A stretch of DNA of 64,000 nucleotides from Verrucomicrobiia bacterium (lineage in GTDB: Bacteria; Verrucomicrobiota; Verrucomicrobiia; Verrucomicrobiales; DEV007), in NCBI GenBank assembly GCA_030427505.1, contig JAUICH010000013.1:62001-126000 (forward strand). The letters run 5' to 3'. The notes under the pieces were generated by a model, which was given only the letters and a program-made list of their open reading frames with translations, searched no databases and was not told the DNA's origin. The position numbers and the translations under genes were made by a program. Shown here piece after piece: positions 1 through 64,000 of the stretch. The number at the start of each line of letters is the position of its first letter. Within the stretch, counting starts at the first letter, position 1.

Positions 1-98
1 AGAGGAGGGTCGGCCATCACGGCCCCGAAGTGTCTGATTGGACTCGTTTTCTCTCTATTTTCGGTAACCGGCTGGCACTTTTCCGCGACATAGCCAGT

Positions 99-1601
99 AT
101 GCGTATCGAAGTTGTCCGGCGTTGGACCAAATGTCTCCGTTCCTTTCCCCGGGGCGTGATTTTTGGCTTACTACTAGGGTCAGTTTTCTTCTTGGCCGGC
201 CTTGCCCGAGGGGAGGAAGGAGCCATGGACGGCGCGGGCATTACTGGTGTCTGGCAAGGAGTGATCAAAGCAGACGGGGAAGTTCACCGGGTGACCCTGG
301 ATCTCCGGCAAACTTCTTCCGGCGCTGTTAGTGGAGATCTCTATTTCCCTGACGAATCCTATCAGCCCGCGCCGCTGACCGTGGTCACGCTGCGGGATCG
401 CGACTTTGAGTTCAAGCTGGCCCCCATGGACGTGACCTATGAAGGGAAATACTCCGAAAAGGGAGGCCGGATACGGGGGGACTGGACTCTGGGAGGCTAT
501 ACCGTGCCGCTGGACTTCGAGCGTTCGGAGGAGAGCGAAATGTATGATCGCCCTCAGACCCCGAAGCCGCCGTTTCCCTACAAGGCGGAGGAGATCGTCT
601 ACTCCAGTTCCCTCAGCAAATATGAGTTGGCGGGTACGCTGACCCTGCCGGAAAGCATCGGAAAAGTGCCTGCCGTGGTAATCGTGTCAGGGTTGGGGCC
701 GAATGACCGCAACGCCTCGGTGTCGGGTCACCAGCCGTTTGCCGTGCTGGCGGACTACCTGACCCGTCACGGCATTGCCGTGCTGCGTTATGACACACGC
801 GGTACAGGGGGTTCCACTGGAAAGATGGAATACGCGGCCCTGCTGGATCTGGCGGCTGACGCTTGGGCGGGAGTGGAATATCTAAAAACCCGTCCGGAAA
901 TTGATTCGGCAAAGACCGGTTTCATTGGCCACGCGGAAGGGGCGTTGCTTTCCACCCTGGCTGCCTCCAAGCGCGAGGGCGTTGCCTTTCTGGTTTTGTT
1001 AGGGGCTCCCGGATTGCCGGGGGCCGAGTCGATGAAGTACTACGTGCAGGCGGCCGGAACAGCCGCTAATCTGAACCCTGCCGCGCTGGACTTGCTGGTG
1101 AAACTATACGACACCTATGGCCGCGCTTTCTCAGCCGATCCGGCAACGCTGGGAGGGTTGGGCGAGGAAATCGGGACCCTCCAGGCGGAAATCGGAAAGC
1201 TGTCTCCGGATGAGCAGGCTAAGCTGGGGCAGTTGGGCGACCGGGCGGGACTCTACTTCCGCTATCCGGAAGCCCCCTGGGTGCGCGATGTCATGACGAC
1301 GGATCCGGGTCCGGTTCTGGAGTCCGTCAAGGTACCTGTCCTGAGCGTGGCGGGCAGCCTGGACTGCCTCTATCCCGTCTCCGTACACCAACCGGAAATC
1401 GAGCAGCACCTAAAAGCGGGAGGGGGGTCGCGGAACCTGATCAAGACCCTGAGCGGGTTGAATCACCTGCTGCAAAAAGCGGAGACCGGAGTCCCAGGCG
1501 AGTATGTCAGGCTCGACGAGACCATTTCCTTCACCGCGCTCAGGGGAATTGGCGATTGGATCCTTGGCATCACGAATGAATCCGCGGCGAGGGCACGGTG
1601 A
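99..1601 (+). CDS. Secreted alpha/beta-hydrolase-like protein lacking the nucleophilic Ser
   Basis: A 500-aa exported protein. The start chosen is ATG at 99, because it gives a basic N-terminus followed by a hydrophobic signal segment (residues about 18-37, ending ..LAGLARG); an in-frame ATG at 30 would only add a non-signal extension. Residues about 47-160 form a beta-rich N-terminal domain as in other secreted hydrolases of this type. Residues about 165-500 are an alpha/beta-hydrolase fold: a GLGPNDR oxyanion-like loop, YDTRGTGGSTG, then GHAEGA where the family has GHSEGG. The nucleophile position (residue 279, codon at 933-935) is therefore Ala, while the acid (D422 in GSLDCLYP) and His (H456 in LNHLLQ) remain. 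Family knowledge: relatives are esterases or peptidase-like hydrolases. Inference: a catalytically altered or non-catalytic member. It overlaps nothing and is followed by a lipoprotein gene on the same strand. Confidence 0.8.
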   Translation: MRIEVVRRWTKCLRSFPRGVIFGLLLGSVFFLAGLARGEEGAMDGAGITGVWQGVIKADGEVHRVTLDLRQTSSGAVSGDLYFPDESYQPAPLTVVTLRDRDFEFKLAPMDVTYEGKYSEKGGRIRGDWTLGGYTVPLDFERSEESEMYDRPQTPKPPFPYKAEEIVYSSSLSKYELAGTLTLPESIGKVPAVVIVSGLGPNDRNASVSGHQPFAVLADYLTRHGIAVLRYDTRGTGGSTGKMEYAALLDLAADAWAGVEYLKTRPEIDSAKTGFIGHAEGALLSTLAASKREGVAFLVLLGAPGLPGAESMKYYVQAAGTAANLNPAALDLLVKLYDTYGRAFSADPATLGGLGEEIGTLQAEIGKLSPDEQAKLGQLGDRAGLYFRYPEAPWVRDVMTTDPGPVLESVKVPVLSVAGSLDCLYPVSVHQPEIEQHLKAGGGSRNLIKTLSGLNHLLQKAETGVPGEYVRLDETISFTALRGIGDWILGITNESAARAR

Positions 1602-1789
1602 GAGGTTGGTTGGAACGTCTGGACGTCTGCCGGAATTGCCCGCGGCCGCGCTCCTTTTTGGACGTGGAGCCAGTTCTCGCGGCTGGCACGCGAAAGTACT
1701 GGCTGGAGAAAGTGTCCGAACGAAACCGCCGAAGCAGGACTTACCAGAACATCCTTTGCCATGGTCTGATGATTCTGTTACTCAAGAGA

Positions 1790-2188
1790 ATGGAATACTC
1801 AAACAGCCGGATTTGTCTGAAACCGAATTTACTCGTAAGGCTTCTACTTTGCGCCTTCTCCTTGAACCTGATGGCCTGTGTTTCACCGTCCGGCTATCTT
1901 GAGAAGGAAGAAACGGCCTACGATCTCGATACCTCGTACCATGTTGAGGATCACTCAGACGGTTTCACTTTGACCATTTACTACTCTCACTACCAGTTCT
2001 GGCCGAACTACGATTCCGTGGACAGGTCCGGCAAAGCCATTCTGAGAAGAATAGCAAAAGAGATCGCCACCGAGCGTGAGAAGAAGCTGAAACCCATCGC
2101 GGAAGAGAGCATGGAAACTTCCCTGGGCAGGAATGGGTTCAGTGGTCTCACCAGCCTTACCGGTGAAGTTCGCGTCTACTATAAATAA
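1790..2188 (+). CDS. Small lipoprotein, function unknown
   Basis: A 132-aa protein. The reading frame is open from 1598, but ATG at 1790 is preferred because it puts a signal peptide at the N-terminus (LLVRLLLCAFSLN) that ends in the lipobox LMAC; the conserved-looking mature part starts at that Cys (C30). The mature protein is rich in Tyr and charged residues and has no domain I recognise. The 188 bp between the upstream hydrolase stop and this ATG shows no other gene. It could be cotranscribed with the upstream hydrolase gene. Confidence 0.6.
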   Translation: MEYSNSRICLKPNLLVRLLLCAFSLNLMACVSPSGYLEKEETAYDLDTSYHVEDHSDGFTLTIYYSHYQFWPNYDSVDRSGKAILRRIAKEIATEREKKLKPIAEESMETSLGRNGFSGLTSLTGEVRVYYK

Positions 2189-2218
2189 GCAGGCGGCCGG
2201 AGTCCCGGTGGACTGAGC

Positions 2219-2965
2219 TTAGCGGTGCCGGTGATACACCCCATCGATCTGCAACAGTTCGCCGGACTCGGGGTCGGCCATGACGGGTTCCACTGATACC
2301 AGGCGATAGCCTTTCTGAAAAAGGAAGGTATGGAGGTCTTCGGAAGTGGGCGCTCCTTCGTACAGCGGGACCAGCGAAAGTTCGAGTTCGAGGGTATTGA
2401 TTCGAGGTAGTGAACTCTCGGCTCCCTTCAGGACCTCGGCTTCGAATCCCTGCGTGTCGATCTTCAGGTAAACGTTTTCGCCGGGTTTGCAGATTTCGTC
2501 AAAAATGGAATCGAGGGTGCGGATTTCGATCTCTTCCTGGCCGACATATTTGGAGTCCGGGGCGGATTCGACATGCTTCGGTAGCATCTCCAGCAGCGAG
2601 CTGCTTTGGGTGTTTTCCGAGATGTGAAATGGCGCGCGGCCCGGAGCCGCGCCGAGACCGAAATTCAGAATTTCCCACCCGGGGTCGTTTGCTGCCGTCT
2701 CGGTCAGGTGGGTGAAGGCCACGGCTCCCGGCTCGAAAGAGATGATGCGTCCTTGATAGCCGATCCACCGCAGATGCTCCCCGAATTGTCCGGCATTGGC
2801 GCCCACGTCCAGCACCGTGTCGATGGCATAGTGCTTTAGCAGGCGCTGCCACCGCAGTTGCGGGTGCAATGAGGCGTCGAACCGGCAGATATCATATCCC
2901 ACGGACCGGGCCAGCTTTTGGATCAGACGCTTGAGTTTCGGCAGCAACACGCTTGATAGTGCCAC
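2219..2965 (-). CDS. FkbM-family SAM-dependent methyltransferase
   Basis: A 248-aa protein read from a GTG start (no early ATG is available in frame). The SAM-binding motif I is DVGANAGQFG (about residues 52-61), followed by an acidic strand end (ISFEPG), and the FkbM signature KIDTQGFEAEVLKGA near residue 168. FkbM methyltransferases O-methylate sugars or secondary metabolites; cytoplasmic location is expected since there is no signal peptide. The substrate cannot be told from the sequence. It lies 122 bp downstream of a Ca/Na antiporter gene on the same strand and converges on the small lipoprotein gene with a 30-bp gap. Confidence 0.88.
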   Translation of the reverse strand: MALSSVLLPKLKRLIQKLARSVGYDICRFDASLHPQLRWQRLLKHYAIDTVLDVGANAGQFGEHLRWIGYQGRIISFEPGAVAFTHLTETAANDPGWEILNFGLGAAPGRAPFHISENTQSSSLLEMLPKHVESAPDSKYVGQEEIEIRTLDSIFDEICKPGENVYLKIDTQGFEAEVLKGAESSLPRINTLELELSLVPLYEGAPTSEDLHTFLFQKGYRLVSVEPVMADPESGELLQIDGVYHRHR

Positions 2966-3087
2966 GAATCAGGGCCTTCCGTTAGAAAAAATTATAGCGG
3001 GGGATTTTCGTCCGATCTCAGCTTCCAGGGTTTGGGGTCAAGAGGTGAGAGCTACCCTGAGTCTTACGGTGCTTTTGGACGGCCTCA

Positions 3088-4044
3088 TTAACCTGTGTAG
3101 TGCGTGGCCAGGTAGGTAATGTAGCTACCGTATCCCGCCAGCAACAGGGCTCCTTCCCAGCGGGAGAGGCGGAAGCCGCTCCGCATCATTGGCAGAAGGA
3201 TCAACGTCAGTGTCAGCATGACCGCGTTGTCGATCAGGCTGATCGATCCGGTGTCCAAAGGCTGGATCACGGAAGATACCCCCAGGATGCCCAGCAGGTT
3301 AAACAGATTGGAGCCTACCACGTTCCCCACCGCGATGTCGCTTTCGCCCTTGGTCGCGGCAACCACGGAAGTCGCCAGTTCAGGAAGACTGGTGCCGAAA
3401 GCCACGATGGTGAGGCCAATCACGATCTGCGGCACCCCAAATCGCTCCGCGATGTCCACGGCCCCGGTTACGAGACTTTGAGAGCCGCCCGCCAGAAAGG
3501 CCAGGGCCGCCACGATTAGCAGGAGATCGATCAAGAGGGCTTTGGTTGGCGCCGGAACCTCGGCGTCGAAAGTGTCCAGGGCGGCACTTGGTTTCTCCCG
3601 CTTTGACGCTCGCAACGAGAATACCGTGTAGCCAATCAAGAGGGTGGTGAGCAGTCCACCTTCCCACCGGGTGATCTGGCCTCCGGTCATGAGAAGAATG
3701 GCCAGGAGGGTGGCCCCAGTCACCAGGGGCAGGTCCAGGCGTAAGACCTGAAGGTGGATGCGTGGCGGGTTGATCATGGCCGCGATACCGAGGATCAGAC
3801 CGATGTTGGCGATGTTGGAGCCGACCACGTTGCCGATGGCGATGGAGCCATTTCCGGAAAGGGCCGCGCCCGCCGAGACGAACAACTCCGGCATGCTGGT
3901 TCCAAAGGCCACCACGGTAAGGCCAATCGCGAGAGGACTAACCCCGAAACGCCTGGCCAGTGAAGACGCGCCTTTCACCAACCACTCCGCGCCAAAGTAG
4001 AGCAGCACCAGGCCAAGAAGGATAAACCCGAATGAGAGTAGCAC
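3088..4044 (-). CDS. Calcium/sodium antiporter (YrbG/CaxA type)
   Basis: A 318-aa integral membrane protein with about ten hydrophobic segments. It shows the internal duplication typical of the CaCA superfamily: an alpha-1 repeat with AFGTSMPEL and GNVVGSNIANI in the N-terminal half, and an alpha-2 repeat with AFGTSLPEL and GNVVGSNLFNL in the C-terminal half. The acidic residue in each GTS.PE motif is the cation ligand. Length fits the bacterial TIGR00367-type family. The start is GTG at 4044. Predicted role: inner-membrane exchange of Ca2+ for Na+ or H+. Confidence 0.92.
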   Translation of the reverse strand: MLLSFGFILLGLVLLYFGAEWLVKGASSLARRFGVSPLAIGLTVVAFGTSMPELFVSAGAALSGNGSIAIGNVVGSNIANIGLILGIAAMINPPRIHLQVLRLDLPLVTGATLLAILLMTGGQITRWEGGLLTTLLIGYTVFSLRASKREKPSAALDTFDAEVPAPTKALLIDLLLIVAALAFLAGGSQSLVTGAVDIAERFGVPQIVIGLTIVAFGTSLPELATSVVAATKGESDIAVGNVVGSNLFNLLGILGVSSVIQPLDTGSISLIDNAVMLTLTLILLPMMRSGFRLSRWEGALLLAGYGSYITYLATHYTG

Positions 4045-4143
4045 AGAGCGGGATGTTCGGCTGGCCCGTTAAAAGTGCAATGGAGAAACGCGGGCGATTT
4101 TTGTAGTTGGCTCCACATCCCGTATTTGGGGAGAAGAGTTTCG

Positions 4144-4241
4144 AACCACAGGGGACACGGAGTTCACAGAGATTTTTTTGGGAATGCGGACGACACGGAC
4201 GGCTTAGATTGCTATCCGTGCCATCGGCGTAGTCAGCGGTT
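4144..4241. repeat. Degenerate inverted element built of 9-nt units
   Basis: In the 213-bp gap between the antiporter and M20 genes, 4144-4171 reads as 9-nt steps of the form xCACxGxGx (CCACAGGGG, ACACGGAGT, TCACAGAGA). The stretch 4212-4241 (ATCCGTGCC, ATCGGCGTA, GTCAGCGGT) is its degenerate reverse complement: both arms begin AACC when read inward from their outer ends. The two arms flank about 40 bp. This resembles intergenic repeats widespread in environmental bacterial genomes, but that comparison is from memory. No gene is seen in the gap. Confidence 0.45.
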
Positions 4242-4257
4242 GAAACACTGGCGGTAG

Positions 4258-5607
4258 TTACCCCGCGAAGCGCATGATGACGTCTCCCAGCACCTGGATG
4301 CCGAACCGCACGGCTTCCACCGGCACGCGTTCGTTGTGGCCGTGGAAAAGCTCGGAAAAGTTCAGGCTTTCGGGCAGCTTCAGGGGGTAGAAACCGTAGC
4401 AGGTGGGGCGGCTGGGATGGCGGCTGTAATGGTGGGAATCCGTGAAACCGGGAATCAGACTGGGAATGACGTGACCCTCCGGATCGTGACTCCTCATGGT
4501 CTCCCGGATCGTGTCGAAGAGTGGCGTGTCCGGGCTGGTGACGGTGGGCTCCAAGTGGCCGATGAGTTCCAGCTCGATTTCCGGTCCGATCACGTTCCGG
4601 ATTTCGCGGATGAGGTCCTCCGGCGTTTGGCCGGGGAGCAGGCGGCCATCGATCTCGAAGCTGGCTTCTCCGGGAATGACGTTGGTCTTCTTTCCGGCCC
4701 GCACCACGGTGGGGTTGGCGGTGTTGCAGATCAGGGCCTGCATGGAGGGACGGCGCTCGGGTGGGACGATCACCGGGAGCAGGCCGTGGCCGATGGCGGG
4801 GTTCAGCAGTTGGGGTAGAAGGGCGCGGGCCGCGGCGCCCAGCGGTCCGGCCATGCCTTGCAGGAGTTCTCGGGCAGGTCCGGTGGGATGAATCGGCAGC
4901 CTGGCCTTGGCGAGTTTCCCCACCGCCGCGCCCATCCGGGTGACGGCGGACTCTGGAGTGGGGAGGGAGCCGTGCCCGGGCTGACCGCGCACCGTGGCCC
5001 GCAGCCAGGCCACGCCTTTTTCCGCCACCTGCACCGGGTAGAAACGCCGGCCCCTCAGATGGAGAGTAAAACCGCCCACTTCATTGATGACGTATTCGCA
5101 GTCAATCAGGTCCGGGCGGTGCTTTACCAGCCATCCGGCGCCGTGTTGACCGCCGGCTTCCTCGTCGGCGGTCGCGGCGAAAATCAGGTCCCGTTTCAGC
5201 CGGATGCCGCGGCGCTTCAGCAGACGCAGGACCGTCAGTCCCAGCACGGTCATGGTTTTCATGTCCACCGCGCCCCGGCCCCAGAGGCAGCCTTCGTCTT
5301 CCACGCCGGAGAACGGCGGGTGCTTCCACTGTGCCGGATCCGCGGGCACCACGTCCAGGTGGGAGGCCAGCAGCAGAGGGCGCGCCTCACCCGTGCCGGG
5401 CAGCCGGGTCACCAGGCTGGTGCGCTGGTTTGCCTCTGCCTCGTCTGGGCCGGTGAGAAGGGGATTGAATCCGTCCTCCTTCAGCAAGCCGGCCAGATAC
5501 TCGGCAGCGGGGCGTTCGTTGCCGGGCGGGTTGGTGGTGTCGATCCGGATCAGCCCCTGAAGCGTGCTGATCGCTTCACGGAACTCCGGTTCAGAAAGCG
5601 CGAACAT
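4258..5607 (-). CDS. M20-family metallopeptidase (ArgE/DapE/carboxypeptidase-like)
   Basis: A 449-aa cytoplasmic protein. ATG at 5607 was chosen; the frame extends to a TTG at 5658, which would add 17 residues without family similarity. Metal-ligand motifs of M20 enzymes are present: LLASHLDVVPA (His and Asp), LWGRGAVDMKT (Asp bridging both zinc ions), ATADEEAGG (catalytic Glu and ligand Glu) and FTDSHHYS near the C-terminus (His ligand). The central insert is the dimerisation domain (PGHGSLPTP). Such enzymes cleave N-acyl amino acids or small peptides; the exact substrate is open. It lies 135 bp downstream of the LolA-like gene on the same strand. Confidence 0.9.
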   Translation of the reverse strand: MFALSEPEFREAISTLQGLIRIDTTNPPGNERPAAEYLAGLLKEDGFNPLLTGPDEAEANQRTSLVTRLPGTGEARPLLLASHLDVVPADPAQWKHPPFSGVEDEGCLWGRGAVDMKTMTVLGLTVLRLLKRRGIRLKRDLIFAATADEEAGGQHGAGWLVKHRPDLIDCEYVINEVGGFTLHLRGRRFYPVQVAEKGVAWLRATVRGQPGHGSLPTPESAVTRMGAAVGKLAKARLPIHPTGPARELLQGMAGPLGAAARALLPQLLNPAIGHGLLPVIVPPERRPSMQALICNTANPTVVRAGKKTNVIPGEASFEIDGRLLPGQTPEDLIREIRNVIGPEIELELIGHLEPTVTSPDTPLFDTIRETMRSHDPEGHVIPSLIPGFTDSHHYSRHPSRPTCYGFYPLKLPESLNFSELFHGHNERVPVEAVRFGIQVLGDVIMRFAG

Positions 5608-5663
5608 CCCGGCATTGAGCCTGACGATTCCGTTCCGGTCAACCCGGCGATGGGTCAATTCGA

Positions 5664-5685
5664 GCAGCCCCTGAGGACGGGCTGC
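5664..5685. other. Hairpin between the LolA-like and M20 genes
   Basis: GCAGCCC at 5664-5670 pairs perfectly with GGGCTGC at 5679-5685 around an 8-nt loop. There is no T-run on either side, so it is not a convincing terminator. It sits just upstream of the chosen M20 start on the minus strand and could affect read-through or translation. Confidence 0.3.
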
Positions 5686-5742
5686 CGTCTAATTTGAGCG
5701 AAAGAAAGAATGTGGCGCTTCTTTCCCTGCTTGGACTTAGGA

Positions 5743-6498
5743 TCAGCCTTTCAGGTTCTCAGGGTCGAACAGGCTGTCCGGATAGTCTCCAATCTGCACG
5801 TCCGTAAAGTGCAGCGTCGTGACCCGGTGGCTGCCCGTGATGTCTTCGATCTTCATTTCGGAGATGAACGGCACGGACTCACCGCTGAGGGTCACTTGGT
5901 TCCCGTAGGACATGGTGGCAATCCGCAGCAGTTTGCCGGAAGGGGCGTAGTATTCCGCCTTTGATCCTAGGCCGCCTTTGGAGGAAACCCAGTAGATGAT
6001 TTTTCCGTAGGTGCTGCTCCGGGAGGCCGCGGTCAGGGTGTAAACATTGTGCAGCACGCCCTCGTGGTCCTTGTGCTCGACCCCGGCGATGTCATAACCG
6101 TCGAGGAAATTGGTGGAAGCCACGTCACCGATCGCCGCGTCGCCGGAAAGGCGTTGGCGCTTTGAAACCGATACCGGCCGGCTCAAGCCCGGCCTGAAAA
6201 ACCACATGTCATCGCCATCCACGATGTACTTCCGGCCCTGCGCGTCGAGGGGTTCCAGGATCTCGGCGAAGATCTTTCCCCCCTCCGCCGTGACGGAAAG
6301 CTTGGCGGATTGAGCTTCGCCGTTTTCCGTGCTGTCCACGTTCACGGTCCACTGCACGCCCTGTTCCGTGCCCATGATGGCGCCACGGGAAAGTTCCGCT
6401 TTCCGGAGCACTTCGTCCGCGTCCGCCGCCCGGCTGACGTGACAGGGTAGTGTGAGGATGGAGAGGAGAATAAGGGCGGAAAACTGGCGTCTTTTCAT
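5743..6498 (-). CDS. Outer-membrane lipoprotein-sorting (LolA-like) protein
   Basis: A 251-aa periplasmic protein with signal peptide (residues 1-24, cleavage after SRA). The mature part begins with ADEVLRKAE and runs as an unclosed beta-barrel typical of the LolA-like family that is often annotated 'outer membrane lipoprotein-sorting protein': MWFFRPGLSRPVSVSKRQR, GDVASTNFLDGYDI, and a C-terminal TLHFTDVQIGDYPDSLFDP. Family knowledge: the fold carries acyl chains across the periplasm; in this subfamily the cargo is usually unknown. It is the first gene of a possible two-gene transcript with the M20 peptidase. Confidence 0.8.
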   Translation of the reverse strand: MKRRQFSALILLSILTLPCHVSRAADADEVLRKAELSRGAIMGTEQGVQWTVNVDSTENGEAQSAKLSVTAEGGKIFAEILEPLDAQGRKYIVDGDDMWFFRPGLSRPVSVSKRQRLSGDAAIGDVASTNFLDGYDIAGVEHKDHEGVLHNVYTLTAASRSSTYGKIIYWVSSKGGLGSKAEYYAPSGKLLRIATMSYGNQVTLSGESVPFISEMKIEDITGSHRVTTLHFTDVQIGDYPDSLFDPENLKG

Positions 6499-6682
6499 GG
6501 GGACAAAAATCGTAAGGTCTGAATGACTGCTGATTCGAGTAATGGATTAGGAAGTTTGCCGGGAATGTCCAAGGATTTCCTGGAGCAGCCGGGCGTTTCT
6601 TGTCACTGAGGTATCGGACGTTGTCCTGTCTGGAGCCCTTCGGTTCGGGCGACTCAAACAGACGGAGGGTGTATGGGGAGGT

Positions 6683-9600
6683 TCAGCCCCGTGTGATGAA
6701 CTCGTCCAAGTTCAGGATGATCCGTACCGTGGCGATCCAGGCGGCCGTTTCAGCGGACTCCGTTTCCTTGCCGGGTTTCTCAGTGGGAGCTCTTGCTTCT
6801 GTGCTGGTTACGTTCGCCGCGAGTTTAAGGGCGTCATCCGGGTTTTGACGGTACCAGGCCCGGCTTTCTTCAAGCAGACTGAGCAGGCGGTCTCGTTCCC
6901 AGGCTTCTGGCGGACGGGCCAGGGCCAGTTGAAAAGCTCTTTCCAGGCGATCCGCGTCTCCCTCGGCTTCTTCCTCCGTGGTGACACGGGTGGCGAATGC
7001 CTTGGCGGCCTCGGCGAAGGTGTCGTTGTTCAAGGTGATCAAGGCCGCCAGTGGGGTGTTCGAACGGCTGCGCTGCACGCAGGTGACATTGGAATCCGGG
7101 CAGTCAAAGGTCATCAGGGTGGGGTGGGGAGCCGTTCGCTTGAAGTAGGTGTACATCCCGCGGCGGTAGCGGTCCTCTCCAGGGCTGACCTTCCACTTAA
7201 ACGCGCTGTTGTAGTTCAAATCCGCCACGCCGTCGGGAATGGGGGGGAAGACACTGGGTCCGCCCACTTTTTCTGAGAGAAGGCCGCTGGCGGCCAGGGT
7301 GATGTCCCGGACAATTTCCGCCTCCACGCGGAAGCGGTTCTGGCGGTAAAGGAGGGTGTTCTTGGGATCGATGTCCGCCAGTTCCGGGCGGTGGGCGGAG
7401 GACTGCCGGTAGGTGCTGGAGAGCGCCACGGTCTTGATCAAGGCTTTGCGCGACCAGCCTTGCCGGATGAGTTCGGCGGCCAGCCAGTCCAGGAGTTCCG
7501 GGTGAGTGGGCCGTTCGCCGCGCACTCCGAAGTCGTTGACCGTGGAAACGATGCCTTCACCAAACAAGTTGGCCCACAGATGATTCACAATCACGCGCGG
7601 GGGCAGGGGATTTTCGCCGCTCACCAGCCAGCGGGCCAGGTCCAGACGGTCGCCCATGCCGTCGCGGTGTTCGACGGGCGGCAGGCTGGCGAAGGTGCCA
7701 GGCTCCACGGCTTCCTCCGGGTCCTTGAACTCGCCCCGGCGGAAGACGTGAGTTGTCCGGCGGTCTTTTTGGCGCTCCTCCAGAATGCGGATGTCCATCA
7801 GGGGAGCCTTCGGCGCTTCGTCCTGGACTTTGGCGAGCGCGCTTGCCAGAGGCTTCGTGGCGGGAGCGATGGTGGCGTAGTAATCCAGAAGGGACTTCCG
7901 CTGCTCCTGGGTCCACTTGGCCGGAGGTTCGGCCACGATGGTGGCCAGGTTTTCCGGAATGCCCAGGCTGATCATCTTTCCGGTCAGGGCCGTGATGCGG
8001 AAGCGTCCCAGGACGTGCGCGTCTCCATGGTCGTTTTGCAATTCGAAAAACAGCTTCCGGCCTTTCAACGCCACGGGCTCAGCGGTGGAGAAAATCGCGT
8101 GGTGATCCCGGCCACTCTGGGGCCCGATCGCCCACCCGGTGTTTGCCTTCCCGTCCACGGCATTTTCCACCGGAAAACGGTTTTGGGAAAAGTCCGCTCG
8201 TGAGTGCGTAAACTTGATGGCTTCGCGTTCTTCCAGCGGAGTTTCGAAGGTGGCTTCGGGGGCGACCAGCCACACTTTGAATTCACTCAGCACAAAGTTG
8301 CCATTCTGGGCGCGGCCCGGACCATTGCCGGGGAAGGCCTCGCTCTTCAGAGCCTCCAACTTGAATCCATTCAGGATCTCCTGACCAGTCTCGGCGATCA
8401 GCCGGATGGTGTCTTTCTGCGGCACCGGCCCGCGGGATTGGATGACATCGCCCTCCGGCACAAACTTCGCGGAAGTTTCATTCTTCAGCGCCGCCACCTT
8501 CAGGGGATGAAAGGCCGGAGGGTTGGCGGCGGCGGCGAGCGCTTTCTGGTGAAGCTTCGCCCCCCAGGCTTCAAATTCGGAGTTCAGTTGGGCTTTGGCC
8601 TCGTCCAGTTTCTTCCGGGCGGCGGCGACTTTCAGGTCGTGTTCTTTCTTCTTTGCCCGGTAGCGGACCATGGCGGCTTCACTCTCCGGCATATCGGTGG
8701 TCGTCTCGTCTCCGTTGTTGAAATAGGCGTACAGCTCGTAGTACTCCTTTTGAGTGATCTCGTCGTACTTGTGGGTGTGGCAGCGGGCACAACTGACCGA
8801 AAGGCCCAGCCAGACCGTGCCCAGCGTTTCGGCGCGGTCCATTACCGCAGCCACCCGCCATTGTTCCTTGTCGGTGCCGCCCTCGGTATTCGTAAGCGTT
8901 TGGCGGTTGAAAGCCGTGGCGAGGAGTTCATCCTCCGCTGGCTTGGGCAAGAGGTCGCCCGCGAGCTGTTGGATGGTGAACTGATCGAAGGGCAGGTCGG
9001 CATTGATCGAGTCGATCACCCAGTCGCGATATTTCCAAGCGTCGGGCCGGTCCCGGTCTTTTTCGTAGCCGTCGCTATCGGCGTAGCGGGCTTTGTCCAG
9101 CCAGTGGCGGCCCCAGCGTTCGCCGAAATGGGGGCTCTTTAAGACCTCGTCCACGAGGCGCTCGTAGACGGCTTCTTTTTCCGCGCCGTCAGCACCGGTG
9201 TAGTCACGGGCGAAAGCCTCAGCTCGTTCCGGGGTGGGAAGGATGCCCAGGAGGTCGTAGTAAAGACGGCGAATCAGGACGTAGGGACCGGCCTCTGGTG
9301 AGGGCGGGATCTTCGCCTCGTCCAGCCGGGCCAGCACGTAGGCATCCACCGGGGTCTTGATCCAGGAGGGATCCGAAACCTTGGCGGGAGGGCCCGCCTG
9401 GGAGAGCGGTTCGTAGGCCCAGTGTCTCGGCCAGTCCGCGCCTTCGGCGATCCACTGGCGGAGGGCTTGCTTCTCTTTTTCGGTCAGGGGTTCGCCTTTG
9501 TCCGGTGGCGGCATGACGTCGTCCGGGTCCGTGGCATGAATGCGCTCGACTAGGGTGCTGGAATCCGGACTTCCCGGCACGATGGCCTGTCCGCCGGAGT

Positions 9601-9811
9601 CGGTTTCCAAAGTAGCCTGGTCGAGGTTCGTCAAACGCAGTCCGCCCTTGGCGTCATCCGGTCCGTGACACACCGTGCATTTTTCGGAAAAGATGGGGAG
9701 AATCTCATTCTCATAGTCCACCTCTGCCTGGGAAGCTGGAGGTGAAAACGACAATAGACTCGCCAAAAGGGCGATTTCCGGGACACGAAGCCGGTAGAAG
9801 CGGGAATTCAT
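6683..9811 (-). CDS. PSCyt1/DUF1549/DUF1553 heme protein
   Basis: A 1042-aa exported protein of the type abundant in Planctomycetes and Verrucomicrobia. A signal peptide covers residues 1-29. A planctomycete-type cytochrome c domain follows with CTVCH (C45, C48, H49) in the context LPIFSEKCTVCHGPDDAKGG. Next comes DUF1549 (about 140-350), which carries a second CARCH motif near residue 345. A long alpha/beta middle part includes a discoidin-like stretch (about 480-600). DUF1553 occupies the C-terminal third (DRLDLARWLVS, GVRGERPTHPELLDWLA, RRGMYTYFKRT). Its molecular role is not established; heme binding is inferred from the CxxCH motifs. It is not followed by a DUF1501 gene, unlike the second family member in this window. 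Confidence 0.9.
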   Translation of the reverse strand: MNSRFYRLRVPEIALLASLLSFSPPASQAEVDYENEILPIFSEKCTVCHGPDDAKGGLRLTNLDQATLETDSGGQAIVPGSPDSSTLVERIHATDPDDVMPPPDKGEPLTEKEKQALRQWIAEGADWPRHWAYEPLSQAGPPAKVSDPSWIKTPVDAYVLARLDEAKIPPSPEAGPYVLIRRLYYDLLGILPTPERAEAFARDYTGADGAEKEAVYERLVDEVLKSPHFGERWGRHWLDKARYADSDGYEKDRDRPDAWKYRDWVIDSINADLPFDQFTIQQLAGDLLPKPAEDELLATAFNRQTLTNTEGGTDKEQWRVAAVMDRAETLGTVWLGLSVSCARCHTHKYDEITQKEYYELYAYFNNGDETTTDMPESEAAMVRYRAKKKEHDLKVAAARKKLDEAKAQLNSEFEAWGAKLHQKALAAAANPPAFHPLKVAALKNETSAKFVPEGDVIQSRGPVPQKDTIRLIAETGQEILNGFKLEALKSEAFPGNGPGRAQNGNFVLSEFKVWLVAPEATFETPLEEREAIKFTHSRADFSQNRFPVENAVDGKANTGWAIGPQSGRDHHAIFSTAEPVALKGRKLFFELQNDHGDAHVLGRFRITALTGKMISLGIPENLATIVAEPPAKWTQEQRKSLLDYYATIAPATKPLASALAKVQDEAPKAPLMDIRILEERQKDRRTTHVFRRGEFKDPEEAVEPGTFASLPPVEHRDGMGDRLDLARWLVSGENPLPPRVIVNHLWANLFGEGIVSTVNDFGVRGERPTHPELLDWLAAELIRQGWSRKALIKTVALSSTYRQSSAHRPELADIDPKNTLLYRQNRFRVEAEIVRDITLAASGLLSEKVGGPSVFPPIPDGVADLNYNSAFKWKVSPGEDRYRRGMYTYFKRTAPHPTLMTFDCPDSNVTCVQRSRSNTPLAALITLNNDTFAEAAKAFATRVTTEEEAEGDADRLERAFQLALARPPEAWERDRLLSLLEESRAWYRQNPDDALKLAANVTSTEARAPTEKPGKETESAETAAWIATVRIILNLDEFITRG

Positions 9812-9944
9812 GGGGTTAGAGGGGGGATTCTCCGGAGAAGCTGAGTCTATAAAATCGAATCTACGCGGGGGTAGTCAAGGTAGGCGTGTGCGCTATGAAT
9901 GTAGATGGCCAGGAGGAATGCTGAGTAGAAGAGAAACCAGTAAC

Positions 9945-11147
9945 ATGCCGGGAACTTGGCGGCGGTTTGTGGATGCGGCCGCGGGAGAACCATTCCGCGC
10001 CTTCTTCCCGCTAGGGGCGCTCGCGGCTCTGGTCGGCGTGGCGCTGTGGCCTCTGCACTACGCGGGCGTGGTTTCGATCTATCCGAAACTCGTGCACTCC
10101 CACCTGATGATGACCGGCTTCTTCGGCGGCTTCATCCTGGGATTTCTTGGGACGGCCCTCCCCCGCATCCTGGAGGCGCGCCCGCTTTCGAAAGGGGAAA
10201 TCGGGACCGTGGCAGTTTTTTGGGTGGCGGCTCAGGCTGCCTTCTTGAGTGGCTGGATGGCGGCGGGAGACCTGGCCTTTGCCGGTGCCTTGGGCCTTTT
10301 TGGCCGTGCCCTGTGGCGGCGGTGGAAAGAACGGAAAGATCTGCCGCCGCCGTTCTTTGGGCTGGTTGCGGTGGGACTTTTCGCGGGCGTGTATGGGGCG
10401 TTGGCGGAAGCGGCCAGCCTGGTCCTGACCTCAGGGCCGGAGTGGCTGACGCTCTATCTGTGGCGGTCCGGTCACGTCTGGCTCAACGAAGGCTGGGTCC
10501 TGTTTGTGGTCTTGGGCGTGACGCCCTTTTTCTTCCCCAAGCTCGGCGCCCGGCCCGTTTTGGCGGAGTATCCGGTCATGCGCGCGCCGTCCCCCTTGTG
10601 GCGGGACCAGGCGAATGCCGCGCTCCTCGGCGGGCTGGGTCTGGCGGTGGGCATGGAACTGGAGTCCCTCGGATTTTCCCGCGCGGGGTTGCTGGTAAAG
10701 GTCGCGGTGTATCTAATCTACGGGTGGCGTCACCTGCCGTGGCGATTTGAGCGGGAGCGCACCGGGACGCTGGGCCGGGTGCTGCGGAGCACCCTTTTTG
10801 TGCCGCCGCTTACCTGGCTGTGTCAGGCCATCTGGTTGCCGCTGGCCAGCGGGCTCTGGCACCTGCTGCTGCTGGGTGGGTTCGCGGTCATGGTGCTGGC
10901 GGTGGCGACCCGGGTGGTCTTCGGGCACGCGAAACAAACGTCCCGGACGGAAGGGCGGGTCATCTGGTGGCGGTGGATCGTGGGGCTGATCTGGCTGGCC
11001 CTGGCGACACGCATCACGGCGGACTTTGTGCCGAAGGTCCGCGTCAGCCACCACATCTACGCGGCTTTGGCGTTTGCGATTGCCTTAGGCTGGTGGGCGC
11101 TCAAGCTTTTCAAAGCGGCGAGCCATACCAGGAAAACCAAGGAGTAG
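9945..11147 (+). CDS. NnrS-family membrane protein
   Basis: A 400-aa polytopic protein with about twelve hydrophobic segments. Characteristic NnrS features are the first-helix HSHLMMTGFFGGFILGF and a following LGTALPR, with several membrane-embedded His (WPLHYAG, RVSHHIYAAL). Proteobacterial NnrS proteins protect against nitric oxide and bind heme and copper, but many homologs have no tested function and no nitrogen-oxide genes are seen here. ATG at 9945 was chosen, as the frame is open upstream but the earlier part is low-quality and overlaps the divergent gene's start; ATG at 9918 is an alternative. It is divergent from the DUF1553 gene. Confidence 0.72.
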   Translation: MPGTWRRFVDAAAGEPFRAFFPLGALAALVGVALWPLHYAGVVSIYPKLVHSHLMMTGFFGGFILGFLGTALPRILEARPLSKGEIGTVAVFWVAAQAAFLSGWMAAGDLAFAGALGLFGRALWRRWKERKDLPPPFFGLVAVGLFAGVYGALAEAASLVLTSGPEWLTLYLWRSGHVWLNEGWVLFVVLGVTPFFFPKLGARPVLAEYPVMRAPSPLWRDQANAALLGGLGLAVGMELESLGFSRAGLLVKVAVYLIYGWRHLPWRFERERTGTLGRVLRSTLFVPPLTWLCQAIWLPLASGLWHLLLLGGFAVMVLAVATRVVFGHAKQTSRTEGRVIWWRWIVGLIWLALATRITADFVPKVRVSHHIYAALAFAIALGWWALKLFKAASHTRKTKE

Positions 11148-11369
11148 TCAGGTCTCTGGAAGGGATGGAACGCCTGGCTCATTCACTCTATGGCTAAGCG
11201 CTGTCCGCCGCCAATCGAGCGCCCGGACCGCGAGGCTCGCGCCGGTGCGTTCTTACGTGAAAGTTCTCCAATCTTCAATAGGGGTGGAGGTTTCACGGAC
11301 TCCCATTTAGCGCAAAGACGCGGGGAGGAGCGCTTGATCCCTTCCGGCGATCCCGCTAAGGTGCCGCCC

Positions 11370-12848
11370 ATGAAGACCCCTTTAGCTGTTGTGCGATCCC
11401 TGACTGGTCATCTTGGCAGGGGGCTGGCGTTGCTGGCCCTGCTTCTTGTGACGGCTGGCCCCGTCCGGGCGGCTTCGGACAAACCGAACATCCTGCTCAT
11501 TGTATCGGACGATCAGGGCTACAACGATCTGGGGGCGCTTCTGCCGGAAATCATCACTCCCAATCTGGACCGCCTGGCCAAGGAAGGGGTGCGCCTGACG
11601 AATTTCTACGTGGCGTGGCCGGCGTGCACGCCTTCCCGCGCCAGTCTGCTCACGGGACGTTATCCGCAGCGGAACGGGATCTATGACATGATCCGGAATG
11701 AAGCCCCGGACTACGGCTACAAGTACCCTCCCGCCGAATACGAAGTAAGCTTCGAGCGCATCGGCGGAATGGACGAACGGGAAGTCCTCATCCCGAAAAT
11801 GCTGAAATCCGCCAACTACGTGAGCGGCATTTACGGAAAGTGGGATCTTGGCATTCACAAGCGTTACCTGCCGACCTCCCGGGGATTTGATGATTTCTAC
11901 GGTCTCGTGAACACGGGTATCGATTACTACACCCACGAGCGCTACGGCGTGCCCAGCATGTACCGGAACACCTCCCTGACGGAGGAAGACAAGGGCACCT
12001 ACGCCACGTATTTGTTCGAACGCGAAGCGTTGAAGTTCCTGGAAAACCACTCGGACGAACCCTTCTTCCTCTACGTGCCTTTCAATGCCCCTCATGGGTC
12101 CTCTTCTCTGGATCCGAAGATCCGGGGAACGGTGCAGGCGCCGGAGAAATACGAGGACATGTACCCGCCCGTGGAAAAGGAATTTCAAGAGGGTAAACGC
12201 TATGGCGAGCCCGCGATGGTGCCCACGAAGGAAAAGCGGGTCCGCGACTACCGGGCCGCCGTCACTTGCATGGACGATTCCATCGGCAAGATGCTGGACG
12301 TGCTCGAAGAGAAGGGAATCGCGGACAAGACCATCGTTATTTTCTTTTCCGATAATGGCGGTAGCGGCGGGGCTGACAACAGCCCGTTGCGCGGGCACAA
12401 GAGCCAGACCTGGGAAGGCGGGATCCGCGTGCTCTCCATCGTCCGCTGGCCGGGTGGGGGGATTCCCGCGGGAACCACCAACGATGCCTTTCTTTCCAGC
12501 ATGGAATTGTTCCCCAGTCTGGCTTCCGCCACGGGGGCAAAGCTGCCTGACAACGTGATCCTGGACGGCTACGACTGGTGGTCCACCCTGCGCGGGGAAA
12601 CCGAATCGCCCCGGAAGGAAATGTACTGGAAACGCCGCGATCGCCTGGCTGCCCGGGTTGGGGACTGGAAGTGGGTGGACATGGGCGGTAAGGAAGGCGG
12701 CCTGTTCGATCTTTCGCAGGACATTGGGGAGAAGAACGATCTCTCCGAAGAAAAGCCGGAGGTGTTGAAGATGATGAAGGACAAATTCAACGCTTGGATG
12801 AAGGAAATGGACGAGGCCGAACCACGCGGTCCCTTCAAGGACTTCTAA
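11370..12848 (+). CDS. Secreted type I sulfatase
   Basis: A 492-aa protein with signal peptide (residues 1-35, cleavage near VRAAS). ATG at 11370 places the signal at the N-terminus; the upstream in-frame codons lack similarity. The alkaline-phosphatase-fold metal motif PNILLIVSDDQGYNDLG supplies the Ca2+ ligands. The activation motif is CTPSRASLLTGRYP, a standard C-x-P-S-R, with C86 predicted to be converted to formylglycine. Other hallmarks are GKWDLG (GKWHLG in many), FLYVPFNAPHGSS and FFSDNGGSGGADNSPLRGHK. It hydrolyses a sulfate ester in the periplasm or outside the cell; which glycan is not predictable here. The 222-bp region upstream is non-coding. Confidence 0.93.
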   Translation: MKTPLAVVRSLTGHLGRGLALLALLLVTAGPVRAASDKPNILLIVSDDQGYNDLGALLPEIITPNLDRLAKEGVRLTNFYVAWPACTPSRASLLTGRYPQRNGIYDMIRNEAPDYGYKYPPAEYEVSFERIGGMDEREVLIPKMLKSANYVSGIYGKWDLGIHKRYLPTSRGFDDFYGLVNTGIDYYTHERYGVPSMYRNTSLTEEDKGTYATYLFEREALKFLENHSDEPFFLYVPFNAPHGSSSLDPKIRGTVQAPEKYEDMYPPVEKEFQEGKRYGEPAMVPTKEKRVRDYRAAVTCMDDSIGKMLDVLEEKGIADKTIVIFFSDNGGSGGADNSPLRGHKSQTWEGGIRVLSIVRWPGGGIPAGTTNDAFLSSMELFPSLASATGAKLPDNVILDGYDWWSTLRGETESPRKEMYWKRRDRLAARVGDWKWVDMGGKEGGLFDLSQDIGEKNDLSEEKPEVLKMMKDKFNAWMKEMDEAEPRGPFKDF

Positions 12849-12880
12849 GAACCCAAAGGGCGGGCGACGAAGAATCTATT

Positions 12881-13435
12881 CTATTCAGCGCCCGCGCCCA
12901 GGAAGATCTGGCTGACTTTGCCGCCTTTGAAGTCGAAGATCACCCCGCCATAGATCGAGCCCGCCACGAAGGTCTCTCCCGGGGTGGAGGACTCCGCTTC
13001 TTCCACGGAGCCGTAGGCGGAACGCACTTCAGCCTCCGTGGCGCCAATGCCGATACCCCGGGCCGTCTTGTAGGCGGAGGGCGCTTCAATCATGGCCGTG
13101 AGCACGGTCTTGGATGAGTCCTGATCAGGCGATTCCATTTGCAGGGTCAGGCCTTTGTCTGGGTAACTCCACTCCTGCACGTAGGTACCGGTGGCGCCCC
13201 ATTGAATATCGTCGCCTTTGGACGCAGGCAGGGAAAGTTCGGTCAGAATGTCCCGCTCCGGATCGCCGATCCGGATGGGACCGAGCCGCTCGCTTTCCAT
13301 GGAAAATCCACTCCCCGCGCCGGCGGAAGCGGACGCCTGTGAGGGGGCGCCGGGCGTCGTGCCGGTCGTGACGCAGCCGGAAAACAGGGCCGGAATCGCC
13401 GCTAGGGAAGCAAGGATGGCAATGGACTTCTTCAT
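12881..13435 (-). CDS. Lipoprotein with BamE/SmpA-like motif pair
   Basis: A 184-aa lipoprotein with signal peptide and lipobox FSGC (Cys21). After a Gly/Ala/Ser linker, two similar motifs occur: IRIGDPERDILTEL (about residue 54) and IGIGATEAEVRSAYG (about residue 129). The G-x-T/D-x-x-[VI] pattern is shared with SmpA/BamE-like small envelope domains, but overall identity is too weak for a firm name. The gene converges on the sulfatase gene with a 32-bp gap. Confidence 0.6.
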   Translation of the reverse strand: MKKSIAILASLAAIPALFSGCVTTGTTPGAPSQASASAGAGSGFSMESERLGPIRIGDPERDILTELSLPASKGDDIQWGATGTYVQEWSYPDKGLTLQMESPDQDSSKTVLTAMIEAPSAYKTARGIGIGATEAEVRSAYGSVEEAESSTPGETFVAGSIYGGVIFDFKGGKVSQIFLGAGAE

Positions 13436-13518
13436 GGGTATGTCAGGGGCTTCGGAGGTGTAGCAGGTTGGGGGCCGCGTAGCAATCTCCTCGAAATGAA
13501 TTCGTTTCTCCGCGCTTT

Positions 13519-14241
13519 TCAGCCGTCCGATTTCGGACTGGGGAGAAACCGGTCGGAGGAATTGGGGAACAACGCGGCTGACAGACCAATCTCCGAAACG
13601 TCCGCCGAAGGCAGGTCGGGCGTGGGCAAGGCGGGTGAGTCTTCACGAAACAAGATCACGTTGGCGAGGAAGTTTTCGCCGCCCGGTTGAGCGAAGATGG
13701 CCTCTTTTAAGGTGCGAAGCAGTTCGGCATTTCTCTTACCCAAATCGCCGGACGAGCCGTTCTCTTCATCGCTTTCATGGGAAGTTTGCAGGAACTGCAA
13801 CAGCTTTCCGGCTTCGGCGGCAAACTGGTAGGCGTCGTGAAACAGCTCTTGAGCCAGGAGCTTTTCCGCGGCGGCGGTCAGCTCTTCAGATTCGGCAAGC
13901 AGCTTGGCGGGGCCTTCGGACCGGACGTATGCAGTGGCGGCGAGATGGGCCGCTCTGGCGGATTCCTTGATGCGGTAGGCCACCATGGAGGGTTCGTATT
14001 CGGGAAACTGTTCCGCCGCTTCGTTGAACCAGGTTCCAGCTTCCTCATACAGCAAAACCGCGTGCAGCCAGTCGCCCGCCCGTTCGTGGTTGCGGCCGTC
14101 GAGGAAAAGGACCATGCCCTGGTACCACAGGTCTTCGCCGGTGGTGTATTGGTTCGCGATGGCTGGTCTCGCGTCCGCCAGTATGTGGGCAAGAGCGCAA
14201 CAGGCCAGAAACGCGGAGAGTCCTGTCGGGGATTTCCGCAC
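13519..14241 (-). CDS. Exported alpha-helical protein, function unknown
   Basis: A 240-aa protein with a signal peptide (residues 1-29, ..RPAIANQ) read from a GTG start. The mature part is nearly all helical and Ala/Glu-rich, with TPR-like helix pairs (WLHAVLLYEEAGTWFNEAAEQ, residues about 58-78, and AAEKLLAQELFHDAYQFA). The C-terminal 50 residues are Pro/Ser-rich and probably disordered. No enzymatic motif is visible. It precedes a lipoprotein gene on the same strand by 83 bp. Confidence 0.5.
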   Translation of the reverse strand: MRKSPTGLSAFLACCALAHILADARPAIANQYTTGEDLWYQGMVLFLDGRNHERAGDWLHAVLLYEEAGTWFNEAAEQFPEYEPSMVAYRIKESARAAHLAATAYVRSEGPAKLLAESEELTAAAEKLLAQELFHDAYQFAAEAGKLLQFLQTSHESDEENGSSGDLGKRNAELLRTLKEAIFAQPGGENFLANVILFREDSPALPTPDLPSADVSEIGLSAALFPNSSDRFLPSPKSDG

Positions 14242-14325
14242 GGGGTCGTGTAGGATGAGGGGGGACGATTCCGGGCCGGAATGGGTCTGGAATTTGAAAC
14301 AAACTAACCCGCCGCGACCCTCCTT

Positions 14326-14766
14326 TCAAGCTCTCCCGCCCGGTCCGTTTTGACGGGTCATCCGCCGCGTGCGGGCAGTGTGCCAGGGAACAGCGATGGC
14401 AATGGGCAGCAATGGTATTCCCGCCACGAGTGTTGCCAAGACCACTTCAACCAAAGTGACGGCGTCCATGAAAACCAAGTAGTTCGTCTCGTCATAGCGC
14501 TTCATTCTCCAGGCATGGAAGAGAAGGCCGCTGGTCAAAGCGAGGGCCAGGCTGATCAGGGCAAAGCATCGCCACGGAATGGCTGGTTTCTTTTTCCAGG
14601 CCGAGAACAAGGTGACTCCGTAAACGAGACAAACGCAGAAAGGCACGGTGATGAGGGGGCCATACAAGACCAGAAGCACCGTGAAGAAAAAACAGGCCCA
14701 GGCCTGGAGAGACCCCCAGGCGGGAGCGTTCCAGATAGGTAAGAAACGGCGGCGGGAAGATGCCAT
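14326..14766 (-). CDS. Small multi-pass membrane protein
   Basis: A 146-aa protein with four hydrophobic segments (about residues 20-38, 40-57, 66-86 and 100-128) and a basic C-terminal tail (WHTARTRRMTRQ). There is no recognised domain. It is 12 bp downstream of the DUF2752 gene on the same strand, so the two are probably cotranscribed and may act together in the inner membrane. Confidence 0.55.
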   Translation of the reverse strand: MASSRRRFLPIWNAPAWGSLQAWACFFFTVLLVLYGPLITVPFCVCLVYGVTLFSAWKKKPAIPWRCFALISLALALTSGLLFHAWRMKRYDETNYLVFMDAVTLVEVVLATLVAGIPLLPIAIAVPWHTARTRRMTRQNGPGGRA

Positions 14767-14778
14767 GAGAAAAGCAGG

Positions 14779-15216
14779 TTAGCTAAGCTGCTTCGAGAGA
14801 TGCAAGATCACATACAGCCAGTTCGCCGCGAAAGCTCCCCCGGCCAGGACATACATGCCCAGGCGCTCGCCGCGGGAGAGGTTCAGAGAGAGGGACCGCC
14901 GCAGACCTACTCTGAGAAGCGCCACCACCACACCCACCAGCAGGAGCGCCGTAACCAGGGGATTCCAGACAAAGGCGGCGCCGAAGTTACCGCGAAGCAA
15001 TGACAGGCAGGCCCGCGTCCCGCCGCAGGTGGCGCAGGGAATACCGGTGAGCGTCTTGAAATGACAGAGTGGAAGGCTCCAGCCCGCGTTAAAGAAGCCA
15101 AGCCCCAGGCTAAGCAGAAAGGCTCCCAGCCAGAAGGCCGCGACCACCCGAATGGCGGCTGAAACCGGGGGAAGGGAGGGGAGCCGTCTTTCGTGAACGG
15201 CGACTCTTAGTTTCAA
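14779..15216 (-). CDS. DUF2752 membrane protein
   Basis: A 145-aa protein with three hydrophobic segments and the DUF2752 core CHFKTLTGIPCATCGGTRA, followed by the expected long transmembrane helix (NPLVTALLLVGVVVALL). The Cys pairs of the TGIPC..CG.TR motif suggest a redox or metal-binding role, but the family has no established function. The first start in frame is TTG at 15216; a GTG at 15147 is an alternative, so the start is uncertain. It is followed closely by another small membrane protein gene. Confidence 0.75.
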   Translation of the reverse strand: MKLRVAVHERRLPSLPPVSAAIRVVAAFWLGAFLLSLGLGFFNAGWSLPLCHFKTLTGIPCATCGGTRACLSLLRGNFGAAFVWNPLVTALLLVGVVVALLRVGLRRSLSLNLSRGERLGMYVLAGGAFAANWLYVILHLSKQLS

Positions 15217-15257
15217 CCTTCTTCCCGGATGAAGTGATCGGGTACCCAGAGGATCCG

Positions 15258-15533
15258 CTACTGCGCCGCGGAGGGCAAGGCGGCGAAGCTGAGGCCAAAG
15301 AGGGCGATAAAGATAACCGAAACGACCAGCCCCACGGCCATCAGGGCGACGGCGATGATTCCAAGAATCTTGCCGATCTTGGTCGTCTCCAGCCCCTCGG
15401 GGTCCATGGTTCCAGAGCTCATTTTCTGGAGGTCTTCATTCGCCATGACCCATGCGGCAATGCCAAGAGGCTGACAGAGCACGAGACTGAGAATGCCGAG
15501 AACTAAGATCGTATTCGCGCGGTGTGGTTGCAT
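15258..15533 (-). CDS. DUF4190-type small membrane protein
   Basis: A 91-aa protein with two hydrophobic helices: NTILVLGILSLVLCQPLGIA at the N-terminus and LGIIAVALMAVGLVVSVIFI near the C-terminus, with a short WVMANEDLQKM loop between them. This is the DUF4190 arrangement. ATG at 15533 is preferred; an upstream in-frame start at 15569 adds only a polar tail. It lies 41 bp upstream of the DUF2752 gene and is probably the first gene of a three-gene small-membrane-protein transcript. Confidence 0.7.
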   Translation of the reverse strand: MQPHRANTILVLGILSLVLCQPLGIAAWVMANEDLQKMSSGTMDPEGLETTKIGKILGIIAVALMAVGLVVSVIFIALFGLSFAALPSAAQ

Positions 15534-15621
15534 GTTAGTCGAAGGCTGATGGCTGGAGTTGCGATGCAAAGGAATTACAAATTTGCGTTCGCTGCGTCAA
15601 CAGGATTCCCGGGATGAGATG

Positions 15622-15897
15622 CTAGGGCTGGTTCAATAAATAGGCGGGACGGCGCGCGAGGCGCATGGGCCCGCTGGCAAGGAGAGAGTGAGGCGCTGAT
15701 GGGAGGCATCAGTAACGAGCGAACGACGCCGCCCAGGTGGCCCATGCGCCCGCGCCCGAAGGGTTGGGCCCCTTTTTTCGCCCCGCTACGTTGCCGCTCC
15801 CGCCGTGATGATTCAATCATCTCTGGTCGCGGCGCCTTGCGGGGGGCGAAAAAATGTCCTCCAACGCCGCCCCGCCTATTTATTGAACCAGCCCTAG
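15622..15897. mobile_element. 276-bp MITE-like element with 33-bp terminal inverted repeats
   Basis: The left end (15622-15654) and right end (15865-15897) are inverted copies over 33 bp with one mismatch; the core is GGGCTGGTTCAATAAATAGG. Both ends carry CTAG, so either a TA or a CTAG target duplication is possible. Inside are perfect stems: an 11-bp stem (15661-15671 with 15739-15749) enclosing a CTGATG/CATCAG hairpin (15696-15712), a 12-bp stem TTTTTTCGCCCC (15773-15784 with 15843-15854), and a 15-nt palindrome GATGATTCAATCATC (15807-15821). No credible protein is encoded. The right end contains the TAG stop of the RND transporter gene. It looks like a non-autonomous transposable element or a structured intergenic repeat. 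Confidence 0.75.
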
Positions 15898-18800
15898 GGC
15901 CCAGCCTCGGCCAACTCCTTCTGAGAAGGCACATCCGGCTCCGGAAGGGTTTCTTCGTGGGAAGCTTCCCACCAGCGGGCCAGTTCTTCCAGGATGACGA
16001 ACACCCCGGGAATGAGGATGAGCACCACGACGGCGGAAACCAGCGTACCCATGCCCAGGGAAATCGCCATGGGCACCAGGAAGAGCGCCTGGCTGGACGT
16101 CTCGAACATCATGGGAGCCAGTCCCAGGAAGGTGGTTAAAGAAGTCAGCAGGATGGGCCGGAACCGGCGCAGGGCCGCCCCGGCGGTCACCTCGTGGGCC
16201 TCGAACCGGCCTTCCTCCAGGTAGCGGTTGCGGGTGATGGCCAGCACGAAACCGCCGTTCACCACCATCCCGCACAGGGCGATCATGCCGAAAATGCTGA
16301 AGATGCTGAGATCGAAGCCAAACCACACGTGCCCCACCACGGCGCCGGCGAGACTCCAGGGAATGGCCAGCAGCACCACCACGGACTGCACGTAGCTTCT
16401 CAGGAACGAGGCCATGATCGCGAAAATCGCGAAGAGCGAAGCAATGAGGCCAACGGACAGCTCATGCATGGCTTCCCGCTGATCCCGTTGTTCGCCTTCA
16501 AAACTGAAGCGCAGGCCGGGAAATTTCTTCAGAATGCCGGGTAGATCGTTCTTTTCGAAAGCAGACAGGATCTTGTTCGCGTTGTTGACCCCCGGTATGA
16601 CGTTGGCGGTGACGTTCAGCACCCGTCCTCCGTCCACGCGCTCGATGCGGACGGGGGCCGTGGCGCGGGTGATCACGGCCGCTTCCGAAATGGGGATCTC
16701 GCCTCCGTCCGGCGTGCGGATGAGCAGGTTTTCCAGGCCCGCCATGGAGCGCCGGTCTTCTTCGGGCAGCTTCACCATGACGCGCAGTTCGTCCTGGCCC
16801 CGGGGTTGCCGCAAGGCCTCCGCGCCGTAGAAGGAGTTCCGGATCTGAGCGCCCAACTGGCGGGCGGTGACTCCCAGGCTGCGGGCTTCGGGTTTGATCT
16901 CGAAACTGATCTGCGGCATTTCCCGTCCGAACCCTTTCCGGATGTCTTCCACTCCAGGATAGTGGGCCACCGCTTCCGCCACATCCGCCGCCGCGTGCTG
17001 GAGGGTTTCTACTTCCGGATGGGCCAGCAGGATGTCCACTTCCGCCTCGCCTCCGGGGCCAAAGAGGTAGTCGAAGAAGATGGACTCCAGATCCGGGATG
17101 GGGGCGATGTGTTCGCGCCACACGTCCGCGAAGTGCTGACCGGACGTTTCGCGTTCGCTCTGTGGTACCAGAGTGACGGCCACTTCCGCGGTATTGCTGG
17201 AGTTCTCCGCCACTTCCACCAGGATGCCGACGGTGATGTCTTGCTCGTCCAGCGAAGCCAGGGCCCGCTTCGCGGCTTCTTCCACTTGGAAGGCCACTTC
17301 GCGGGTGCGGTCCACCGACGTGCCGGACGGCATCTCGATCTCCGCCTGGATGAAGTCCGTCTCGATGGTGGGGCGGAAAGTGAAGTCGATCCGTCCGCTC
17401 ATCATGTAGGCGATCACCAAGGCGAGGGCAGCCACGAAGAGGGACACCGTGACGTAGCGGAAGCGGATAGCCGTTTCGAGTACCGGGCGGTAGAGCCGCT
17501 CCATCAGCCGGTCCAGTTTCTCGCGAAAGCGGGACTGGGCGGCGTCGAAAACGGCGAAGAGGGTTCTGCCTTTGCCGTCCGCCCGCTTTCTGGAAAAAGC
17601 CAGGTGAGACGGCAGAATGAGCAGACATTCCACCAGAGAAACGGTGAACACCGCGATCACCACGGCGGGCAGCACGATGAAGAACCGGCCGCTTTCTCCA
17701 GGCACGAACAGGAGGGGAAGGAAGGCGATGATGTTAGTCGACACCGCGAAGATCACCGGCACCGTCATCTGCTTCACGCCCGCCACCGCCGCCTGGGCGC
17801 GGGTCATGCCTTCGGACATCTTGTGAAAGATGTCTTCCCCCACCACCACGGCATCGTCCACCACGATGCCCAGAGTGACGATGAAGCCGAAGAGCGAAAT
17901 CATGTTGATGGTGGAGTCCATCAGCGGCAGGAGGATGAGCGAGCCGATGATGGAGACGGGAATGCCAATGGCGGTCCAGAAGGCAATTCTCAGTTCCAGG
18001 AACAGGCCCAGCGCCAGCAGGACCAGGAGCAGGCCCGCCGTGCCATTCTGGAGGAGCAACTGAAGACGTTCCTGATAGTCCTGGGAACGGTCGCGGGACA
18101 GCGTCATCCGCACGGAGTCCGGCAGGTTGGGACGCTCCCGGTCGATGAAACGGCGCACCGCGGCGGCGACTTCCAGCGGCGGCTGGTTTTCCGCGCTGAA
18201 GACAGAGATGAACACGGCCCGGCGGCCATTGAAATACACCTCGCGCTCGGATTCTTCAAACCCGTCTGTAATTTTGGCGATGTCCGCCAGGCGCACTTTG
18301 GAACCGGTTTCGTTGCTGAGGATGGAAATCTCCCCAAATTCGTGGGCAAAGTCCCGCCGTTCCGTGGTCTTGAGCAGGATCTCGCCGGCATCCGTGCGCA
18401 GGGTTCCGGCGGGCACGTCCAGAGCGGCTTCATCGATGGCGTCCGCCACGTCGCCCAAGGTCAGGCCGAGGGAACGAAGCTTTTCCTGCGGCGCTTCCAC
18501 GATAATCTCCGGACGGCGGTCGCCGCGAATGTCGACGATGGAGATTTCCGGTTCCGCGAGCAGACTGTCCTCAAGTTGCCGGGCGTAGTCGATCAAGGTG
18601 CGCTCGTCCAGATCGCCATAGACGGCGATGTTCATGACCTCCCGGCGGCGGCCCGAGCTCAGGGAAATGGTGGGCGGTTCCACTTCGTCCGGAAACAGGC
18701 TGATGCGCTGGATAGCGGAGGTCACCTCCTGCAGGGCGCGGTTCCGGTCGAAGCCGGGCATGATCTCGATGGTCACGTTGGCGCTGCCTTCGCTGGCCCG

Positions 18801-19100
18801 CGCCTCCAGCCGCCGCACGAGTTCCAGGCCCCGCAGCTCGGATTCGATGGGGAGCACCACGGACCGCTCCACCTCTTCCGGGCTGGCGCCCCGGTAGCTC
18901 ATGCGAACATCCACCTCGTCCAGCGCGAAGGAGGGATAGACCTCTTGCTTGATCTGGCCCGCCACCACGATACCGGTCGCCACCACGGCGATCATGAGGA
19001 GGTTGGACGCCACATGATTTCGTGCGAACCAAGCGAGGAGACCGCCGGTTTCGTCAGCCGCAGCACCCCGGGCGGCGATGTCAGAGTTTGGGGAACTCAT
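15894..19100 (-). CDS. RND efflux transporter, inner-membrane pump
   Basis: A 1068-aa pump of the AcrB/MdtB type (hydrophobe/amphiphile efflux-like). Twelve transmembrane helices are arranged as 1+5 and 1+5 with two large periplasmic loops: helix 1 (NLLMIAVVATGIVVAG), loop with YRGASPEEVERSVVLPIE, and helix 4 with the proton-relay motif GIVVDDAVVVGEDI. The duplicated half begins near FRYVTVSLFVAALAL. Cytoplasmic tail ends in a Pro/Glu-rich segment. The start ATG overlaps the stop of the adaptor gene (ATGA, 19097-19100), so it is translationally coupled. Its stop codon lies within the right terminal repeat of the 276-bp element. The substrate is not predictable. Confidence 0.95.
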   Translation of the reverse strand: MSSPNSDIAARGAAADETGGLLAWFARNHVASNLLMIAVVATGIVVAGQIKQEVYPSFALDEVDVRMSYRGASPEEVERSVVLPIESELRGLELVRRLEARASEGSANVTIEIMPGFDRNRALQEVTSAIQRISLFPDEVEPPTISLSSGRRREVMNIAVYGDLDERTLIDYARQLEDSLLAEPEISIVDIRGDRRPEIIVEAPQEKLRSLGLTLGDVADAIDEAALDVPAGTLRTDAGEILLKTTERRDFAHEFGEISILSNETGSKVRLADIAKITDGFEESEREVYFNGRRAVFISVFSAENQPPLEVAAAVRRFIDRERPNLPDSVRMTLSRDRSQDYQERLQLLLQNGTAGLLLVLLALGLFLELRIAFWTAIGIPVSIIGSLILLPLMDSTINMISLFGFIVTLGIVVDDAVVVGEDIFHKMSEGMTRAQAAVAGVKQMTVPVIFAVSTNIIAFLPLLFVPGESGRFFIVLPAVVIAVFTVSLVECLLILPSHLAFSRKRADGKGRTLFAVFDAAQSRFREKLDRLMERLYRPVLETAIRFRYVTVSLFVAALALVIAYMMSGRIDFTFRPTIETDFIQAEIEMPSGTSVDRTREVAFQVEEAAKRALASLDEQDITVGILVEVAENSSNTAEVAVTLVPQSERETSGQHFADVWREHIAPIPDLESIFFDYLFGPGGEAEVDILLAHPEVETLQHAAADVAEAVAHYPGVEDIRKGFGREMPQISFEIKPEARSLGVTARQLGAQIRNSFYGAEALRQPRGQDELRVMVKLPEEDRRSMAGLENLLIRTPDGGEIPISEAAVITRATAPVRIERVDGGRVLNVTANVIPGVNNANKILSAFEKNDLPGILKKFPGLRFSFEGEQRDQREAMHELSVGLIASLFAIFAIMASFLRSYVQSVVVLLAIPWSLAGAVVGHVWFGFDLSIFSIFGMIALCGMVVNGGFVLAITRNRYLEEGRFEAHEVTAGAALRRFRPILLTSLTTFLGLAPMMFETSSQALFLVPMAISLGMGTLVSAVVVLILIPGVFVILEELARWWEASHEETLPEPDVPSQKELAEAGP

Positions 19101-20344
19101 TGACCGGAAACATCCATCGCCTTGCCAGTTGACTGGCCGGGTTCGTTTTCTTTGCCGCCGCCTTCGCGGACTGGTTGAGGATTTACCAGCAGCCCTGGGA
19201 GGGCGGACTTCAGATCGCTCACCACCAGGGACTCATCCGGCTTCAGGGTATTCTCGATCAGGACAGAATCCGGCCGGGTCCAGAGAATGTGGGCATCGAC
19301 GATGCGGAGCTTGTTGTCCGTGCCGACTACCCAGATGCGGTCGCCTTCACGCAATGCCTTGCGCGGAATGGTCAGGACCCCGTCCAACTGACCGGCGGAG
19401 ATCTCCGCCCGGAGGTAGCTGCCCAGCAGAAGCGGCACCGGTTTTTCGGGGGCCTGGCGATCGAGCCCCATGGGGTCCGGAATGGCGATCAACACCCGGG
19501 CCATGCGGCCGGTGGTTTCAATGTCGCTGAGCAGCCGCGTGACCTGTCCTTCCCAGGTGGCCGTGGTTCCGTCTCCCGTATCCAGGAAGACCGTGGCTTT
19601 CGCGCCTGCTTGATCGCCCTCGGGTAGCTCGATCCATTTCAGGTCGGACACCGGCAGGGTGGCGCGAATCCAGAACTCATCCGTGCCCACCAGTTTGCAG
19701 ACTTCGCCGCCATCTTCGACCAGTTGGCCCTGCTCCAGAGACTCTTCCAGAACCATGGCATTGAACGGAGCGGCCACCTTGGCTCGGGCCAGGTCCAGCT
19801 CGGCTTTCTTGATGGCGTTCTGAGCCTTGTCCAGCATGGCTTGGGTACGTTTCAGGTGGGGTTCGCGCAGTACCAGGGACTGGTTGACGTCGCCATCGGG
19901 GAGATCCCGTTTCAGTTCGTCCCACTCGCGTTCGGCCACTACCTGACGGCCTTCTTCCACGGCGGCTTCAAATTTGGCTTCCTCCAGCTCGGCCCGCTTC
20001 TCGGTCAGGGCGAGTTCGTAGTCCGCCGGATCGATGTGGAAAAGAGTTTCATCTTTGGGGATGAAGCCTCCCGGTTCCAGAGAGGGATGCAGATCCAGAA
20101 TCTGCCCGCTGACCTGGGGCTTGACGGAAAGTTCACGGGCCGGGACTACCTGACCGTAAGCGGTTACCGTCAAGTGTTCGGACTTCGGCCGCAGGGGAAT
20201 CACCTGCACGATTTTGGCGGCACGGACCTCTTCCCGAGGCTGAGTCTGGGGGGCGGTTCTTAGCAAGTAAACGACGCCCAATCCGCCCGCGCCAAAGATC
20301 AATGCGGTCAGAATCAGGGAAATGATGGTGCGTCCACGTCTCAC
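19097..20344 (-). CDS. RND periplasmic adaptor (membrane fusion protein)
   Basis: A 415-aa HlyD/AcrA-like adaptor. The start is set at GTG 20344 because it overlaps the channel gene's TGA in a GTGA junction (20341-20344) and puts the anchor helix (IISLILTALIFGAGGLGVVYLL) right at the N-terminus; a start at 20434 would overlap the upstream gene by 94 bp. Domains: lipoyl-like half motifs (VKPQVSGQILDLHPSLEPGG and KVAAPFNAMVLEESLEQGQLV), an alpha-hairpin (about residues 100-180), a beta-barrel and a membrane-proximal domain. It links the inner-membrane pump to the TolC-type channel. Confidence 0.93.
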   Translation of the reverse strand: MRRGRTIISLILTALIFGAGGLGVVYLLRTAPQTQPREEVRAAKIVQVIPLRPKSEHLTVTAYGQVVPARELSVKPQVSGQILDLHPSLEPGGFIPKDETLFHIDPADYELALTEKRAELEEAKFEAAVEEGRQVVAEREWDELKRDLPDGDVNQSLVLREPHLKRTQAMLDKAQNAIKKAELDLARAKVAAPFNAMVLEESLEQGQLVEDGGEVCKLVGTDEFWIRATLPVSDLKWIELPEGDQAGAKATVFLDTGDGTTATWEGQVTRLLSDIETTGRMARVLIAIPDPMGLDRQAPEKPVPLLLGSYLRAEISAGQLDGVLTIPRKALREGDRIWVVGTDNKLRIVDAHILWTRPDSVLIENTLKPDESLVVSDLKSALPGLLVNPQPVREGGGKENEPGQSTGKAMDVSGQ

Positions 20345-21765
20345 GGGCTGGTAGAAGTTTTTGCGGGGGGGAATTCGGCGTCTGGCATGGGACCGCCCAG
20401 TGCCCGGTGCAGGGCTACTCGGTAGCTCAGCCACAGCCGGCGGGCCGTGAGGGCTTCACGTTCGAGATTCTGGAGAGTGGCCACAGCGTTTAATACCGGG
20501 AGATAGTCGGTCAATCCCTGACGGTAACGGTTGCTGGTCTCATTCAGCAACCGCTTAGCGGTGTCCAGCCTCGTTTCCAGCAGGGCTACGGTTTCCGCTT
20601 GCTTGCGTTCGCGCACCAGGGCGGTTTCCACTTCCGCCACGGCGGCCAGGTAGCCGTGGGAAAACAGGCTGACTGCTTCCTGGAGTTCGGCCCGCCGCAG
20701 GTCCACTTCCGCCTGACGGTTTCCCGCGTCGAAAACCGGTCCGATGGCCGAGGCCGCCGCGGAGGCGATGAGGCTTTCCAAGCCCGCGTTGCCCGCGCCG
20801 GTGAGGGCCCCGCCGAGCGTCAGGCGGGGCAGCCTGTCGGCAATGGCTTCCGCCACCCGGTAGTCCAGCGCCACGACGCGCTGCCGCGCGGCCAGCAGGT
20901 CCGGGCGATTCAGGAGCAGGTCCGCTGGTAAACCCGTGGCGGGCAGGGCGGGGGGAGGAGCCAGTTCGCCGGACTCCGGCCAGCTTGAGCTGCCGGGCGC
21001 GGCGCCCTGGAGGACTTCCAGCGTCAGTTGGAGCTGCTTCAGGCGTGCTTCGATCTCCGGCCGCCGGGCCTGGATCGACTCCAGTTGCTGTTGTTGCTGC
21101 AACACGTCCACCATGGAGGCCTGTGCCTGGCCGAACCGTATCTTGGTCAATCTCAGGAGGCGCACGTTGACTTCCTCCTGTTCGCTGACCAGCTCCAGCT
21201 GGAGACGCTGCTCCACCAGGTCAAACCAGGTATCCGCCACCGAGGCGGTCAGCAGCAGTCGGGCGCCCTGCCAGTCCTCATAGGTGGCTGTCACGTATTT
21301 CTCCTGAGCGGAGCGCGCGGCGCGAAGCCGGCCCCAGACATCCAGTTCCCAGTCTAACAGAAAGCCAATGGAAGAAGTGGAGGAACCACCATTGCCATCG
21401 CTCTCCCATCGCGGTTCCAGGCTGCCTCCGGCATCCACGGTAGGAAAAAGCCGGGCGCCCGCCTGGCGGAGCAAGGCGTTGGCCTGCTCTATTCGCGCCG
21501 TCACGGCCTGGAGTTCCAGGTTTCCGGTTAGGGAGCGCGCGGTCAGTCCGTTGAGTTCCTTGTCACCAAATTCGCGCCACCAGGCGTCTTTTTCCGCCAC
21601 GGAGTGCCGCGGAGCCGCGGAACTGGAAGACTCGGCATAGCGGTCTCCGGCCTGAACAGCCGGTGAGGGGTTTTGGTCAGGCTGATGAAACGTGCAGGCG
21701 GGTATGAAAATGGCCCCGTAGAGGGCCCAGGCCGTGGTCCTGATACAGTGGCTGTTCAAGGTCAT
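20341..21765 (-). CDS. Outer-membrane efflux lipoprotein (NodT/OprM type)
   Basis: A 474-aa TolC-superfamily channel with signal peptide and lipobox IPAC (Cys24), so it is lipid-anchored as in NodT/OprM proteins. Two OEP repeats are visible: WWREFGDKELNGLTARSLTG starts the first, and the second has the LLLNRPDLLAARQRVVALDY motif. Long amphipathic helices (residues about 180-230 and 370-410) would form the periplasmic tunnel. It is the first gene of the efflux operon, with the adaptor and pump following through 4-bp overlaps. No dedicated regulator lies next to it. Confidence 0.94.
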   Translation of the reverse strand: MTLNSHCIRTTAWALYGAIFIPACTFHQPDQNPSPAVQAGDRYAESSSSAAPRHSVAEKDAWWREFGDKELNGLTARSLTGNLELQAVTARIEQANALLRQAGARLFPTVDAGGSLEPRWESDGNGGSSTSSIGFLLDWELDVWGRLRAARSAQEKYVTATYEDWQGARLLLTASVADTWFDLVEQRLQLELVSEQEEVNVRLLRLTKIRFGQAQASMVDVLQQQQQLESIQARRPEIEARLKQLQLTLEVLQGAAPGSSSWPESGELAPPPALPATGLPADLLLNRPDLLAARQRVVALDYRVAEAIADRLPRLTLGGALTGAGNAGLESLIASAAASAIGPVFDAGNRQAEVDLRRAELQEAVSLFSHGYLAAVAEVETALVRERKQAETVALLETRLDTAKRLLNETSNRYRQGLTDYLPVLNAVATLQNLEREALTARRLWLSYRVALHRALGGPMPDAEFPPAKTSTSP

Positions 21766-21927
21766 CCCGCGGTTGTCGCGTGCCTAGATAGAGTGCTTCG
21801 GCGGCGGACGCAACCGAAAGGGCGCTCAGGGGAGGCCTGACGGGAAGATCTGTTCCATACGCAATCGCGGACTTGTTTAGTTTCATCAATTTAAAGATGC
21901 TTAACAAAACCCAGCGCCACACCATCC

Positions 21928-24219
21928 ATGAAAGCGGTCTCCACGTTTCTCTCCGCCGGATTTGCTATCCGGAATCCCGGTCGCCTCACGGCTTTATCCA
22001 TCTGTCTGATACTGGCTCTCCTGGCCCTGCCTGTTCTGGCCAAAGAAAGCGCGGATCAGGCGGCGGTATCGCCCAGCGAGAAGATCGATGCCCTGATTGA
22101 AAAGGGATACCGGGAACACGCGGTCACGCCGAATCCGGTCATCTCTGACGAAGTCTTTTTGCGCCGCGTTTACCTGGACCTGGCCGGCCGTATTCCGAGC
22201 CTGACGGAAGCGGAGGCTTTCCTGAATTCGACCGGCCCCGGCAAGCGCTCTCAATTGATCGCCGATCTCACGGAGACGGAAGGGTACGTCAGCCACTTTT
22301 ACAATTACTGGGCGGACATCCTGCGCATCAATGAAGGGCTGGGCAATGGCGCCCGGGCCGCCGAAACGGCCTACCGCCTCTGGGTGAAGAATGCTCTGCG
22401 GAAAAACATGCCCTATGACAAGTTCGCCTACGAACTCGTCTCCGCCCGCGGCCACACCTGGGAAAATGGCGCCGTAGGCTACTACGAGCGGGACCGCGGC
22501 ATGCCCTTGGACAATATGTCGAATACGGTGCGCATCTTCCTGGGTACCCGGCTGGAGTGCGCGCAGTGCCACAACCACCCCTTCGATAAGTGGAAGCAGA
22601 TGGACTACTTCCAGATGGCGGCTTTCAGCTACAACATGGACGCCCAGCGCTATCAGTCGCCCAACCGGGACGCCTTTCAGGACAAAGTCCGGGCGGATAT
22701 GAAGGAAGAAAGGGACCGCCTGATGGCCAAGTATGGGGGAGATAAGGCCGCCGCCAAGAAAGCCAACGAGAAGATCAAGGACAAGACCAAGGGCGGCGAA
22801 TACCGCCAGATGCAGCGAACCCTGGGCGATCTCTATAAGCCTATTCGCTATACCACGGTCTTTGAAAACGACCGCACGCTGCAATTGCCGCACGACTACC
22901 AGTACGACGACGCCAAGCCGAAGGAACGGGTCACGGCGAACACCATGTTTGGAGAGGACATCGAACTGACCAAGGGCCAGAGCGTGATCGAACCCTATGC
23001 GGCCTGGCTGACCTCGCCGAAGAATCCGACCTTCACCATGGTCATCGCCAACCGCCTTTGGAAGAAGATGATGGGGGTGGGAGTCATCGAACCGGTGGAT
23101 GAGCTAACGGATCTGACCGAGCCCTCCAATCCTGAATTGATGGCCTACCTGGAGGACCTGATGAAGGACCTCAACTACGACATGCGGGAATTTGTCCGCA
23201 TTCTTTGCAACACGAAAACCTACCAGCGTGCCGCGCATCACGAAGAGATCGTCGCCGGCGAGCCCTACTATTTCCCCGGCCCAGCGCTCCGCCGCATGTC
23301 TGCGGAACAGATTTGGGACTCTCTGGTGGGGCTGGCGATCAAGGATCCGGATCATTACGCGCCTCAACTCATGAGCGACATGACCCGGCTCGAAAAAGAG
23401 AAGCAGATCTACGAGAGCCTCGAAGACCGTAAGCTGGAAGACTACATGGCCCTGGTGGAAAAGATCGCCAAGATTACCAAGTCGGCCAATGAAGAACAGG
23501 ACCAGGTGCGGGACGCGCTATACAAAGCCCGGGCGGCTGAAGAACTGGACAAGGTGAAGGAACTCAGCCGCAAACTTGGTAGCCTCCGGAAGACAACGGA
23601 GAAACAGATTGCCGAGATCGCCTACACGAAGGTGGATCAGGGAGCGGACGTCGAAATGCTGCTCGCCAACCTGGGCATGGATCAGGAGGTCATGGACACA
23701 CTCACCACCAAGATTCCCAAGATGGGCAAAGATGAAGTCATGGGAATGATGAGCAGCATGGTCCCGGCGGAAACTTCCAAGGATGAGCGCAGGAAGATGG
23801 AGCGGAAACTGGCGGACGAGCAGAAAGCCTGGAGCCGCTACGTGGACGGCATGGCGCGTGCGTCCGAACTGGAAACGCCCGCCCGGCGCGGCCACTTCCT
23901 GCGGGAGTTCGGCCAGTCCGACCGTGAAGTGATCGAAAACGCGAATGATGAAGCCTCCGTGCCCCAGGCGCTAAGCCTCTTGAACGGACCCACCACGGAG
24001 ATCCTGACGAACAAGCATTCGGTCTTCTCCCTGAATCTGGCACGGGCGGAATCGCCCGAACAAAAGTTGCGCACCATCTACCTTTGCATGCTCACTCGCG
24101 AACCCACGGAGAAAGAGATGGCGCGTCTTCTTCAGGAAGTGGAGCAGCACGGGGACGAAGGCTACGAAAACATCGTCTGGGCGCTCCTGAACACGCACCA
24201 GTTCCTCTTTATTCAGTAA
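21928..24219 (+). CDS. DUF1549/DUF1553 protein without N-terminal cytochrome domain
   Basis: A 763-aa exported protein with signal peptide (residues 1-38, ..LPVLAKE). DUF1549 spans about 45-260 (IDALIEKGYREHAVTPNP, FLRRVYLDLAGRIPSLTEAE) and carries CAQCHNHPFDKW (C211, C214, H215), a CxxCH that may bind heme. A highly charged coiled-coil insert of about 150 residues (about 490-640) separates it from the DUF1553 C-terminal part, which ends in YLCMLTREPTEKEMARLL. The companion DUF1501 gene begins 58 bp downstream. Such pairs are common in Planctomycetes and Verrucomicrobia; the biochemical function is unknown. Confidence 0.88.
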   Translation: MKAVSTFLSAGFAIRNPGRLTALSICLILALLALPVLAKESADQAAVSPSEKIDALIEKGYREHAVTPNPVISDEVFLRRVYLDLAGRIPSLTEAEAFLNSTGPGKRSQLIADLTETEGYVSHFYNYWADILRINEGLGNGARAAETAYRLWVKNALRKNMPYDKFAYELVSARGHTWENGAVGYYERDRGMPLDNMSNTVRIFLGTRLECAQCHNHPFDKWKQMDYFQMAAFSYNMDAQRYQSPNRDAFQDKVRADMKEERDRLMAKYGGDKAAAKKANEKIKDKTKGGEYRQMQRTLGDLYKPIRYTTVFENDRTLQLPHDYQYDDAKPKERVTANTMFGEDIELTKGQSVIEPYAAWLTSPKNPTFTMVIANRLWKKMMGVGVIEPVDELTDLTEPSNPELMAYLEDLMKDLNYDMREFVRILCNTKTYQRAAHHEEIVAGEPYYFPGPALRRMSAEQIWDSLVGLAIKDPDHYAPQLMSDMTRLEKEKQIYESLEDRKLEDYMALVEKIAKITKSANEEQDQVRDALYKARAAEELDKVKELSRKLGSLRKTTEKQIAEIAYTKVDQGADVEMLLANLGMDQEVMDTLTTKIPKMGKDEVMGMMSSMVPAETSKDERRKMERKLADEQKAWSRYVDGMARASELETPARRGHFLREFGQSDREVIENANDEASVPQALSLLNGPTTEILTNKHSVFSLNLARAESPEQKLRTIYLCMLTREPTEKEMARLLQEVEQHGDEGYENIVWALLNTHQFLFIQ

Positions 24220-24277
24220 CTGCTCTGGTCGTCTTTCCACGACACTCAATCCGTCACCTGGTTCTCTGCTTTCTAAC

Positions 24278-25585
24278 ATGAACACCTCCGCACACTTCCG
24301 GGCCGGCGAGTTTACTCGCCGCCGCTTCCTCTCCGGTGCCGCCAAGACCTTTCTTGGTGTCAGCGCCGCTCCGGCTCTATTGAGCGCGAAAGCCAACGCT
24401 GCCCTGGGACCGAACCTGGGCCTCCCGCCGCGCATGGCTCCGGCCAAGAGCGTCATCTACCTCTATATGTCGGGCGGCATGACCCACATGGATACGCTGG
24501 ACCCGAAGCCTGGCCACGAAAACCAGGGGCCTACCCGGGCCATCAAGACTTCGGCGGACGGCATCCAGATCAGCGAGTACCTGCCGCAGTTGGCCAACTA
24601 CATGGACAAGGCAACGGTGGTGCGTTCCATGACTTCCACGGCGGGCGCGCACGATCAGGGGAACTACCTGATGCACACCAGCTACGATCAGCGGGCCACG
24701 ATTCGCCACCCCGGCATTGGCGCGTGGATGCTGAAGTTCCGTGGCCGCATGAACCCGAACCTGCCCGGCAGTGTGTACGTGGGCGGAAGCAGCCGCATCA
24801 ACGGAGGGGCGGGTTTCTTTGAGAGCGCCTTCGAACCCCTCGCCATCAACGATCCCAACGCGGGCCTGAAGAACAGCAAGCGTCGTGATGCAACGGAAGA
24901 GACCTTCAATCACCGGCTGGACTTGGCGGGTGAGTTGGACGCGGATTTCCGGCAGCGTTATGACCTGAAAAAAGTGCGCGCCTACACCTCCATGTATGAC
25001 GACGCCGTGCGCATCATGACCAGTAAGGACCTGGAAGTGTTTGACCTTTCCAAGGAAGACACCACCATGCGCGACGCGTATGGGGACAATCCCTTCGGTC
25101 AGGGCTGTCTGCTGGCGCGCCGTCTTGTGGAGCGTGAAGTGCGCGCCGTGGAAGTCAGCTTGGGCGGATGGGATACGCACAACAACAACTTCATTACCGC
25201 GCCGGAGCGTTGCGAAACGCTGGACCAGGGCCTGGCCACCCTGCTGGGTGACTTGGACCGCCGCGGACTGCTGGACCAGACGCTGGTCGTGTTGACCACG
25301 GAGTTTGGCCGCACGCCCACCATCAACCAAAACGCCGGGCGCGATCACTATCCGCGCGCCTTCAGCACGCTGTTGGCGGGCGGCGGTATCAAGGGCGGCT
25401 ACGTCTACGGGAAAACGTCAGACGGCGCTGAAGAAGTGGTGGAGAACGCGGTCAAGATTCCGGACTTCAACGCCACCATTGCCTACGCCTTGGGCGTTCC
25501 GCTGGACCATGTGCTCTACTCGCCCTCCAAGCGGCCCTTTACCGTGGCACATAAGGGCGAACCGGTGCTTGACCTTTTTGCCTGA
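24278..25585 (+). CDS. DUF1501 protein with Tat signal
   Basis: A 435-aa protein beginning with a Tat-type signal: TRRRFLSGAAKTFLGV (twin arginine at residues 12-13) and a hydrophobic stretch ending ANA. The body is an alkaline-phosphatase/sulfatase-like fold of the DUF1501 family: YLYMSGGMTHMDTLDPKPGH, then SMTSTAGAHDQGNYLMHTSY, SLGGWDTHNNNF and VVLTTEFGRTPTINQNAGRDHY near the C-terminus; the Asp and His residues resemble metal ligands of that superfamily. Tat export suggests folding with a cofactor in the cytoplasm. It is coupled in order and strand to the DUF1549/DUF1553 gene and followed by a strong terminator. Confidence 0.9.
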   Translation: MNTSAHFRAGEFTRRRFLSGAAKTFLGVSAAPALLSAKANAALGPNLGLPPRMAPAKSVIYLYMSGGMTHMDTLDPKPGHENQGPTRAIKTSADGIQISEYLPQLANYMDKATVVRSMTSTAGAHDQGNYLMHTSYDQRATIRHPGIGAWMLKFRGRMNPNLPGSVYVGGSSRINGGAGFFESAFEPLAINDPNAGLKNSKRRDATEETFNHRLDLAGELDADFRQRYDLKKVRAYTSMYDDAVRIMTSKDLEVFDLSKEDTTMRDAYGDNPFGQGCLLARRLVEREVRAVEVSLGGWDTHNNNFITAPERCETLDQGLATLLGDLDRRGLLDQTLVVLTTEFGRTPTINQNAGRDHYPRAFSTLLAGGGIKGGYVYGKTSDGAEEVVENAVKIPDFNATIAYALGVPLDHVLYSPSKRPFTVAHKGEPVLDLFA

Positions 25586-25630
25586 TTTCGGCAATCTCTT
25601 TGCCTCTTCGCTTTCCTTCCCGAAAGAAGG

Positions 25631-25677
25631 ACCGCCGCGTTTCAACCCCCGACCGAAACGCGGCGGTTTCTTTTTTT
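25631..25677 (+). terminator. Intrinsic terminator after the DUF1553-DUF1501 pair
   Basis: A 13-bp perfect stem (ACCGCCGCGTTTC at 25631-25643 with GAAACGCGGCGGT at 25655-25667), an 11-nt loop, then a T-rich tail (TTCTTTTTTT). It lies 45 bp past the DUF1501 stop. The rest of the 290-bp gap to the convergent sulfatase gene shows no gene. Confidence 0.88.
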
Positions 25678-25875
25678 GGGGGAGGGGCTTTTGCGGAGGG
25701 TGTGAAAACGGTGGAACGCGATCTCCGAGCGCGTTCGCGGACGCAGATTCCGGCAGCTTGGTTCCCTGGTTAGGACTTCAAGCTTCCCTTTCGTTTCCGA
25801 TTCACGTGAAGTGTCCGCCGGTCTGAAACTCGTTGGCGTGGATCGCGAGGTTCTCGCCCGGAGGTAGAGGACGAC

Positions 25876-27270
25876 CTACCGCACTGTCTCCAGCCAGGGA
25901 GATTTCGGCCCCGCCAGGGTGTCTTCGATAACCTTGTAAAGCGCGTCCCTAGCGGCTTCTTCTTCCGCCGTCATCTTCCCTTTGCCGATTGGGTGTTCCT
26001 CCAGGATATCGGCTTCCAGGTTATAAAACTTTCCGTCGCTGTATAGTTTGTAGCGGCGATCTTGCGCAAAGATGTGGCGGCTGAACTGATCCTTGTCCCA
26101 ACCGGGCCGGGGATCGTACCAGAAAAAGACCGACTCTCTTTCCTTTGGATTCTTCTGTCCCAACAGCTGAGGCAGAAAGCTCAGGCCATCCAATTCTCTT
26201 TCGGCCCCAGGCTTCGCGCCCGCGACTTCCAACAGAGTCGGAAAGAAATCGCTGGAGTCTACCAGGGTGTCCGTCGTTTCACCCATGGGGACGTGCCCGG
26301 GCCAGGAGGCGATGAGGGGGACATGCACTCCGGCATCGCTTGTCAGTCCCTTCCCGCCCTCAACCACGGTCCCGTCCGCCAGCCGCGAGGTGATCCGGCG
26401 ATCGGTCCCGTTGTCCGCGTAGTAGATCACGAGGGTATTTTCCAGGTGTCCGGCAGCCTCCAGTCCTTCCAGCAACCGGCCGATCACGGTGTCCATGTAT
26501 TCCACCATGTCGGGAAAATAGGCCGCGTCCTCCGCGTGCCGCTTTGACGGGTCCTTCCAGTCTTCAGAGATGGGGGTGGGGACCATGGGCCAGTGGGGCA
26601 GGGCCATGGAGTAGTAAACGAACTTCGGTTCCTCCCGGTGGGTGTCCATGAACCTCTGAATGAAGTCCACCCAGTAGTCTTCGCCGTAGCCTCCCTCCGT
26701 GCCTTCCATGAACGTGCCGTCTTGGTAGATCACCGGATCGGCATAGCGGGAGCCCTTGTCTTCCGTATGGCCCACATGCCAGAGGCTGTAAGCATCAAAG
26801 CCCGCGTCCTCTACTTTCATACCCGTGTTGCGCCGGGCCTCCGCGCCGGGGTAGTCTGGCGGATCGTAGCTGGTGAGTTGCCATTTGCCAGCCATGCAGG
26901 TCCGGTACCCCGCCTTCTGCATGGCATGGCCGAAGGTTTCTTCCTTCGGGTCCAGAATGCCGAAATACTTCCAGTTCCGGTGATTGTATTTTCCGGTCAT
27001 CAACTGCACCCGCGTATTCGTGCACAGCGGTTGCGCGTAGGCATGGGTGAAGCGCAGCCCACCGGCGGCCAGCTTGTCCAGGTTCGGTGTCTTGTAAGAG
27101 ACGCCGCCATAGCAGCCCAGCCCTTCCACACCCAGGTCGTCCGCGAGGATGAGGAGGATGTTGGGGCGCGGTTTTTCTTGAGCTTCCACCCCGAGGTTTC
27201 CCACCAGGGACAGGAACCCCGCGATCAGGGCGACCGCAAAGAAACTAGGTAATCGGCGAATACCGGTCAT
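25876..27270 (-). CDS. Secreted sulfatase with variant CTNTR activation motif
   Basis: A 464-aa protein. ATG at 27270 gives a proper signal peptide (residues 1-29, ..LGVEAQE); the frame is open further upstream but that would overlap the preceding gene. The metal motif PNILLILADDLGVEGLGCYG and later IYYADNGTD and GKWQLTSYD mark it as a type I sulfatase. The activation site reads QPLCTNTRVQLMTGKYN: C83 and R87 are kept but the usual Pro is Asn and Ser is Thr. Whether formylglycine forms is uncertain. It follows the LamG/DUF1080-like gene by 61 bp on the same strand, suggesting a shared glycan target. Confidence 0.88.
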   Translation of the reverse strand: MTGIRRLPSFFAVALIAGFLSLVGNLGVEAQEKPRPNILLILADDLGVEGLGCYGGVSYKTPNLDKLAAGGLRFTHAYAQPLCTNTRVQLMTGKYNHRNWKYFGILDPKEETFGHAMQKAGYRTCMAGKWQLTSYDPPDYPGAEARRNTGMKVEDAGFDAYSLWHVGHTEDKGSRYADPVIYQDGTFMEGTEGGYGEDYWVDFIQRFMDTHREEPKFVYYSMALPHWPMVPTPISEDWKDPSKRHAEDAAYFPDMVEYMDTVIGRLLEGLEAAGHLENTLVIYYADNGTDRRITSRLADGTVVEGGKGLTSDAGVHVPLIASWPGHVPMGETTDTLVDSSDFFPTLLEVAGAKPGAERELDGLSFLPQLLGQKNPKERESVFFWYDPRPGWDKDQFSRHIFAQDRRYKLYSDGKFYNLEADILEEHPIGKGKMTAEEEAARDALYKVIEDTLAGPKSPWLETVR

Positions 27271-27331
27271 GAGCCTTCTCCGGCCGCTCTGTTTGAATGG
27301 GGAGCGGCCAATGATCGGGGGACTGCGTCGC

Positions 27332-27964
27332 CTAGAGAGCCGACAGCTTGAAGTTCCGGTAGGTGGCCTCGCCAAAGCTGAAGCCCAGTCCCACCACTAC
27401 TTTGTCCACGTCGTAGGTCGGAGACTCGACTTCCGCTTTGAAGTCTCCGATTTCCACCGTGGCGTGGGTACCTTGCAACGTTACCTTGGCTTTCACCCAC
27501 TCGCCCAGGGGCAGATTGGGACCTTCCGCGTTGAGCGCTTTAGACTTGTGGTCCGGATTGTTTTCCGCCGGCCAGACCAGGATGCGGGTGCCGCGATCCG
27601 GGGAAGAAACGTAGCGGAAGACGTGACCGTCCTTGCCGTTCACGGTGAAGACGAAGGTCTTGGCGCCTTCCACCTTGTACTCGAACTCAATGACCGCGTT
27701 GTGGTAGTCCACGTCATACCAGATCACCGGGCCGTGGTCTTTGAACTTTTTGTAGAGTTCGTCGTCCTGGACGCAGTGGGCCGTGCCTTCGCCAATCTTC
27801 CAGTCGCCCCGCATCGCGCGGCGGCCTTCCTGGGTGGACTGGGTGTAGTCATCGGAGGCCAGGACTTCGCCAGCGTGGGAGGTGCTGGCGAAACAGCTCA
27901 GCGCGGCGAGACTGACAATCAGAGGAGGAAATCTGAACCGGAGAGAAAAGGAGGAGGGTTTCAT
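27332..27964 (-). CDS. Secreted LamG/DUF1080-like beta-sandwich protein
   Basis: A 210-aa protein with signal peptide (residues 1-31, ..TSHAGE). The mature part is a single concanavalin-like beta-sandwich of the DUF1080 kind: MRGDWKIGEGTAHCVQDDE, IEFEYKVEGAKTFVFTVN, then LPLGEWVKAKVTLQGTHATV and a final YRNFKLSAL strand. In PVC bacteria such domains occur in putative carbohydrate-active enzymes and binding proteins; catalytic residues cannot be assigned here. It is the first gene of a probable two-gene unit with the sulfatase. Confidence 0.7.
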   Translation of the reverse strand: MKPSSFSLRFRFPPLIVSLAALSCFASTSHAGEVLASDDYTQSTQEGRRAMRGDWKIGEGTAHCVQDDELYKKFKDHGPVIWYDVDYHNAVIEFEYKVEGAKTFVFTVNGKDGHVFRYVSSPDRGTRILVWPAENNPDHKSKALNAEGPNLPLGEWVKAKVTLQGTHATVEIGDFKAEVESPTYDVDKVVVGLGFSFGEATYRNFKLSAL

Positions 27965-28174
27965 GAGGCAAAAGCTAGGCTAGAGGCTGGGGCTTTGGAG
28001 ACGCGCTTCGCCACGAAAGTGAGTTGTGGCAATTTCGAAGCGGATTTTGTCCTGCCAATGTGTGGGTGGGGAGGTAAGCTTGGCAAACAAATTTGGCGGC
28101 CGCTCCCTCCCGTAATGCCGTAAGTATGCCACCCGGCGGGCCGTCTCTGTTCCAAACCGTTCCCTTGCTTCAAA

Positions 28175-29776
28175 ATGACCGCGGATCCTCCCATCGCCCC
28201 TAAACCCCGCAAATTCCGGCCCTGGATTCCCCTGATTATCGTGGTGGCGATCGCGGGTGTCATTGTCTACCACGACATTCAGATGACTCACTTGCGTGGG
28301 GCGTTCCGGAGCCTGTTGCCCATTCTGGGCGCCGTGCTCATCTGGCTGTGGTGGACGTTTTTAACGGGGGGCGGAGCCTTGCGGAAGGCGGTCTGGTTTT
28401 TTGGCGGAATCATCGTCTTGGGGCTGCTGGCGGTGTGTTTTCGCTACGAGGGGTCTCAGGACGGCACGGCGGCCTTCAAGTTTGTGTGGCGCTGGAGCGA
28501 CCGGGAAGGAAAGCTCCTGGAGGAAGTCGAGGCCCAGCAAGTTCAGGAGGAAGGTCTGGCGGAGATGGCCCACGGCGGTGAATTGCGGGATGCCTCCCGG
28601 CTCTATGGACCAATCGGAGATGGAGTAGTTCCCGGCGTTATTCTTTCCACGAACTGGGAAGAAAAGCCTCCGGAAATGCTTTGGAACCAACCTATTGGAA
28701 TGGGGTGGTCAGGGTTCTCCGTCGCGGGACAACGGGCCATCACCCAAGAGCAACGCGGCGAGGAAGAGTGGGTGAGTTGCTATGACTTGGCGAATGGCGC
28801 CCTGCTTTGGAAACACATCAATCAGACCCGTTTTGATGTGCCCATGGGGGGAATCGGCCCCCGGGCCACGCCCACGATTGTGGATGGAAAGGTCTATGCG
28901 CTCGGAGCCACCGGCATTTTTGACTGCCTGGACCTGGAAACCGGGGAACTCCTCTGGACCCGCAATGTCTTGGAAGACGGAGCGCCGGTGGAAAATATTC
29001 GCTGGGGAAAGAGCTGCTCTCCTTTGGTCTATGAAGAGAAGGTGGTCATCAGCGGGGGCAGTGGGGCGGGCCCGACCCTGCTGGCCTATCATCGGGACAC
29101 GGGAGAAGTCCTGTGGACGGGTGGGGAAGACTCCGCCAGCTATTCCAGTCCCGTTCTGGCCACCGTCGCCGGTGTGCGTCAGATTTTTTCCGTCAATCAA
29201 AACAGCGTGACGGGTCACGACCCGGAGAGCGGCGCCGTGCTGTGGTCCTTTCCCTGGGAAGGGATCATGCCAAAGGTGGGTCAGCCCCAGGTGGTGGGAG
29301 AGGACCAGGTCTTGGTGACGTGCAGCTATGACCTGGATAGCCACCTTTTGAAACTGACTCCCTCCGGTGACGGAAAACTTCAGGCGGAAGCGGTCTGGAG
29401 TGATGACAACCTGAGAACCAAGTTCAGCACGGCTCTGGTGAAAGACGGCTACGCCTATGGACTGAGTGAAGGGATTTTCACCTGTATCGACCTGGCCACG
29501 GGCGAGCGGGTTTGGAAGGGCGGACGCTACGGTTTCGGGCAGAATCTGCTGGTGGGGAATGTCATTCTCGTCACCACGGAACGCGGAGATGTCGTTCTGC
29601 TGGAAGCTACCCCCGAAGAACACCGGGAGTTAGCCGAGTTCAAAGCCATAGATGGCGTGGCGTGGAATCCGCCAGCCTTGGCGGGGGCTTTTCTCCTGGT
29701 GCGCAGCGAGAAGGAAGCCGCCTGTTTGCGGCTGCCCCTGGCGGAGGAGTTGGGCGAGGTCACTTCGGCGGATTGA
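28175..29776 (+). CDS. Membrane-anchored PQQ-like beta-propeller protein
   Basis: A 533-aa protein with three N-terminal hydrophobic segments (about residues 14-30, 40-59 and 68-86), followed by a periplasmic beta-propeller made of PQQ-like blades. Blade signatures are repeated: LYGPIGDGVV, CYDLANGALLWKH, CLDLETGELLWTR, AYHRDTGEVLWTGGED, GHDPESGAVLWSFPW and CIDLATGERVWKGGRYG. No quinoprotein dehydrogenase active site is recognised, so it may be a BamB-like scaffold or an enzyme of unknown substrate. It stands alone on its strand. Confidence 0.85.
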   Translation: MTADPPIAPKPRKFRPWIPLIIVVAIAGVIVYHDIQMTHLRGAFRSLLPILGAVLIWLWWTFLTGGGALRKAVWFFGGIIVLGLLAVCFRYEGSQDGTAAFKFVWRWSDREGKLLEEVEAQQVQEEGLAEMAHGGELRDASRLYGPIGDGVVPGVILSTNWEEKPPEMLWNQPIGMGWSGFSVAGQRAITQEQRGEEEWVSCYDLANGALLWKHINQTRFDVPMGGIGPRATPTIVDGKVYALGATGIFDCLDLETGELLWTRNVLEDGAPVENIRWGKSCSPLVYEEKVVISGGSGAGPTLLAYHRDTGEVLWTGGEDSASYSSPVLATVAGVRQIFSVNQNSVTGHDPESGAVLWSFPWEGIMPKVGQPQVVGEDQVLVTCSYDLDSHLLKLTPSGDGKLQAEAVWSDDNLRTKFSTALVKDGYAYGLSEGIFTCIDLATGERVWKGGRYGFGQNLLVGNVILVTTERGDVVLLEATPEEHRELAEFKAIDGVAWNPPALAGAFLLVRSEKEAACLRLPLAEELGEVTSAD

Positions 29777-29791
29777 AAGGCGGCGAGTGCC

Positions 29792-30538
29792 TCAATGCTC
29801 GCTCTTCCATTCGCAAAGGAAGCATTGCTTGGCGTCAGAGGGCTTCGAGAACAGTTTTCCGATGGTGATGTCCATCGTTAGAAATTCGTACTGAGGATTG
29901 CCAATTTCGGATTTGTCTCTCAGGAGCCGCTCGTCAAAACGCGTTTCGTCACCTTCCCAGGTCCAGCGCTGATCCGCTTTGTCGAAGATCGCGCCGGTCC
30001 AGCAGGCGTTGAAGTTGTAGGTGTTCCGGACTTCGTTGATGTACTTGTCGTAAATCCGGTTCGAATCGATGATCGCGAGGCGGCCGCCGAGGCTTTCGCA
30101 TCGTTTCTTCGCTTCGTCCCGGGTGACGCGATCCCCAAACATCTGGAAGTAAGAAGAGCCGATCCGGGTGGCGGTGGTGGGGATGCGGTTGGTCCCGGAG
30201 GATTCCGCAGCCTTCCCGGCGTCCAGGATCATGGCATCCAGCCCCTGAGTGAAGCGGCGGTTCCCGCCGTCGATCCGTTCGACTTCACTTCGGATCGCCA
30301 GGGCCCCGGCTTCGTTTCCGGCGTCGATCTCGCGTTTGTATTGAGCGAGCAGCGTTTCGATGACGAGTTGCTTCTTCTCTTCGATCCGCCGCTGAGCGTC
30401 CCGGAGTTCCGTGGCTTCGTAGTCCGCCAGCTTTTCGATCAATCCGCGCGAATCGAGGGGTAGGTCATCGGCCAGAGCCAGTGACGAAAGTAGTGAGAAT
30501 GAAACGACCAGCCAAGAAAAAGAAAAACGGGGTTTCAT
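29792..30538 (-). CDS. Secreted C-type-lectin-like protein
   Basis: A 248-aa protein; ATG 30538 gives a signal peptide (residues 1-23, ..SLALADD). Residues about 30-110 form a helical, probably coiled-coil stalk (LRDAQRRIEEKKQLVIETLL). Residues about 127-248 resemble a C-type lectin fold: SYFQMFGDRVTRDEAKKRC, ESLGGRLAIIDS, CWTGAIFDKADQRWTWEGDE, and a final QCFLCEWKS. The typical order of first Cys, WTG, and last CEW strand is present; calcium/sugar ligands (EPN/QPD) are not seen. It may bind protein or surface ligands rather than sugar. Confidence 0.72.
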   Translation of the reverse strand: MKPRFSFSWLVVSFSLLSSLALADDLPLDSRGLIEKLADYEATELRDAQRRIEEKKQLVIETLLAQYKREIDAGNEAGALAIRSEVERIDGGNRRFTQGLDAMILDAGKAAESSGTNRIPTTATRIGSSYFQMFGDRVTRDEAKKRCESLGGRLAIIDSNRIYDKYINEVRNTYNFNACWTGAIFDKADQRWTWEGDETRFDERLLRDKSEIGNPQYEFLTMDITIGKLFSKPSDAKQCFLCEWKSEH

Positions 30539-30651
30539 CGGTGGGAGAATGGATTCGCCAACCTGCTTAGAGACTCTGAAGCAAGAAAACAAGCCCGAAT
30601 GGGTAGACCGGGTAACCTTCGCGACCCAATGGACGGTGAAGAGAAAACAGG

Positions 30652-31005
30652 TTAGGCAGTCCGCAGGATCTTCTCCATCGCTTTTCCTTTCGCCAGTTCG
30701 TCCACCAGCTTGTCCAGATAGCGGATCTCGCGCATGGTTGGGTCTTCGACCTCCTCTACCCGGACTCCGCAGATCACGCCCTTGATGGAGGACCGCAAAG
30801 GATTCAATTGGGGAGCGTCAGCGAAAAAGGTCTCGAAATCCGTCTGGTTTTCCAACAGAGCTTCCAGTTCCTTTTGGCTGTATCCCGTCAGCCAGAGAAT
30901 AATTTCATCGACTTCGTTCTTGGTCCGGCCCTTCCGTTCCGCCTTGGCGACATAGAGCGGGTAAACGCTTGCGAAACTCGTCGTAAAGATTTTGTGCTTT
31001 GCCAT
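30652..31005 (-). CDS. DUF2200 protein
   Basis: A 117-aa cytoplasmic protein that matches the DUF2200 pattern from its first residues: [40 protein letters not shown], then a [20 protein letters not shown] segment. ATG at 31005 is the natural start since the family begins there; an upstream in-frame extension lacks similarity. The family is small, conserved across bacteria and without known function. It is divergent from the large heme protein gene. Confidence 0.85.
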
Positions 31006-31144
31006 GAAATCTCCGGGCGCCCGGTTTGAACAGGGATCGCGGACAGATGGTCGGATAACACCACAAAGGGAAGCCGCTGCCCACTGATTTATCATGTCTC
31101 CGCGGGCTTGTCACGGCGCGCGTCCCCATACAAACTTCTTCCCA

Positions 31145-34100
31145 ATGCATACCCCCGCTCAAAAGTCCATCGTCCTGGTAGTGTGGCTTGTGTTGCTGGC
31201 TGGGCCCTTGGCCAGCCGGGCACAGGACGCCAAAGAAGAAAAAAACGCCTCCGCCGAAACGGACCCCAAAGCCGATGTGGCGGGAAACGCGCAGGTGGCG
31301 GACATCATTAAGACTTTCGAGGGACGCGGCGCCATGGCGGACGACACCCCGCCAACGCCACCGGAGGAAGCGGTGAAACAGTTTAAAGTCCGCGAAGGGT
31401 TTGAGATCGAGCTGATGGCTTCCGAACCCGTGATCGGGCAGCCACTCTTTGCCTCCTGGGACAGCCGGGGCAGGATGTGGGTGGTGCAGTATCTCCAGTA
31501 TCAGTTCCCCGCCGGCCTGAAGATCCTGGAGTACGACAATCACCTGCGGGCGGTCTTCGACAAGGTGCCCGAAGCGCCGCCGAATCACGTGAAAGGCGCG
31601 GACAAGATAACCGTGTTCACGGACACAGACGGGGATGGTAAGTTTGACGAGCACCAGGATGTCATCACCGGGCTCAATATCACGAGTTCCGTGGTCACCG
31701 GGCACGGCGGCATTTGGGTGATGAATCCGCCCTATTTGCTTTACTACCCGGACGCGGATGGGGACGGTGTGCCGGATGGAGACCCGGAGGTGTGTTTGTC
31801 AGGGTTTGGACTGGAGGATACCCATTCCGTGGCCAACAGTCTGCATTGGGGGCCGGATGGCTGGCTCTATGGCGTGAATGGCAGTACCACCACGGGCAGG
31901 GTGAGCAGCGCGGTAACGAAAGACGTCGCCTGGCAGGGCCAGAACGTGTGGCGCTACCATCCGGACACCAAGGTCTTCGAAATCTACGCGGAGGGTGGGG
32001 GAAATACCTTCAGTCTGAACATCGACGAAAAAGGCCGGGTCTTTTCCGGTACCAACAATGGCGATACCCGGGGCATGTACTACCCCCAGGGCAGCTATGG
32101 CAAGAAGAGCTGGGGCAAGCACGGTCCGCTGACGAATCCCTACTCCTTCGGCTACTTCCAGCACATGCGGCACGAGGGTGACAATCGCCGCTTTGCCCAG
32201 GCCTTCTGCATCTATGAGGGCGGCCTGTTCCCCAAGGAGTATGAAGGAAAAATCATCGCGCCAAATTCTCTGCAAAACGTGGTCTGGGTGAGCGAACGGC
32301 TGCCGGATACCTCTACCTACCGGACCGTGGACGAGGAGAATCTGGTGGAGTCCTCCGACCGGTGGTTTCGCCCGGTTTTCGCGGGCGTGGGGCCGGATGG
32401 CGCGGTCTATATAACCGACTGGTATGACACGCGTCTGAGCCATGTGAGTCCCGTGGATGACTGGCACAAGGAAAGCGGCCGGATCTACCGCGTCAAACCC
32501 AAGGGCGCGGACGTATCGATGAAACCTTTCGACCTGGGGGCGGCGCCCACGGCGGAACTGGTGGCTCTGTTAGACCATCCCAACCGCTGGATGCGCCGCC
32601 GCGCGGTGCTGGAGCTGGGCTGGCGCGGGGACCAGGCTCCCACGCCGGAACTGGTGGAGATGGTGAAGGCGAACAGCGGTCAGAAAAGCCTGGAAGCTCT
32701 GTGGGCCCTGAACCTGTTGGGCGGTCTGACCGACGAACTGGCCATCCAGTGGTTGAGCCATGAGGACGAGCACGTCCGCCGCTGGGTGGTAAGGCTGATC
32801 GGAGACGCAAGGGAGGCGAGTCCGAACGTGGGCGACGCGCTGTCCGAACTGGCTGCCCGGGAAGAAGCGGTGCAGGTACGTTCCCAACTGGCCTCCGCCG
32901 CCAAGCGTTTGCCCGCCGGCATCGGACTGGCCATTGTGCAAAACCTGCTGGCCTGGGAAGAAGACCTGGAGGACCTCCACATGCCGCTGATGGACTGGTG
33001 GGCCATGGAAGCCCACGCCGAAGACGGGCGCGAGCGCGTCTTGGCAATGATGAAGGAAGGCTCCATTTGGAATCAGCCGCTCTTCCGGAAGGAGATTGCC
33101 TCCCGCCTGATGCGCCGCTATGCGATGGCGGGTGGGGAAGAAAACTACGAGATGTGTGCCCGGCTCCTGGAACTGGCTCCGGATGCTGAAGTTTCCAAGC
33201 AACTCATGACCGGTTTGCAGGAGGCCTTCCAGGGGGTGACGATCTCGGATCTGCCGCCGTCCCTAACCCAAGCCATGGATGACTACGCGAAAAGCGTGGG
33301 CGAAAGCGACCTGGTGCTGGGCATCCGGCAGGGGAAAAAAGAGGCGCTGAAAGAAGCGATCAAAGTGGTGCAGTCCGACGGCTCGGACCTGGCTCAGCGG
33401 ATCGAACTGGTGAAGCTGTTCGGCCAGATTGACGATCCCACCGTGGTGAAACCTCTCCTGGGTTTGCTGGGCTTGGACCGGAACAGCCCCTTGAAGCGCG
33501 TGGCCCTGCAGGCCCTGGCCAACTATGACGATCCGAACATCCCGAAAACGATTCTGGGCCGCTATGGTTCCACCCTCCCGGCGGAACACCACGTGCGCAG
33601 CACGGCGGACCGGGTGATGGCGGGCCGTCTGGAATGGGCCCGGCAGTATCTGAAAGAGATCGATGCCTGGCATATCAAGGCGGCGGATATTTCGCCGGAC
33701 GTGGTGCAATTGCTGAAACAGCATCATGACCCGGAGATCAATGCCCTGGTCGCCAAGCACTGGCCCGAAATGCGGGCCATGCCCTCGGAAGCCAAGCTGG
33801 CGGAGGTCCGGCGCCTGCGCGAGGTGCTGAAAGGCGAACCCGGTAACGCGGAGAATGGAAAGTTGCTTTTCGCGAAGCGCTGCGCGGTATGTCACAGCCT
33901 GTTTGGAGAAGGCGGGGTGATCGGTCCCGAGCTGACCGGTTACGAGCGGGGGAACCTGGACTTCTGGCTGCCCGCCATTGTGGACCCCAGCCTGGAGATC
34001 CGGGAAGGCTTTGCCAACTACGTGGTGCGTATGAAGGATGGCCGGGCCCTGATCGGCATGATGGCGGCGCAGGACCAGAAAACCGTGACGCTACGCGACG

Positions 34101-34249
34101 CGGCAAACCAGACCACGGTGCTCAATCTGGATCAAGTAGACACCCTGGAAGCGACTCCGGTTTCTCTGATGCCGGAAGGCCTGCTCCTGGGGCTTTCCGA
34201 CGGTGACGTGCGTGACCTTTTTGCCTACCTGACGAAAGACGCGAAGTAG
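31145..34249 (+). CDS. PVC-type multi-domain heme-binding protein
   Basis: A 1034-aa exported protein with signal peptide (residues 1-26, ..ASRAQD; start ATG 31145). The N-terminal half is a six-bladed propeller of the membrane-bound-dehydrogenase type (FEIELMASEPVIGQPLFASW, DKITVFTDTDGDGKFDEH, GPDGAVYITDWYDTRLSH). The middle (about 460-890) consists of HEAT-like helical repeats (DHPNRWMRRRAVLELGW). The C-terminal domain is a cytochrome c module with CAVCHSLFGEGG (C913, C916, H917) and a conserved tail ending LSDGDVRDLFAYL. It is predicted to oxidise a sugar or alcohol in the periplasm, but the substrate is unknown. Confidence 0.9.
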   Translation: MHTPAQKSIVLVVWLVLLAGPLASRAQDAKEEKNASAETDPKADVAGNAQVADIIKTFEGRGAMADDTPPTPPEEAVKQFKVREGFEIELMASEPVIGQPLFASWDSRGRMWVVQYLQYQFPAGLKILEYDNHLRAVFDKVPEAPPNHVKGADKITVFTDTDGDGKFDEHQDVITGLNITSSVVTGHGGIWVMNPPYLLYYPDADGDGVPDGDPEVCLSGFGLEDTHSVANSLHWGPDGWLYGVNGSTTTGRVSSAVTKDVAWQGQNVWRYHPDTKVFEIYAEGGGNTFSLNIDEKGRVFSGTNNGDTRGMYYPQGSYGKKSWGKHGPLTNPYSFGYFQHMRHEGDNRRFAQAFCIYEGGLFPKEYEGKIIAPNSLQNVVWVSERLPDTSTYRTVDEENLVESSDRWFRPVFAGVGPDGAVYITDWYDTRLSHVSPVDDWHKESGRIYRVKPKGADVSMKPFDLGAAPTAELVALLDHPNRWMRRRAVLELGWRGDQAPTPELVEMVKANSGQKSLEALWALNLLGGLTDELAIQWLSHEDEHVRRWVVRLIGDAREASPNVGDALSELAAREEAVQVRSQLASAAKRLPAGIGLAIVQNLLAWEEDLEDLHMPLMDWWAMEAHAEDGRERVLAMMKEGSIWNQPLFRKEIASRLMRRYAMAGGEENYEMCARLLELAPDAEVSKQLMTGLQEAFQGVTISDLPPSLTQAMDDYAKSVGESDLVLGIRQGKKEALKEAIKVVQSDGSDLAQRIELVKLFGQIDDPTVVKPLLGLLGLDRNSPLKRVALQALANYDDPNIPKTILGRYGSTLPAEHHVRSTADRVMAGRLEWARQYLKEIDAWHIKAADISPDVVQLLKQHHDPEINALVAKHWPEMRAMPSEAKLAEVRRLREVLKGEPGNAENGKLLFAKRCAVCHSLFGEGGVIGPELTGYERGNLDFWLPAIVDPSLEIREGFANYVVRMKDGRALIGMMAAQDQKTVTLRDAANQTTVLNLDQVDTLEATPVSLMPEGLLLGLSDGDVRDLFAYLTKDAK

Positions 34250-34251
34250 GC

Positions 34252-34266
34252 CGCGGAATATCCGCG
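34252..34266. other. Short palindrome between convergent genes
   Basis: CGCGGA (34252-34257) and TCCGCG (34261-34266) form a 6-bp stem with a 3-nt loop in the 28-bp gap between the heme protein and cupin genes. It lacks a T-run, so a termination role is only possible. Confidence 0.3.
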
Positions 34267-34277
34267 AAGGGCGGGCC

Positions 34278-34637
34278 TTACTCGAAGTATGTGTCTTCGT
34301 GCGAGTAGGGCGGGGCGCAGCAGCAGAGAAAGCGGAGCGTCGTGCCGTCGCCCGCGGTAATCTGGTGCCAGGCGTTCTGGGGGATCAGAATGGCGTCTCC
34401 CGGTGCCACCGGGCGTGTTTCGCCGTCTATCTCCATGCTGCCCTGGCCTTCCAGGATGAAGTAAAATTCTTCGCTCAGCTTATGGTAGTGACGGTCCGTG
34501 GCCCTGCCGGAAGGAAGCGACGCCTCCGCCAAGCTCTGATTTTTCACCGGCGCGTTGGATTGGTCTAGAATGCTCCGGATGGTGGAGCCGTCCTTGGTGG
34601 TGAACGGAGCCTGGTCTTCGAGTTGGAGTACGGTCAT
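34278..34637 (-). CDS. Single-domain cupin protein
   Basis: A 119-aa cupin. The start ATG at 34637 is where family similarity begins (MTVLQLEDQAPFTTKDGSTI); upstream in-frame codons overlap the next gene and look unrelated. Metal-binding motif 1 is DRHYHKLSEEFYFILEGQG (two His and a Glu) and motif 2 is PGDAILIPQNAWHQI (His). The fold is a small beta-barrel, probably binding a divalent metal; enzyme or sensor function is not predictable. It converges on the heme protein gene. Confidence 0.85.
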   Translation of the reverse strand: MTVLQLEDQAPFTTKDGSTIRSILDQSNAPVKNQSLAEASLPSGRATDRHYHKLSEEFYFILEGQGSMEIDGETRPVAPGDAILIPQNAWHQITAGDGTTLRFLCCCAPPYSHEDTYFE

Positions 34638-34798
34638 GGTGGTGTGGATGAAAAGCGGGTCCAGCTTAAGAGCAATCCCTCCCTTACCGCAACTGCCCAT
34701 CGCGGATTCAAAGCGTAAGGTTTTGAAGGTTTCTTTCGAAACAGCCATTCGCTTTTGCGCGTATGAGCTATAAGGATTAGATTTTCGATTCTTCGCCA

Positions 34799-36433
34799 AT
34801 GATTGATAAGGAGCCAACCTCCGGGGCTTCAAATTTCCCCCCGGAACCAGAGGTCGAACCGGAAATGCCCCCTTCGTCGAAAAAGAACCAGGGAGGGAAA
34901 AAGCGCGGCTGCGCGCCGCTTTTTTTCTTTCTCATCGTCGTGGGGTTGCTCGCGTCTCCCTTGATTATTTACTTCAGCGGCTCCGCCGGGAAGGTGAAGC
35001 GGGGTTTGATCGAGATTGTCGAGGCTTTCAAGCGTCCGTCCGAGCCAGAGTACGTGGAGGTGGAACGGATCGTGGAGAAGGAGAAAATCGTGGAGAAAGA
35101 AGTGCCGGCCCCTCCGGAACCGCCACCCAGCCGTTTCGTCCCTTACAAAAAGATCGATACCGCCGAGCTATACAATGGGCTGGACGTGCGGTCCGTGCTG
35201 GAGACCAAGCAGGGCCCCGTCGCGACCGCCGCGCGAAAAGATCCGCGGGCGTATGAGATCGAAATGCGGATCAACATCAAGGTGCCGAAAGCCAACCAGA
35301 GCGTGGCTGACCTGGCGGCGCTGAACCCCCATCTGCCGAAGGTGCTGCCCGACCTGGAGGCGATGGTGAAGGGAGGCAAGGTATCCGGGTTTTATCACAA
35401 GCTGTATGAACTGAAGACCGAGCGGGTACAGCGCTACTTGACCCGGTTCGACCGGGTGCTGTCCCGGCACAATTTCTTCGACTGCGAGACCATTCTGGAA
35501 CTGCAACATCCCAGCACGGGACAGAAAGTGCTCCTTCTCCAGGGTGAGATGGATGTGGTCTCTGACGGTTCGGATGGAGACCGCTTGCCTAAGATAGATG
35601 ACTACATCTCCATGTCGGCCAACTATCAGCCCTTCACCAGTTACGGTTGGTCAAAACAGAGCAAGACGCCGAATCCGCTCCTTTCCCGCTGGGAAGCCGA
35701 CCTGAAGAAGGTGGAAGACGAGTATGCCATTCCGGGCCTGACAGTGGAAAGGAACCGGTATCTCCGGGCGCGGATCGAGGAACTGAAGCGGGAAATCGCC
35801 GATATCAAAGCGCGCAGTTTCCTGATTGCGGAGGCTGACCCCTTTGTGGTCATGCCGCTGTCTCTCTTGGGACAGACGGAAGTGGATCCTTACGGACCCG
35901 CCATTGGCGACTACGCGGTGGTGATCTACGAAGACAAGGTCTATCCGGCGATTGTGGGAGACGCGGGCCCCTCCTTTCAGATGGGTGAAGCGTCGCTGCG
36001 CATCGCCAAAGAGATCGACGAGAACTCAAATCCTTACCGGCGGCCGGTGTCCGATTTGAAAGTCTCCTACCTGGTGTTTCCCGGTTCGGCTGAAGAGAAG
36101 CGAACCGCGCCGGACTTGAAGGTGTGGCACGCGAAGTGTTCGGATCTGTTGGCCGGACTGGGCGGCTTGGGTGAAGGCTATGTATTGCACGAGTGGGAGG
36201 ACCTGATTGCGAAGAAGACGAATCCGCCCGCGCCCGCTCCGGAACCCACACCCACACCGGCTCCGGAAACGGCTTCCCCCGGGGATTCGGATGCTCCAGA
36301 AGGGGAAACCGCTTCCCCTCCGGCCCCGGATGCGCCCGCCCAGCCTGCTCCCGATCCCGATGGCGAAGAAGAAGCCGCCGGGGGAGATGAGGAGGCTCCG
36401 CAGCCCGAGGGTGCCACGGTTCCCGAGGAGTAG
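34799..36433 (+). CDS. Membrane-anchored GH75-like chitosanase
   Basis: A 544-aa protein with a single membrane anchor (about residues 39-61) behind a charged cytoplasmic N-terminus, so the body is periplasmic. A short coiled-coil-like stalk (VEVERIVEKEKIVEKEV) precedes the catalytic-looking domain. That domain contains GEMDVVSDGSDGDR and VYPAIVGDAGPSFQMGEASL; the GD..GP...GEAS pattern is the GH75 signature, with D388 and E397 as candidate catalytic residues. About 75 C-terminal residues are Pro/Glu/Ala-rich and likely disordered. GH75 members hydrolyse chitosan. It is directly followed by an MFS gene whose GTG lies one base past its stop. Confidence 0.68.
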   Translation: MIDKEPTSGASNFPPEPEVEPEMPPSSKKNQGGKKRGCAPLFFFLIVVGLLASPLIIYFSGSAGKVKRGLIEIVEAFKRPSEPEYVEVERIVEKEKIVEKEVPAPPEPPPSRFVPYKKIDTAELYNGLDVRSVLETKQGPVATAARKDPRAYEIEMRINIKVPKANQSVADLAALNPHLPKVLPDLEAMVKGGKVSGFYHKLYELKTERVQRYLTRFDRVLSRHNFFDCETILELQHPSTGQKVLLLQGEMDVVSDGSDGDRLPKIDDYISMSANYQPFTSYGWSKQSKTPNPLLSRWEADLKKVEDEYAIPGLTVERNRYLRARIEELKREIADIKARSFLIAEADPFVVMPLSLLGQTEVDPYGPAIGDYAVVIYEDKVYPAIVGDAGPSFQMGEASLRIAKEIDENSNPYRRPVSDLKVSYLVFPGSAEEKRTAPDLKVWHAKCSDLLAGLGGLGEGYVLHEWEDLIAKKTNPPAPAPEPTPTPAPETASPGDSDAPEGETASPPAPDAPAQPAPDPDGEEEAAGGDEEAPQPEGATVPEE

Positions 36434-36434
36434 C

Positions 36435-37667
36435 GTGGAGCCAAGTTCAGAGACGATCTCCCGGACCTTCCGGCTGGAATTGGGGCGCTCGTTTTCCGTG
36501 GGCGTCCTGGAGACCGGGCTTTTCACCTTCGCGGTCCTGATAGCCGTGAAGTACTACGAGACAGGGCCTCTCGCCAAGGCACTGATTGTGGGAAGTCAGT
36601 CCGCGGGATTGATGGGAAGCCTGTTTGTCATGCCGCTCTGCTATCGCTTGCGCTGGCCGGTGACTCGGCTGGCGGCGGTGATCAGCATGGTGGGCGCGGT
36701 GGGCTTCCTTACCGCCGCGGTGTGGTATGCTTCGCTGACTGTGTTTGTGGCTGGAGTGTCTCTGGGCTTTTTCTGTCTGTCCTTTCCCATTCCGCTGCAA
36801 ACCCAGTATCTACGAGAGAACTACCCCAACCACAGGAGAGGAAAGCTTTTCTCCGTGGGGAATGCGCTCCGGGCCGTGGGGACGATCGTTTTCAGCTTGT
36901 TAGGGGGGTGGATACTGGACGTGGACTTCTCTCTGTTTCCCGTCCTGTTGCTGGTCTTTGCGGGATTCAGCTTGTGCTCCGCCTGGTGTGTATGGCGGGT
37001 TCCCACGCCACCGGTTTCCGGCAGGCCAGTGCCGCGAATTTTCCAAGCGATCCACTGGGTCCGGGACGACGCGGCCTACCGTTCGGTCTTGATCTCGGCA
37101 ATGATCATGGGGGCTGGAGTGTTGACCCTGTCGCCCCTGCGGGTGGAATACCTGGCGAACGAACGCTACGGGTTGCTCCTAACCGCGGCGATGGTCAGCT
37201 TTCTGACGGGGCTTCTACCGTCCCTGCTAAGATTGGTCACCACGTTCTTTTGGGGGGTGTTGTTTGACCGGGTGAACTTCTACCGGCTTCGGATCTCTCT
37301 GAACCTGCTGTTTGGCGTGGCGTTTTTCCTCTTCTTCGCCACGGGTGAAGGGTGGTTGTTGATCTTGGGAGCCTCCTTGTTTGGAGTGGCCCGGGGTGGC
37401 GGCGAGATCATGTGGAATCTATGGGTGACCAAGCTGGCTCCTCGCGAGCACGCGGCGGAGTATATGTCGGTACATACCTGCCTGACCGGACTGCGTGGTT
37501 TGGTGGGGCCATTCGCGGGGTTCTACCTGGTGGAGGTCTTTACCGTCCAGCAGGTGATGTATGGCAGCGTAAGCCTGATCTTGCTCTCCACGCTGTGGCT
37601 GGTACCTCAGATGAGGCGCCTGGACCGGGAGAAGGATCCGGATACAAAAACGGCGGCCCCGGTTTAA
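36435..37667 (+). CDS. MFS transporter
   Basis: A 410-aa polytopic protein with about twelve transmembrane helices in two halves separated by a loop near residue 195-210 (CVWRVPTPPVSGRPVP). The start is GTG at 36435, two bases past the preceding TAG and in frame; upstream codons would lie within the GH75 gene. The FLRLR-like basic turn after helix 2 (CYRLRWPVTRLA) and RENYPNHRRGKLFSVGNA are compatible with MFS topology. Substrate is unknown; translational coupling to the chitosanase suggests uptake or export of a related sugar, which is inference. The end overlaps a minus-strand terminator. Confidence 0.8.
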   Translation: MEPSSETISRTFRLELGRSFSVGVLETGLFTFAVLIAVKYYETGPLAKALIVGSQSAGLMGSLFVMPLCYRLRWPVTRLAAVISMVGAVGFLTAAVWYASLTVFVAGVSLGFFCLSFPIPLQTQYLRENYPNHRRGKLFSVGNALRAVGTIVFSLLGGWILDVDFSLFPVLLLVFAGFSLCSAWCVWRVPTPPVSGRPVPRIFQAIHWVRDDAAYRSVLISAMIMGAGVLTLSPLRVEYLANERYGLLLTAAMVSFLTGLLPSLLRLVTTFFWGVLFDRVNFYRLRISLNLLFGVAFFLFFATGEGWLLILGASLFGVARGGGEIMWNLWVTKLAPREHAAEYMSVHTCLTGLRGLVGPFAGFYLVEVFTVQQVMYGSVSLILLSTLWLVPQMRRLDREKDPDTKTAAPV

Positions 37668-37679
37668 CGAGGCCGCCGC
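37646..37679 (-). terminator. Intrinsic terminator of the AP2-domain gene
   Basis: Read on the minus strand: the stem CGGCGGCC (37678-37671) pairs with GGCCGCCG (37658-37651) and is followed by a TTTTT run (37650-37646). It lies about 45 bp past the AP2 protein stop and overlaps the last codons of the MFS gene. Confidence 0.75.
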
Positions 37680-37724
37680 TATATCGAATGGTATTCCGGC
37701 GGAAAAATGCCGGAAAACAAAGGC

Positions 37725-38198
37725 TTAAGCGTCTTTTTCCTGCTTCAGACGGTCGCGCAGGACTTTTTTGCGCCAGTTCACAGCCTTCTTCAGGGCTTGC
37801 TCATAGCCGAGCTTGTCCACGGAAAACTTCCGGTTAACGGCTTTGCCAAGCGATTCGCGGACGGTAACGGTGATGACTTTCCGCTTCTTGCCGGACTTGT
37901 TGGTGTACTCCGTCAGGGAGCAACCCAGTTCGCCGGTGTTGGTGCGCGGAGTTCTCTTGATGCGCCACAAGGGCTTGGCCAATTTGGCCATGTCATCCAG
38001 GAGACCGTCACGGTAATCCTTGGCTTCTTTGAGGGCCTTGCGTTTGCCGCTGTAGACCCGGTCGCTGAAAAGTTTCGTTTTCAGCACGCCACCACGGCGG
38101 ACATGGACTTGCCAGCCGTGAGTCTTATCTGAGTCGATACGCTTGATATTCTTGATCGACTCCTTGTTCTTCTTTCGCTTTGTCGTTTTGGTTGCCAT
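37725..38198 (-). CDS. Protein with two AP2-like DNA-binding domains
   Basis: A 157-aa very basic protein. After a Lys-rich start, residues about 18-68 form an AP2-like unit: IKRIDSDKTHGWQVHVRRGG, KTKLFSDRVYSGKRKALKEA and KDYRDGLLDDMAK. Residues about 90-150 form a more diverged second unit (GCSLTEYTNKSGKKRKVITV, NRKFSVDKLGYEQALKKAVN, WRKKVLRDR). The pattern of a three-stranded sheet with aromatic anchors and an amphipathic helix ending in YRD fits the AP2 fold. No homing-endonuclease domain is attached, so it is more likely a stand-alone regulator or chromatin-like factor. It has its own terminator. The closest upstream gene on the strand is an AraC-type regulator 190 bp away. Confidence 0.72.
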   Translation of the reverse strand: MATKTTKRKKNKESIKNIKRIDSDKTHGWQVHVRRGGVLKTKLFSDRVYSGKRKALKEAKDYRDGLLDDMAKLAKPLWRIKRTPRTNTGELGCSLTEYTNKSGKKRKVITVTVRESLGKAVNRKFSVDKLGYEQALKKAVNWRKKVLRDRLKQEKDA

Positions 38199-38390
38199 AC
38201 CAGGGGTGGTTAAGGTTCTCTACGTAGGGGGTTAGCCGAACAGATAATTCTCCTTTGCTTATATAGTCAACGAAAAGAATCGATATTAGACCGGTTTTTC
38301 CAATATTTGAGACTTTCCAGTTCTCCTCTTCAATCTTCAACGAGGAAATTGTCCCTCTCTGACTGTAAGACACTCTTACAATATTTTGCC

Positions 38391-39446
38391 TTACAAGTGA
38401 AGTGAGAAATTTTTTTCAAATTTCCGAGGAGTTGTGCCGGTCAGCTTTTTGAAGTTCAGCGAGAGCATTCGCGTGGCTCCAAAGCCCGAGGTTTGGGCGG
38501 CATCAGTCAGGCTAAGCGCAGGTTTGGCAAGAGCTTGCTTCGCAAGCATGACTTGGCGGCGCTGAATTTCCTGCAGAATGGAGTTTCCCGTTTCCTTTCG
38601 GAAATAGCGTTCCAGCGAGCGGCGTGGTGTGTTGAAGTTTTTAATAATATCCGCTACTCCGACGCCGGATGATAAATTTTGGTCGATATATAAGCTAATG
38701 TTGTCGATCAAATCGTCTTTGAACTGGCGTGAGTGACCGGAGTCGATGGTTTGGCTACCCACCAGTGCCTTTGGTGAAGTTCCATTCTTGCCCGAACGCA
38801 GGAAACCTAACATGGAGACCACCGCCTGGGCAGCAGGCTCCGGATCATATGATGTCCAAAGGCAGGGCCGCATACAGCTTTCCAATGAGTGAAAAGGGGA
38901 GATCAAGCCGGTTTCGGAATCGAGTTGATTCAGTGCCTCCGGGCCGGTGGCCGATACGCTTATCATACAGACATCCGGATCTTTGCCGGCGCGGATGAGT
39001 TCTTCGGAAACTGCCCTGACAAATACTCTTTCGGAATCGGTCTCATGGTTGGTGGCGATCGCAAACTTGCGGTAGCCCAGGCGAAGCAGGAAGTCTGCCG
39101 CCAGGTTGCCGGCAAGTTCCGATTCCGCCCTGACAGTGGGACAAGAAAAGATATTGGGGGGATGTGCCAGGGCGACGATCTTTGAAAAATGGCGCGAATA
39201 CTGCGCATAGTCTTCGGGTGCCGCACATTCCAAAGCGATCGCGGAGAGGCGGTGATGATGGGCCAGTTCATCCGGGGAGACTTCGCCTTTGGAGTAAATG
39301 GAGCAGAATGCCCAGACTCTCTCCTCGTGCGCGAGACGCTGAATTTCCATGGCCAGACGGCGTCCGGATGGGTGCGATAGATCGGATACTATCCCAAGAT
39401 GTCCGTCTGGTTCTGCCGGGTTGGGGGCTGGGACCGTTGGATACAT
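38391..39446 (-). CDS. XylR-like AraC-family transcriptional regulator
   Basis: A 351-aa regulator combining a periplasmic-binding-protein-like sensor (about residues 12-230; HLGIVSDLSHPSGRRLAMEI, NIFSCPTVRAESELAGNLAA) with a C-terminal AraC DNA-binding domain (about 240-351): ISLYIDQNLSSGVGVADIIK, NTPRRSLERYFRKETG and GFGATRMLSLNFKKLTGTTP. This architecture is that of XylR/DgoR-like sugar-responsive regulators. It is divergent from a ROK-family sugar kinase with a 66-bp shared region, so that kinase is a plausible target. The sensed ligand is unknown. Confidence 0.85.
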   Translation of the reverse strand: MYPTVPAPNPAEPDGHLGIVSDLSHPSGRRLAMEIQRLAHEERVWAFCSIYSKGEVSPDELAHHHRLSAIALECAAPEDYAQYSRHFSKIVALAHPPNIFSCPTVRAESELAGNLAADFLLRLGYRKFAIATNHETDSERVFVRAVSEELIRAGKDPDVCMISVSATGPEALNQLDSETGLISPFHSLESCMRPCLWTSYDPEPAAQAVVSMLGFLRSGKNGTSPKALVGSQTIDSGHSRQFKDDLIDNISLYIDQNLSSGVGVADIIKNFNTPRRSLERYFRKETGNSILQEIQRRQVMLAKQALAKPALSLTDAAQTSGFGATRMLSLNFKKLTGTTPRKFEKNFSLHL

Positions 39447-39512
39447 GCTTACTTATTTATTTACGGACCTCAGGTTGCCTTTGGGTGAAGCTGTGCCGAG
39501 GGTAGTCGGACC

Positions 39513-40454
39513 ATGAGCGAGAGTAGCGAGCCCTTTGAACCTGGTAGAACCGGATCGCGGTTGGTTGGAGCCATCGAGGCGGGCGGCACCAAAGTGGTGT
39601 GTGCGGCCGGAACGGGACCGGATGACGTTCGGGACCGGATTCGCATTCCGACCACCGCGCCGGAAGAAGTCTTCAAGCAGGCGGTGGAGTTCTTTGCGGA
39701 GCAGGAAAAGGAACACGGTAAACTGGAAGCAATTGCAATCGTTACGTTTGGACCGGTGGATTTGCGGCGTCCAGGTTCGGAAAGTTATGGCGCCATCATG
39801 AAGACGCCCAAGCCTGGCTGGGCGGGAGCCCATTGGTTGACTCCCTTTCGCCAGGCCTTTGAGTGCCCGGTGTATATCGATACCGACGTGAACGGAGCGG
39901 CTCTGGGAGAATCGGTGTGGGGCGCGGCTCAGGGGCTCGATACGGTGGTGTATCTGACGATCGGTACGGGTATTGGGGGTGGCCTCCTGGTGTCCGGAGA
40001 GCCGGTGCATGGTCTTTTGCACCCGGAAGTGGGGCACATGCGGATTCCACGGACGGAGGAGGAGAAGAAGGCCTTTCCCGGCGCCTGTCCTTTTCACGGA
40101 GACTGCCTGGAGGGACTGGCCTCTGGCCCTTCCATGCAGAAACGCTGGGGGGTTCCGGCGGGTGAGCTGCCGGCGGATCATCCCGCCTGGGAAGTGCAGT
40201 CGGACGTGCTCGCGTGGGCCTGCGTCAACCTGACCTGTATTCTTTCGCCCCAACGAATCCTGTTTGGGGGAGGAGTCATGCAGCAGGAACATCTGTTTCC
40301 GATGATTCGGGAGAAGACCTTGGAACGGCTGAACGGATATGTGGATGTGCCTGAAGTCACTCAAGGGATCGATCAGTTCATCGTGCCGCCGGGATTCGGG
40401 CAGGATGCCGGCCTGATGGGCGCCATTGCTCTGGCAAGGAAACGGCTTGGGTAA
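39513..40454 (+). CDS. ROK-family sugar kinase (fructokinase-like)
   Basis: A 313-aa kinase. N-terminal phosphate-binding loop is GAIEAGGTKVVCAAG and the second is TIGTGIGGGLLVSGE. The catalytic Asp lies in VYIDTDVNGAALGE. The zinc-finger region reads HPEVGHMR followed by CPFHGDCLEGLASGPS, the form seen in YdhR/GmuE-type fructokinases (C-x-x-H-x-x-C). Predicted reaction: ATP-dependent phosphorylation of fructose or a related hexose in the cytoplasm. It is next to and divergent from the XylR-like regulator. Confidence 0.88.
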   Translation: MSESSEPFEPGRTGSRLVGAIEAGGTKVVCAAGTGPDDVRDRIRIPTTAPEEVFKQAVEFFAEQEKEHGKLEAIAIVTFGPVDLRRPGSESYGAIMKTPKPGWAGAHWLTPFRQAFECPVYIDTDVNGAALGESVWGAAQGLDTVVYLTIGTGIGGGLLVSGEPVHGLLHPEVGHMRIPRTEEEKKAFPGACPFHGDCLEGLASGPSMQKRWGVPAGELPADHPAWEVQSDVLAWACVNLTCILSPQRILFGGGVMQQEHLFPMIREKTLERLNGYVDVPEVTQGIDQFIVPPGFGQDAGLMGAIALARKRLG

Positions 40455-40555
40455 TGGCGGCCTTGGAAAACGGAGTTTTCAATTCAGAGGGGAAGCCGGG
40501 GGGACCAACGAAGCTTGTCTTTTCTGGCGACGTTAGGAAAAGCGCTCCCGGAACC

Positions 40556-40575
40556 GATTCTTTTTCAAAAGAATC
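40556..40575. other. Hairpin in the ROK/protease intergenic region
   Basis: GATTCTTTT and AAAAGAATC form a 9-bp perfect stem with a 2-nt loop between the convergent ROK and protease genes. It may help end transcription from either side. The 167-bp gap holds no other feature. Confidence 0.4.
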
Positions 40576-40621
40576 AGGCAAACGGCCCGGGCGCGTCCGG
40601 CGGAGAAAGAAACGGCCGCGA

Positions 40622-42970
40622 CTAAAGACGCTCGTAGAGTTCTTGCAGGCGGTCCAGGCGCAGTCCGGCGGGTTGGTTTTCGAGTAACCACTCCAGGTCT
40701 GCCTTGGCGCCTTCGTTATCTCCGTTCTGATAGCGAAGCAGGGCGCGGCTGAACCGTTCGTTGGACTCCTCGGGAGAAATGGCCAGCACCAGTTCGATGT
40801 AGGGGAGAGCCGCATTGGCATCCCCCTGATCCATGGTAATGCCGATCAGGTTTCGCAGCATGCGGACGATGATGTCTTTCTTGGTGGCCGGAGTCAGGTG
40901 GTGGGGCTCCAGGAGTCCGCCGGTTGACTGGATGACGATCTTCTCCGCCTCTTCACGAGTCACTTCGCGGCCGCCATCAAACACATCGATGAGCCGGGGC
41001 TCTTCGTTCGGCGGCGCATACTGAACCATGAAATGGCCGGGTAGGGGCACGCCGCTGACGTGCTGAATGCCGAGACGCTCGGCTACTTCCAGAAGGATAA
41101 TCGAAAGCGTGATGGGAATGCCTTCGCGATCGTCCAAGACTTCGTTCAGGTAACTGTTGGAACGGTGATAGTAGTCCGTCCTGCTACCGTGGAAGCCGCT
41201 TTCCTGGAAGAGGTAGGTCACCACGGCTTCGAATTTTTCCTCGTCCCCGGAGTCCTTGCCCAGCGTGGTCCTGATCTCCTCGGTCATCCGGTCGAAGTCT
41301 TCCACGTAGCCCTCCACATCCAGATCGGGATTGTCGAGCAGGGAGACGTAGAGTCCGGCGCGGAGAAGGTCCGCGTCAGTATCGCTGCCGCTCAGGGACT
41401 GACTGAGCAAGCCGGTCACGTAGCGCTGGTGCAGGTCTCCGGTGAGTTGGCGAAGTTCCAGGGCCCTCTCTTCCAGTTCCTGGGCTTTGGCTTCAATCAT
41501 GAGGCGGCTGGAGTCCGGCTTGTGGGAGAGTGTCTCGATGAGATTCGGGTTCTTGTTACCGGTTTCGGCGAAAGTGTCGATGAGGGACTGCAATTCCTTG
41601 GAAACGTCTTCGGAGAGTGAGGGCTCCGAGAGGTCCTGGCCGATCCGAAAGTCCTTATACTCCGCCACGGTGTGGCGAAACTTGCAGAGCCCAGCTTGTC
41701 CGCCTTCGATCACGCCATCCACCATATCGATGATTTTCGTTCCGTTTACGAAAGCCTGGATGCGGGGGCCGTCCAGCCGCACCCGAAAGTGGTTCCAGTC
41801 CCCGGGAACGTAGGCCTCGGTATCGATCTGCTCGAGAATGGTCCACGAATAAACGTCCGGACCTTCAAAGCGGGTCAGGCGGATTTTTCCGCTGCTGGGG
41901 TAGAGACCGTAGTGGGTGTTCTCGTTGTTGGAACGAAACACGAGGCCCGCGGCGCCGGATTCGTCATCCATCCGGACGCGAACCGAGACCTCGTAGGGTT
42001 CGCTGGGAAGATCCCGGTTGAGCAGGCACAGAGAGCGTCCGCCAAAGCCGCTGCCAAACCCGGAGGCTGAAATGGTTCCGGCCCGCTGGGTCCAGTGAGA
42101 GCCCATCAGAGTCGTCCACTTGTGAGGATCGAGCACGCCAATGGTCAGCCAGCGTTCGATCGGCACGGGATTCGGGTCTTCAAACAGTGTTTTAACCGAG
42201 TTGATCGGCGTGGCGAAACCCAGGTTATCCGTGACCACGGATTTCCAGGTCACCACGCCCAGTACGTTGCCGTCCAAGCCGATGATGGGGCCGCCGCTGT
42301 TGCCTTGTTCGATGGGAATGGCGACCTGGATGACGGGCAACTCGTCATCTTCAAACTGGCGGGTGGCGGACACCACGCCCTGCACGACGCTAAACTTCAG
42401 GCCCTGCGGGCTGCCGAACGCAATGATCGGCTGGCCTTGAGTGACTTTGTCCGAGTCTCCCATTTCCAGGGGCTGAAGCCCGTGGGCGTCGATCCGGATG
42501 ATGGCCAAATCCAGCTTCCGGTCCCAGGCCTGGATCTCCGTGACCGGGTAGACCGCTCCTCCGTCCAGCTCTACCGTGATGGGGCGGGCCTCTCCGATGA
42601 CGTGCAGGTTGGTGGCGATGAGGCCATCCTTTGAAATGATAAATCCGGTGCCGGTGCCCTCCACGGTTCCATTCCTTCCGGCATACGTGATGGTGGCGAT
42701 GGATGGCCGGACGGTCTTGATGAGTTCTTGGATTTTGCCCGGTTCGATGATGCTCTGTTCCGCATTGGCGACTCGGGCGAGCATTTGGCTCTGGACGGAT
42801 GATTCATCCGGCTTGAACTCGGCGCCCTCCGCGAAAGGATTGGGTTCCGCGGAGGCGGGTTTGTCGTCAGCTCGAAGGGCCGGCGAAGCCGCGAAGGTGA
42901 GAAAAAGGAAAATGGACCAGAGCAGGCGGGGCGGCGCGGGCCGTGGGAGTTCGTCCAAGTGAGATGCCAT
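40622..42970 (-). CDS. Secreted trypsin-like protease fused to LamG-like and SirB1-like domains
   Basis: A 782-aa protein; ATG 42970 gives a signal peptide (residues 1-34, ..ALRADD). Residues about 75-270 are an S1C (HtrA/DegP-like) protease with a complete triad: H123 in ATNLHVIG, D154 in LDLAIIRI, S225 in EQGNSGGPII. No PDZ domain follows. Instead residues about 285-435 form a LamG/DUF1080-like beta-sandwich (AGLVFRSNNENTHYGLYPSS). Residues about 540-700 form a SirB1/transglutaminase-like domain (YHRSNSYLNEVLDDREGIPI, RLGIQHVSGVPLPGHFMVQY), with TPR-like helices at the end. The combination suggests a periplasmic quality-control or processing protease with two binding modules. Confidence 0.85.
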   Translation of the reverse strand: MASHLDELPRPAPPRLLWSIFLFLTFAASPALRADDKPASAEPNPFAEGAEFKPDESSVQSQMLARVANAEQSIIEPGKIQELIKTVRPSIATITYAGRNGTVEGTGTGFIISKDGLIATNLHVIGEARPITVELDGGAVYPVTEIQAWDRKLDLAIIRIDAHGLQPLEMGDSDKVTQGQPIIAFGSPQGLKFSVVQGVVSATRQFEDDELPVIQVAIPIEQGNSGGPIIGLDGNVLGVVTWKSVVTDNLGFATPINSVKTLFEDPNPVPIERWLTIGVLDPHKWTTLMGSHWTQRAGTISASGFGSGFGGRSLCLLNRDLPSEPYEVSVRVRMDDESGAAGLVFRSNNENTHYGLYPSSGKIRLTRFEGPDVYSWTILEQIDTEAYVPGDWNHFRVRLDGPRIQAFVNGTKIIDMVDGVIEGGQAGLCKFRHTVAEYKDFRIGQDLSEPSLSEDVSKELQSLIDTFAETGNKNPNLIETLSHKPDSSRLMIEAKAQELEERALELRQLTGDLHQRYVTGLLSQSLSGSDTDADLLRAGLYVSLLDNPDLDVEGYVEDFDRMTEEIRTTLGKDSGDEEKFEAVVTYLFQESGFHGSRTDYYHRSNSYLNEVLDDREGIPITLSIILLEVAERLGIQHVSGVPLPGHFMVQYAPPNEEPRLIDVFDGGREVTREEAEKIVIQSTGGLLEPHHLTPATKKDIIVRMLRNLIGITMDQGDANAALPYIELVLAISPEESNERFSRALLRYQNGDNEGAKADLEWLLENQPAGLRLDRLQELYERL

Positions 42971-43222
42971 AATGTGGTCGGGTTTGATCAAAGGAAAATG
43001 GCAAGGAGCGGTCATGAAATCCCAAACTCAGGGACTCAGTTTTGAAAAGAATGATGAATGGCTGGCAGGGATGACGAAAGAAAACTCCTCAATCGTTTCA
43101 TTTTTCGCTTGGTTTCTTTCTGGTTCACTACCCTGATTTCCTTTTCCACAGTCCGGCGCGTTTCATTTGCCGATTGGCAAGTTCGCGCCAAGCCCCCCGA
43201 AACTCACCTGAAAGCAAACGAC

Positions 43223-44485
43223 ATGCAAAGCCCCCTTGCAACCCAAACCCTCTGGATGAGTGCCTGGTGCGTTTTCTTCATCTCCGGATTCGCCAGGGCG
43301 GAGACTGGCGCCGGGGAGGCCGCGATCTGGACGCGTCACACCCTGGATGCCGGCGATGTGGAAGCGGGAAAAGTAGGGGCGGATGGAGTCCGGCTCGCGG
43401 ACGTGAACGGGGATGGACTACCGGACGTGGCGACAGGCTGGGAAAACGGAGACGCCATTCGAGTCTGTCTGAACCCGGGACCGGAGAAAAGCCGCGAACC
43501 CTGGCCGGGAGTCACCGTGGGCCGGGTAAAGGGAGCGGAAGATGCCGTGCTGGTGGACCTGGACGGCGACGGCAGGCTGGATGTGGTGAGCTGCACGGAG
43601 GGAAACACGCGCACCGTATTCGTCCACTGGGCTCCCGCGAGCGCGGCGGACTATCTGAACCCGGAAAAGTGGGTGACCGCGACGGTTCCGGGCTTGGAGA
43701 AAAAGCAGCTCTGGATGTACGCGTTGCCTTTTGACGTGGACAAGGATGGGGATGCCGACTTGGTGCTGGGATCGAAGGGAGAGGGAGCCACGGTGGGCTG
43801 GCTGGAGAACCTGGGAACGGGACGGGATCTTTCGGGGTGGCCCTACCATGTGCTCTACAAAGCTGGGTGGATCATGTCCATCCTGGCGCACGATCTGGAT
43901 CGCGATGGGCGGACGGACCTGGTGTTCTCAGACCGAAAGGGTAGCTCCACCGGGGTCTATTGGCTCCAAGCAAACCCGGATTCCGCGGCGGCTCCCTTTG
44001 CCGCGCCCGTTTGCCTGGGCCTCCAGGACCGGGAAGTGATGTTTGTGGACGTGGTCGACTGGAACGCCGATGGCCGGGACGACATTGCCGCCGCGGTGAA
44101 AGAGCGGGAGATCAACCTGCTCGTCCAGCCAAAGGATATTCAAAGTCTCTGGGTAGAGGTGAAGCTGAACGCGCCCGGCGGGCAGTTCCCTGACCGTTTC
44201 GGCACTTCCAAAGCCGTGAAGATAGTGCCTTTGGCTCCGGGAAAACCTCCGGGCTACTTTGTGACCTGTGAAAAGGCGGATGGAGACCTTTCGGGGGTGT
44301 TCTGGGTGGACTTCGGAACGGGGGGCGAAAGTTCCAGCTTCCACGACATCAGCGGACCGGAAGGGGTGAAGTATGATCGCATCGAGATGGTCGATTTGGA
44401 CGGAGATGGGGATCTGGACCTGATGACCTGCGCGGAGCGGCCCAACATGGGAGTGTTCTGGTACGAGAACCCCACCATTCCGTAA
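43223..44485 (+). CDS. Secreted FG-GAP/VCBS-repeat beta-propeller protein
   Basis: A 420-aa protein; ATG 43223 gives a signal peptide (residues 1-26, ..SGFARAE). Six calcium-loop motifs of the D-x-[DN]-x-DG type occur in order: DVNGDGLPD, DLDGDGRLD, DVDKDGDAD, DLDRDGRTD, DWNADGRDD and DLDGDGDLD, each starting a blade of an integrin-like beta-propeller (ADVNGDGLPDVATGWENGDA is the first). Such proteins bind calcium and often act in adhesion or polysaccharide lyase systems; no lyase domain is attached here. It is divergent from the protease gene and converges on the GH114-like gene. Confidence 0.85.
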   Translation: MQSPLATQTLWMSAWCVFFISGFARAETGAGEAAIWTRHTLDAGDVEAGKVGADGVRLADVNGDGLPDVATGWENGDAIRVCLNPGPEKSREPWPGVTVGRVKGAEDAVLVDLDGDGRLDVVSCTEGNTRTVFVHWAPASAADYLNPEKWVTATVPGLEKKQLWMYALPFDVDKDGDADLVLGSKGEGATVGWLENLGTGRDLSGWPYHVLYKAGWIMSILAHDLDRDGRTDLVFSDRKGSSTGVYWLQANPDSAAAPFAAPVCLGLQDREVMFVDVVDWNADGRDDIAAAVKEREINLLVQPKDIQSLWVEVKLNAPGGQFPDRFGTSKAVKIVPLAPGKPPGYFVTCEKADGDLSGVFWVDFGTGGESSSFHDISGPEGVKYDRIEMVDLDGDGDLDLMTCAERPNMGVFWYENPTIP

Positions 44486-44535
44486 CGGAGAGACCGGGAG
44501 GGGAGGGAATCTGGCGCCCTTGAAGAGGTCGCGGT

Positions 44536-45555
44536 TTACTCCTCGATGGCGTCTTCGCCGAGCGCGGGTAGCTCACCGAGGCGTTCGGTGGACGCGGACC
44601 AGGCTCCGATGAAACCCGCGTCATAACAATGGCGGAAGAACCAGTATGGGGAAGGCTGGGTCTCCTGATAGCCGAGGGCGAAGACGTCCGTTCTTTCACT
44701 CTGCTGGATGGTCTGCAACTCGCGAGATTTCTGGCGGGTCCACTGGTCGTCGGAAGCAAAGGCGTCCTCCCAAAGAACGGCGTCGGGATTGTTCTGCTCC
44801 GGACCGGAGAGGAACAGGCCGGCGACGCGTTGGGGCCGTTCGTGTTTGTGTTGAACATAGATCACGCGGCTGATCAGGTTGAGGCCGCGATTCATGATGA
44901 CATACTTGGAAGGATCCATCGCCTTGATGCCGCGAATCAGGGAAATCATGGCGGAGACGCTTTCCGCCGCGCGCTCGCTCGACCAGGTTTCGTGGGAGAG
45001 GTAGGTGTCCACCGTGTCCACATTATCCAGGAGGACGCCATCCACTCCGGTGCTGTAAATTTTTTCGACCCGGTTGCGGACGAAGGACTGCCAGATTGGA
45101 AATTTGACGTCCACCCTGAAGGTGTTGAAGCGGGGATTGACGCCCAGGTTCATGTCGTCAAGGCTCTCGGGGTCCCCACCGGCGCCTTTCCAATAGCCGT
45201 CGGCAAAGCCCTGAAAGTAGGACGCTTCCTCCCGGTGAAGTTCGCCGATACTAACGTAGGAGATAAGCTTGGACCCCGCGGGCCGCGTGCGTTCCAGCAG
45301 CCAGTTCAGCGCGGTGGGGGTGATGGACCGCAGGTCCACGATGACGACGGCGCCGGGCTGGAGGCCAGTGGCCAGGCGCTCCAGCACTTTACTGTCGCCC
45401 CCGTAGTAAAGGCTGAGCGAACTCGGCTGAAATGCGGCGGTTTCAGTCTCCGCGCTGGCGGGGCGCTGCAAGGAAAAGCAGGGAAAGAATGTCAGAACGA
45501 AGATGAAGGAGGTTGCCGAAAGAGGGTGGAAGGACCTAATCAAGAGGCTCGCCAT
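44536..45555 (-). CDS. GH114-like TIM-barrel protein (polygalactosaminidase-like)
   Basis: A 339-aa exported protein with signal peptide (about residues 1-36). The core matches the GH114/endo-alpha-1,4-polygalactosaminidase pattern: SKLISYVSIGELHREEASYF, a WG/WQ region (VDVKFPIWQSFVRNRVEKIY) and GVDGVLLDNVDTVDTY with the Asp pair expected in the active site. PelA of Pseudomonas carries a related domain that cleaves Pel. It overlaps the end of the HHH-domain gene by 20 bp and is the last gene of a four-gene operon. Confidence 0.75.
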   Translation of the reverse strand: MASLLIRSFHPLSATSFIFVLTFFPCFSLQRPASAETETAAFQPSSLSLYYGGDSKVLERLATGLQPGAVVIVDLRSITPTALNWLLERTRPAGSKLISYVSIGELHREEASYFQGFADGYWKGAGGDPESLDDMNLGVNPRFNTFRVDVKFPIWQSFVRNRVEKIYSTGVDGVLLDNVDTVDTYLSHETWSSERAAESVSAMISLIRGIKAMDPSKYVIMNRGLNLISRVIYVQHKHERPQRVAGLFLSGPEQNNPDAVLWEDAFASDDQWTRQKSRELQTIQQSERTDVFALGYQETQPSPYWFFRHCYDAGFIGAWSASTERLGELPALGEDAIEE

Positions 45556-46498
45556 ATTTCTGAAGGTGTAGTTTTTTGGCTTGGTCGATCCAGTTGTTGT
45601 TTTCCAGCCGGGTGCGGAATCCGCTGAGTTGTTCGTCCAGGCGGTTCACGTTCTCTGGTGTCCAGGACGCGATCTGCCGAAACCGGTAAACCCCTAACTC
45701 GTGTAAGGACTCTTCCAGGACGGGACCGATGCCCCGGATTTCCTGAAGATCGTCCACTTCGTCTGGCTTCTGGGGGAAGATGAGTCCCAGTTCCGTCTGG
45801 TCGGTGCCTTGAATGTCCGGTTCGGACGCGGTGGGCTCTGGTTCCGGAGTCTGCGCTTCGGAAGTGGCTTCTTCCGGGCTTCCGTTAATCTCTGGGTGCG
45901 CCTGTTCGTGTTCTTCCTCTTTCCCCGTGGAACTGGAAGAGGCCGCGGCGGCGATGGCGGCGGCGATGGGATTGATGATGCCAGCGTCTGAGTCGAGAAC
46001 CTGATAGTCCGACTGGGCGGGAAACTCATGGGGACCGGCGGCTGGTTGGGGTTCTGCCGCTTCGTCATCCGGGGCGTCGGTTTCCTTGGCGGACATGCCG
46101 GAGAAGAGCGGGGTGCGTCCGGGCATGTCCGAGGGGTGCTTGCCGCCGAGGGGCAGGGGCTTGGGGACGGAATCGGAGGCGGAGTCAGCAGACTTCGCGG
46201 TGGGGTCGCCCACCCGGCGCACGGAACTCGGGCTGGAGCGGCGCAGGTGCTTGCGCTCCCTGACTCCCTGGCTCGACTCAAAAGCATCGGCGGTGGATTC
46301 AAGCCGAACGAGACGGGCCCTTAACAGGTCGATTTCGCTCTTCAGTTTTCCCTGTTCTCTGATGGCTTTCCGGATCGCCCAAACATAGCGAAACCACGTC
46401 CACCAGGCATAGGCCAGGCCCAGAAAAAAGCAGACCAATGCCAAACCGGCCGTGTGCGGGCCGAAGGTTTTCAGAAGAAACAGAATGTTGTCTAGCAT
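45536..46498 (-). CDS. Membrane protein with C-terminal helix-hairpin-helix domain
   Basis: A 320-aa protein with one N-terminal transmembrane helix (about residues 15-35) followed by a coiled coil (LKSEIDLLRARLVRLES). Residues about 75-240 are low-complexity and rich in Pro/Ser/Glu/Ala. The C-terminal 75 residues form an HHH unit of the type often fused to ribosomal L21-like or flap-endonuclease-like proteins: DLQEIRGIGPVLEESLHELG, then VYRFRQIASWTPENVNRLDE. HHH units bind DNA non-specifically or mediate protein contacts. It lies 50 bp downstream of the 72-aa membrane protein. Confidence 0.7.
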   Translation of the reverse strand: MLDNILFLLKTFGPHTAGLALVCFFLGLAYAWWTWFRYVWAIRKAIREQGKLKSEIDLLRARLVRLESTADAFESSQGVRERKHLRRSSPSSVRRVGDPTAKSADSASDSVPKPLPLGGKHPSDMPGRTPLFSGMSAKETDAPDDEAAEPQPAAGPHEFPAQSDYQVLDSDAGIINPIAAAIAAAASSSSTGKEEEHEQAHPEINGSPEEATSEAQTPEPEPTASEPDIQGTDQTELGLIFPQKPDEVDDLQEIRGIGPVLEESLHELGVYRFRQIASWTPENVNRLDEQLSGFRTRLENNNWIDQAKKLHLQKYGEPLD

Positions 46499-46548
46499 TG
46501 GGCAGCTTCGAAAGGGAATGCGGAACGAAGGCGGCGGGGGAGAGTCAC

Positions 46549-46767
46549 TCAGGAAGAGAGGTGGCGTTCGACACTGTCACACTTGGCGGAAAGCTTGTCG
46601 CGCCGTTCGGCGAACTCTTCATTCTGTTCCCAAAGGTCCATGGCAAGGTCTTTGTATTTTCTCCACGTCCGCCAGCCAAGCCAAAGGCCGAAAGCGAAGC
46701 AGGGAATCGCCACGATCAGGCCTCCCAGGGTGGCGTGAAGATAGAAGTAAGATTCGGCCGAGTTCAT
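46549..46767 (-). CDS. 72-aa single-pass membrane protein
   Basis: A short protein with one transmembrane helix (about residues 13-32; GLIVAIPCFAFGLWLGWRTW) and a charged helical cytoplasmic part (MDLWEQNEEFAERRDKLSAK). There is no family match that I recognise. Close spacing (28 bp after the OmpA gene and 50 bp before the HHH gene) makes it part of the same operon. The hydrophilic coiled-coil-like end resembles that of the HHH protein's membrane-proximal part. Confidence 0.6.
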   Translation of the reverse strand: MNSAESYFYLHATLGGLIVAIPCFAFGLWLGWRTWRKYKDLAMDLWEQNEEFAERRDKLSAKCDSVERHLSS

Positions 46768-46795
46768 GGCGGACAGTTTCGATCTTTCAGGACGG

Positions 46796-48268
46796 TTAGC
46801 GAAGGTTCTCCGGTGTGCGTTCGCTTCCTTCCAGGTAGAGATCCACCCGGCGGAGATTTGCTCGATCTTCGTCCGTCAGACCGGGTTTTTTGTCTTCGTT
46901 GGTGTGATAGTAGTGCTGGACCAACTGGCCTGAGGGAACCCCTGCTTCGAGGAGCGCTTCGTACACGGCCTTGGCTCGCGTTTTCGCATACCAGGCGTTG
47001 GTGCTGAGTTCTCCTTTGGATTCCGCGTGTCCGGCCACGATCAGTTTCTTTTCGGGAGCTTCTTCCAGCAAAATAGAGGCCGCTTTCTTCACTTTATCGC
47101 GCTGTTCGGTGGACTCTATCTTGGTGGATTTGAGGTCGAAGAAGATGGACAACTCCGACAGGTGTTCGTCCGCCAGGTTGGGGCTAGTTTCGATGGTAAG
47201 ATCTCCCTGCACCACGCCGTCTTCCCCCAGTACGGTGCGAAGTTCCGCCTGAATGGCGGCGCGGGCTTCAGCGCTCTCCACGGCGCCGGACAAGAGGGCC
47301 TCATCGTCGGTAATGGTGAGCTGACCGGATTTCAGTACGCGGACCAGAGTGGTGACGTAGCCCGGAACGCGGTCCAGCCAGGCTGACTTCAAGGTTTGCG
47401 GTTTTACTTGAATGCGATTCGAGATCGGAAGCCCGGTGTCCGCGGACTTGGCGGCTTCCACGATGGCGTCGCGCCTGATGCGGTCCGATACCTGGCCGAT
47501 CAGGACAATGCGGTTGGGTTCCAGGGTGACCACCAGGGACGGGGGCGAAGACGTGGTGTTGATCTCCAGCTTTTCGTCTTCGATCGATCTTCCGTCCCGG
47601 CCGGCCGTTTCGATCGCGGCCATGTGAAGTTGTTGGAACTGCTGTTGGCTTTGCACAATGCCTTCCAGCCGGAAAACGCCGTCCTTAAATTGATAGGAGC
47701 CCTCTTCGATGAGGTTGAAGAACGCCCGATTGAAGTCTGAGAAGCGGCTTTCCCAGTCCGATCCGAGGACCAAGTCTTTCACTTCGATCTGGTCCACTAC
47801 TTTCAGTCCCGGAAAGTCGCTCCGTGTCCGGTTCAGCAGTTCGTACCGGGAAATCTCCGACGAAAGCTGTCCGGACAGGACAATGATGCCGTCTTTGATG
47901 GAACCGGCCAGAAAGGGGGGCTCCGCCTTTTTTTCTTCGGGCTTGGGAGTAGGGGGCAGGGGCGGTTCCGGCTCGGAAGAGGGGGTGTTGAGAACGCGAA
48001 TGCAGTCCCTGACCCGGCCGATGGTCAGATTGCCCTCCACGGCCCGGGTCGCCCCGCTGAGTTGAGCCACATCCGCCACTTCCCCGGACAGTTCGCCGTC
48101 CAGATAGTTGAAACGGACTTTGACGCCTTTCCAGTCGGGGTTCTGATCCAGGATCGCCTGGGTTTTTTCTTCCAGAGACGTCTCGATGCGATCGCGGTAT
48201 TCCCGGCGTGTGAGCCAGGGAAAAGCGGCCAAGGCCACCACAAACAATATAATGATCAGAATTCTCAT
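46796..48268 (-). CDS. OmpA-family protein with BON-like repeats
   Basis: A 490-aa protein with a single N-terminal anchor or uncleaved signal (RILIIILFVVALAAFPWL). ATG 48268 is chosen over a GTG 15 bp upstream. The middle has BON-like repeats, for example PFLAGSIKDGIIVLSGQLSS, VTLEPNRIVLIGQVSDRIRR and the unit around DDEALLSGAVESAEARAAI. The C-terminal OmpA domain (about 370-490) begins ELSIFFDLKSTKIESTEQRD and includes LIVAGHAESKGELSTNAWYA, with the Asp/Arg peptidoglycan-binding pattern (NLRRVDLYL). It probably links the inner membrane to peptidoglycan. First gene of a four-gene operon. Confidence 0.82.
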   Translation of the reverse strand: MRILIIILFVVALAAFPWLTRREYRDRIETSLEEKTQAILDQNPDWKGVKVRFNYLDGELSGEVADVAQLSGATRAVEGNLTIGRVRDCIRVLNTPSSEPEPPLPPTPKPEEKKAEPPFLAGSIKDGIIVLSGQLSSEISRYELLNRTRSDFPGLKVVDQIEVKDLVLGSDWESRFSDFNRAFFNLIEEGSYQFKDGVFRLEGIVQSQQQFQQLHMAAIETAGRDGRSIEDEKLEINTTSSPPSLVVTLEPNRIVLIGQVSDRIRRDAIVEAAKSADTGLPISNRIQVKPQTLKSAWLDRVPGYVTTLVRVLKSGQLTITDDEALLSGAVESAEARAAIQAELRTVLGEDGVVQGDLTIETSPNLADEHLSELSIFFDLKSTKIESTEQRDKVKKAASILLEEAPEKKLIVAGHAESKGELSTNAWYAKTRAKAVYEALLEAGVPSGQLVQHYYHTNEDKKPGLTDEDRANLRRVDLYLEGSERTPENLR

Positions 48269-48441
48269 GTTTGATTGAGGCACCTACGGGACGTTTCACG
48301 TCCGATGGCAAGGGTGGCCCAAGTCCCACATGAAACAATCCCTGAAAAGCGATCTATCTCAAGCCGTGCTTTCCGGCAAGTCTGGGGAGAGGAAAGCGGA
48401 GAGAGTTTGGCAGAAAAGAAGGGCTTCGGAAAGCAGAGACT

Positions 48442-48487
48442 GCCCGTCCCATGGGCGAGGAAGACAGAATCGCGCCATGGGACGGGC
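48442..48487. other. Long inverted repeat upstream of the sigma factor gene
   Basis: GCCCGTCCCATGG (48442-48454) and CCATGGGACGGGC (48475-48487) form a 13-bp perfect stem, extended by GCG/CGC after a one-base bulge. It lies in the 431-bp divergent gap between the OmpA operon and the sigma factor gene, which holds no gene that I can support. It could be an operator, an RNA hairpin or a repeat. No T-run follows on either strand. Confidence 0.5.
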
Positions 48488-48699
48488 GGCTGCCATCTCT
48501 ATTGGGGAGGGAGAATAACAGCCTGATTGGTTGGGAAACTATGTGCGTCTCCATGCAAGTATTGTTGTCTTGGTAACGACCGTGACAGGATTGAGAAAGA
48601 ATCTTGAAATTAAGGCTTCTCCCGGGCGGGGAAGCGTTACATCATGAAAAACGGTCACAGGCGCGTCTGTTACGACAAGAATTTGAGGAAATTCTGAGC

Positions 48700-49257
48700 A
48701 TGGAACCCGCGGAATCCATAGAGGGAGAGTTTCTGGACTATGTCCGGGAGCACCAAGCCGGGCTGCGGGCCTTTGTTCGCTCCCTGGGGGTAGATCCCAT
48801 GTGGGTGGATGACATTGCACAGGAAGCCTTTATCGTGGCCTACGAACGCATAGATGAGTTTGAGAGAGAGCGCGACTTCGGTAAGTGGGTCCGGGGCATC
48901 GCCCGGAACCTGGTGCTGAACGAACGGAGAAAATCCGCGCGGCGGAAACGCATCCTGTCAGACAATCTGACCGAGATTCTGGTGTCCACCACTTCCGTGC
49001 CGGAAGAAGCCATCGAAGAAGGCGGCGACCAGACCCGGGCCAGACTGGTGGCGCTGCGAACCTGCCTGGAGAAAGTGCCGGAGAAGAGCCGGGAGTTGCT
49101 TCGCAGCCGTTATGAACAAGACGCAAAGGCGCCCGACATCGCGCTCCGGCTGGGAATGAGTTCCGCGGCGGTTCGAAAGAGCCTGGAACGCATCCGGATC
49201 AATTTGAAGAAGTGCATGGAAGACCAACTGAGCCAACTGGCCAGAGGCAACACATGA
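48700..49257 (+). CDS. ECF-type sigma factor (Rhodopirellula/Verrucomicrobium family)
   Basis: A 185-aa sigma factor. ATG 48700 matches the family length. Region 2 contains the -10-binding motif (WVDDIAQEAFIVAYERIDEF) and DFGKWVRGIARNLVLNERRK. Region 4 has RYEQDAKAPDIALRLGMSSA and AVRKSLERIRINLKKCMEDQ, the helix-turn-helix. No CHCC zinc or extra domain is present. This is the short, PVC-typical sigma-70 subfamily. The stop overlaps the start of the FecR-like gene (ATGA at 49254-49257), so the two are translationally coupled. It probably directs RNA polymerase to envelope-stress or nutrient promoters. Confidence 0.93.
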   Translation: MEPAESIEGEFLDYVREHQAGLRAFVRSLGVDPMWVDDIAQEAFIVAYERIDEFERERDFGKWVRGIARNLVLNERRKSARRKRILSDNLTEILVSTTSVPEEAIEEGGDQTRARLVALRTCLEKVPEKSRELLRSRYEQDAKAPDIALRLGMSSAAVRKSLERIRINLKKCMEDQLSQLARGNT

Positions 49258-50897
49258 AACCTGACGAACAACAGTTTGAAGAGCTACTCGCCCGCTTGAT
49301 CGATGACGATCTTTCCGGGAGCGGGGCGGACGAGCTGTACTTGCTCAGCGCCCGTTCGCCGGAGCGGATTCAGCGGCTCCGGGAAGCGCTGTACTTTGAA
49401 GGCTTGTTGAAACAGGCCCTGCATCCGGAAGGTTCGGAAGAGGCCTTTACCGGCACGGTGGAAGCGCGCTTGCGTAAGGAGGGCTTCGGGTCCGAACCCA
49501 GCGAACGGCAGTTTCTGGACGCTCTGTCCGAGATGCTGGACGGTCCGTCCGGAGAGAGCGGCGCGGAGGCACTTTTTGAACTGGCCGCCGATTCGCCGGA
49601 ACGGGTTAGAACCATTCGCGAGGAGTTATTTGTCGACGATCTCCTGCAACAGGTGGAGCAGCCTTCGCGGTCCGAGGAAGCTTTCGTCAGCGCCTTCGAG
49701 ACCCGTCTCGACGCGGAGGAAGACAGCGATCAATTTGTGGACCAGATCGGTTCGCGCATCGTGGCCCTGGAAGAAGAGTGGGACGAACTGGAATCCCGCC
49801 GCTGGGGCCGGGCAACCTGGTCCTGGGCCGCCGCCGCCGCCGTGGTTCTGACGGGGGTGGTGCTGTACTTTTCTCAACCGGAACCAGCCACCGTGGCACG
49901 GGTGTCTCCGGTCAGTGAGTCGGTGCAATGGGAAGGCCGGGGAAACATCCGGCCCGAACTGGCGGCAGGCACCTACGCCCTGGCGGCCGGTACCGTGGAA
50001 TTGGATCTGGACGGCGGGACGCTACTGACCATCGAAGGTCCGGCCGAGTTCGAATTGGTCTCGGGAAATGAAGTTCGCCTGAATAAGGGGGTCGCGGCCG
50101 CCAAGATCGGAGACGCGCCGGAGAGCTTCACCCTGCGCACACCGAATCTCATGATCACGGAGGCGGAGCATTCATACGGAGTGGATGCGCGCGAACCTGA
50201 GGCCACGGAAGCCATCGTTTTTCAAGGGAAGACCAAGATCCTGCTAACCGCCGCGGACGAAACCCGAACCTTGTTCGGGCATGAAGCCGTCCGGGCTGAA
50301 AGCGACGGAGACACCCAGGTTTTGAAGGACATTCCATTCATACCGGTGGCCTTCAGCCAAGTCTGGGCGCCCATGTCCGGAGTGGAACGGGTGACGGGGA
50401 ATGGCAGCGTGGAAGTGCCCGGAATGGAGGAAGTGGCCTCCCGCCGGAGCGATAAGAAGGTGAGGGTCTTCCTGGAGCGCGATGGCGTTCAGTTGGAAGA
50501 CGATATCGAAGTAGACACTCTGGAGCCGGGACGTTTCGCGGACGCCAACAGCGGACAGGGTTCCACCATCCGTCCGGAGGGTGAGGTTCGCAGCTATCTG
50601 GTTCAGGTCCGGCCTCTGGATGAGACGGGCGAAAGTTCCCTGGAGGCTTCGTTCACGTTTGAAGGCAGAATCGTTGGGGTCATCTATTCCAGCGACCGGC
50701 TGGAAAGGTCCGATGAGCTTCTGCGGGTGGCATCCTCCACCTTGGACAACATTGGTCAACCGGAGCGTGGCCTGGACGGAGGCGCGGCTGGAGACCGGAT
50801 CATGGTCAGCGACGACCGCCATACCCTGAACCTGCTCCTGCGGGGAGGGGACCGGGACTTGGTCGATCATGTCCGTATCCTCGTCGCGGCGAATTGA
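49254..50897 (+). CDS. FecR-like sigma regulator with duplicated N-terminal module
   Basis: A 547-aa protein whose ATG overlaps the sigma factor stop. Residues 5-76 and 84-155 are a tandem duplication of 72 residues each, sharing SPERI/SPERV, REAL/REEL and SEEAF motifs; both are cytoplasmic and probably contact the sigma factor. A transmembrane helix follows (about 189-206). The periplasmic FecR domain occupies about 230-370 (GTLLTIEGPAEFELVSGNEV). The C-terminal 150 residues resemble beta-rich domains of PVC secreted proteins (LVQVRPLDETGESSLEASFT). Function: membrane-embedded control of sigma activity by an outside signal. Confidence 0.83.
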   Translation: MKPDEQQFEELLARLIDDDLSGSGADELYLLSARSPERIQRLREALYFEGLLKQALHPEGSEEAFTGTVEARLRKEGFGSEPSERQFLDALSEMLDGPSGESGAEALFELAADSPERVRTIREELFVDDLLQQVEQPSRSEEAFVSAFETRLDAEEDSDQFVDQIGSRIVALEEEWDELESRRWGRATWSWAAAAAVVLTGVVLYFSQPEPATVARVSPVSESVQWEGRGNIRPELAAGTYALAAGTVELDLDGGTLLTIEGPAEFELVSGNEVRLNKGVAAAKIGDAPESFTLRTPNLMITEAEHSYGVDAREPEATEAIVFQGKTKILLTAADETRTLFGHEAVRAESDGDTQVLKDIPFIPVAFSQVWAPMSGVERVTGNGSVEVPGMEEVASRRSDKKVRVFLERDGVQLEDDIEVDTLEPGRFADANSGQGSTIRPEGEVRSYLVQVRPLDETGESSLEASFTFEGRIVGVIYSSDRLERSDELLRVASSTLDNIGQPERGLDGGAAGDRIMVSDDRHTLNLLLRGGDRDLVDHVRILVAAN

Positions 50898-51075
50898 GTT
50901 TTTTCTTCGATCTCCAATTGGGGAGAATTCCTCCACTCTCTGGAAAAAATTCCCTTGATCGGACGGGATAAAGCGCCATCTTGCGCCTTCCCACCCTGTG
51001 CCCCTCGCGGCGAACCAGTCACCCCCTGGCTGGACCCAAAATGCAGGAATACAGCGTGGCGGCCTCAGGCAACAA

Positions 51076-51151
<76 letters not shown>

Positions 51152-51400
51152 CCACCCCGCTTCATTTTCTCATGGGGGGGGAGGTATTTCCGGCAAGTTG
51201 ATGGAGGAGCAGCGCCTGTTCTCCTACTTCTCGTCTGGCATATTGCTCCGCGAAAACTCTTGGAGTTCCCTGCGGGTTGCGTGAGGTTCTTCCCGTACAA
51301 AAACTCACCCGCAACTTTCGTCGCGGAGGAGTCGCCTGCAAAGGAAAGGGGCGTGGCAGCGGGGGGGCTTGGCTCGATCCGGCCACTTCAGGGACCCTGG

Positions 51401-51822
51401 TTTCTTCTTCCAGCAGGTGGCCGACGAGGTAAGTGAGGTTCCAGAAGCTAACCGGCAAGCGTGCTCCGACAGGAGCGCGGACTCTTGGGCAACTCTCCGG
51501 CATGGGGATTGACCGCGACGAAAGAAAATCTCTCGTCATCGTCCAGGGCAACGAGGTAGGCGAGATCCGCCAGTCGTCCATTCTGGCGAAGTGCCCACCC
51601 CGTTACCCTGTGTTCTGGTATGGCATCTTGTGCTCCTGTCAGGAGAGTATCGATCGGCAGACGCTCGCGTCCCGCGGGATCTACCTGTATGAGATCGGGA
51701 TTGAAAAGCCCCTCCACTTCGTCGCGAAAGACCAGGAGGCTACCGGTCAGACCGATCACCAGCAGTGCGGCCCCGGCAAACAGACCGAGCCAGGAATGTA
51801 ACCGCCAGAGTTGCTTTTTCAC
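51401..51822 (-). pseudogene. Frameshifted PepSY-type membrane protein remnant
   Basis: The first 105 codons read as a PepSY-associated TM protein: MKKQLWRLHSWLGLFAGAAL, an N-terminal helix continuing LLVIGLTGSLLVFRDEVEGL, then a PepSY-like domain to FSFVAVNPHAGELPK. The frame then stops at 51448; the continuing similarity (SFWNLTYLVGHLLEEE) is in the neighbouring frame, from about 51450 to 51401. The three further transmembrane parts of a full-length protein (about 370-500 aa) are not found up to the tRNA. PepSY proteins of this type often act as siderophore or iron reductases near TonB receptors, and a TonB receptor gene is divergent here. Confidence 0.65.
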
Positions 51823-51879
51823 GGCTGGGGATGGGGGGCGAAGATTCGTTGTGGCTGATTCCAGGAGAGAAGCGCAGGC

Positions 51880-51903
51880 GAACCGTCCGTGATGGGACGG
51901 TTC
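51880..51903. other. Hairpin in the PepSY/TonB-receptor divergent region
   Basis: GAACCGTCC (51880-51888) and GGACGGTTC (51895-51903) form a 9-bp perfect stem with a 6-nt loop. A weaker 5-bp hairpin followed by six T residues lies at 51930-51951 (CTGCT..AGCAG, then TTTTTT), which is terminator-like on the plus strand. Both sit within the 503-bp gap, possibly in a leader RNA of the receptor gene. I could not match them to a known riboswitch. I see no gene in the gap. Confidence 0.4.
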
Positions 51904-52325
51904 ACCTTGGATTGGCTATAGAGAATCCCCTGCTAGGGCAAGCAGTTTTTTGATATTGGGACGCATTCGCAAGATGCCTCAATCTGAGAGTGCGGGGCAG
52001 GAAGGGCGGATGGAAAGAGAGGAAGGACCGGAAATCAGCCTTCCAAAGAATGGCGTTGCCGCTTCGGTCAGACACCGGCACTCCAGATCCGCTCCACGCA
52101 TTTAGGTAGCCAGCAGCAAGTTCGGGCCGGAATCCGGACTGCCGATACGAGCTCTTTCCGAGGACCTCGCTCCCAGCCAGCCATCTCCCGCCGCCATTCT
52201 CCGTTCCCTTCCGTCACGTCTCCTCCTCTCCTTGTATCCCAGTCTGTCGCTACCCGCGGCCAGCACCCAAAATACCCCACAAAAAACTCCGTGGGATTAC
52301 CCACATCGCTCCGTTTCACCCTGCG

Positions 52326-54428
52326 ATGAGATCCCTCAAACCTTTCCGTCGTGTCCCGTCCGCCGCCGCTCTCCTCCTGACTGGGGCTTTCCTCCCGGCT
52401 GTCTTCGCTCAGGAAGAGCCCGAACGGGCCCTCGAATCCCAACCCGCAGCGGCGCCCGCGCCCATTCTCGAAACCACCATCATCACAGGGAAAGCCGAAA
52501 ACCTCCTGGGCGAAGCACCCACCGCATCCAAAGGCCAGTCCAGCGCGGAGGAGTTGCGCGAACGTCCCTTCCTGCGCCGGGGCGAACTGCTGGAAGTCGT
52601 GCCCGGCATGGTCGTCACCCAGCATTCCGGCGGCGGCAAGGCCAACCAGTACTTCGTGCGTGGCTTCAACCTCGACCACGGCACGGACTTCGGCATTTTT
52701 GTCGATGGCATGCCGGTAAACATGCGCACCCATGGCCACGGTCAGGGCTACGCGGATATCAATTTTCTCATCCCCGAGCTGGTCGAGCAGCTCGACTACT
52801 TCAAAGGCCCCTACTACGCGGACCTGGGCGATTTCACCACGGCGGGCGCGGCGCGCTTTCGCCTCTACAACGAACTGCCCCAGGGTATCGCCTCCTTCAC
52901 CTTCGGGGAAAACGACTACTATCGCGCCCTGCTGGCGGACTCCATCCTGGCGGGAGAGGGGATATTGACCTTCGCCCTGGAGTACAACTACTATGATGGC
53001 CCGTGGGTTTCCCCGGACGGATTGCAGCGCTGGAACGGCTTCGTCCGCTACGTGCTGGGGGATGAGCTGGACTACTTCTCGCTGACCTTTATGGGCTACG
53101 ACGCCACTTGGGATTCCACCGACCAGGTGCCCGAGCGGCTCATCAAGGACGGCACCATCGACCGCTTCGGCTTTGTCGATCCCACCGTGGGCGGCGACTC
53201 GCATCGCTACAGCTTCTCCTTCGACAGCCAGTACCAGGACGGAAACGGCGGCACCACCCGCGCCAATGCCTACGTGGGCACCTACGAGTTGGACTTGTTT
53301 TCCAACTTTACCCTCTTCTTGGAAGACACGGTGAACGGCGACCAGTTCAACCAGTACGACAGCCGCTGGTTCGCGGGCGGGCAGGTCAGCCATGAGTTCC
53401 CCGTGCTCGACTTCTTCGGCCGCGATGCCGAACTGCTGATCGGCGCTCAGACTCACCACGACTGGATCGATGGCGTGGCGTTGAGGAAAACCAGCCAGCG
53501 GAAGACCCTCTCCACCGTCCGCGAGGACGATGTGTATGAGATGAACCTCTCCGGCTTCGGCCAAGTGGAAGTCTTCTGGACCGACTGGCTCCGCACCCAG
53601 GCCGGCCTGCGGGGAGATCTCTACTACTTCGACGTGGACAGCGACCTGGCCGCCAACTCTGGCTCGAAGTGGGACGGCATCGTCAGCCCGAAAGCGGGCC
53701 TCGTGCTGGGCCCCTGGGCGGACACCGAGTTTTACCTGAACGGCGGCCTGGGCTTCCACAGTAACGACGCCCGGGGCGTGACCATCAATGTCGATCCACT
53801 GACCGGTGAGGAAGTGGATGACGTCCCCGCGCTGGTGCGCACCTACGGCGCCGAGACCGGCATGCGCACCCAGATCCTGCCGAACGTTACCTCCACCTTC
53901 GCCCTGTGGTATCTCTACAGCGATTCCGAACTCGTCTACGTGGGCGACGCCGGAAACGTGGAAGCGGGCGACGCCAGCGAGCGTTACGGCATCGAGTGGT
54001 CCACCTATTGGCGCCCCTTGGACTTCGTCCACGTGGACACCGAACTGACCCTGACCGACGCCAAGTTCACCACCGGCGAAGAGATCGAAAACGCCGTGCC
54101 CGTCACCTTCTCCGGCGGCATCACCCTGGGCCGCCAGACCGGTCCCTTCGCCACCCTGCGCGCCCGCTACTTCTCCGCCCGTCCCCTGACCGGCGACGGC
54201 AAGATCGAATCCCAGGACGCCTTCCAGCTCAACGCCCGCGTCGGTTACCGCAAAGAGCGCTGGGAAGTCGCCCTCGAAGCCCTCAACCTCCTCGACGCGG
54301 ACGACAACGACATCGAGTACTACTACGCGTCCCGCCTCCCCGGCGAAGCGATGGGCGGCATCGAAGACCACCACATCCACCCCATGGAGCCCCGTCAGCT
54401 CCGCGTCAGCTTCACCTACCATTGGTAG
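52326..54428 (+). CDS. TonB-dependent outer-membrane receptor
   Basis: A 700-aa receptor with signal peptide (residues 1-29, ..PAVFAQE). The plug domain follows from about residue 55 to 165: RPFLRRGELLEVVPGMVVTQ, HSGGGKANQYFVRGFNLDHG, then VEQLDYFKGPYYADLGDFTT. The rest forms a barrel of alternating strands, ending in LRVSFTYHW with the terminal aromatic residue. A substrate (iron chelate, sugar or vitamin) cannot be named. The long overlapping frame on the opposite strand is an artefact. A strong terminator follows 105 bp after the stop. Confidence 0.92.
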   Translation: MRSLKPFRRVPSAAALLLTGAFLPAVFAQEEPERALESQPAAAPAPILETTIITGKAENLLGEAPTASKGQSSAEELRERPFLRRGELLEVVPGMVVTQHSGGGKANQYFVRGFNLDHGTDFGIFVDGMPVNMRTHGHGQGYADINFLIPELVEQLDYFKGPYYADLGDFTTAGAARFRLYNELPQGIASFTFGENDYYRALLADSILAGEGILTFALEYNYYDGPWVSPDGLQRWNGFVRYVLGDELDYFSLTFMGYDATWDSTDQVPERLIKDGTIDRFGFVDPTVGGDSHRYSFSFDSQYQDGNGGTTRANAYVGTYELDLFSNFTLFLEDTVNGDQFNQYDSRWFAGGQVSHEFPVLDFFGRDAELLIGAQTHHDWIDGVALRKTSQRKTLSTVREDDVYEMNLSGFGQVEVFWTDWLRTQAGLRGDLYYFDVDSDLAANSGSKWDGIVSPKAGLVLGPWADTEFYLNGGLGFHSNDARGVTINVDPLTGEEVDDVPALVRTYGAETGMRTQILPNVTSTFALWYLYSDSELVYVGDAGNVEAGDASERYGIEWSTYWRPLDFVHVDTELTLTDAKFTTGEEIENAVPVTFSGGITLGRQTGPFATLRARYFSARPLTGDGKIESQDAFQLNARVGYRKERWEVALEALNLLDADDNDIEYYYASRLPGEAMGGIEDHHIHPMEPRQLRVSFTYHW

Positions 54429-54533
54429 GCCGTTCGGCTCAAATCAAGATCAGGTAGATTTAAGCGCTACGATAACATTCTCTTCACCAGCCAGTTTGCT
54501 GGAATTTTACTACTGAAGAGTGGTTAAGTTGGA

Positions 54534-54573
54534 AGCGGAGAAGGGACGGGATATCCCTTCTCCGCTCTTTTTT
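54534..54573 (+). terminator. Intrinsic terminator of the TonB receptor gene
   Basis: A 13-bp stem AGCGGAGAAGGGA (54534-54546) with TCCCTTCTCCGCT (54554-54566), a 7-nt loop and a CTTTTTT tail. A weaker CCAGC/GCTGG hairpin lies nearer the stop (54488-54503). The remaining gap to 55076 holds only a GCCCG/CGGGC hairpin at about 54909-54930 and no gene I can support. Confidence 0.85.
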
Positions 54574-55076
54574 GCCAGGGGACTGAGCTGATAGCGCACA
54601 GACCCATTCTCAGAAGTCTTTTCGCGAATCGCAAATGTAGTGGATTTGAAATCTTTGTTCGCTTTGCCCGAAGAAAAAGGAGCAACCGGTAAGAAACTCT
54701 CGTGGCCGCGATCCTTCTCGTTCTGTGGTGTTGTTGTAGTCGCTCGTCGCCTGGTGTCTTAGCGTTTCGCCGCGAAAGATTGGCGGGATGTTGCCATTCC
54801 GCCAGAAAAGGGAGGCAACCGCTGTTGACTGGCTTATGGGATGCGATTGAGCCACGGTCTCAACTCAGCATCTACCTGTAAAACCAATCTCTTTCCTACC
54901 CGCATGATGGCCCGGACGATGGTTCGGGCCTGCTTTCCTGGCCCTTGTTCTCAGCTTCACGGGAATGATCCGCGCGGAGGAATCCGGCGCCGCAAAGCGG
55001 AAAGCTTGAGCCGGTAAGAGGGCTCAGAGAAAAGTGAGAATCCGAAAATCAGCGAAGGCCTGGCTAACCCAAGACC

Positions 55077-55652
55077 TCACTCGTCCTGGATCGTGAGTTT
55101 GTTGAACTGGCCGCGGCCGCGTTCCTTGGCCCAGACCCGGTAGATGTGGTCGTAGATCTGCTGGATGTTTTCCTTGTTGCGCAGCCGAAACTCCGCGGTC
55201 TTGGCGTGGGTGGTCTGTGGGTAGTTTTTGATGACGTCTTCCCAAATCTCTTCCGTGCCCGTTTTGGAGGTGGCGTTTTGAGCAATGTCTTTCAGGCGGT
55301 CGATGGTGTTTTTGCCCATGGAAAGGGGGGACCCGTCCGTAACCGGTTCGATGAAGTAAAACCGCGCCACCATGGGACCGGTGGAGTCCACTGTCACTTC
55401 ATAGACCTTTGCCGCGCCATCCACGATGTACTGGTGCTTGGCCACGGAAGCGATCTGATTCAGCGCAATGACGAAGTTCCCGGTGGAGGTTTCGCATTCC
55501 CAGAAACCTTTGATGCCCTCGCCGTCGCCGCTGTTTTGGTTCTGAGGCTGATTCTGTGCCTGGGCGTTTCCGGCAACGGGTAGGACCGCAAACGCGGTAA
55601 TGGCGGCGGCAAGGAACCACTTGGTAAAGCTGGACGGAGAGAGGGTCTTCAT
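55077..55652 (-). CDS. Exported protein of unknown function
   Basis: A 191-aa protein with signal peptide (residues 1-32, ..GNAQAQ; ATG 55652). A short Gln/Asn-rich linker precedes a mixed alpha/beta region (GFWECETSTGNFVIALNQIA, KHQYIVDGAAKVYEVTVDST). The C-terminal half is helical (NTIDRLKDIAQNATSKTGTE). I recognise no family. It lies 85 bp downstream of another small membrane protein on the same strand. Confidence 0.55.
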   Translation of the reverse strand: MKTLSPSSFTKWFLAAAITAFAVLPVAGNAQAQNQPQNQNSGDGEGIKGFWECETSTGNFVIALNQIASVAKHQYIVDGAAKVYEVTVDSTGPMVARFYFIEPVTDGSPLSMGKNTIDRLKDIAQNATSKTGTEEIWEDVIKNYPQTTHAKTAEFRLRNKENIQQIYDHIYRVWAKERGRGQFNKLTIQDE

Positions 55653-55737
55653 GGGGGCTGTCTTACAATAGTTGGAATTGGGCCGGACGGGAGAGTCAGA
55701 CAATGGATCTAACCATGCACCGGGTGGATTGGTTTTG

Positions 55738-56304
55738 TCAAAACTCAGAATGTTCAGAAAGGCGCCGCTGCAAGTCGCCGGGGCGGTAGCCGTGGAGATC
55801 CTTTGGCACCCCCGGGTTCTTGATGCTGGTGAGCTTCCAGTCCCAGGGCCAGAAGCCTTCTTTCCGCCAGGTAAACACGAACGGATCCCGCAATTTGTTG
55901 GCTTCCTGCATGATGAGTTGGCCGATGGGAGAGGCCGTGCCGCGGGCGGAAAGCTGGGTGGTTACAAGGGCTTCCTTTTCCGTGACGATACAGGCGGGAT
56001 CGCCCTCCTCCAATTCCTCCAGGTTCAAGACGACGAACTGGCTTCCAATGTCCGAAATGGTAATGGCGGCGTCCTGGCCGGAAAAGCCCCACTGGTCCAG
56101 ATAGTCCAGGCTGGCCAGCTTCAGGAACTTCTTCGCGCTCTTGCTTTCGAACGCGGAAATCAGGGCTTCGTGCTTTTTCCGGACCTGGGTTTCACCGGAC
56201 CAGTGCTCTCCCAGGTAGAGGGCCAAACTCGTTATAATTAGCGCTAACAGGATTAGGCTAATGAGTTTGTGACGGAAAAGGAGGTTGAAAAGTCCGCCGA
56301 TCAT
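55738..56304 (-). CDS. Single-pass membrane protein of unknown function
   Basis: A 188-aa protein with one N-terminal transmembrane helix (residues about 13-32; ISLILLALIITSLALYLGEH) and a periplasmic alpha/beta part with an NTF2-like feel (HEALISAFESKSAKKFLKLA). ATG 56304 is preferred to a TTG one codon upstream. A C-terminal DLQRRLSEH helix ends the protein. No enzyme motif. It is divergent from the RppH-like gene. Confidence 0.55.
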   Translation of the reverse strand: MIGGLFNLLFRHKLISLILLALIITSLALYLGEHWSGETQVRKKHEALISAFESKSAKKFLKLASLDYLDQWGFSGQDAAITISDIGSQFVVLNLEELEEGDPACIVTEKEALVTTQLSARGTASPIGQLIMQEANKLRDPFVFTWRKEGFWPWDWKLTSIKNPGVPKDLHGYRPGDLQRRLSEHSEF

Positions 56305-56399
56305 CAAGAGAATCCTTTCACGTTCGTTCTTCGTATGAAAGGCAAATTGCTTTCGCTTCGAGGGGAGCGAATGGTTAGCAGGGGGTAAATTGAGTGATC

Positions 56400-56876
56400 A
56401 TGTCCGCTTTCCGTCCGAATGTTGCCGCCATCTTGCAAAAGCCGACCGGGGAAATCCTGGTTGCGGAGCGGATTACCTTTAAAGATTCCTGGCAGTTTCC
56501 GCAGGGTGGGGTGGACAAGGGCGAAGACCTTATCGGCGCGCTTCGCCGCGAAGTCCGGGAAGAGATTGGCGTGCCACCGGAGAAGTACACTCTGGAAGCG
56601 TGCCGCACCGGCTATCGCTACCGTTTTCCGCACGGGCTATTGAGGGAGCGGAGATTCAAGGGCCAGGAGCAGACCTATTTTCTCTGCACCTTTCTCGGAA
56701 CCGACGACGATATTCGCCTGGACCTTCACGAGCAGGAGTTCCGCACTTTCCGCTGGATCATGCCTGAGGAGTTCCGCCTGGAATGGGTGCCTGAGTTCAA
56801 GCGGAAAGTCTTTATCCGTGTGATGCGTGATTTCTTCTGCGTGAAATTGAAAACGAAGAAGAAAGAGAAGGAGTAG
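56400..56876 (+). CDS. rppH: RNA pyrophosphohydrolase-like Nudix hydrolase
   Basis: A 158-aa Nudix enzyme. The sequence begins like RppH (MSAFRPNVAAILQ) and contains SWQFPQGGVDKGED followed by the Nudix box GGVDKGEDLIGALRREVREE, IGV with the catalytic Glu residues. RppH removes pyrophosphate from mRNA 5' ends and starts decay. ATG 56400 is preferred; a GTG at 56394 has an AGGGGG upstream at better spacing and would add two residues. The C-terminus is strongly basic. It stands alone on its strand. Confidence 0.85.
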   Translation: MSAFRPNVAAILQKPTGEILVAERITFKDSWQFPQGGVDKGEDLIGALRREVREEIGVPPEKYTLEACRTGYRYRFPHGLLRERRFKGQEQTYFLCTFLGTDDDIRLDLHEQEFRTFRWIMPEEFRLEWVPEFKRKVFIRVMRDFFCVKLKTKKKEKE

Positions 56877-56942
56877 CAGCTGGGTTCCTGCTTTCCAACA
56901 CCTATCTTTCCTGCGGTGTTTCCGCACTCTCCTCCGGGGGCC

Positions 56943-57752
56943 TCAATCCAGCGACGCCACCAGCTCTTTCATCCGTTCCAGGCCCGTTTTCGCCACTTTC
57001 AGCGGCGGCTCTTCCCACAGGGCGGAGTTGAAGAGTTCCAGGCTCAGCCATTTGTCGTAACCCTTGTCCTTCAGGACCTGGAGTTCCGACTTCAGGTCGA
57101 TCTGGCCTTCGCCGATCATCACGCGGTCCGGGTCCGTCTGGGTGAGGGCGGGCTTGTTCGGGTCCGCGTCGTCGATGTGGTAGTGCGCAATCCGCTCCAG
57201 CGGTAGAGCCCGGATGTCATCCAGCGTGGTCCGGCTGTTCCAGTTGTGGAATGCGTCCAGGATCGTGACCCCATCCGGTTCGCCACAGCGGTCCAGCACC
57301 GCCACGGTGTCCGGCAGATTGTTGAGGGACTTGAAAAAGCTGATGTATTCCAATACGGCCTGGACTCCCGTTTCCCGGCCGATCTGGAGGAGATCGGCAT
57401 AGCCCTCATGCAAATGATCGATGCCTGGCTGCTCCATGGGCGGGGTGCAGACCATGCAGGGCGCCTTCAGGCGGGCGGCCAGTTCGAAGCGGCGGCGGGC
57501 CTCATCCAAAGCCAACTTGTATTCCCAGCCCTCTGTTTCGCCCCAGTTCCGCACCGCGATGAAACACGGCACCTCCAGGCCGTAGTCGGCCAGGGCTTTC
57601 TCCACATCGCTCACTTCGCCGCCCCGGCCCACATGCTGGTAGAGGTCCACCGCCCACAGCTCAATGCCCGCGTAGCCCGCTTCGCCCGCCACTTTGATTT
57701 TTTCAAGCAATGGGGTGGTCTTGATGGTGGAGGAATTGAGGGAGAGTTTCAT
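56943..57752 (-). CDS. Sugar phosphate isomerase/epimerase-like TIM barrel
   Basis: A 269-aa cytoplasmic protein of the AP-endonuclease-2/xylose-isomerase-like fold. It begins MKLSLNSSTIKTTPLLEKIK and has the strand ends expected to hold a metal: GIELWAVDLYQHVG (Glu), QAVLEYISFF (Glu), TILDAFHNWNS (Asp/His), IAHYHIDDADP (His/Asp) and WLSLELFNSALW (Glu). The pairing with the upstream propeller gene, 93 bp apart on the same strand, suggests sugar or inositol-type metabolism; the substrate is not known. Confidence 0.85.
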   Translation of the reverse strand: MKLSLNSSTIKTTPLLEKIKVAGEAGYAGIELWAVDLYQHVGRGGEVSDVEKALADYGLEVPCFIAVRNWGETEGWEYKLALDEARRRFELAARLKAPCMVCTPPMEQPGIDHLHEGYADLLQIGRETGVQAVLEYISFFKSLNNLPDTVAVLDRCGEPDGVTILDAFHNWNSRTTLDDIRALPLERIAHYHIDDADPNKPALTQTDPDRVMIGEGQIDLKSELQVLKDKGYDKWLSLELFNSALWEEPPLKVAKTGLERMKELVASLD

Positions 57753-57845
57753 GGCGCGGTCTTAGGTCTTAGGGTCCGGGGTCGTCTTTCAGTGAGGAGG
57801 GAGATTCCCGGAACATGCCGGGAGTCGCGATGGAGCGGCAGGATC

Positions 57846-58949
57846 TCAGGAAAGGATCTTCTCCACTTCTTCCATTGGCAGGAAATGGCCCACCAGCGGC
57901 TGGCTGAGGTCTTCCTGGGACTGCTGCCAACTGGCCAGAATGCCCCCGTCCGTCACCAGGGTATCCACGTAGCGGCTGCAACCCGTGCCGTGGGGGGAAA
58001 TGAAGAGAGGCGCGTGCAGGCTGATTCTTTCGATGCTGGGAAATTCCGTGTCGATGCCGCCGGCGATGCCGCTCAGTTCCTCGCAGGAGTAGCCACGGGG
58101 CCGTTTCACGGCGCGGGGGTTTTCGTCCATCTGGCGCAGGCATTCGCAGCCGTCGTAGAAGTAGAGCGACATATCCGGCAGATCCGCGAAGGCGCCCACC
58201 TTGGGGATGGCCAGGCGATCCGTCAGGCGCGTGGCGGCAATGTCCCACACGGGGCCGCGGGCCAGCATGAAGTCCGTGAGGTGTTCGTAGGTGCTGGAGC
58301 CCGGCTTCCGCACCGTGACGCTGGTGTTGGAACTGGACCAGGAGAAGGGGTGGTTGCAGTAGATCAGCGCGAGACTGCCGTCCGGCAGATCCGTGACCAC
58401 CGGGTCTTTGGCGTGCAGCACGGCCGGCTCGTCGTGAATGACGATTTCCTCCAGGCTGTCCGCGCTCAGGTCTTCCACGCTGCCCGCGTGCAGGCGGTCG
58501 ATGCTCCACACGCCGGTGCCGGGTTTCTGGAAGCTTTCAAATCCGGCCGGGTAGGGGATATCCTTTTCCGTGGAGACGAACACCTCCAGCGTATCGCCAT
58601 CCCAGTGCAGCGCGGTGCCTTCGATGGAGACCACGGCTTTACCGTTCGTCTTCAGGTCCGCCTTGCTGAAGCTCTTGATTTTCTCGTAGGGACCCAGCGG
58701 CTCGGGCGAGCGGTAGATGGCCATTTCCAAGCCGCGCGCTCCCGCGCCCACACCCGTGCGGGAGTCGCCAAAATTGCGGAAACGGCCGATCGCCAAATAG
58801 GAGCCGTCCCGGTCTTGGACGATGTTTCCCCCGCCGAACCAGAAACCCGTGCTACGGTCCTGGGGTTCCACGAGCACCTTGGCGGCCTCTTGGTTGATGA
58901 GGGCCTGACCGAGCGCGGTCAACTTCTGGGAGAGGGTGGGGTCGAGCAT
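57846..58949 (-). CDS. Five-bladed beta-propeller protein, glycosidase-like
   Basis: A 367-aa protein without signal peptide (ATG 58949 chosen; upstream codons look unrelated). The pattern of acidic residues in GGGNIVQDRDGSYLAIGRF, then SIEGTALHWDGDTLEVFVST and AKDPVVTDLPDGSLALIYCN resembles GH43/GH130-like propellers, in which Asp/Glu residues at the blade centre cleave or phosphorolyse sugars. I cannot confirm the family. It is cotranscribed with the isomerase-like gene, so the pair probably acts on one sugar. It is divergent from the next envelope gene. Confidence 0.6.
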   Translation of the reverse strand: MLDPTLSQKLTALGQALINQEAAKVLVEPQDRSTGFWFGGGNIVQDRDGSYLAIGRFRNFGDSRTGVGAGARGLEMAIYRSPEPLGPYEKIKSFSKADLKTNGKAVVSIEGTALHWDGDTLEVFVSTEKDIPYPAGFESFQKPGTGVWSIDRLHAGSVEDLSADSLEEIVIHDEPAVLHAKDPVVTDLPDGSLALIYCNHPFSWSSSNTSVTVRKPGSSTYEHLTDFMLARGPVWDIAATRLTDRLAIPKVGAFADLPDMSLYFYDGCECLRQMDENPRAVKRPRGYSCEELSGIAGGIDTEFPSIERISLHAPLFISPHGTGCSRYVDTLVTDGGILASWQQSQEDLSQPLVGHFLPMEEVEKILS

Positions 58950-59064
58950 AAGCTGAACTTTTGGGCCATTCGCTCCCCTCACGCAAGAGTTGAATTTGGC
59001 TGTAACTTTCCCCAAGCTCCGGGGTTATAACCAGGCGGACGTAAGTCTTTCGCCCTGAAACTGT

Positions 59065-59760
59065 ATGAACCGGACCCCCTTGAGACAATGGATCGCATGC
59101 GTGCCCGCCGTGACGGCGGCGTGTTGGCTGATTGGTCAGTCCCCCCTTCGGGCCCAGGACGATCCTCCGGCCAGTGCGAACGTGGTGGAAGACGACGGCC
59201 TCCCGAAGCCGGTGGATGCGGCGTTTTTCAAGGAACTGAAGGAAAACTCGCCCTTTACCCGGTCGTTGAACCTTTCCGATTCCCTCATCCTGACGGGGGT
59301 GGCGCGCATCAATGACAAGCCGGTGGCGACCCTGATGAATCGGGAGACCAAGGAGACCTACGTCATTTCCGATACCCCGAACTCCCAGGGCTGGAAAATG
59401 GTTGACATCTCCGCGGGGGACGACCTGGAGAAAGTGGCCGCCAAGATTTCCGTCTCCGGCGGAGAAGTGGTGACGGTGCGCTTTGATGAAGCCCAACTGA
59501 AACCCGGTGAAGCCAAGCCCGCGGCCGGTCCAGGTGGCGACAGCAATCGTGACGGACGGGGGGGTGGCGAACGGCGTTTTGGCCGGGGAGACGGCCCCCC
59601 TCCGGAGGTCATTGAAAAGCTGCGCAATCTGACCGAGGAACAGCGCGGCAAGATGCGCGAGTACATGGAAAAGAAAATGCGCGAGAATCCGAATCTGACC
59701 TCGGACGAACGGCGGGAGATCTTTCGCAAGGCGTTGGACAGAGCGACGCAGTCCAGATAA
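59065..59760 (+). CDS. Periplasmic GspC-like protein with helical tail
   Basis: A 231-aa exported protein with signal peptide (residues 1-30, ..PLRAQDD). Residues about 60-140 read like the homology region of GspC/PilP proteins, which bind the secretin: PFTRSLNLSDSLILTGVARI, VATLMNRETKETYVISD, KMVDISAGDD. The C-terminal 65 residues are Gly/Arg-rich and then helical (EVIEKLRNLTEEQRGKMREY, MRENPNLTSDERREIFRK). The secretin gene follows 106 bp downstream on the same strand, so a secretin-partner role is likely, which is inference from context and a weak similarity. Confidence 0.55.
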   Translation: MNRTPLRQWIACVPAVTAACWLIGQSPLRAQDDPPASANVVEDDGLPKPVDAAFFKELKENSPFTRSLNLSDSLILTGVARINDKPVATLMNRETKETYVISDTPNSQGWKMVDISAGDDLEKVAAKISVSGGEVVTVRFDEAQLKPGEAKPAAGPGGDSNRDGRGGGERRFGRGDGPPPEVIEKLRNLTEEQRGKMREYMEKKMRENPNLTSDERREIFRKALDRATQSR

Positions 59761-59866
59761 GAATTCACGCGCTTTGCTTGGCAGCGGGCCGGGGAAACGC
59801 TATCCCTCGCAGGCCCATCTGCTCGCGCCGGTCCGGCACCAGAAAAATCCAACGCAGTAACCCAAC

Positions 59867-62614
59867 ATGTCTGCCAGACTCTTCGTCACTACCCCTCAGA
59901 CTTTTCGCGGTAAGGCGCGCATCCCGCTGGCGATTTCCGTTCTCCTGACGATCGCCATCCTGAATCCCGATTCGCGGGCCCAGGAGAGTGATGGCGGTGG
60001 CAGCGGCGGAAATCGCATCCTGCCGCCTCATTTACTGGTTCAGGCGGACACCCCCGATGCTGGGGCCAATCAGGACGCCGCGCCGGACAATCAACCAGCG
60101 GCTCCCGCGCCTGAAGCGCCGCAAGCGCCTCAGGGACCTCAAGGGGGGCAGGGACCGGACGGCGGTCAGCGGCGTCAGTTTGGGCAACGTCCCGGTGGTG
60201 GGTTTGGACCCGGGGGCCCGGGAGGTCCCGGTGGGCCGGGTGGCGCGGGCGGGGACGCGGATGGCGCCACCATTTCCGCCAGTGGAGACCGGGTGAACCT
60301 TCAGTTTCCGCTGAACCCAGTGTCGGACATCCTGTCCATCTACGAACGGCTGACCGGCAAGACGATTATTAAGGATACCACTGTCTTTGAGGGGCCCCAA
60401 GTCAGCCTGGTCACGCCCACGGATGTGCCCCGGGACGAAGCCATCCGGCTAATTGAGACGGCTCTGCTGGTGAACGGATACGTCCTGGTGGCGGAGCCGG
60501 GACAGAAAAGCATCCGCATTCTTTCGGGCCGCCAGAATCAGGCCGCGCAGAATGCCGCCTTCAGCGAGGGGATTGTCATCTACACCACGGCGGATGCCCT
60601 GCCTTCCGGAGAGTCCCTGGTGGGCTACTTCTTGCGGCTGAACTACCTGAGCCCGGAGGATGCCGCCACCATTTTCAGCAATCATGTCGTGCTGAATCAG
60701 TTCGGCCGCATTACGCCGGTGTTGAGCCCTCGCGGTCTGCTGATCACGGAGAGTTCCTCCATCATCCGCCAACTCATTCAGTTGGCCAAGATCATTGACG
60801 TGCCGGCGGATTCCGCGCCTTTGCTGACAGAGTTTGTGGATCTGGAGTACGCCGAGGCGACTGTCGTGTCTCAAATCATCCAGGCCGTGGTGGATGCCCG
60901 GGCGGAGGAGAAAGAACGCCTGGGTGAAACCGGCCGGACCATCTCCGGGCAGCGTTCGGGGGACGGCGGCGGTGGAAACAACAGTGGGGGGAGCAATAAC
61001 AGCGGCGGGGGAGGAGACCAGCGAAGCGGCGGTAGTAGCAACAACGGAGCCCGCAACCCGCAAAGCGGTTCCGACCCCAACACCGGTATCGGCACCGCCA
61101 GCGATCCCGCGGCTCAGCTCATTCCGGATGACCGGCTGAACCGCATCATGATCGTCGCGCCGCCGCAGGACCTGGCTTACATCCTGGATCTGGTTAAACA
61201 GTTCGACAAGCCACTCAGCACGCCAGACCCGATGGAACGGCCGCTGAACTACGTGAAGGCCAATGACATTTTGCCCGTCATTGTGGATGTCCTGCAGGAC
61301 ACCGGTACCGGTCTGACGGTGCTGCCGGGCGGGCGGCAGATCGCGTCCCGTCCCACACCAGTGGCTTCTTCTCAGTTGGCCACCCTGACAGGCGTGGATC
61401 AGAACCAGAACTCAAACCGCACTCAGAATACCGGCGACGACGTGGGGGGGCAACCAGACCAGATTGCGTTTCCGATCGATGAAGTAGCGCCCATTTCCGT
61501 GCTCGTGGGCAAGACGCGCCTCATCGCCGACCGGCAGTCCAACTCCATTATTGTGATCGGCTCGCGGGAAGCCCAGAAGATCGTCACGGACATCATCGAC
61601 CGGCTGGACCGGAAACCGGCCCAAGTCTATTTGGCCACCGTGATCGGTCAGCTCACCCTGGACGATAACATCCAGTTCGGCGTGGACTATCTCCAGAAGT
61701 TCGAGCAATTCGACGGCAGCGATCCCGCGGCGGGTGGCATCGCCTCCAGCCTTATCACTCAGCGGGACGACGTTATCCAGAACGTTAACATCGGCGACCT
61801 GCGGGACAATCTGATCACGACCGCTTTCGGCCCGGCGGGCGGGTTGAACGTATATGGTCAGATTGGCGAATCTCTGGACGTTTTCGTGACGGCCCTGGAA
61901 GGGACCAACCGGTTCAAGGTGTTGTCCCGTCCCGTGGTCTATACCCAGAATGGTAAGCGCGCGGAGATCACTTCCGGCCAGCGGGTGCCCGTGCCTACTC
62001 AAAGCCTGACGGACGCCTCTACTGGAGGCAACAACGCCGCCATCAGCACCACCATTGAGTTTGAGGACGTGGTTCTGAAGCTGGAGGTGCTGCCGACCAT
62101 CAATAAGGACAACGAGGTCACCCTGGACATCGTGCAGGTGAACGACACCGTAGTGGGTCAGCAACAGGTGGCTGACAATCTGGTGCCCATCATCGGCACT
62201 CAGGAGCTTAATACCACCGTTACCGTGCCGGACCGGACCACCATCGTCCTGGGCGGCCTGATCACCGAAACCCTCGACAAAGACACGGAAGGCATCCCGG
62301 TCCTTTCACGCATTCCCGTGGTGGGGAACCTGGTCAAAAGCACCTCGGACAACAAGAGCCGGTCCGAACTGATGATCTTCATCCAGCCCATCGTGGTCAA
62401 CAGCCTTGCCGAAGCCAAGGCCGCCAGCTTTGACGAAGACGTGCGTTCCGACATTGGAGCCGATGCTGCCGAAATGTTCCCCGAGCCCGGCGTTCCCACA
62501 CAGGAACACATGGATGAACTTCAGGAAGAGAAGCAGGAAGACACCAAGAAGAAAGGCTGGCTTCCCTGGTTGAAAGGCGAGACAAAAGGGCGGAACGATC
62601 CCAGGGGACGGTAG
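59867..62614 (+). CDS. gspD: Type II secretion secretin-like protein
   Basis: A 915-aa outer-membrane secretin with signal peptide (residues 1-38). A Gly/Pro/Gln-rich linker (about residues 55-130, collagen-like PGGPGGPGG) precedes the N-domains; N0 begins NLQFPLNPVSDILSIYERLT. N1/N2-like domains follow (YLSPEDAATIFSNHVVLNQF, FVDLEYAEATVVSQIIQAVV), with a second Gly/Asn/Ser-rich insert at about 365-410. The secretin core is at the C-terminus (VPVPTQSLTDASTGGNNA, VTVPDRTTIVLGGLITETLD, IPVLSRIPVVGNLVKSTSDN). Length and layout fit GspD. It forms the outer-membrane pore of a secretion or pilus machine. Confidence 0.88.
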   Translation: MSARLFVTTPQTFRGKARIPLAISVLLTIAILNPDSRAQESDGGGSGGNRILPPHLLVQADTPDAGANQDAAPDNQPAAPAPEAPQAPQGPQGGQGPDGGQRRQFGQRPGGGFGPGGPGGPGGPGGAGGDADGATISASGDRVNLQFPLNPVSDILSIYERLTGKTIIKDTTVFEGPQVSLVTPTDVPRDEAIRLIETALLVNGYVLVAEPGQKSIRILSGRQNQAAQNAAFSEGIVIYTTADALPSGESLVGYFLRLNYLSPEDAATIFSNHVVLNQFGRITPVLSPRGLLITESSSIIRQLIQLAKIIDVPADSAPLLTEFVDLEYAEATVVSQIIQAVVDARAEEKERLGETGRTISGQRSGDGGGGNNSGGSNNSGGGGDQRSGGSSNNGARNPQSGSDPNTGIGTASDPAAQLIPDDRLNRIMIVAPPQDLAYILDLVKQFDKPLSTPDPMERPLNYVKANDILPVIVDVLQDTGTGLTVLPGGRQIASRPTPVASSQLATLTGVDQNQNSNRTQNTGDDVGGQPDQIAFPIDEVAPISVLVGKTRLIADRQSNSIIVIGSREAQKIVTDIIDRLDRKPAQVYLATVIGQLTLDDNIQFGVDYLQKFEQFDGSDPAAGGIASSLITQRDDVIQNVNIGDLRDNLITTAFGPAGGLNVYGQIGESLDVFVTALEGTNRFKVLSRPVVYTQNGKRAEITSGQRVPVPTQSLTDASTGGNNAAISTTIEFEDVVLKLEVLPTINKDNEVTLDIVQVNDTVVGQQQVADNLVPIIGTQELNTTVTVPDRTTIVLGGLITETLDKDTEGIPVLSRIPVVGNLVKSTSDNKSRSELMIFIQPIVVNSLAEAKAASFDEDVRSDIGADAAEMFPEPGVPTQEHMDELQEEKQEDTKKKGWLPWLKGETKGRNDPRGR

Positions 62615-62631
62615 CGTCTTCCGGGAGAATC

Positions 62632-63072
62632 ATGGAAATTTACATCGCCACCCTTTGCGACTCAGCCTCGGAATATTACGGAAAGCTCTGCATCCTGGGT
62701 GCTTTTGACAGCATTGGAGCGCTCAAAGCGCCCGTAGTGAGGCAGGAGTGCACCCTGGCCATGCGAATGGTCTTCCGGCCCGAGGACGAAGGCGAACACC
62801 ACTTTGGCGTCCGTCTCATCGACGCGGATGGGAAGGATGTCATCAAGCCGTTCAGCCCTTCGGTGAAGGTGAAAGTGGCGGACGACGCTTACTTTGTCTC
62901 CCGCAATCTCATGCTGAAGTTTCCCTTTCTGGAGTTTAAGGCGTTTGGTCAGTACAGTATAGACGTCAGCCTGGACGGGCGGGTCCTGGCCAGTGTGCCG
63001 CTGCGCGTGGTGAAGATGCGGCAGGCGCGAAGACAAGCGGATCCAGGCGCCGGGCCGGGCGGCGAGACCTGA
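62632..63072 (+). CDS. DUF6941 family protein
   Basis: A 146-aa soluble protein beginning MEIYIATLCDSASEYYGKLC, with an all-beta look and the conserved EGEHHFGVRLIDADGKDVIK segment. DUF6941 proteins have no known role. It begins 17 bp after the secretin stop on the same strand, and pssA follows 88 bp later, so it may be cotranscribed. No signal peptide is seen. Confidence 0.72.
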   Translation: MEIYIATLCDSASEYYGKLCILGAFDSIGALKAPVVRQECTLAMRMVFRPEDEGEHHFGVRLIDADGKDVIKPFSPSVKVKVADDAYFVSRNLMLKFPFLEFKAFGQYSIDVSLDGRVLASVPLRVVKMRQARRQADPGAGPGGET

Positions 63073-63160
63073 TCGAGCGGAGACGGTCCAATACGCGGCG
63101 AACGGTTTTCCAATCAAACGCTCGCGGAGAGGCGGCACAGGATTTACAGTGCGCGTTGCG

Positions 63161-64000
63161 ATGAGCGACGAAGAAAAATCCGGTTTCAGTTCCCCCAAAG
63201 TTTACCTGCTGCCAAACATGCTGACGGCGGGCAACTTGTTTTGCGGTTTTCTCGCCATCCTCATGATCTTTGACGGGATGAAGAATCCCGACTACGGGGC
63301 GCTGCCCTACTACAAGGCGATTGCCCTGATCTTGGGAGCCTGCCTCTTTGACCTCCTGGACGGCCGGGTGGCCCGGATGCGGGGTCAGGAATCTCTCTTT
63401 GGCCGGGAATTCGACTCGCTGGCGGACATCGTGTCCTTCGGCGTTGCCCCGGCGCTGCTGGTCATGGACATCGTCCTGACCGACTTTAGTCACCGGCTGG
63501 GCTGGATCATCGCCTTTATTTATCTGCTGTGTGGCGGCATGCGCCTGGCGCGTTTCAACTGCATCGCGGCGGAAGACAAGGAGAGCACCAGCCGGAATTT
63601 CGTTGGGTTTCCCATTCCCGCCGCGGCGGGTCTCATTGCGTCGCTTACGCTGTTCATGCTCTGGCTGAACGAGGGTGACAAGACCACTGGCGCGTGGCGC
63701 TACGTGTTGTTGTTTCTCATGCTCCTGCTCTCCTTCTTGATGTTGAGCGAGTTTTCCTACCCCAGTTTCAAGCGGATCAACGTCGGGACGCGCCGTTCCT
63801 TGCCCTGGGTGTTCGTCTCCGTGGTGGTGTTTCTTTGCGCTGTGGTTTACTGGCAGATTGTGCCCGCGATCTTGTTCACCTCCTACCTGATCTATGGCTG
63901 CCTGCGCCCCTGGATTTCCCGGCGCTGGCGGCGGGAAATCGAGGAAGGAGACGAACCGGATCTACACCTGGAAGAAGCAGAGCTTTCCGATAGGGAAGGA
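63161..64000 (+). CDS. pssA: CDP-diacylglycerol-serine O-phosphatidyltransferase (3' end beyond window)
   Basis: 280 codons are present and no stop is reached at the window end, so the gene is partial. It is an integral membrane enzyme with about seven to eight helices. The CDP-alcohol phosphotransferase signature DG-x2-AR-x8-G-x3-D-x3-D is complete: LLDGRVARMRGQESLFG followed by REFDSLAD. PNMLTAGNLFCGFLAILM starts the first helix. It makes phosphatidylserine, the precursor of phosphatidylethanolamine. The C-terminal part is Glu/Asp-rich. It follows the DUF6941 gene on the same strand. Confidence 0.92.
   Translation, partial: MSDEEKSGFSSPKVYLLPNMLTAGNLFCGFLAILMIFDGMKNPDYGALPYYKAIALILGACLFDLLDGRVARMRGQESLFGREFDSLADIVSFGVAPALLVMDIVLTDFSHRLGWIIAFIYLLCGGMRLARFNCIAAEDKESTSRNFVGFPIPAAAGLIASLTLFMLWLNEGDKTTGAWRYVLLFLMLLLSFLMLSEFSYPSFKRINVGTRRSLPWVFVSVVVFLCAVVYWQIVPAILFTSYLIYGCLRPWISRRWRREIEEGDEPDLHLEEAELSDREG

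Follow-up and report, generated by a model that had tools for sequence, protein, structure and literature searches.

The analysed window, a stretch of 64,000 nucleotides, carries a structured element of 276 bp at the 3' end of a gene for an AcrB-type transporter encoded on the minus strand. The element consists of two terminal inverted repeats (TIRs) that enclose two copies of a hairpin module, of which the second is inverted relative to the first (Table 1).

Table 1. Features of the element and of the adjacent transporter gene in the window.
Feature	Position	Strand	Basis
AcrB/D/F-type (RND) transporter gene, its TAG stop (15894-15896) being the presumed insertion target	15894..19100	-	PF00873, E 2.8e-167
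Whole putative MITE of family A, outer CTAG included	15622..15897	.	TIR complementarity 32/33; found at 13 places of the own genome
Left terminal inverted repeat, CTAGGGCTGGTTCAATAAATAGGCGGGACGGCG	15622..15654	+	Inverted-repeat and edge comparison
Right terminal inverted repeat	15865..15897	-	Inverted-repeat and edge comparison
Left putative target remnant, CTAG (YTAR, TA duplicated)	15622..15625	.	Edge pattern, 22 two-ended copies of four families
Right putative target remnant, CTAG, including the minus-strand TAG stop of the AcrB-type gene	15894..15897	.	
Hairpin module copy 1, diverged	15664..15745	+	Covariance model R2, 42.2 bits
Linker between the modules, with CGCCCGAAGGGTTG	15746..15771	+	CGCCCGAAGGGTTG likewise joins two modules in relative G008 (L050/L244)
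Hairpin module copy 2, near consensus	15772..15853	-	Covariance model R2, 75.6 bits, E 1.1e-18

The original prediction of inverted ends of 33 bp with one mismatch and CTAG at both outer edges was confirmed. The outer 33 positions are complementary at 32, and the longer arms of 40 nt (15622-15661 and 15858-15897) are complementary at 90%. A search of the window with the end sequence, allowing up to three mismatches, gave two matches while 0.01 were expected. The nested stems and the 15-nt palindrome (gatgattcaatcatc) that had been noticed inside the element could also be located, including one stem of 18 nt (15660-15677/15733-15750, 89% paired) and one of 12 nt (15773-15784/15843-15854, 100%). 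The folding energy of the element was -167.5 kcal/mol, compared to -117.3 +/- 5 for shuffled sequences (z = -10.0, none of 200 shuffles being as good). As had been supposed, no believable protein is encoded, and the overlapping frames of 119 and 146 aa showed no family match in Pfam. Rfam gave no match up to E 1 across the part of the window holding the element. A length below 500 bp, TIRs of 33 bp and the absence of a Pfam match are all in agreement with a MITE. A single weak site for an intrinsic terminator within the element was rejected, its T-run being on the wrong side of the main stem.

Searching the genome of origin (6.4 Mb, 56 contigs) with the whole element recovered it once in full, and five other contigs gave strong partial matches. 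A sequence profile of the ends of this family, designated family A, revealed 15 ends (E <= 0.006), which are distributed over 13 places, confirming the further copies that had been anticipated in this genome. The expectation that they would be near-identical was only partly borne out: copies occur at many places, but few are two-ended and most are one-ended remnants. Besides the element of the window, the two-ended copies are a large one of about 180 bp on contig C45, which lacks module copy 1, and a tiny mini-copy on contig C12. All the others retain one outer end and an interior of variable length. This set of dispersed copies (276 and ~180 bp, one mini-copy and truncated ones) is as expected for a MITE. 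The truncated copies often keep only 17-34 bp inside the outer end, and such short ones are more frequent than expected from random truncation of 276 bp. A comparison with other Verrucomicrobiota had been proposed along with the prediction; family-A ends were found neither in 95 relatives, which include no other species of the same genus, nor in another 386 genomes from the order, and 387 further genomes of the phylum yielded one weak partial end match. With the patterns used, no family-A copies were found in plasmids, IMG/VR or GTDB contigs. Since most copies are one-ended remnants and no intact family-A transposase was found in the assembly, family A is old.

The outer edges of family A read CTAG or TTAG. 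In 22 two-ended copies of family A and of the three sister families B-D described below, the outer base of the left edge is Y in all 22 and is followed by TA in 18, while at the right edge TA and R are each present in 21 of the same 22. The outer bases of the two sides vary independently (TTAG...CTAG, CTAG...CTAA), and a YTAR site of which TA is duplicated is therefore the simplest reading. The copies thus occupy YTAR sites, with CTAG preferred. The target duplication expected of a MITE would be reflected here in the CTAG on both sides, and in the TA at most edges of the 22 copies. The CTAG and TA flanks regarded as a sign of mobility in the original prediction are thus found in family A, whose edges lie in YTAR/CTAG. 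Without the element the minus strand would read GGGCC-CTAG-CATC. The AcrB-type gene has its stop codon in the TAG of the right-edge CTAG and is therefore unharmed; insertion into CTAG would have regenerated this stop. At C19:15068 and C6:161668 the adjacent reading frame likewise appears to stop at the TAG of the element.

At least three further families with CTAG edges are present in the same genome, namely B (~219 bp), C (~202 bp) and D (~218 bp). Family B has the ends CTAGGCAGTGTGGACAAATTGG and occurs at C30:33928-34149 (L086), at C6:751385-751603 and at about 30 other places. Its module pattern was found 33 times in this genome (one probably unrelated), and as several copies fall at contig ends, family B likely breaks the assembly. 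In one case, referred to as IS B (C48:24429-25294; L174:953-1818), family-B inverted repeats span 866 bp around an IS5-family transposase. The encoded protein matches NF033580 (transpos_IS5_3 kind, E 1.2e-66), and its frame does not cover the first ~30 residues of that model. At its C-terminus (...SYRRVATRYDKLAETYMGFVTLSAIVDWIKSEFVHSA) the last codons enter the end of the element, and CTAG provides the stop. Pieces of IS B were also seen at the ends of contigs C13, C40 and C54. Families B and C stand head to tail with a single common CTAG at C6:65356-65772 and 426038-426454, suggesting that the edge of one element can be the target of another. An unrelated-looking inverted repeat family (ACCACAGAGGACACGGAG...) is located at C6:635239-635798, 645356-645808 and 365149-365325.

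For family A, a single A-type end at C19:6561-6580 is preceded by a degenerate transposase C-terminus (...FRAVATRYDKTDLMFLSALTLTAIVDYIN, a stop, DLLNQP and a second stop). This relic runs precisely up to the A-type edge, where CTAG supplies its TAG stop, in the same frame and spacing as in IS B. In the end-flank set, its ~28 aa matched four transposases of the IS5 type, the best of them with 65% over 26 aa (38.1 bits, E 2e-6), while the best shuffled query reached 25.8 bits. This agreement in frame, spacing and sequence connects the family-A ends with a now decayed member of the IS5 family. Related ISs in other genomes (L177, L194, L195, L199) also start with TAG; their ends begin with TAGG or TAGA, and their flanks read YTA...TAR or nearly so. 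The transposases whose ends match or are related belong to the IS5 family (NF033580, PF01609). Both features of an IS5 derivation, a DDE transposase of the IS5 type linked to the ends and a YTAR target, are accordingly present. Of the related transposase with the same ends that had been foreseen, a C-terminal IS5-type relic was recovered at one A-type end, but no intact family-A transposase; a search with the end profile and an IS5 transposase model did not find an autonomous element with intact family-A ends in this genome. The IS5-type gene at C28:8854-9500 (L173) was rejected as the family-A transposase, as it lies outside the adjoining A-type end, is frameshifted and has no matching TIRs.

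Agreement between the relic and the MITE is confined to the outer ~20 bp, which the left TIR has in common with C19:6561-6580, and the covariance model of the module did not find it in IS B. For both reasons the interior of the element is not IS-derived. The module comprises about 82 nt with an 11-bp stem, a loop AAGGCGCGAgGAgGGAG, an inner hairpin of 6 bp and a loop GACcGAcGAGCAACGcAG. Families A, B, C and D have different ends and this hairpin in common, with internal loops that are alike and stems that differ. A covariance model was built from 13 sequences, in which 14 of the 17 pairs showed double changes. With 43 sequences, 228 double-change cells were counted against 75.3 +/- 7.4 after shuffling, and the covariation score was 0.761 against 0.211 shuffled, slid controls giving at most 0.292. 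Between genera, the stems are entirely different but the internal loops are conserved, and in seven of seven types the register of the inner hairpin is kept within 1-3 nt despite its differing sequence.

Scanning 1.64 Mb of the own genome gave 46 module matches, of which 42 are no more than 200 bp away from an end of family A, B, C or D. Across genomes, the module was detected in 52 of 142 (own included), representing 18 of 37 genera, and it nearly always lay within MITEs. Many of these genomes contain it repeatedly, the scored copies numbering up to 32 or more in a single genome. The best loci are mostly elements of 160-275 bp with TIRs of their own, which differ in sequence (CTAGTGGTCCGCC, TAGGGGGTGTGGACAAATT, CTAGTGTGGTG, GAGCCTGTTGAAAAACC, GAACCTGTTTGGATAAAAAC, AGAAGCCATCTCATAAACCCC and others). 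In relative G008, two modules are arranged as in the element of the window and joined by the same linker. In some relatives (e.g. L245, L247, L248, L257, L259, L263), a second stretch beyond the module, GGCCGCAGCCCGAAGGGG ... GGCGAAGCCGC, is also alike despite different ends. Two weak matches in relatives (L051, L052) were discarded as coding-like DNA without the layout of an element. No true match was obtained in viral contigs, plasmids and phages, and Rfam gave nothing plausible at the modules of 19 loci. On the AAGGCGC strand, G-U and A-C cells stand at 47:16 between families, in an alignment fitted by the model, and at 16:9 within families; the excess between families would be suggestive of an RNA of one strand, whereas that within families is not decisive. 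With crude gene calls, this strand is more often antisense to co-directional flanking genes (18:5, p 0.011).

A type II MITE is a non-autonomous element that has only its ends in common with a transposon. The element of the window is very probably of this type, with IS5-type ends and moved in trans, its interior being a conserved hairpin core that was reframed by different ends. Both readings offered by the original prediction, a MITE or a structured intergenic repeat, hold. Not visible to the original prediction, the interior is a module that is also found in MITEs with quite different ends. In the course of events suggested by these comparisons, a DDE transposase of the IS5 family (transpos_IS5_3 kind) would have mobilised the element in trans with duplication of TA. 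Insertion into the CTAG overlapping the TAG stop of the AcrB-type gene would have restored the stop codon. The module may represent a conserved core that was repeatedly framed by different transposon ends, with selection presumably keeping its fold and not the sequence of its stems. The folded strand probably helps the element to persist or spread.

Two other origins of the ends were considered. The presence of TA at both edges could point to an IS630/Tc1-type MITE, but this is highly improbable, as the TA lies inside YTAR and IS5-family transposases are the ones found with matching or related ends. A repeat of the REP/BIME kind, mobilised by a RAYT tyrosine transposase, would likewise be palindromic and extragenic with a TAG-containing tetranucleotide at its edge, and GTAG-type REPs have been reported in Verrucomicrobia (PMC3733652). 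REP/BIMEs are, however, palindromes of 20-40 bp with a GTAG foot and a linked RAYT, while here neither end is itself a hairpin of 20-40 nt and the ends pair with each other. The element is not composed of single short hairpins, its YTAG edges behave as target, and the transposase tied to the ends is an IS5-family DDE enzyme and not a tyrosine transposase, making this origin extremely unlikely.

As for the interior of such an IS5-type MITE, we tentatively propose, as a possibility short of an even chance, that the ~82-nt hairpin functions as a structured RNA or single-stranded DNA and is the true hereditary core of a bacterial MITE superfamily. Its ends would have been repeatedly exchanged, so that it was moved by different transposases, and its conserved loops would bind a common host or element factor. 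The covariation of the stems could partly stem from palindrome arms copying each other in replication, as long inverted repeats are known to be homogenised by arm-to-arm template switching. Taken further, the covariation would be a by-product of this quasi-palindrome correction, the loops would be alike by descent only and the core would be functionless. The changes within families, which look near neutral, are in line with this, and arm-to-arm copying is a serious alternative source of covariation. It gives no explanation for loops that are conserved between genera while stems change completely, nor does it fit with the inner hairpin keeping its register in all seven types, and a functionless core is considered rather unlikely. 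Alternatively, the module could be a host-encoded structured RNA or regulatory element merely picked up by MITEs, acting here mainly on the AcrB-type mRNA through 3' end stability or attenuation. The module structure is conserved, a strong fold directly follows the stop codon on the transcribed strand, and transcripts of MITEs, which in bacteria are IS-derived, have been reported to fold and to act on adjacent genes (PMC3733652, PMC10969869). Against this, the closeness of module matches to A-D ends in the 1.64 Mb scanned leaves no host-only locus evident, no Rfam family matches, and the module is more often antisense to co-directional flanking genes by the crude gene calls. We regard this origin as improbable.

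Among known systems, the element is comparable to IS5-family ISs (NF033580) and their MITEs, in which, as in family A, the ends start with TAGG(G/C) and the target is YTAR/CTAG. A cognate transposase in the same genome is a further likeness, clear in sister family B, while one family-A end adjoins a C-terminal relic. The differences are an interior with nothing in common beyond ~20 bp of the end, and family-A ends for which no matching element was found elsewhere. Geobacter repeats may look similar as well. The Chunjie MITE of Geobacter uraniireducens (235 bp, PMC10969869), compared by description only, resembles the element in size, TIRs, many partial copies and a mostly intergenic location. 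NEMIS/Correia, ERIC, RUP and QMITE2 are also small, palindromic, non-coding and intergenic (PMC3733652, PMC10969869). IS5 has the target motif YTAR with a 4-bp TSD (PMC10359306), while here only TA is identical on both sides in all cases. A limited literature search found no report of a core common to MITEs with different ends. To our knowledge, no account exists of MITEs that differ widely in their ends yet share one interior hairpin whose conservation is shown by covariation.

MITEs are usually viewed as shrunken transposons that are defined by their ends only. Here the ends vary and an interior with covarying stems is kept across a bacterial order. The covariance model of the module can be applied to any genome. 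A functional role of the core would account for these MITEs being folded and numerous.
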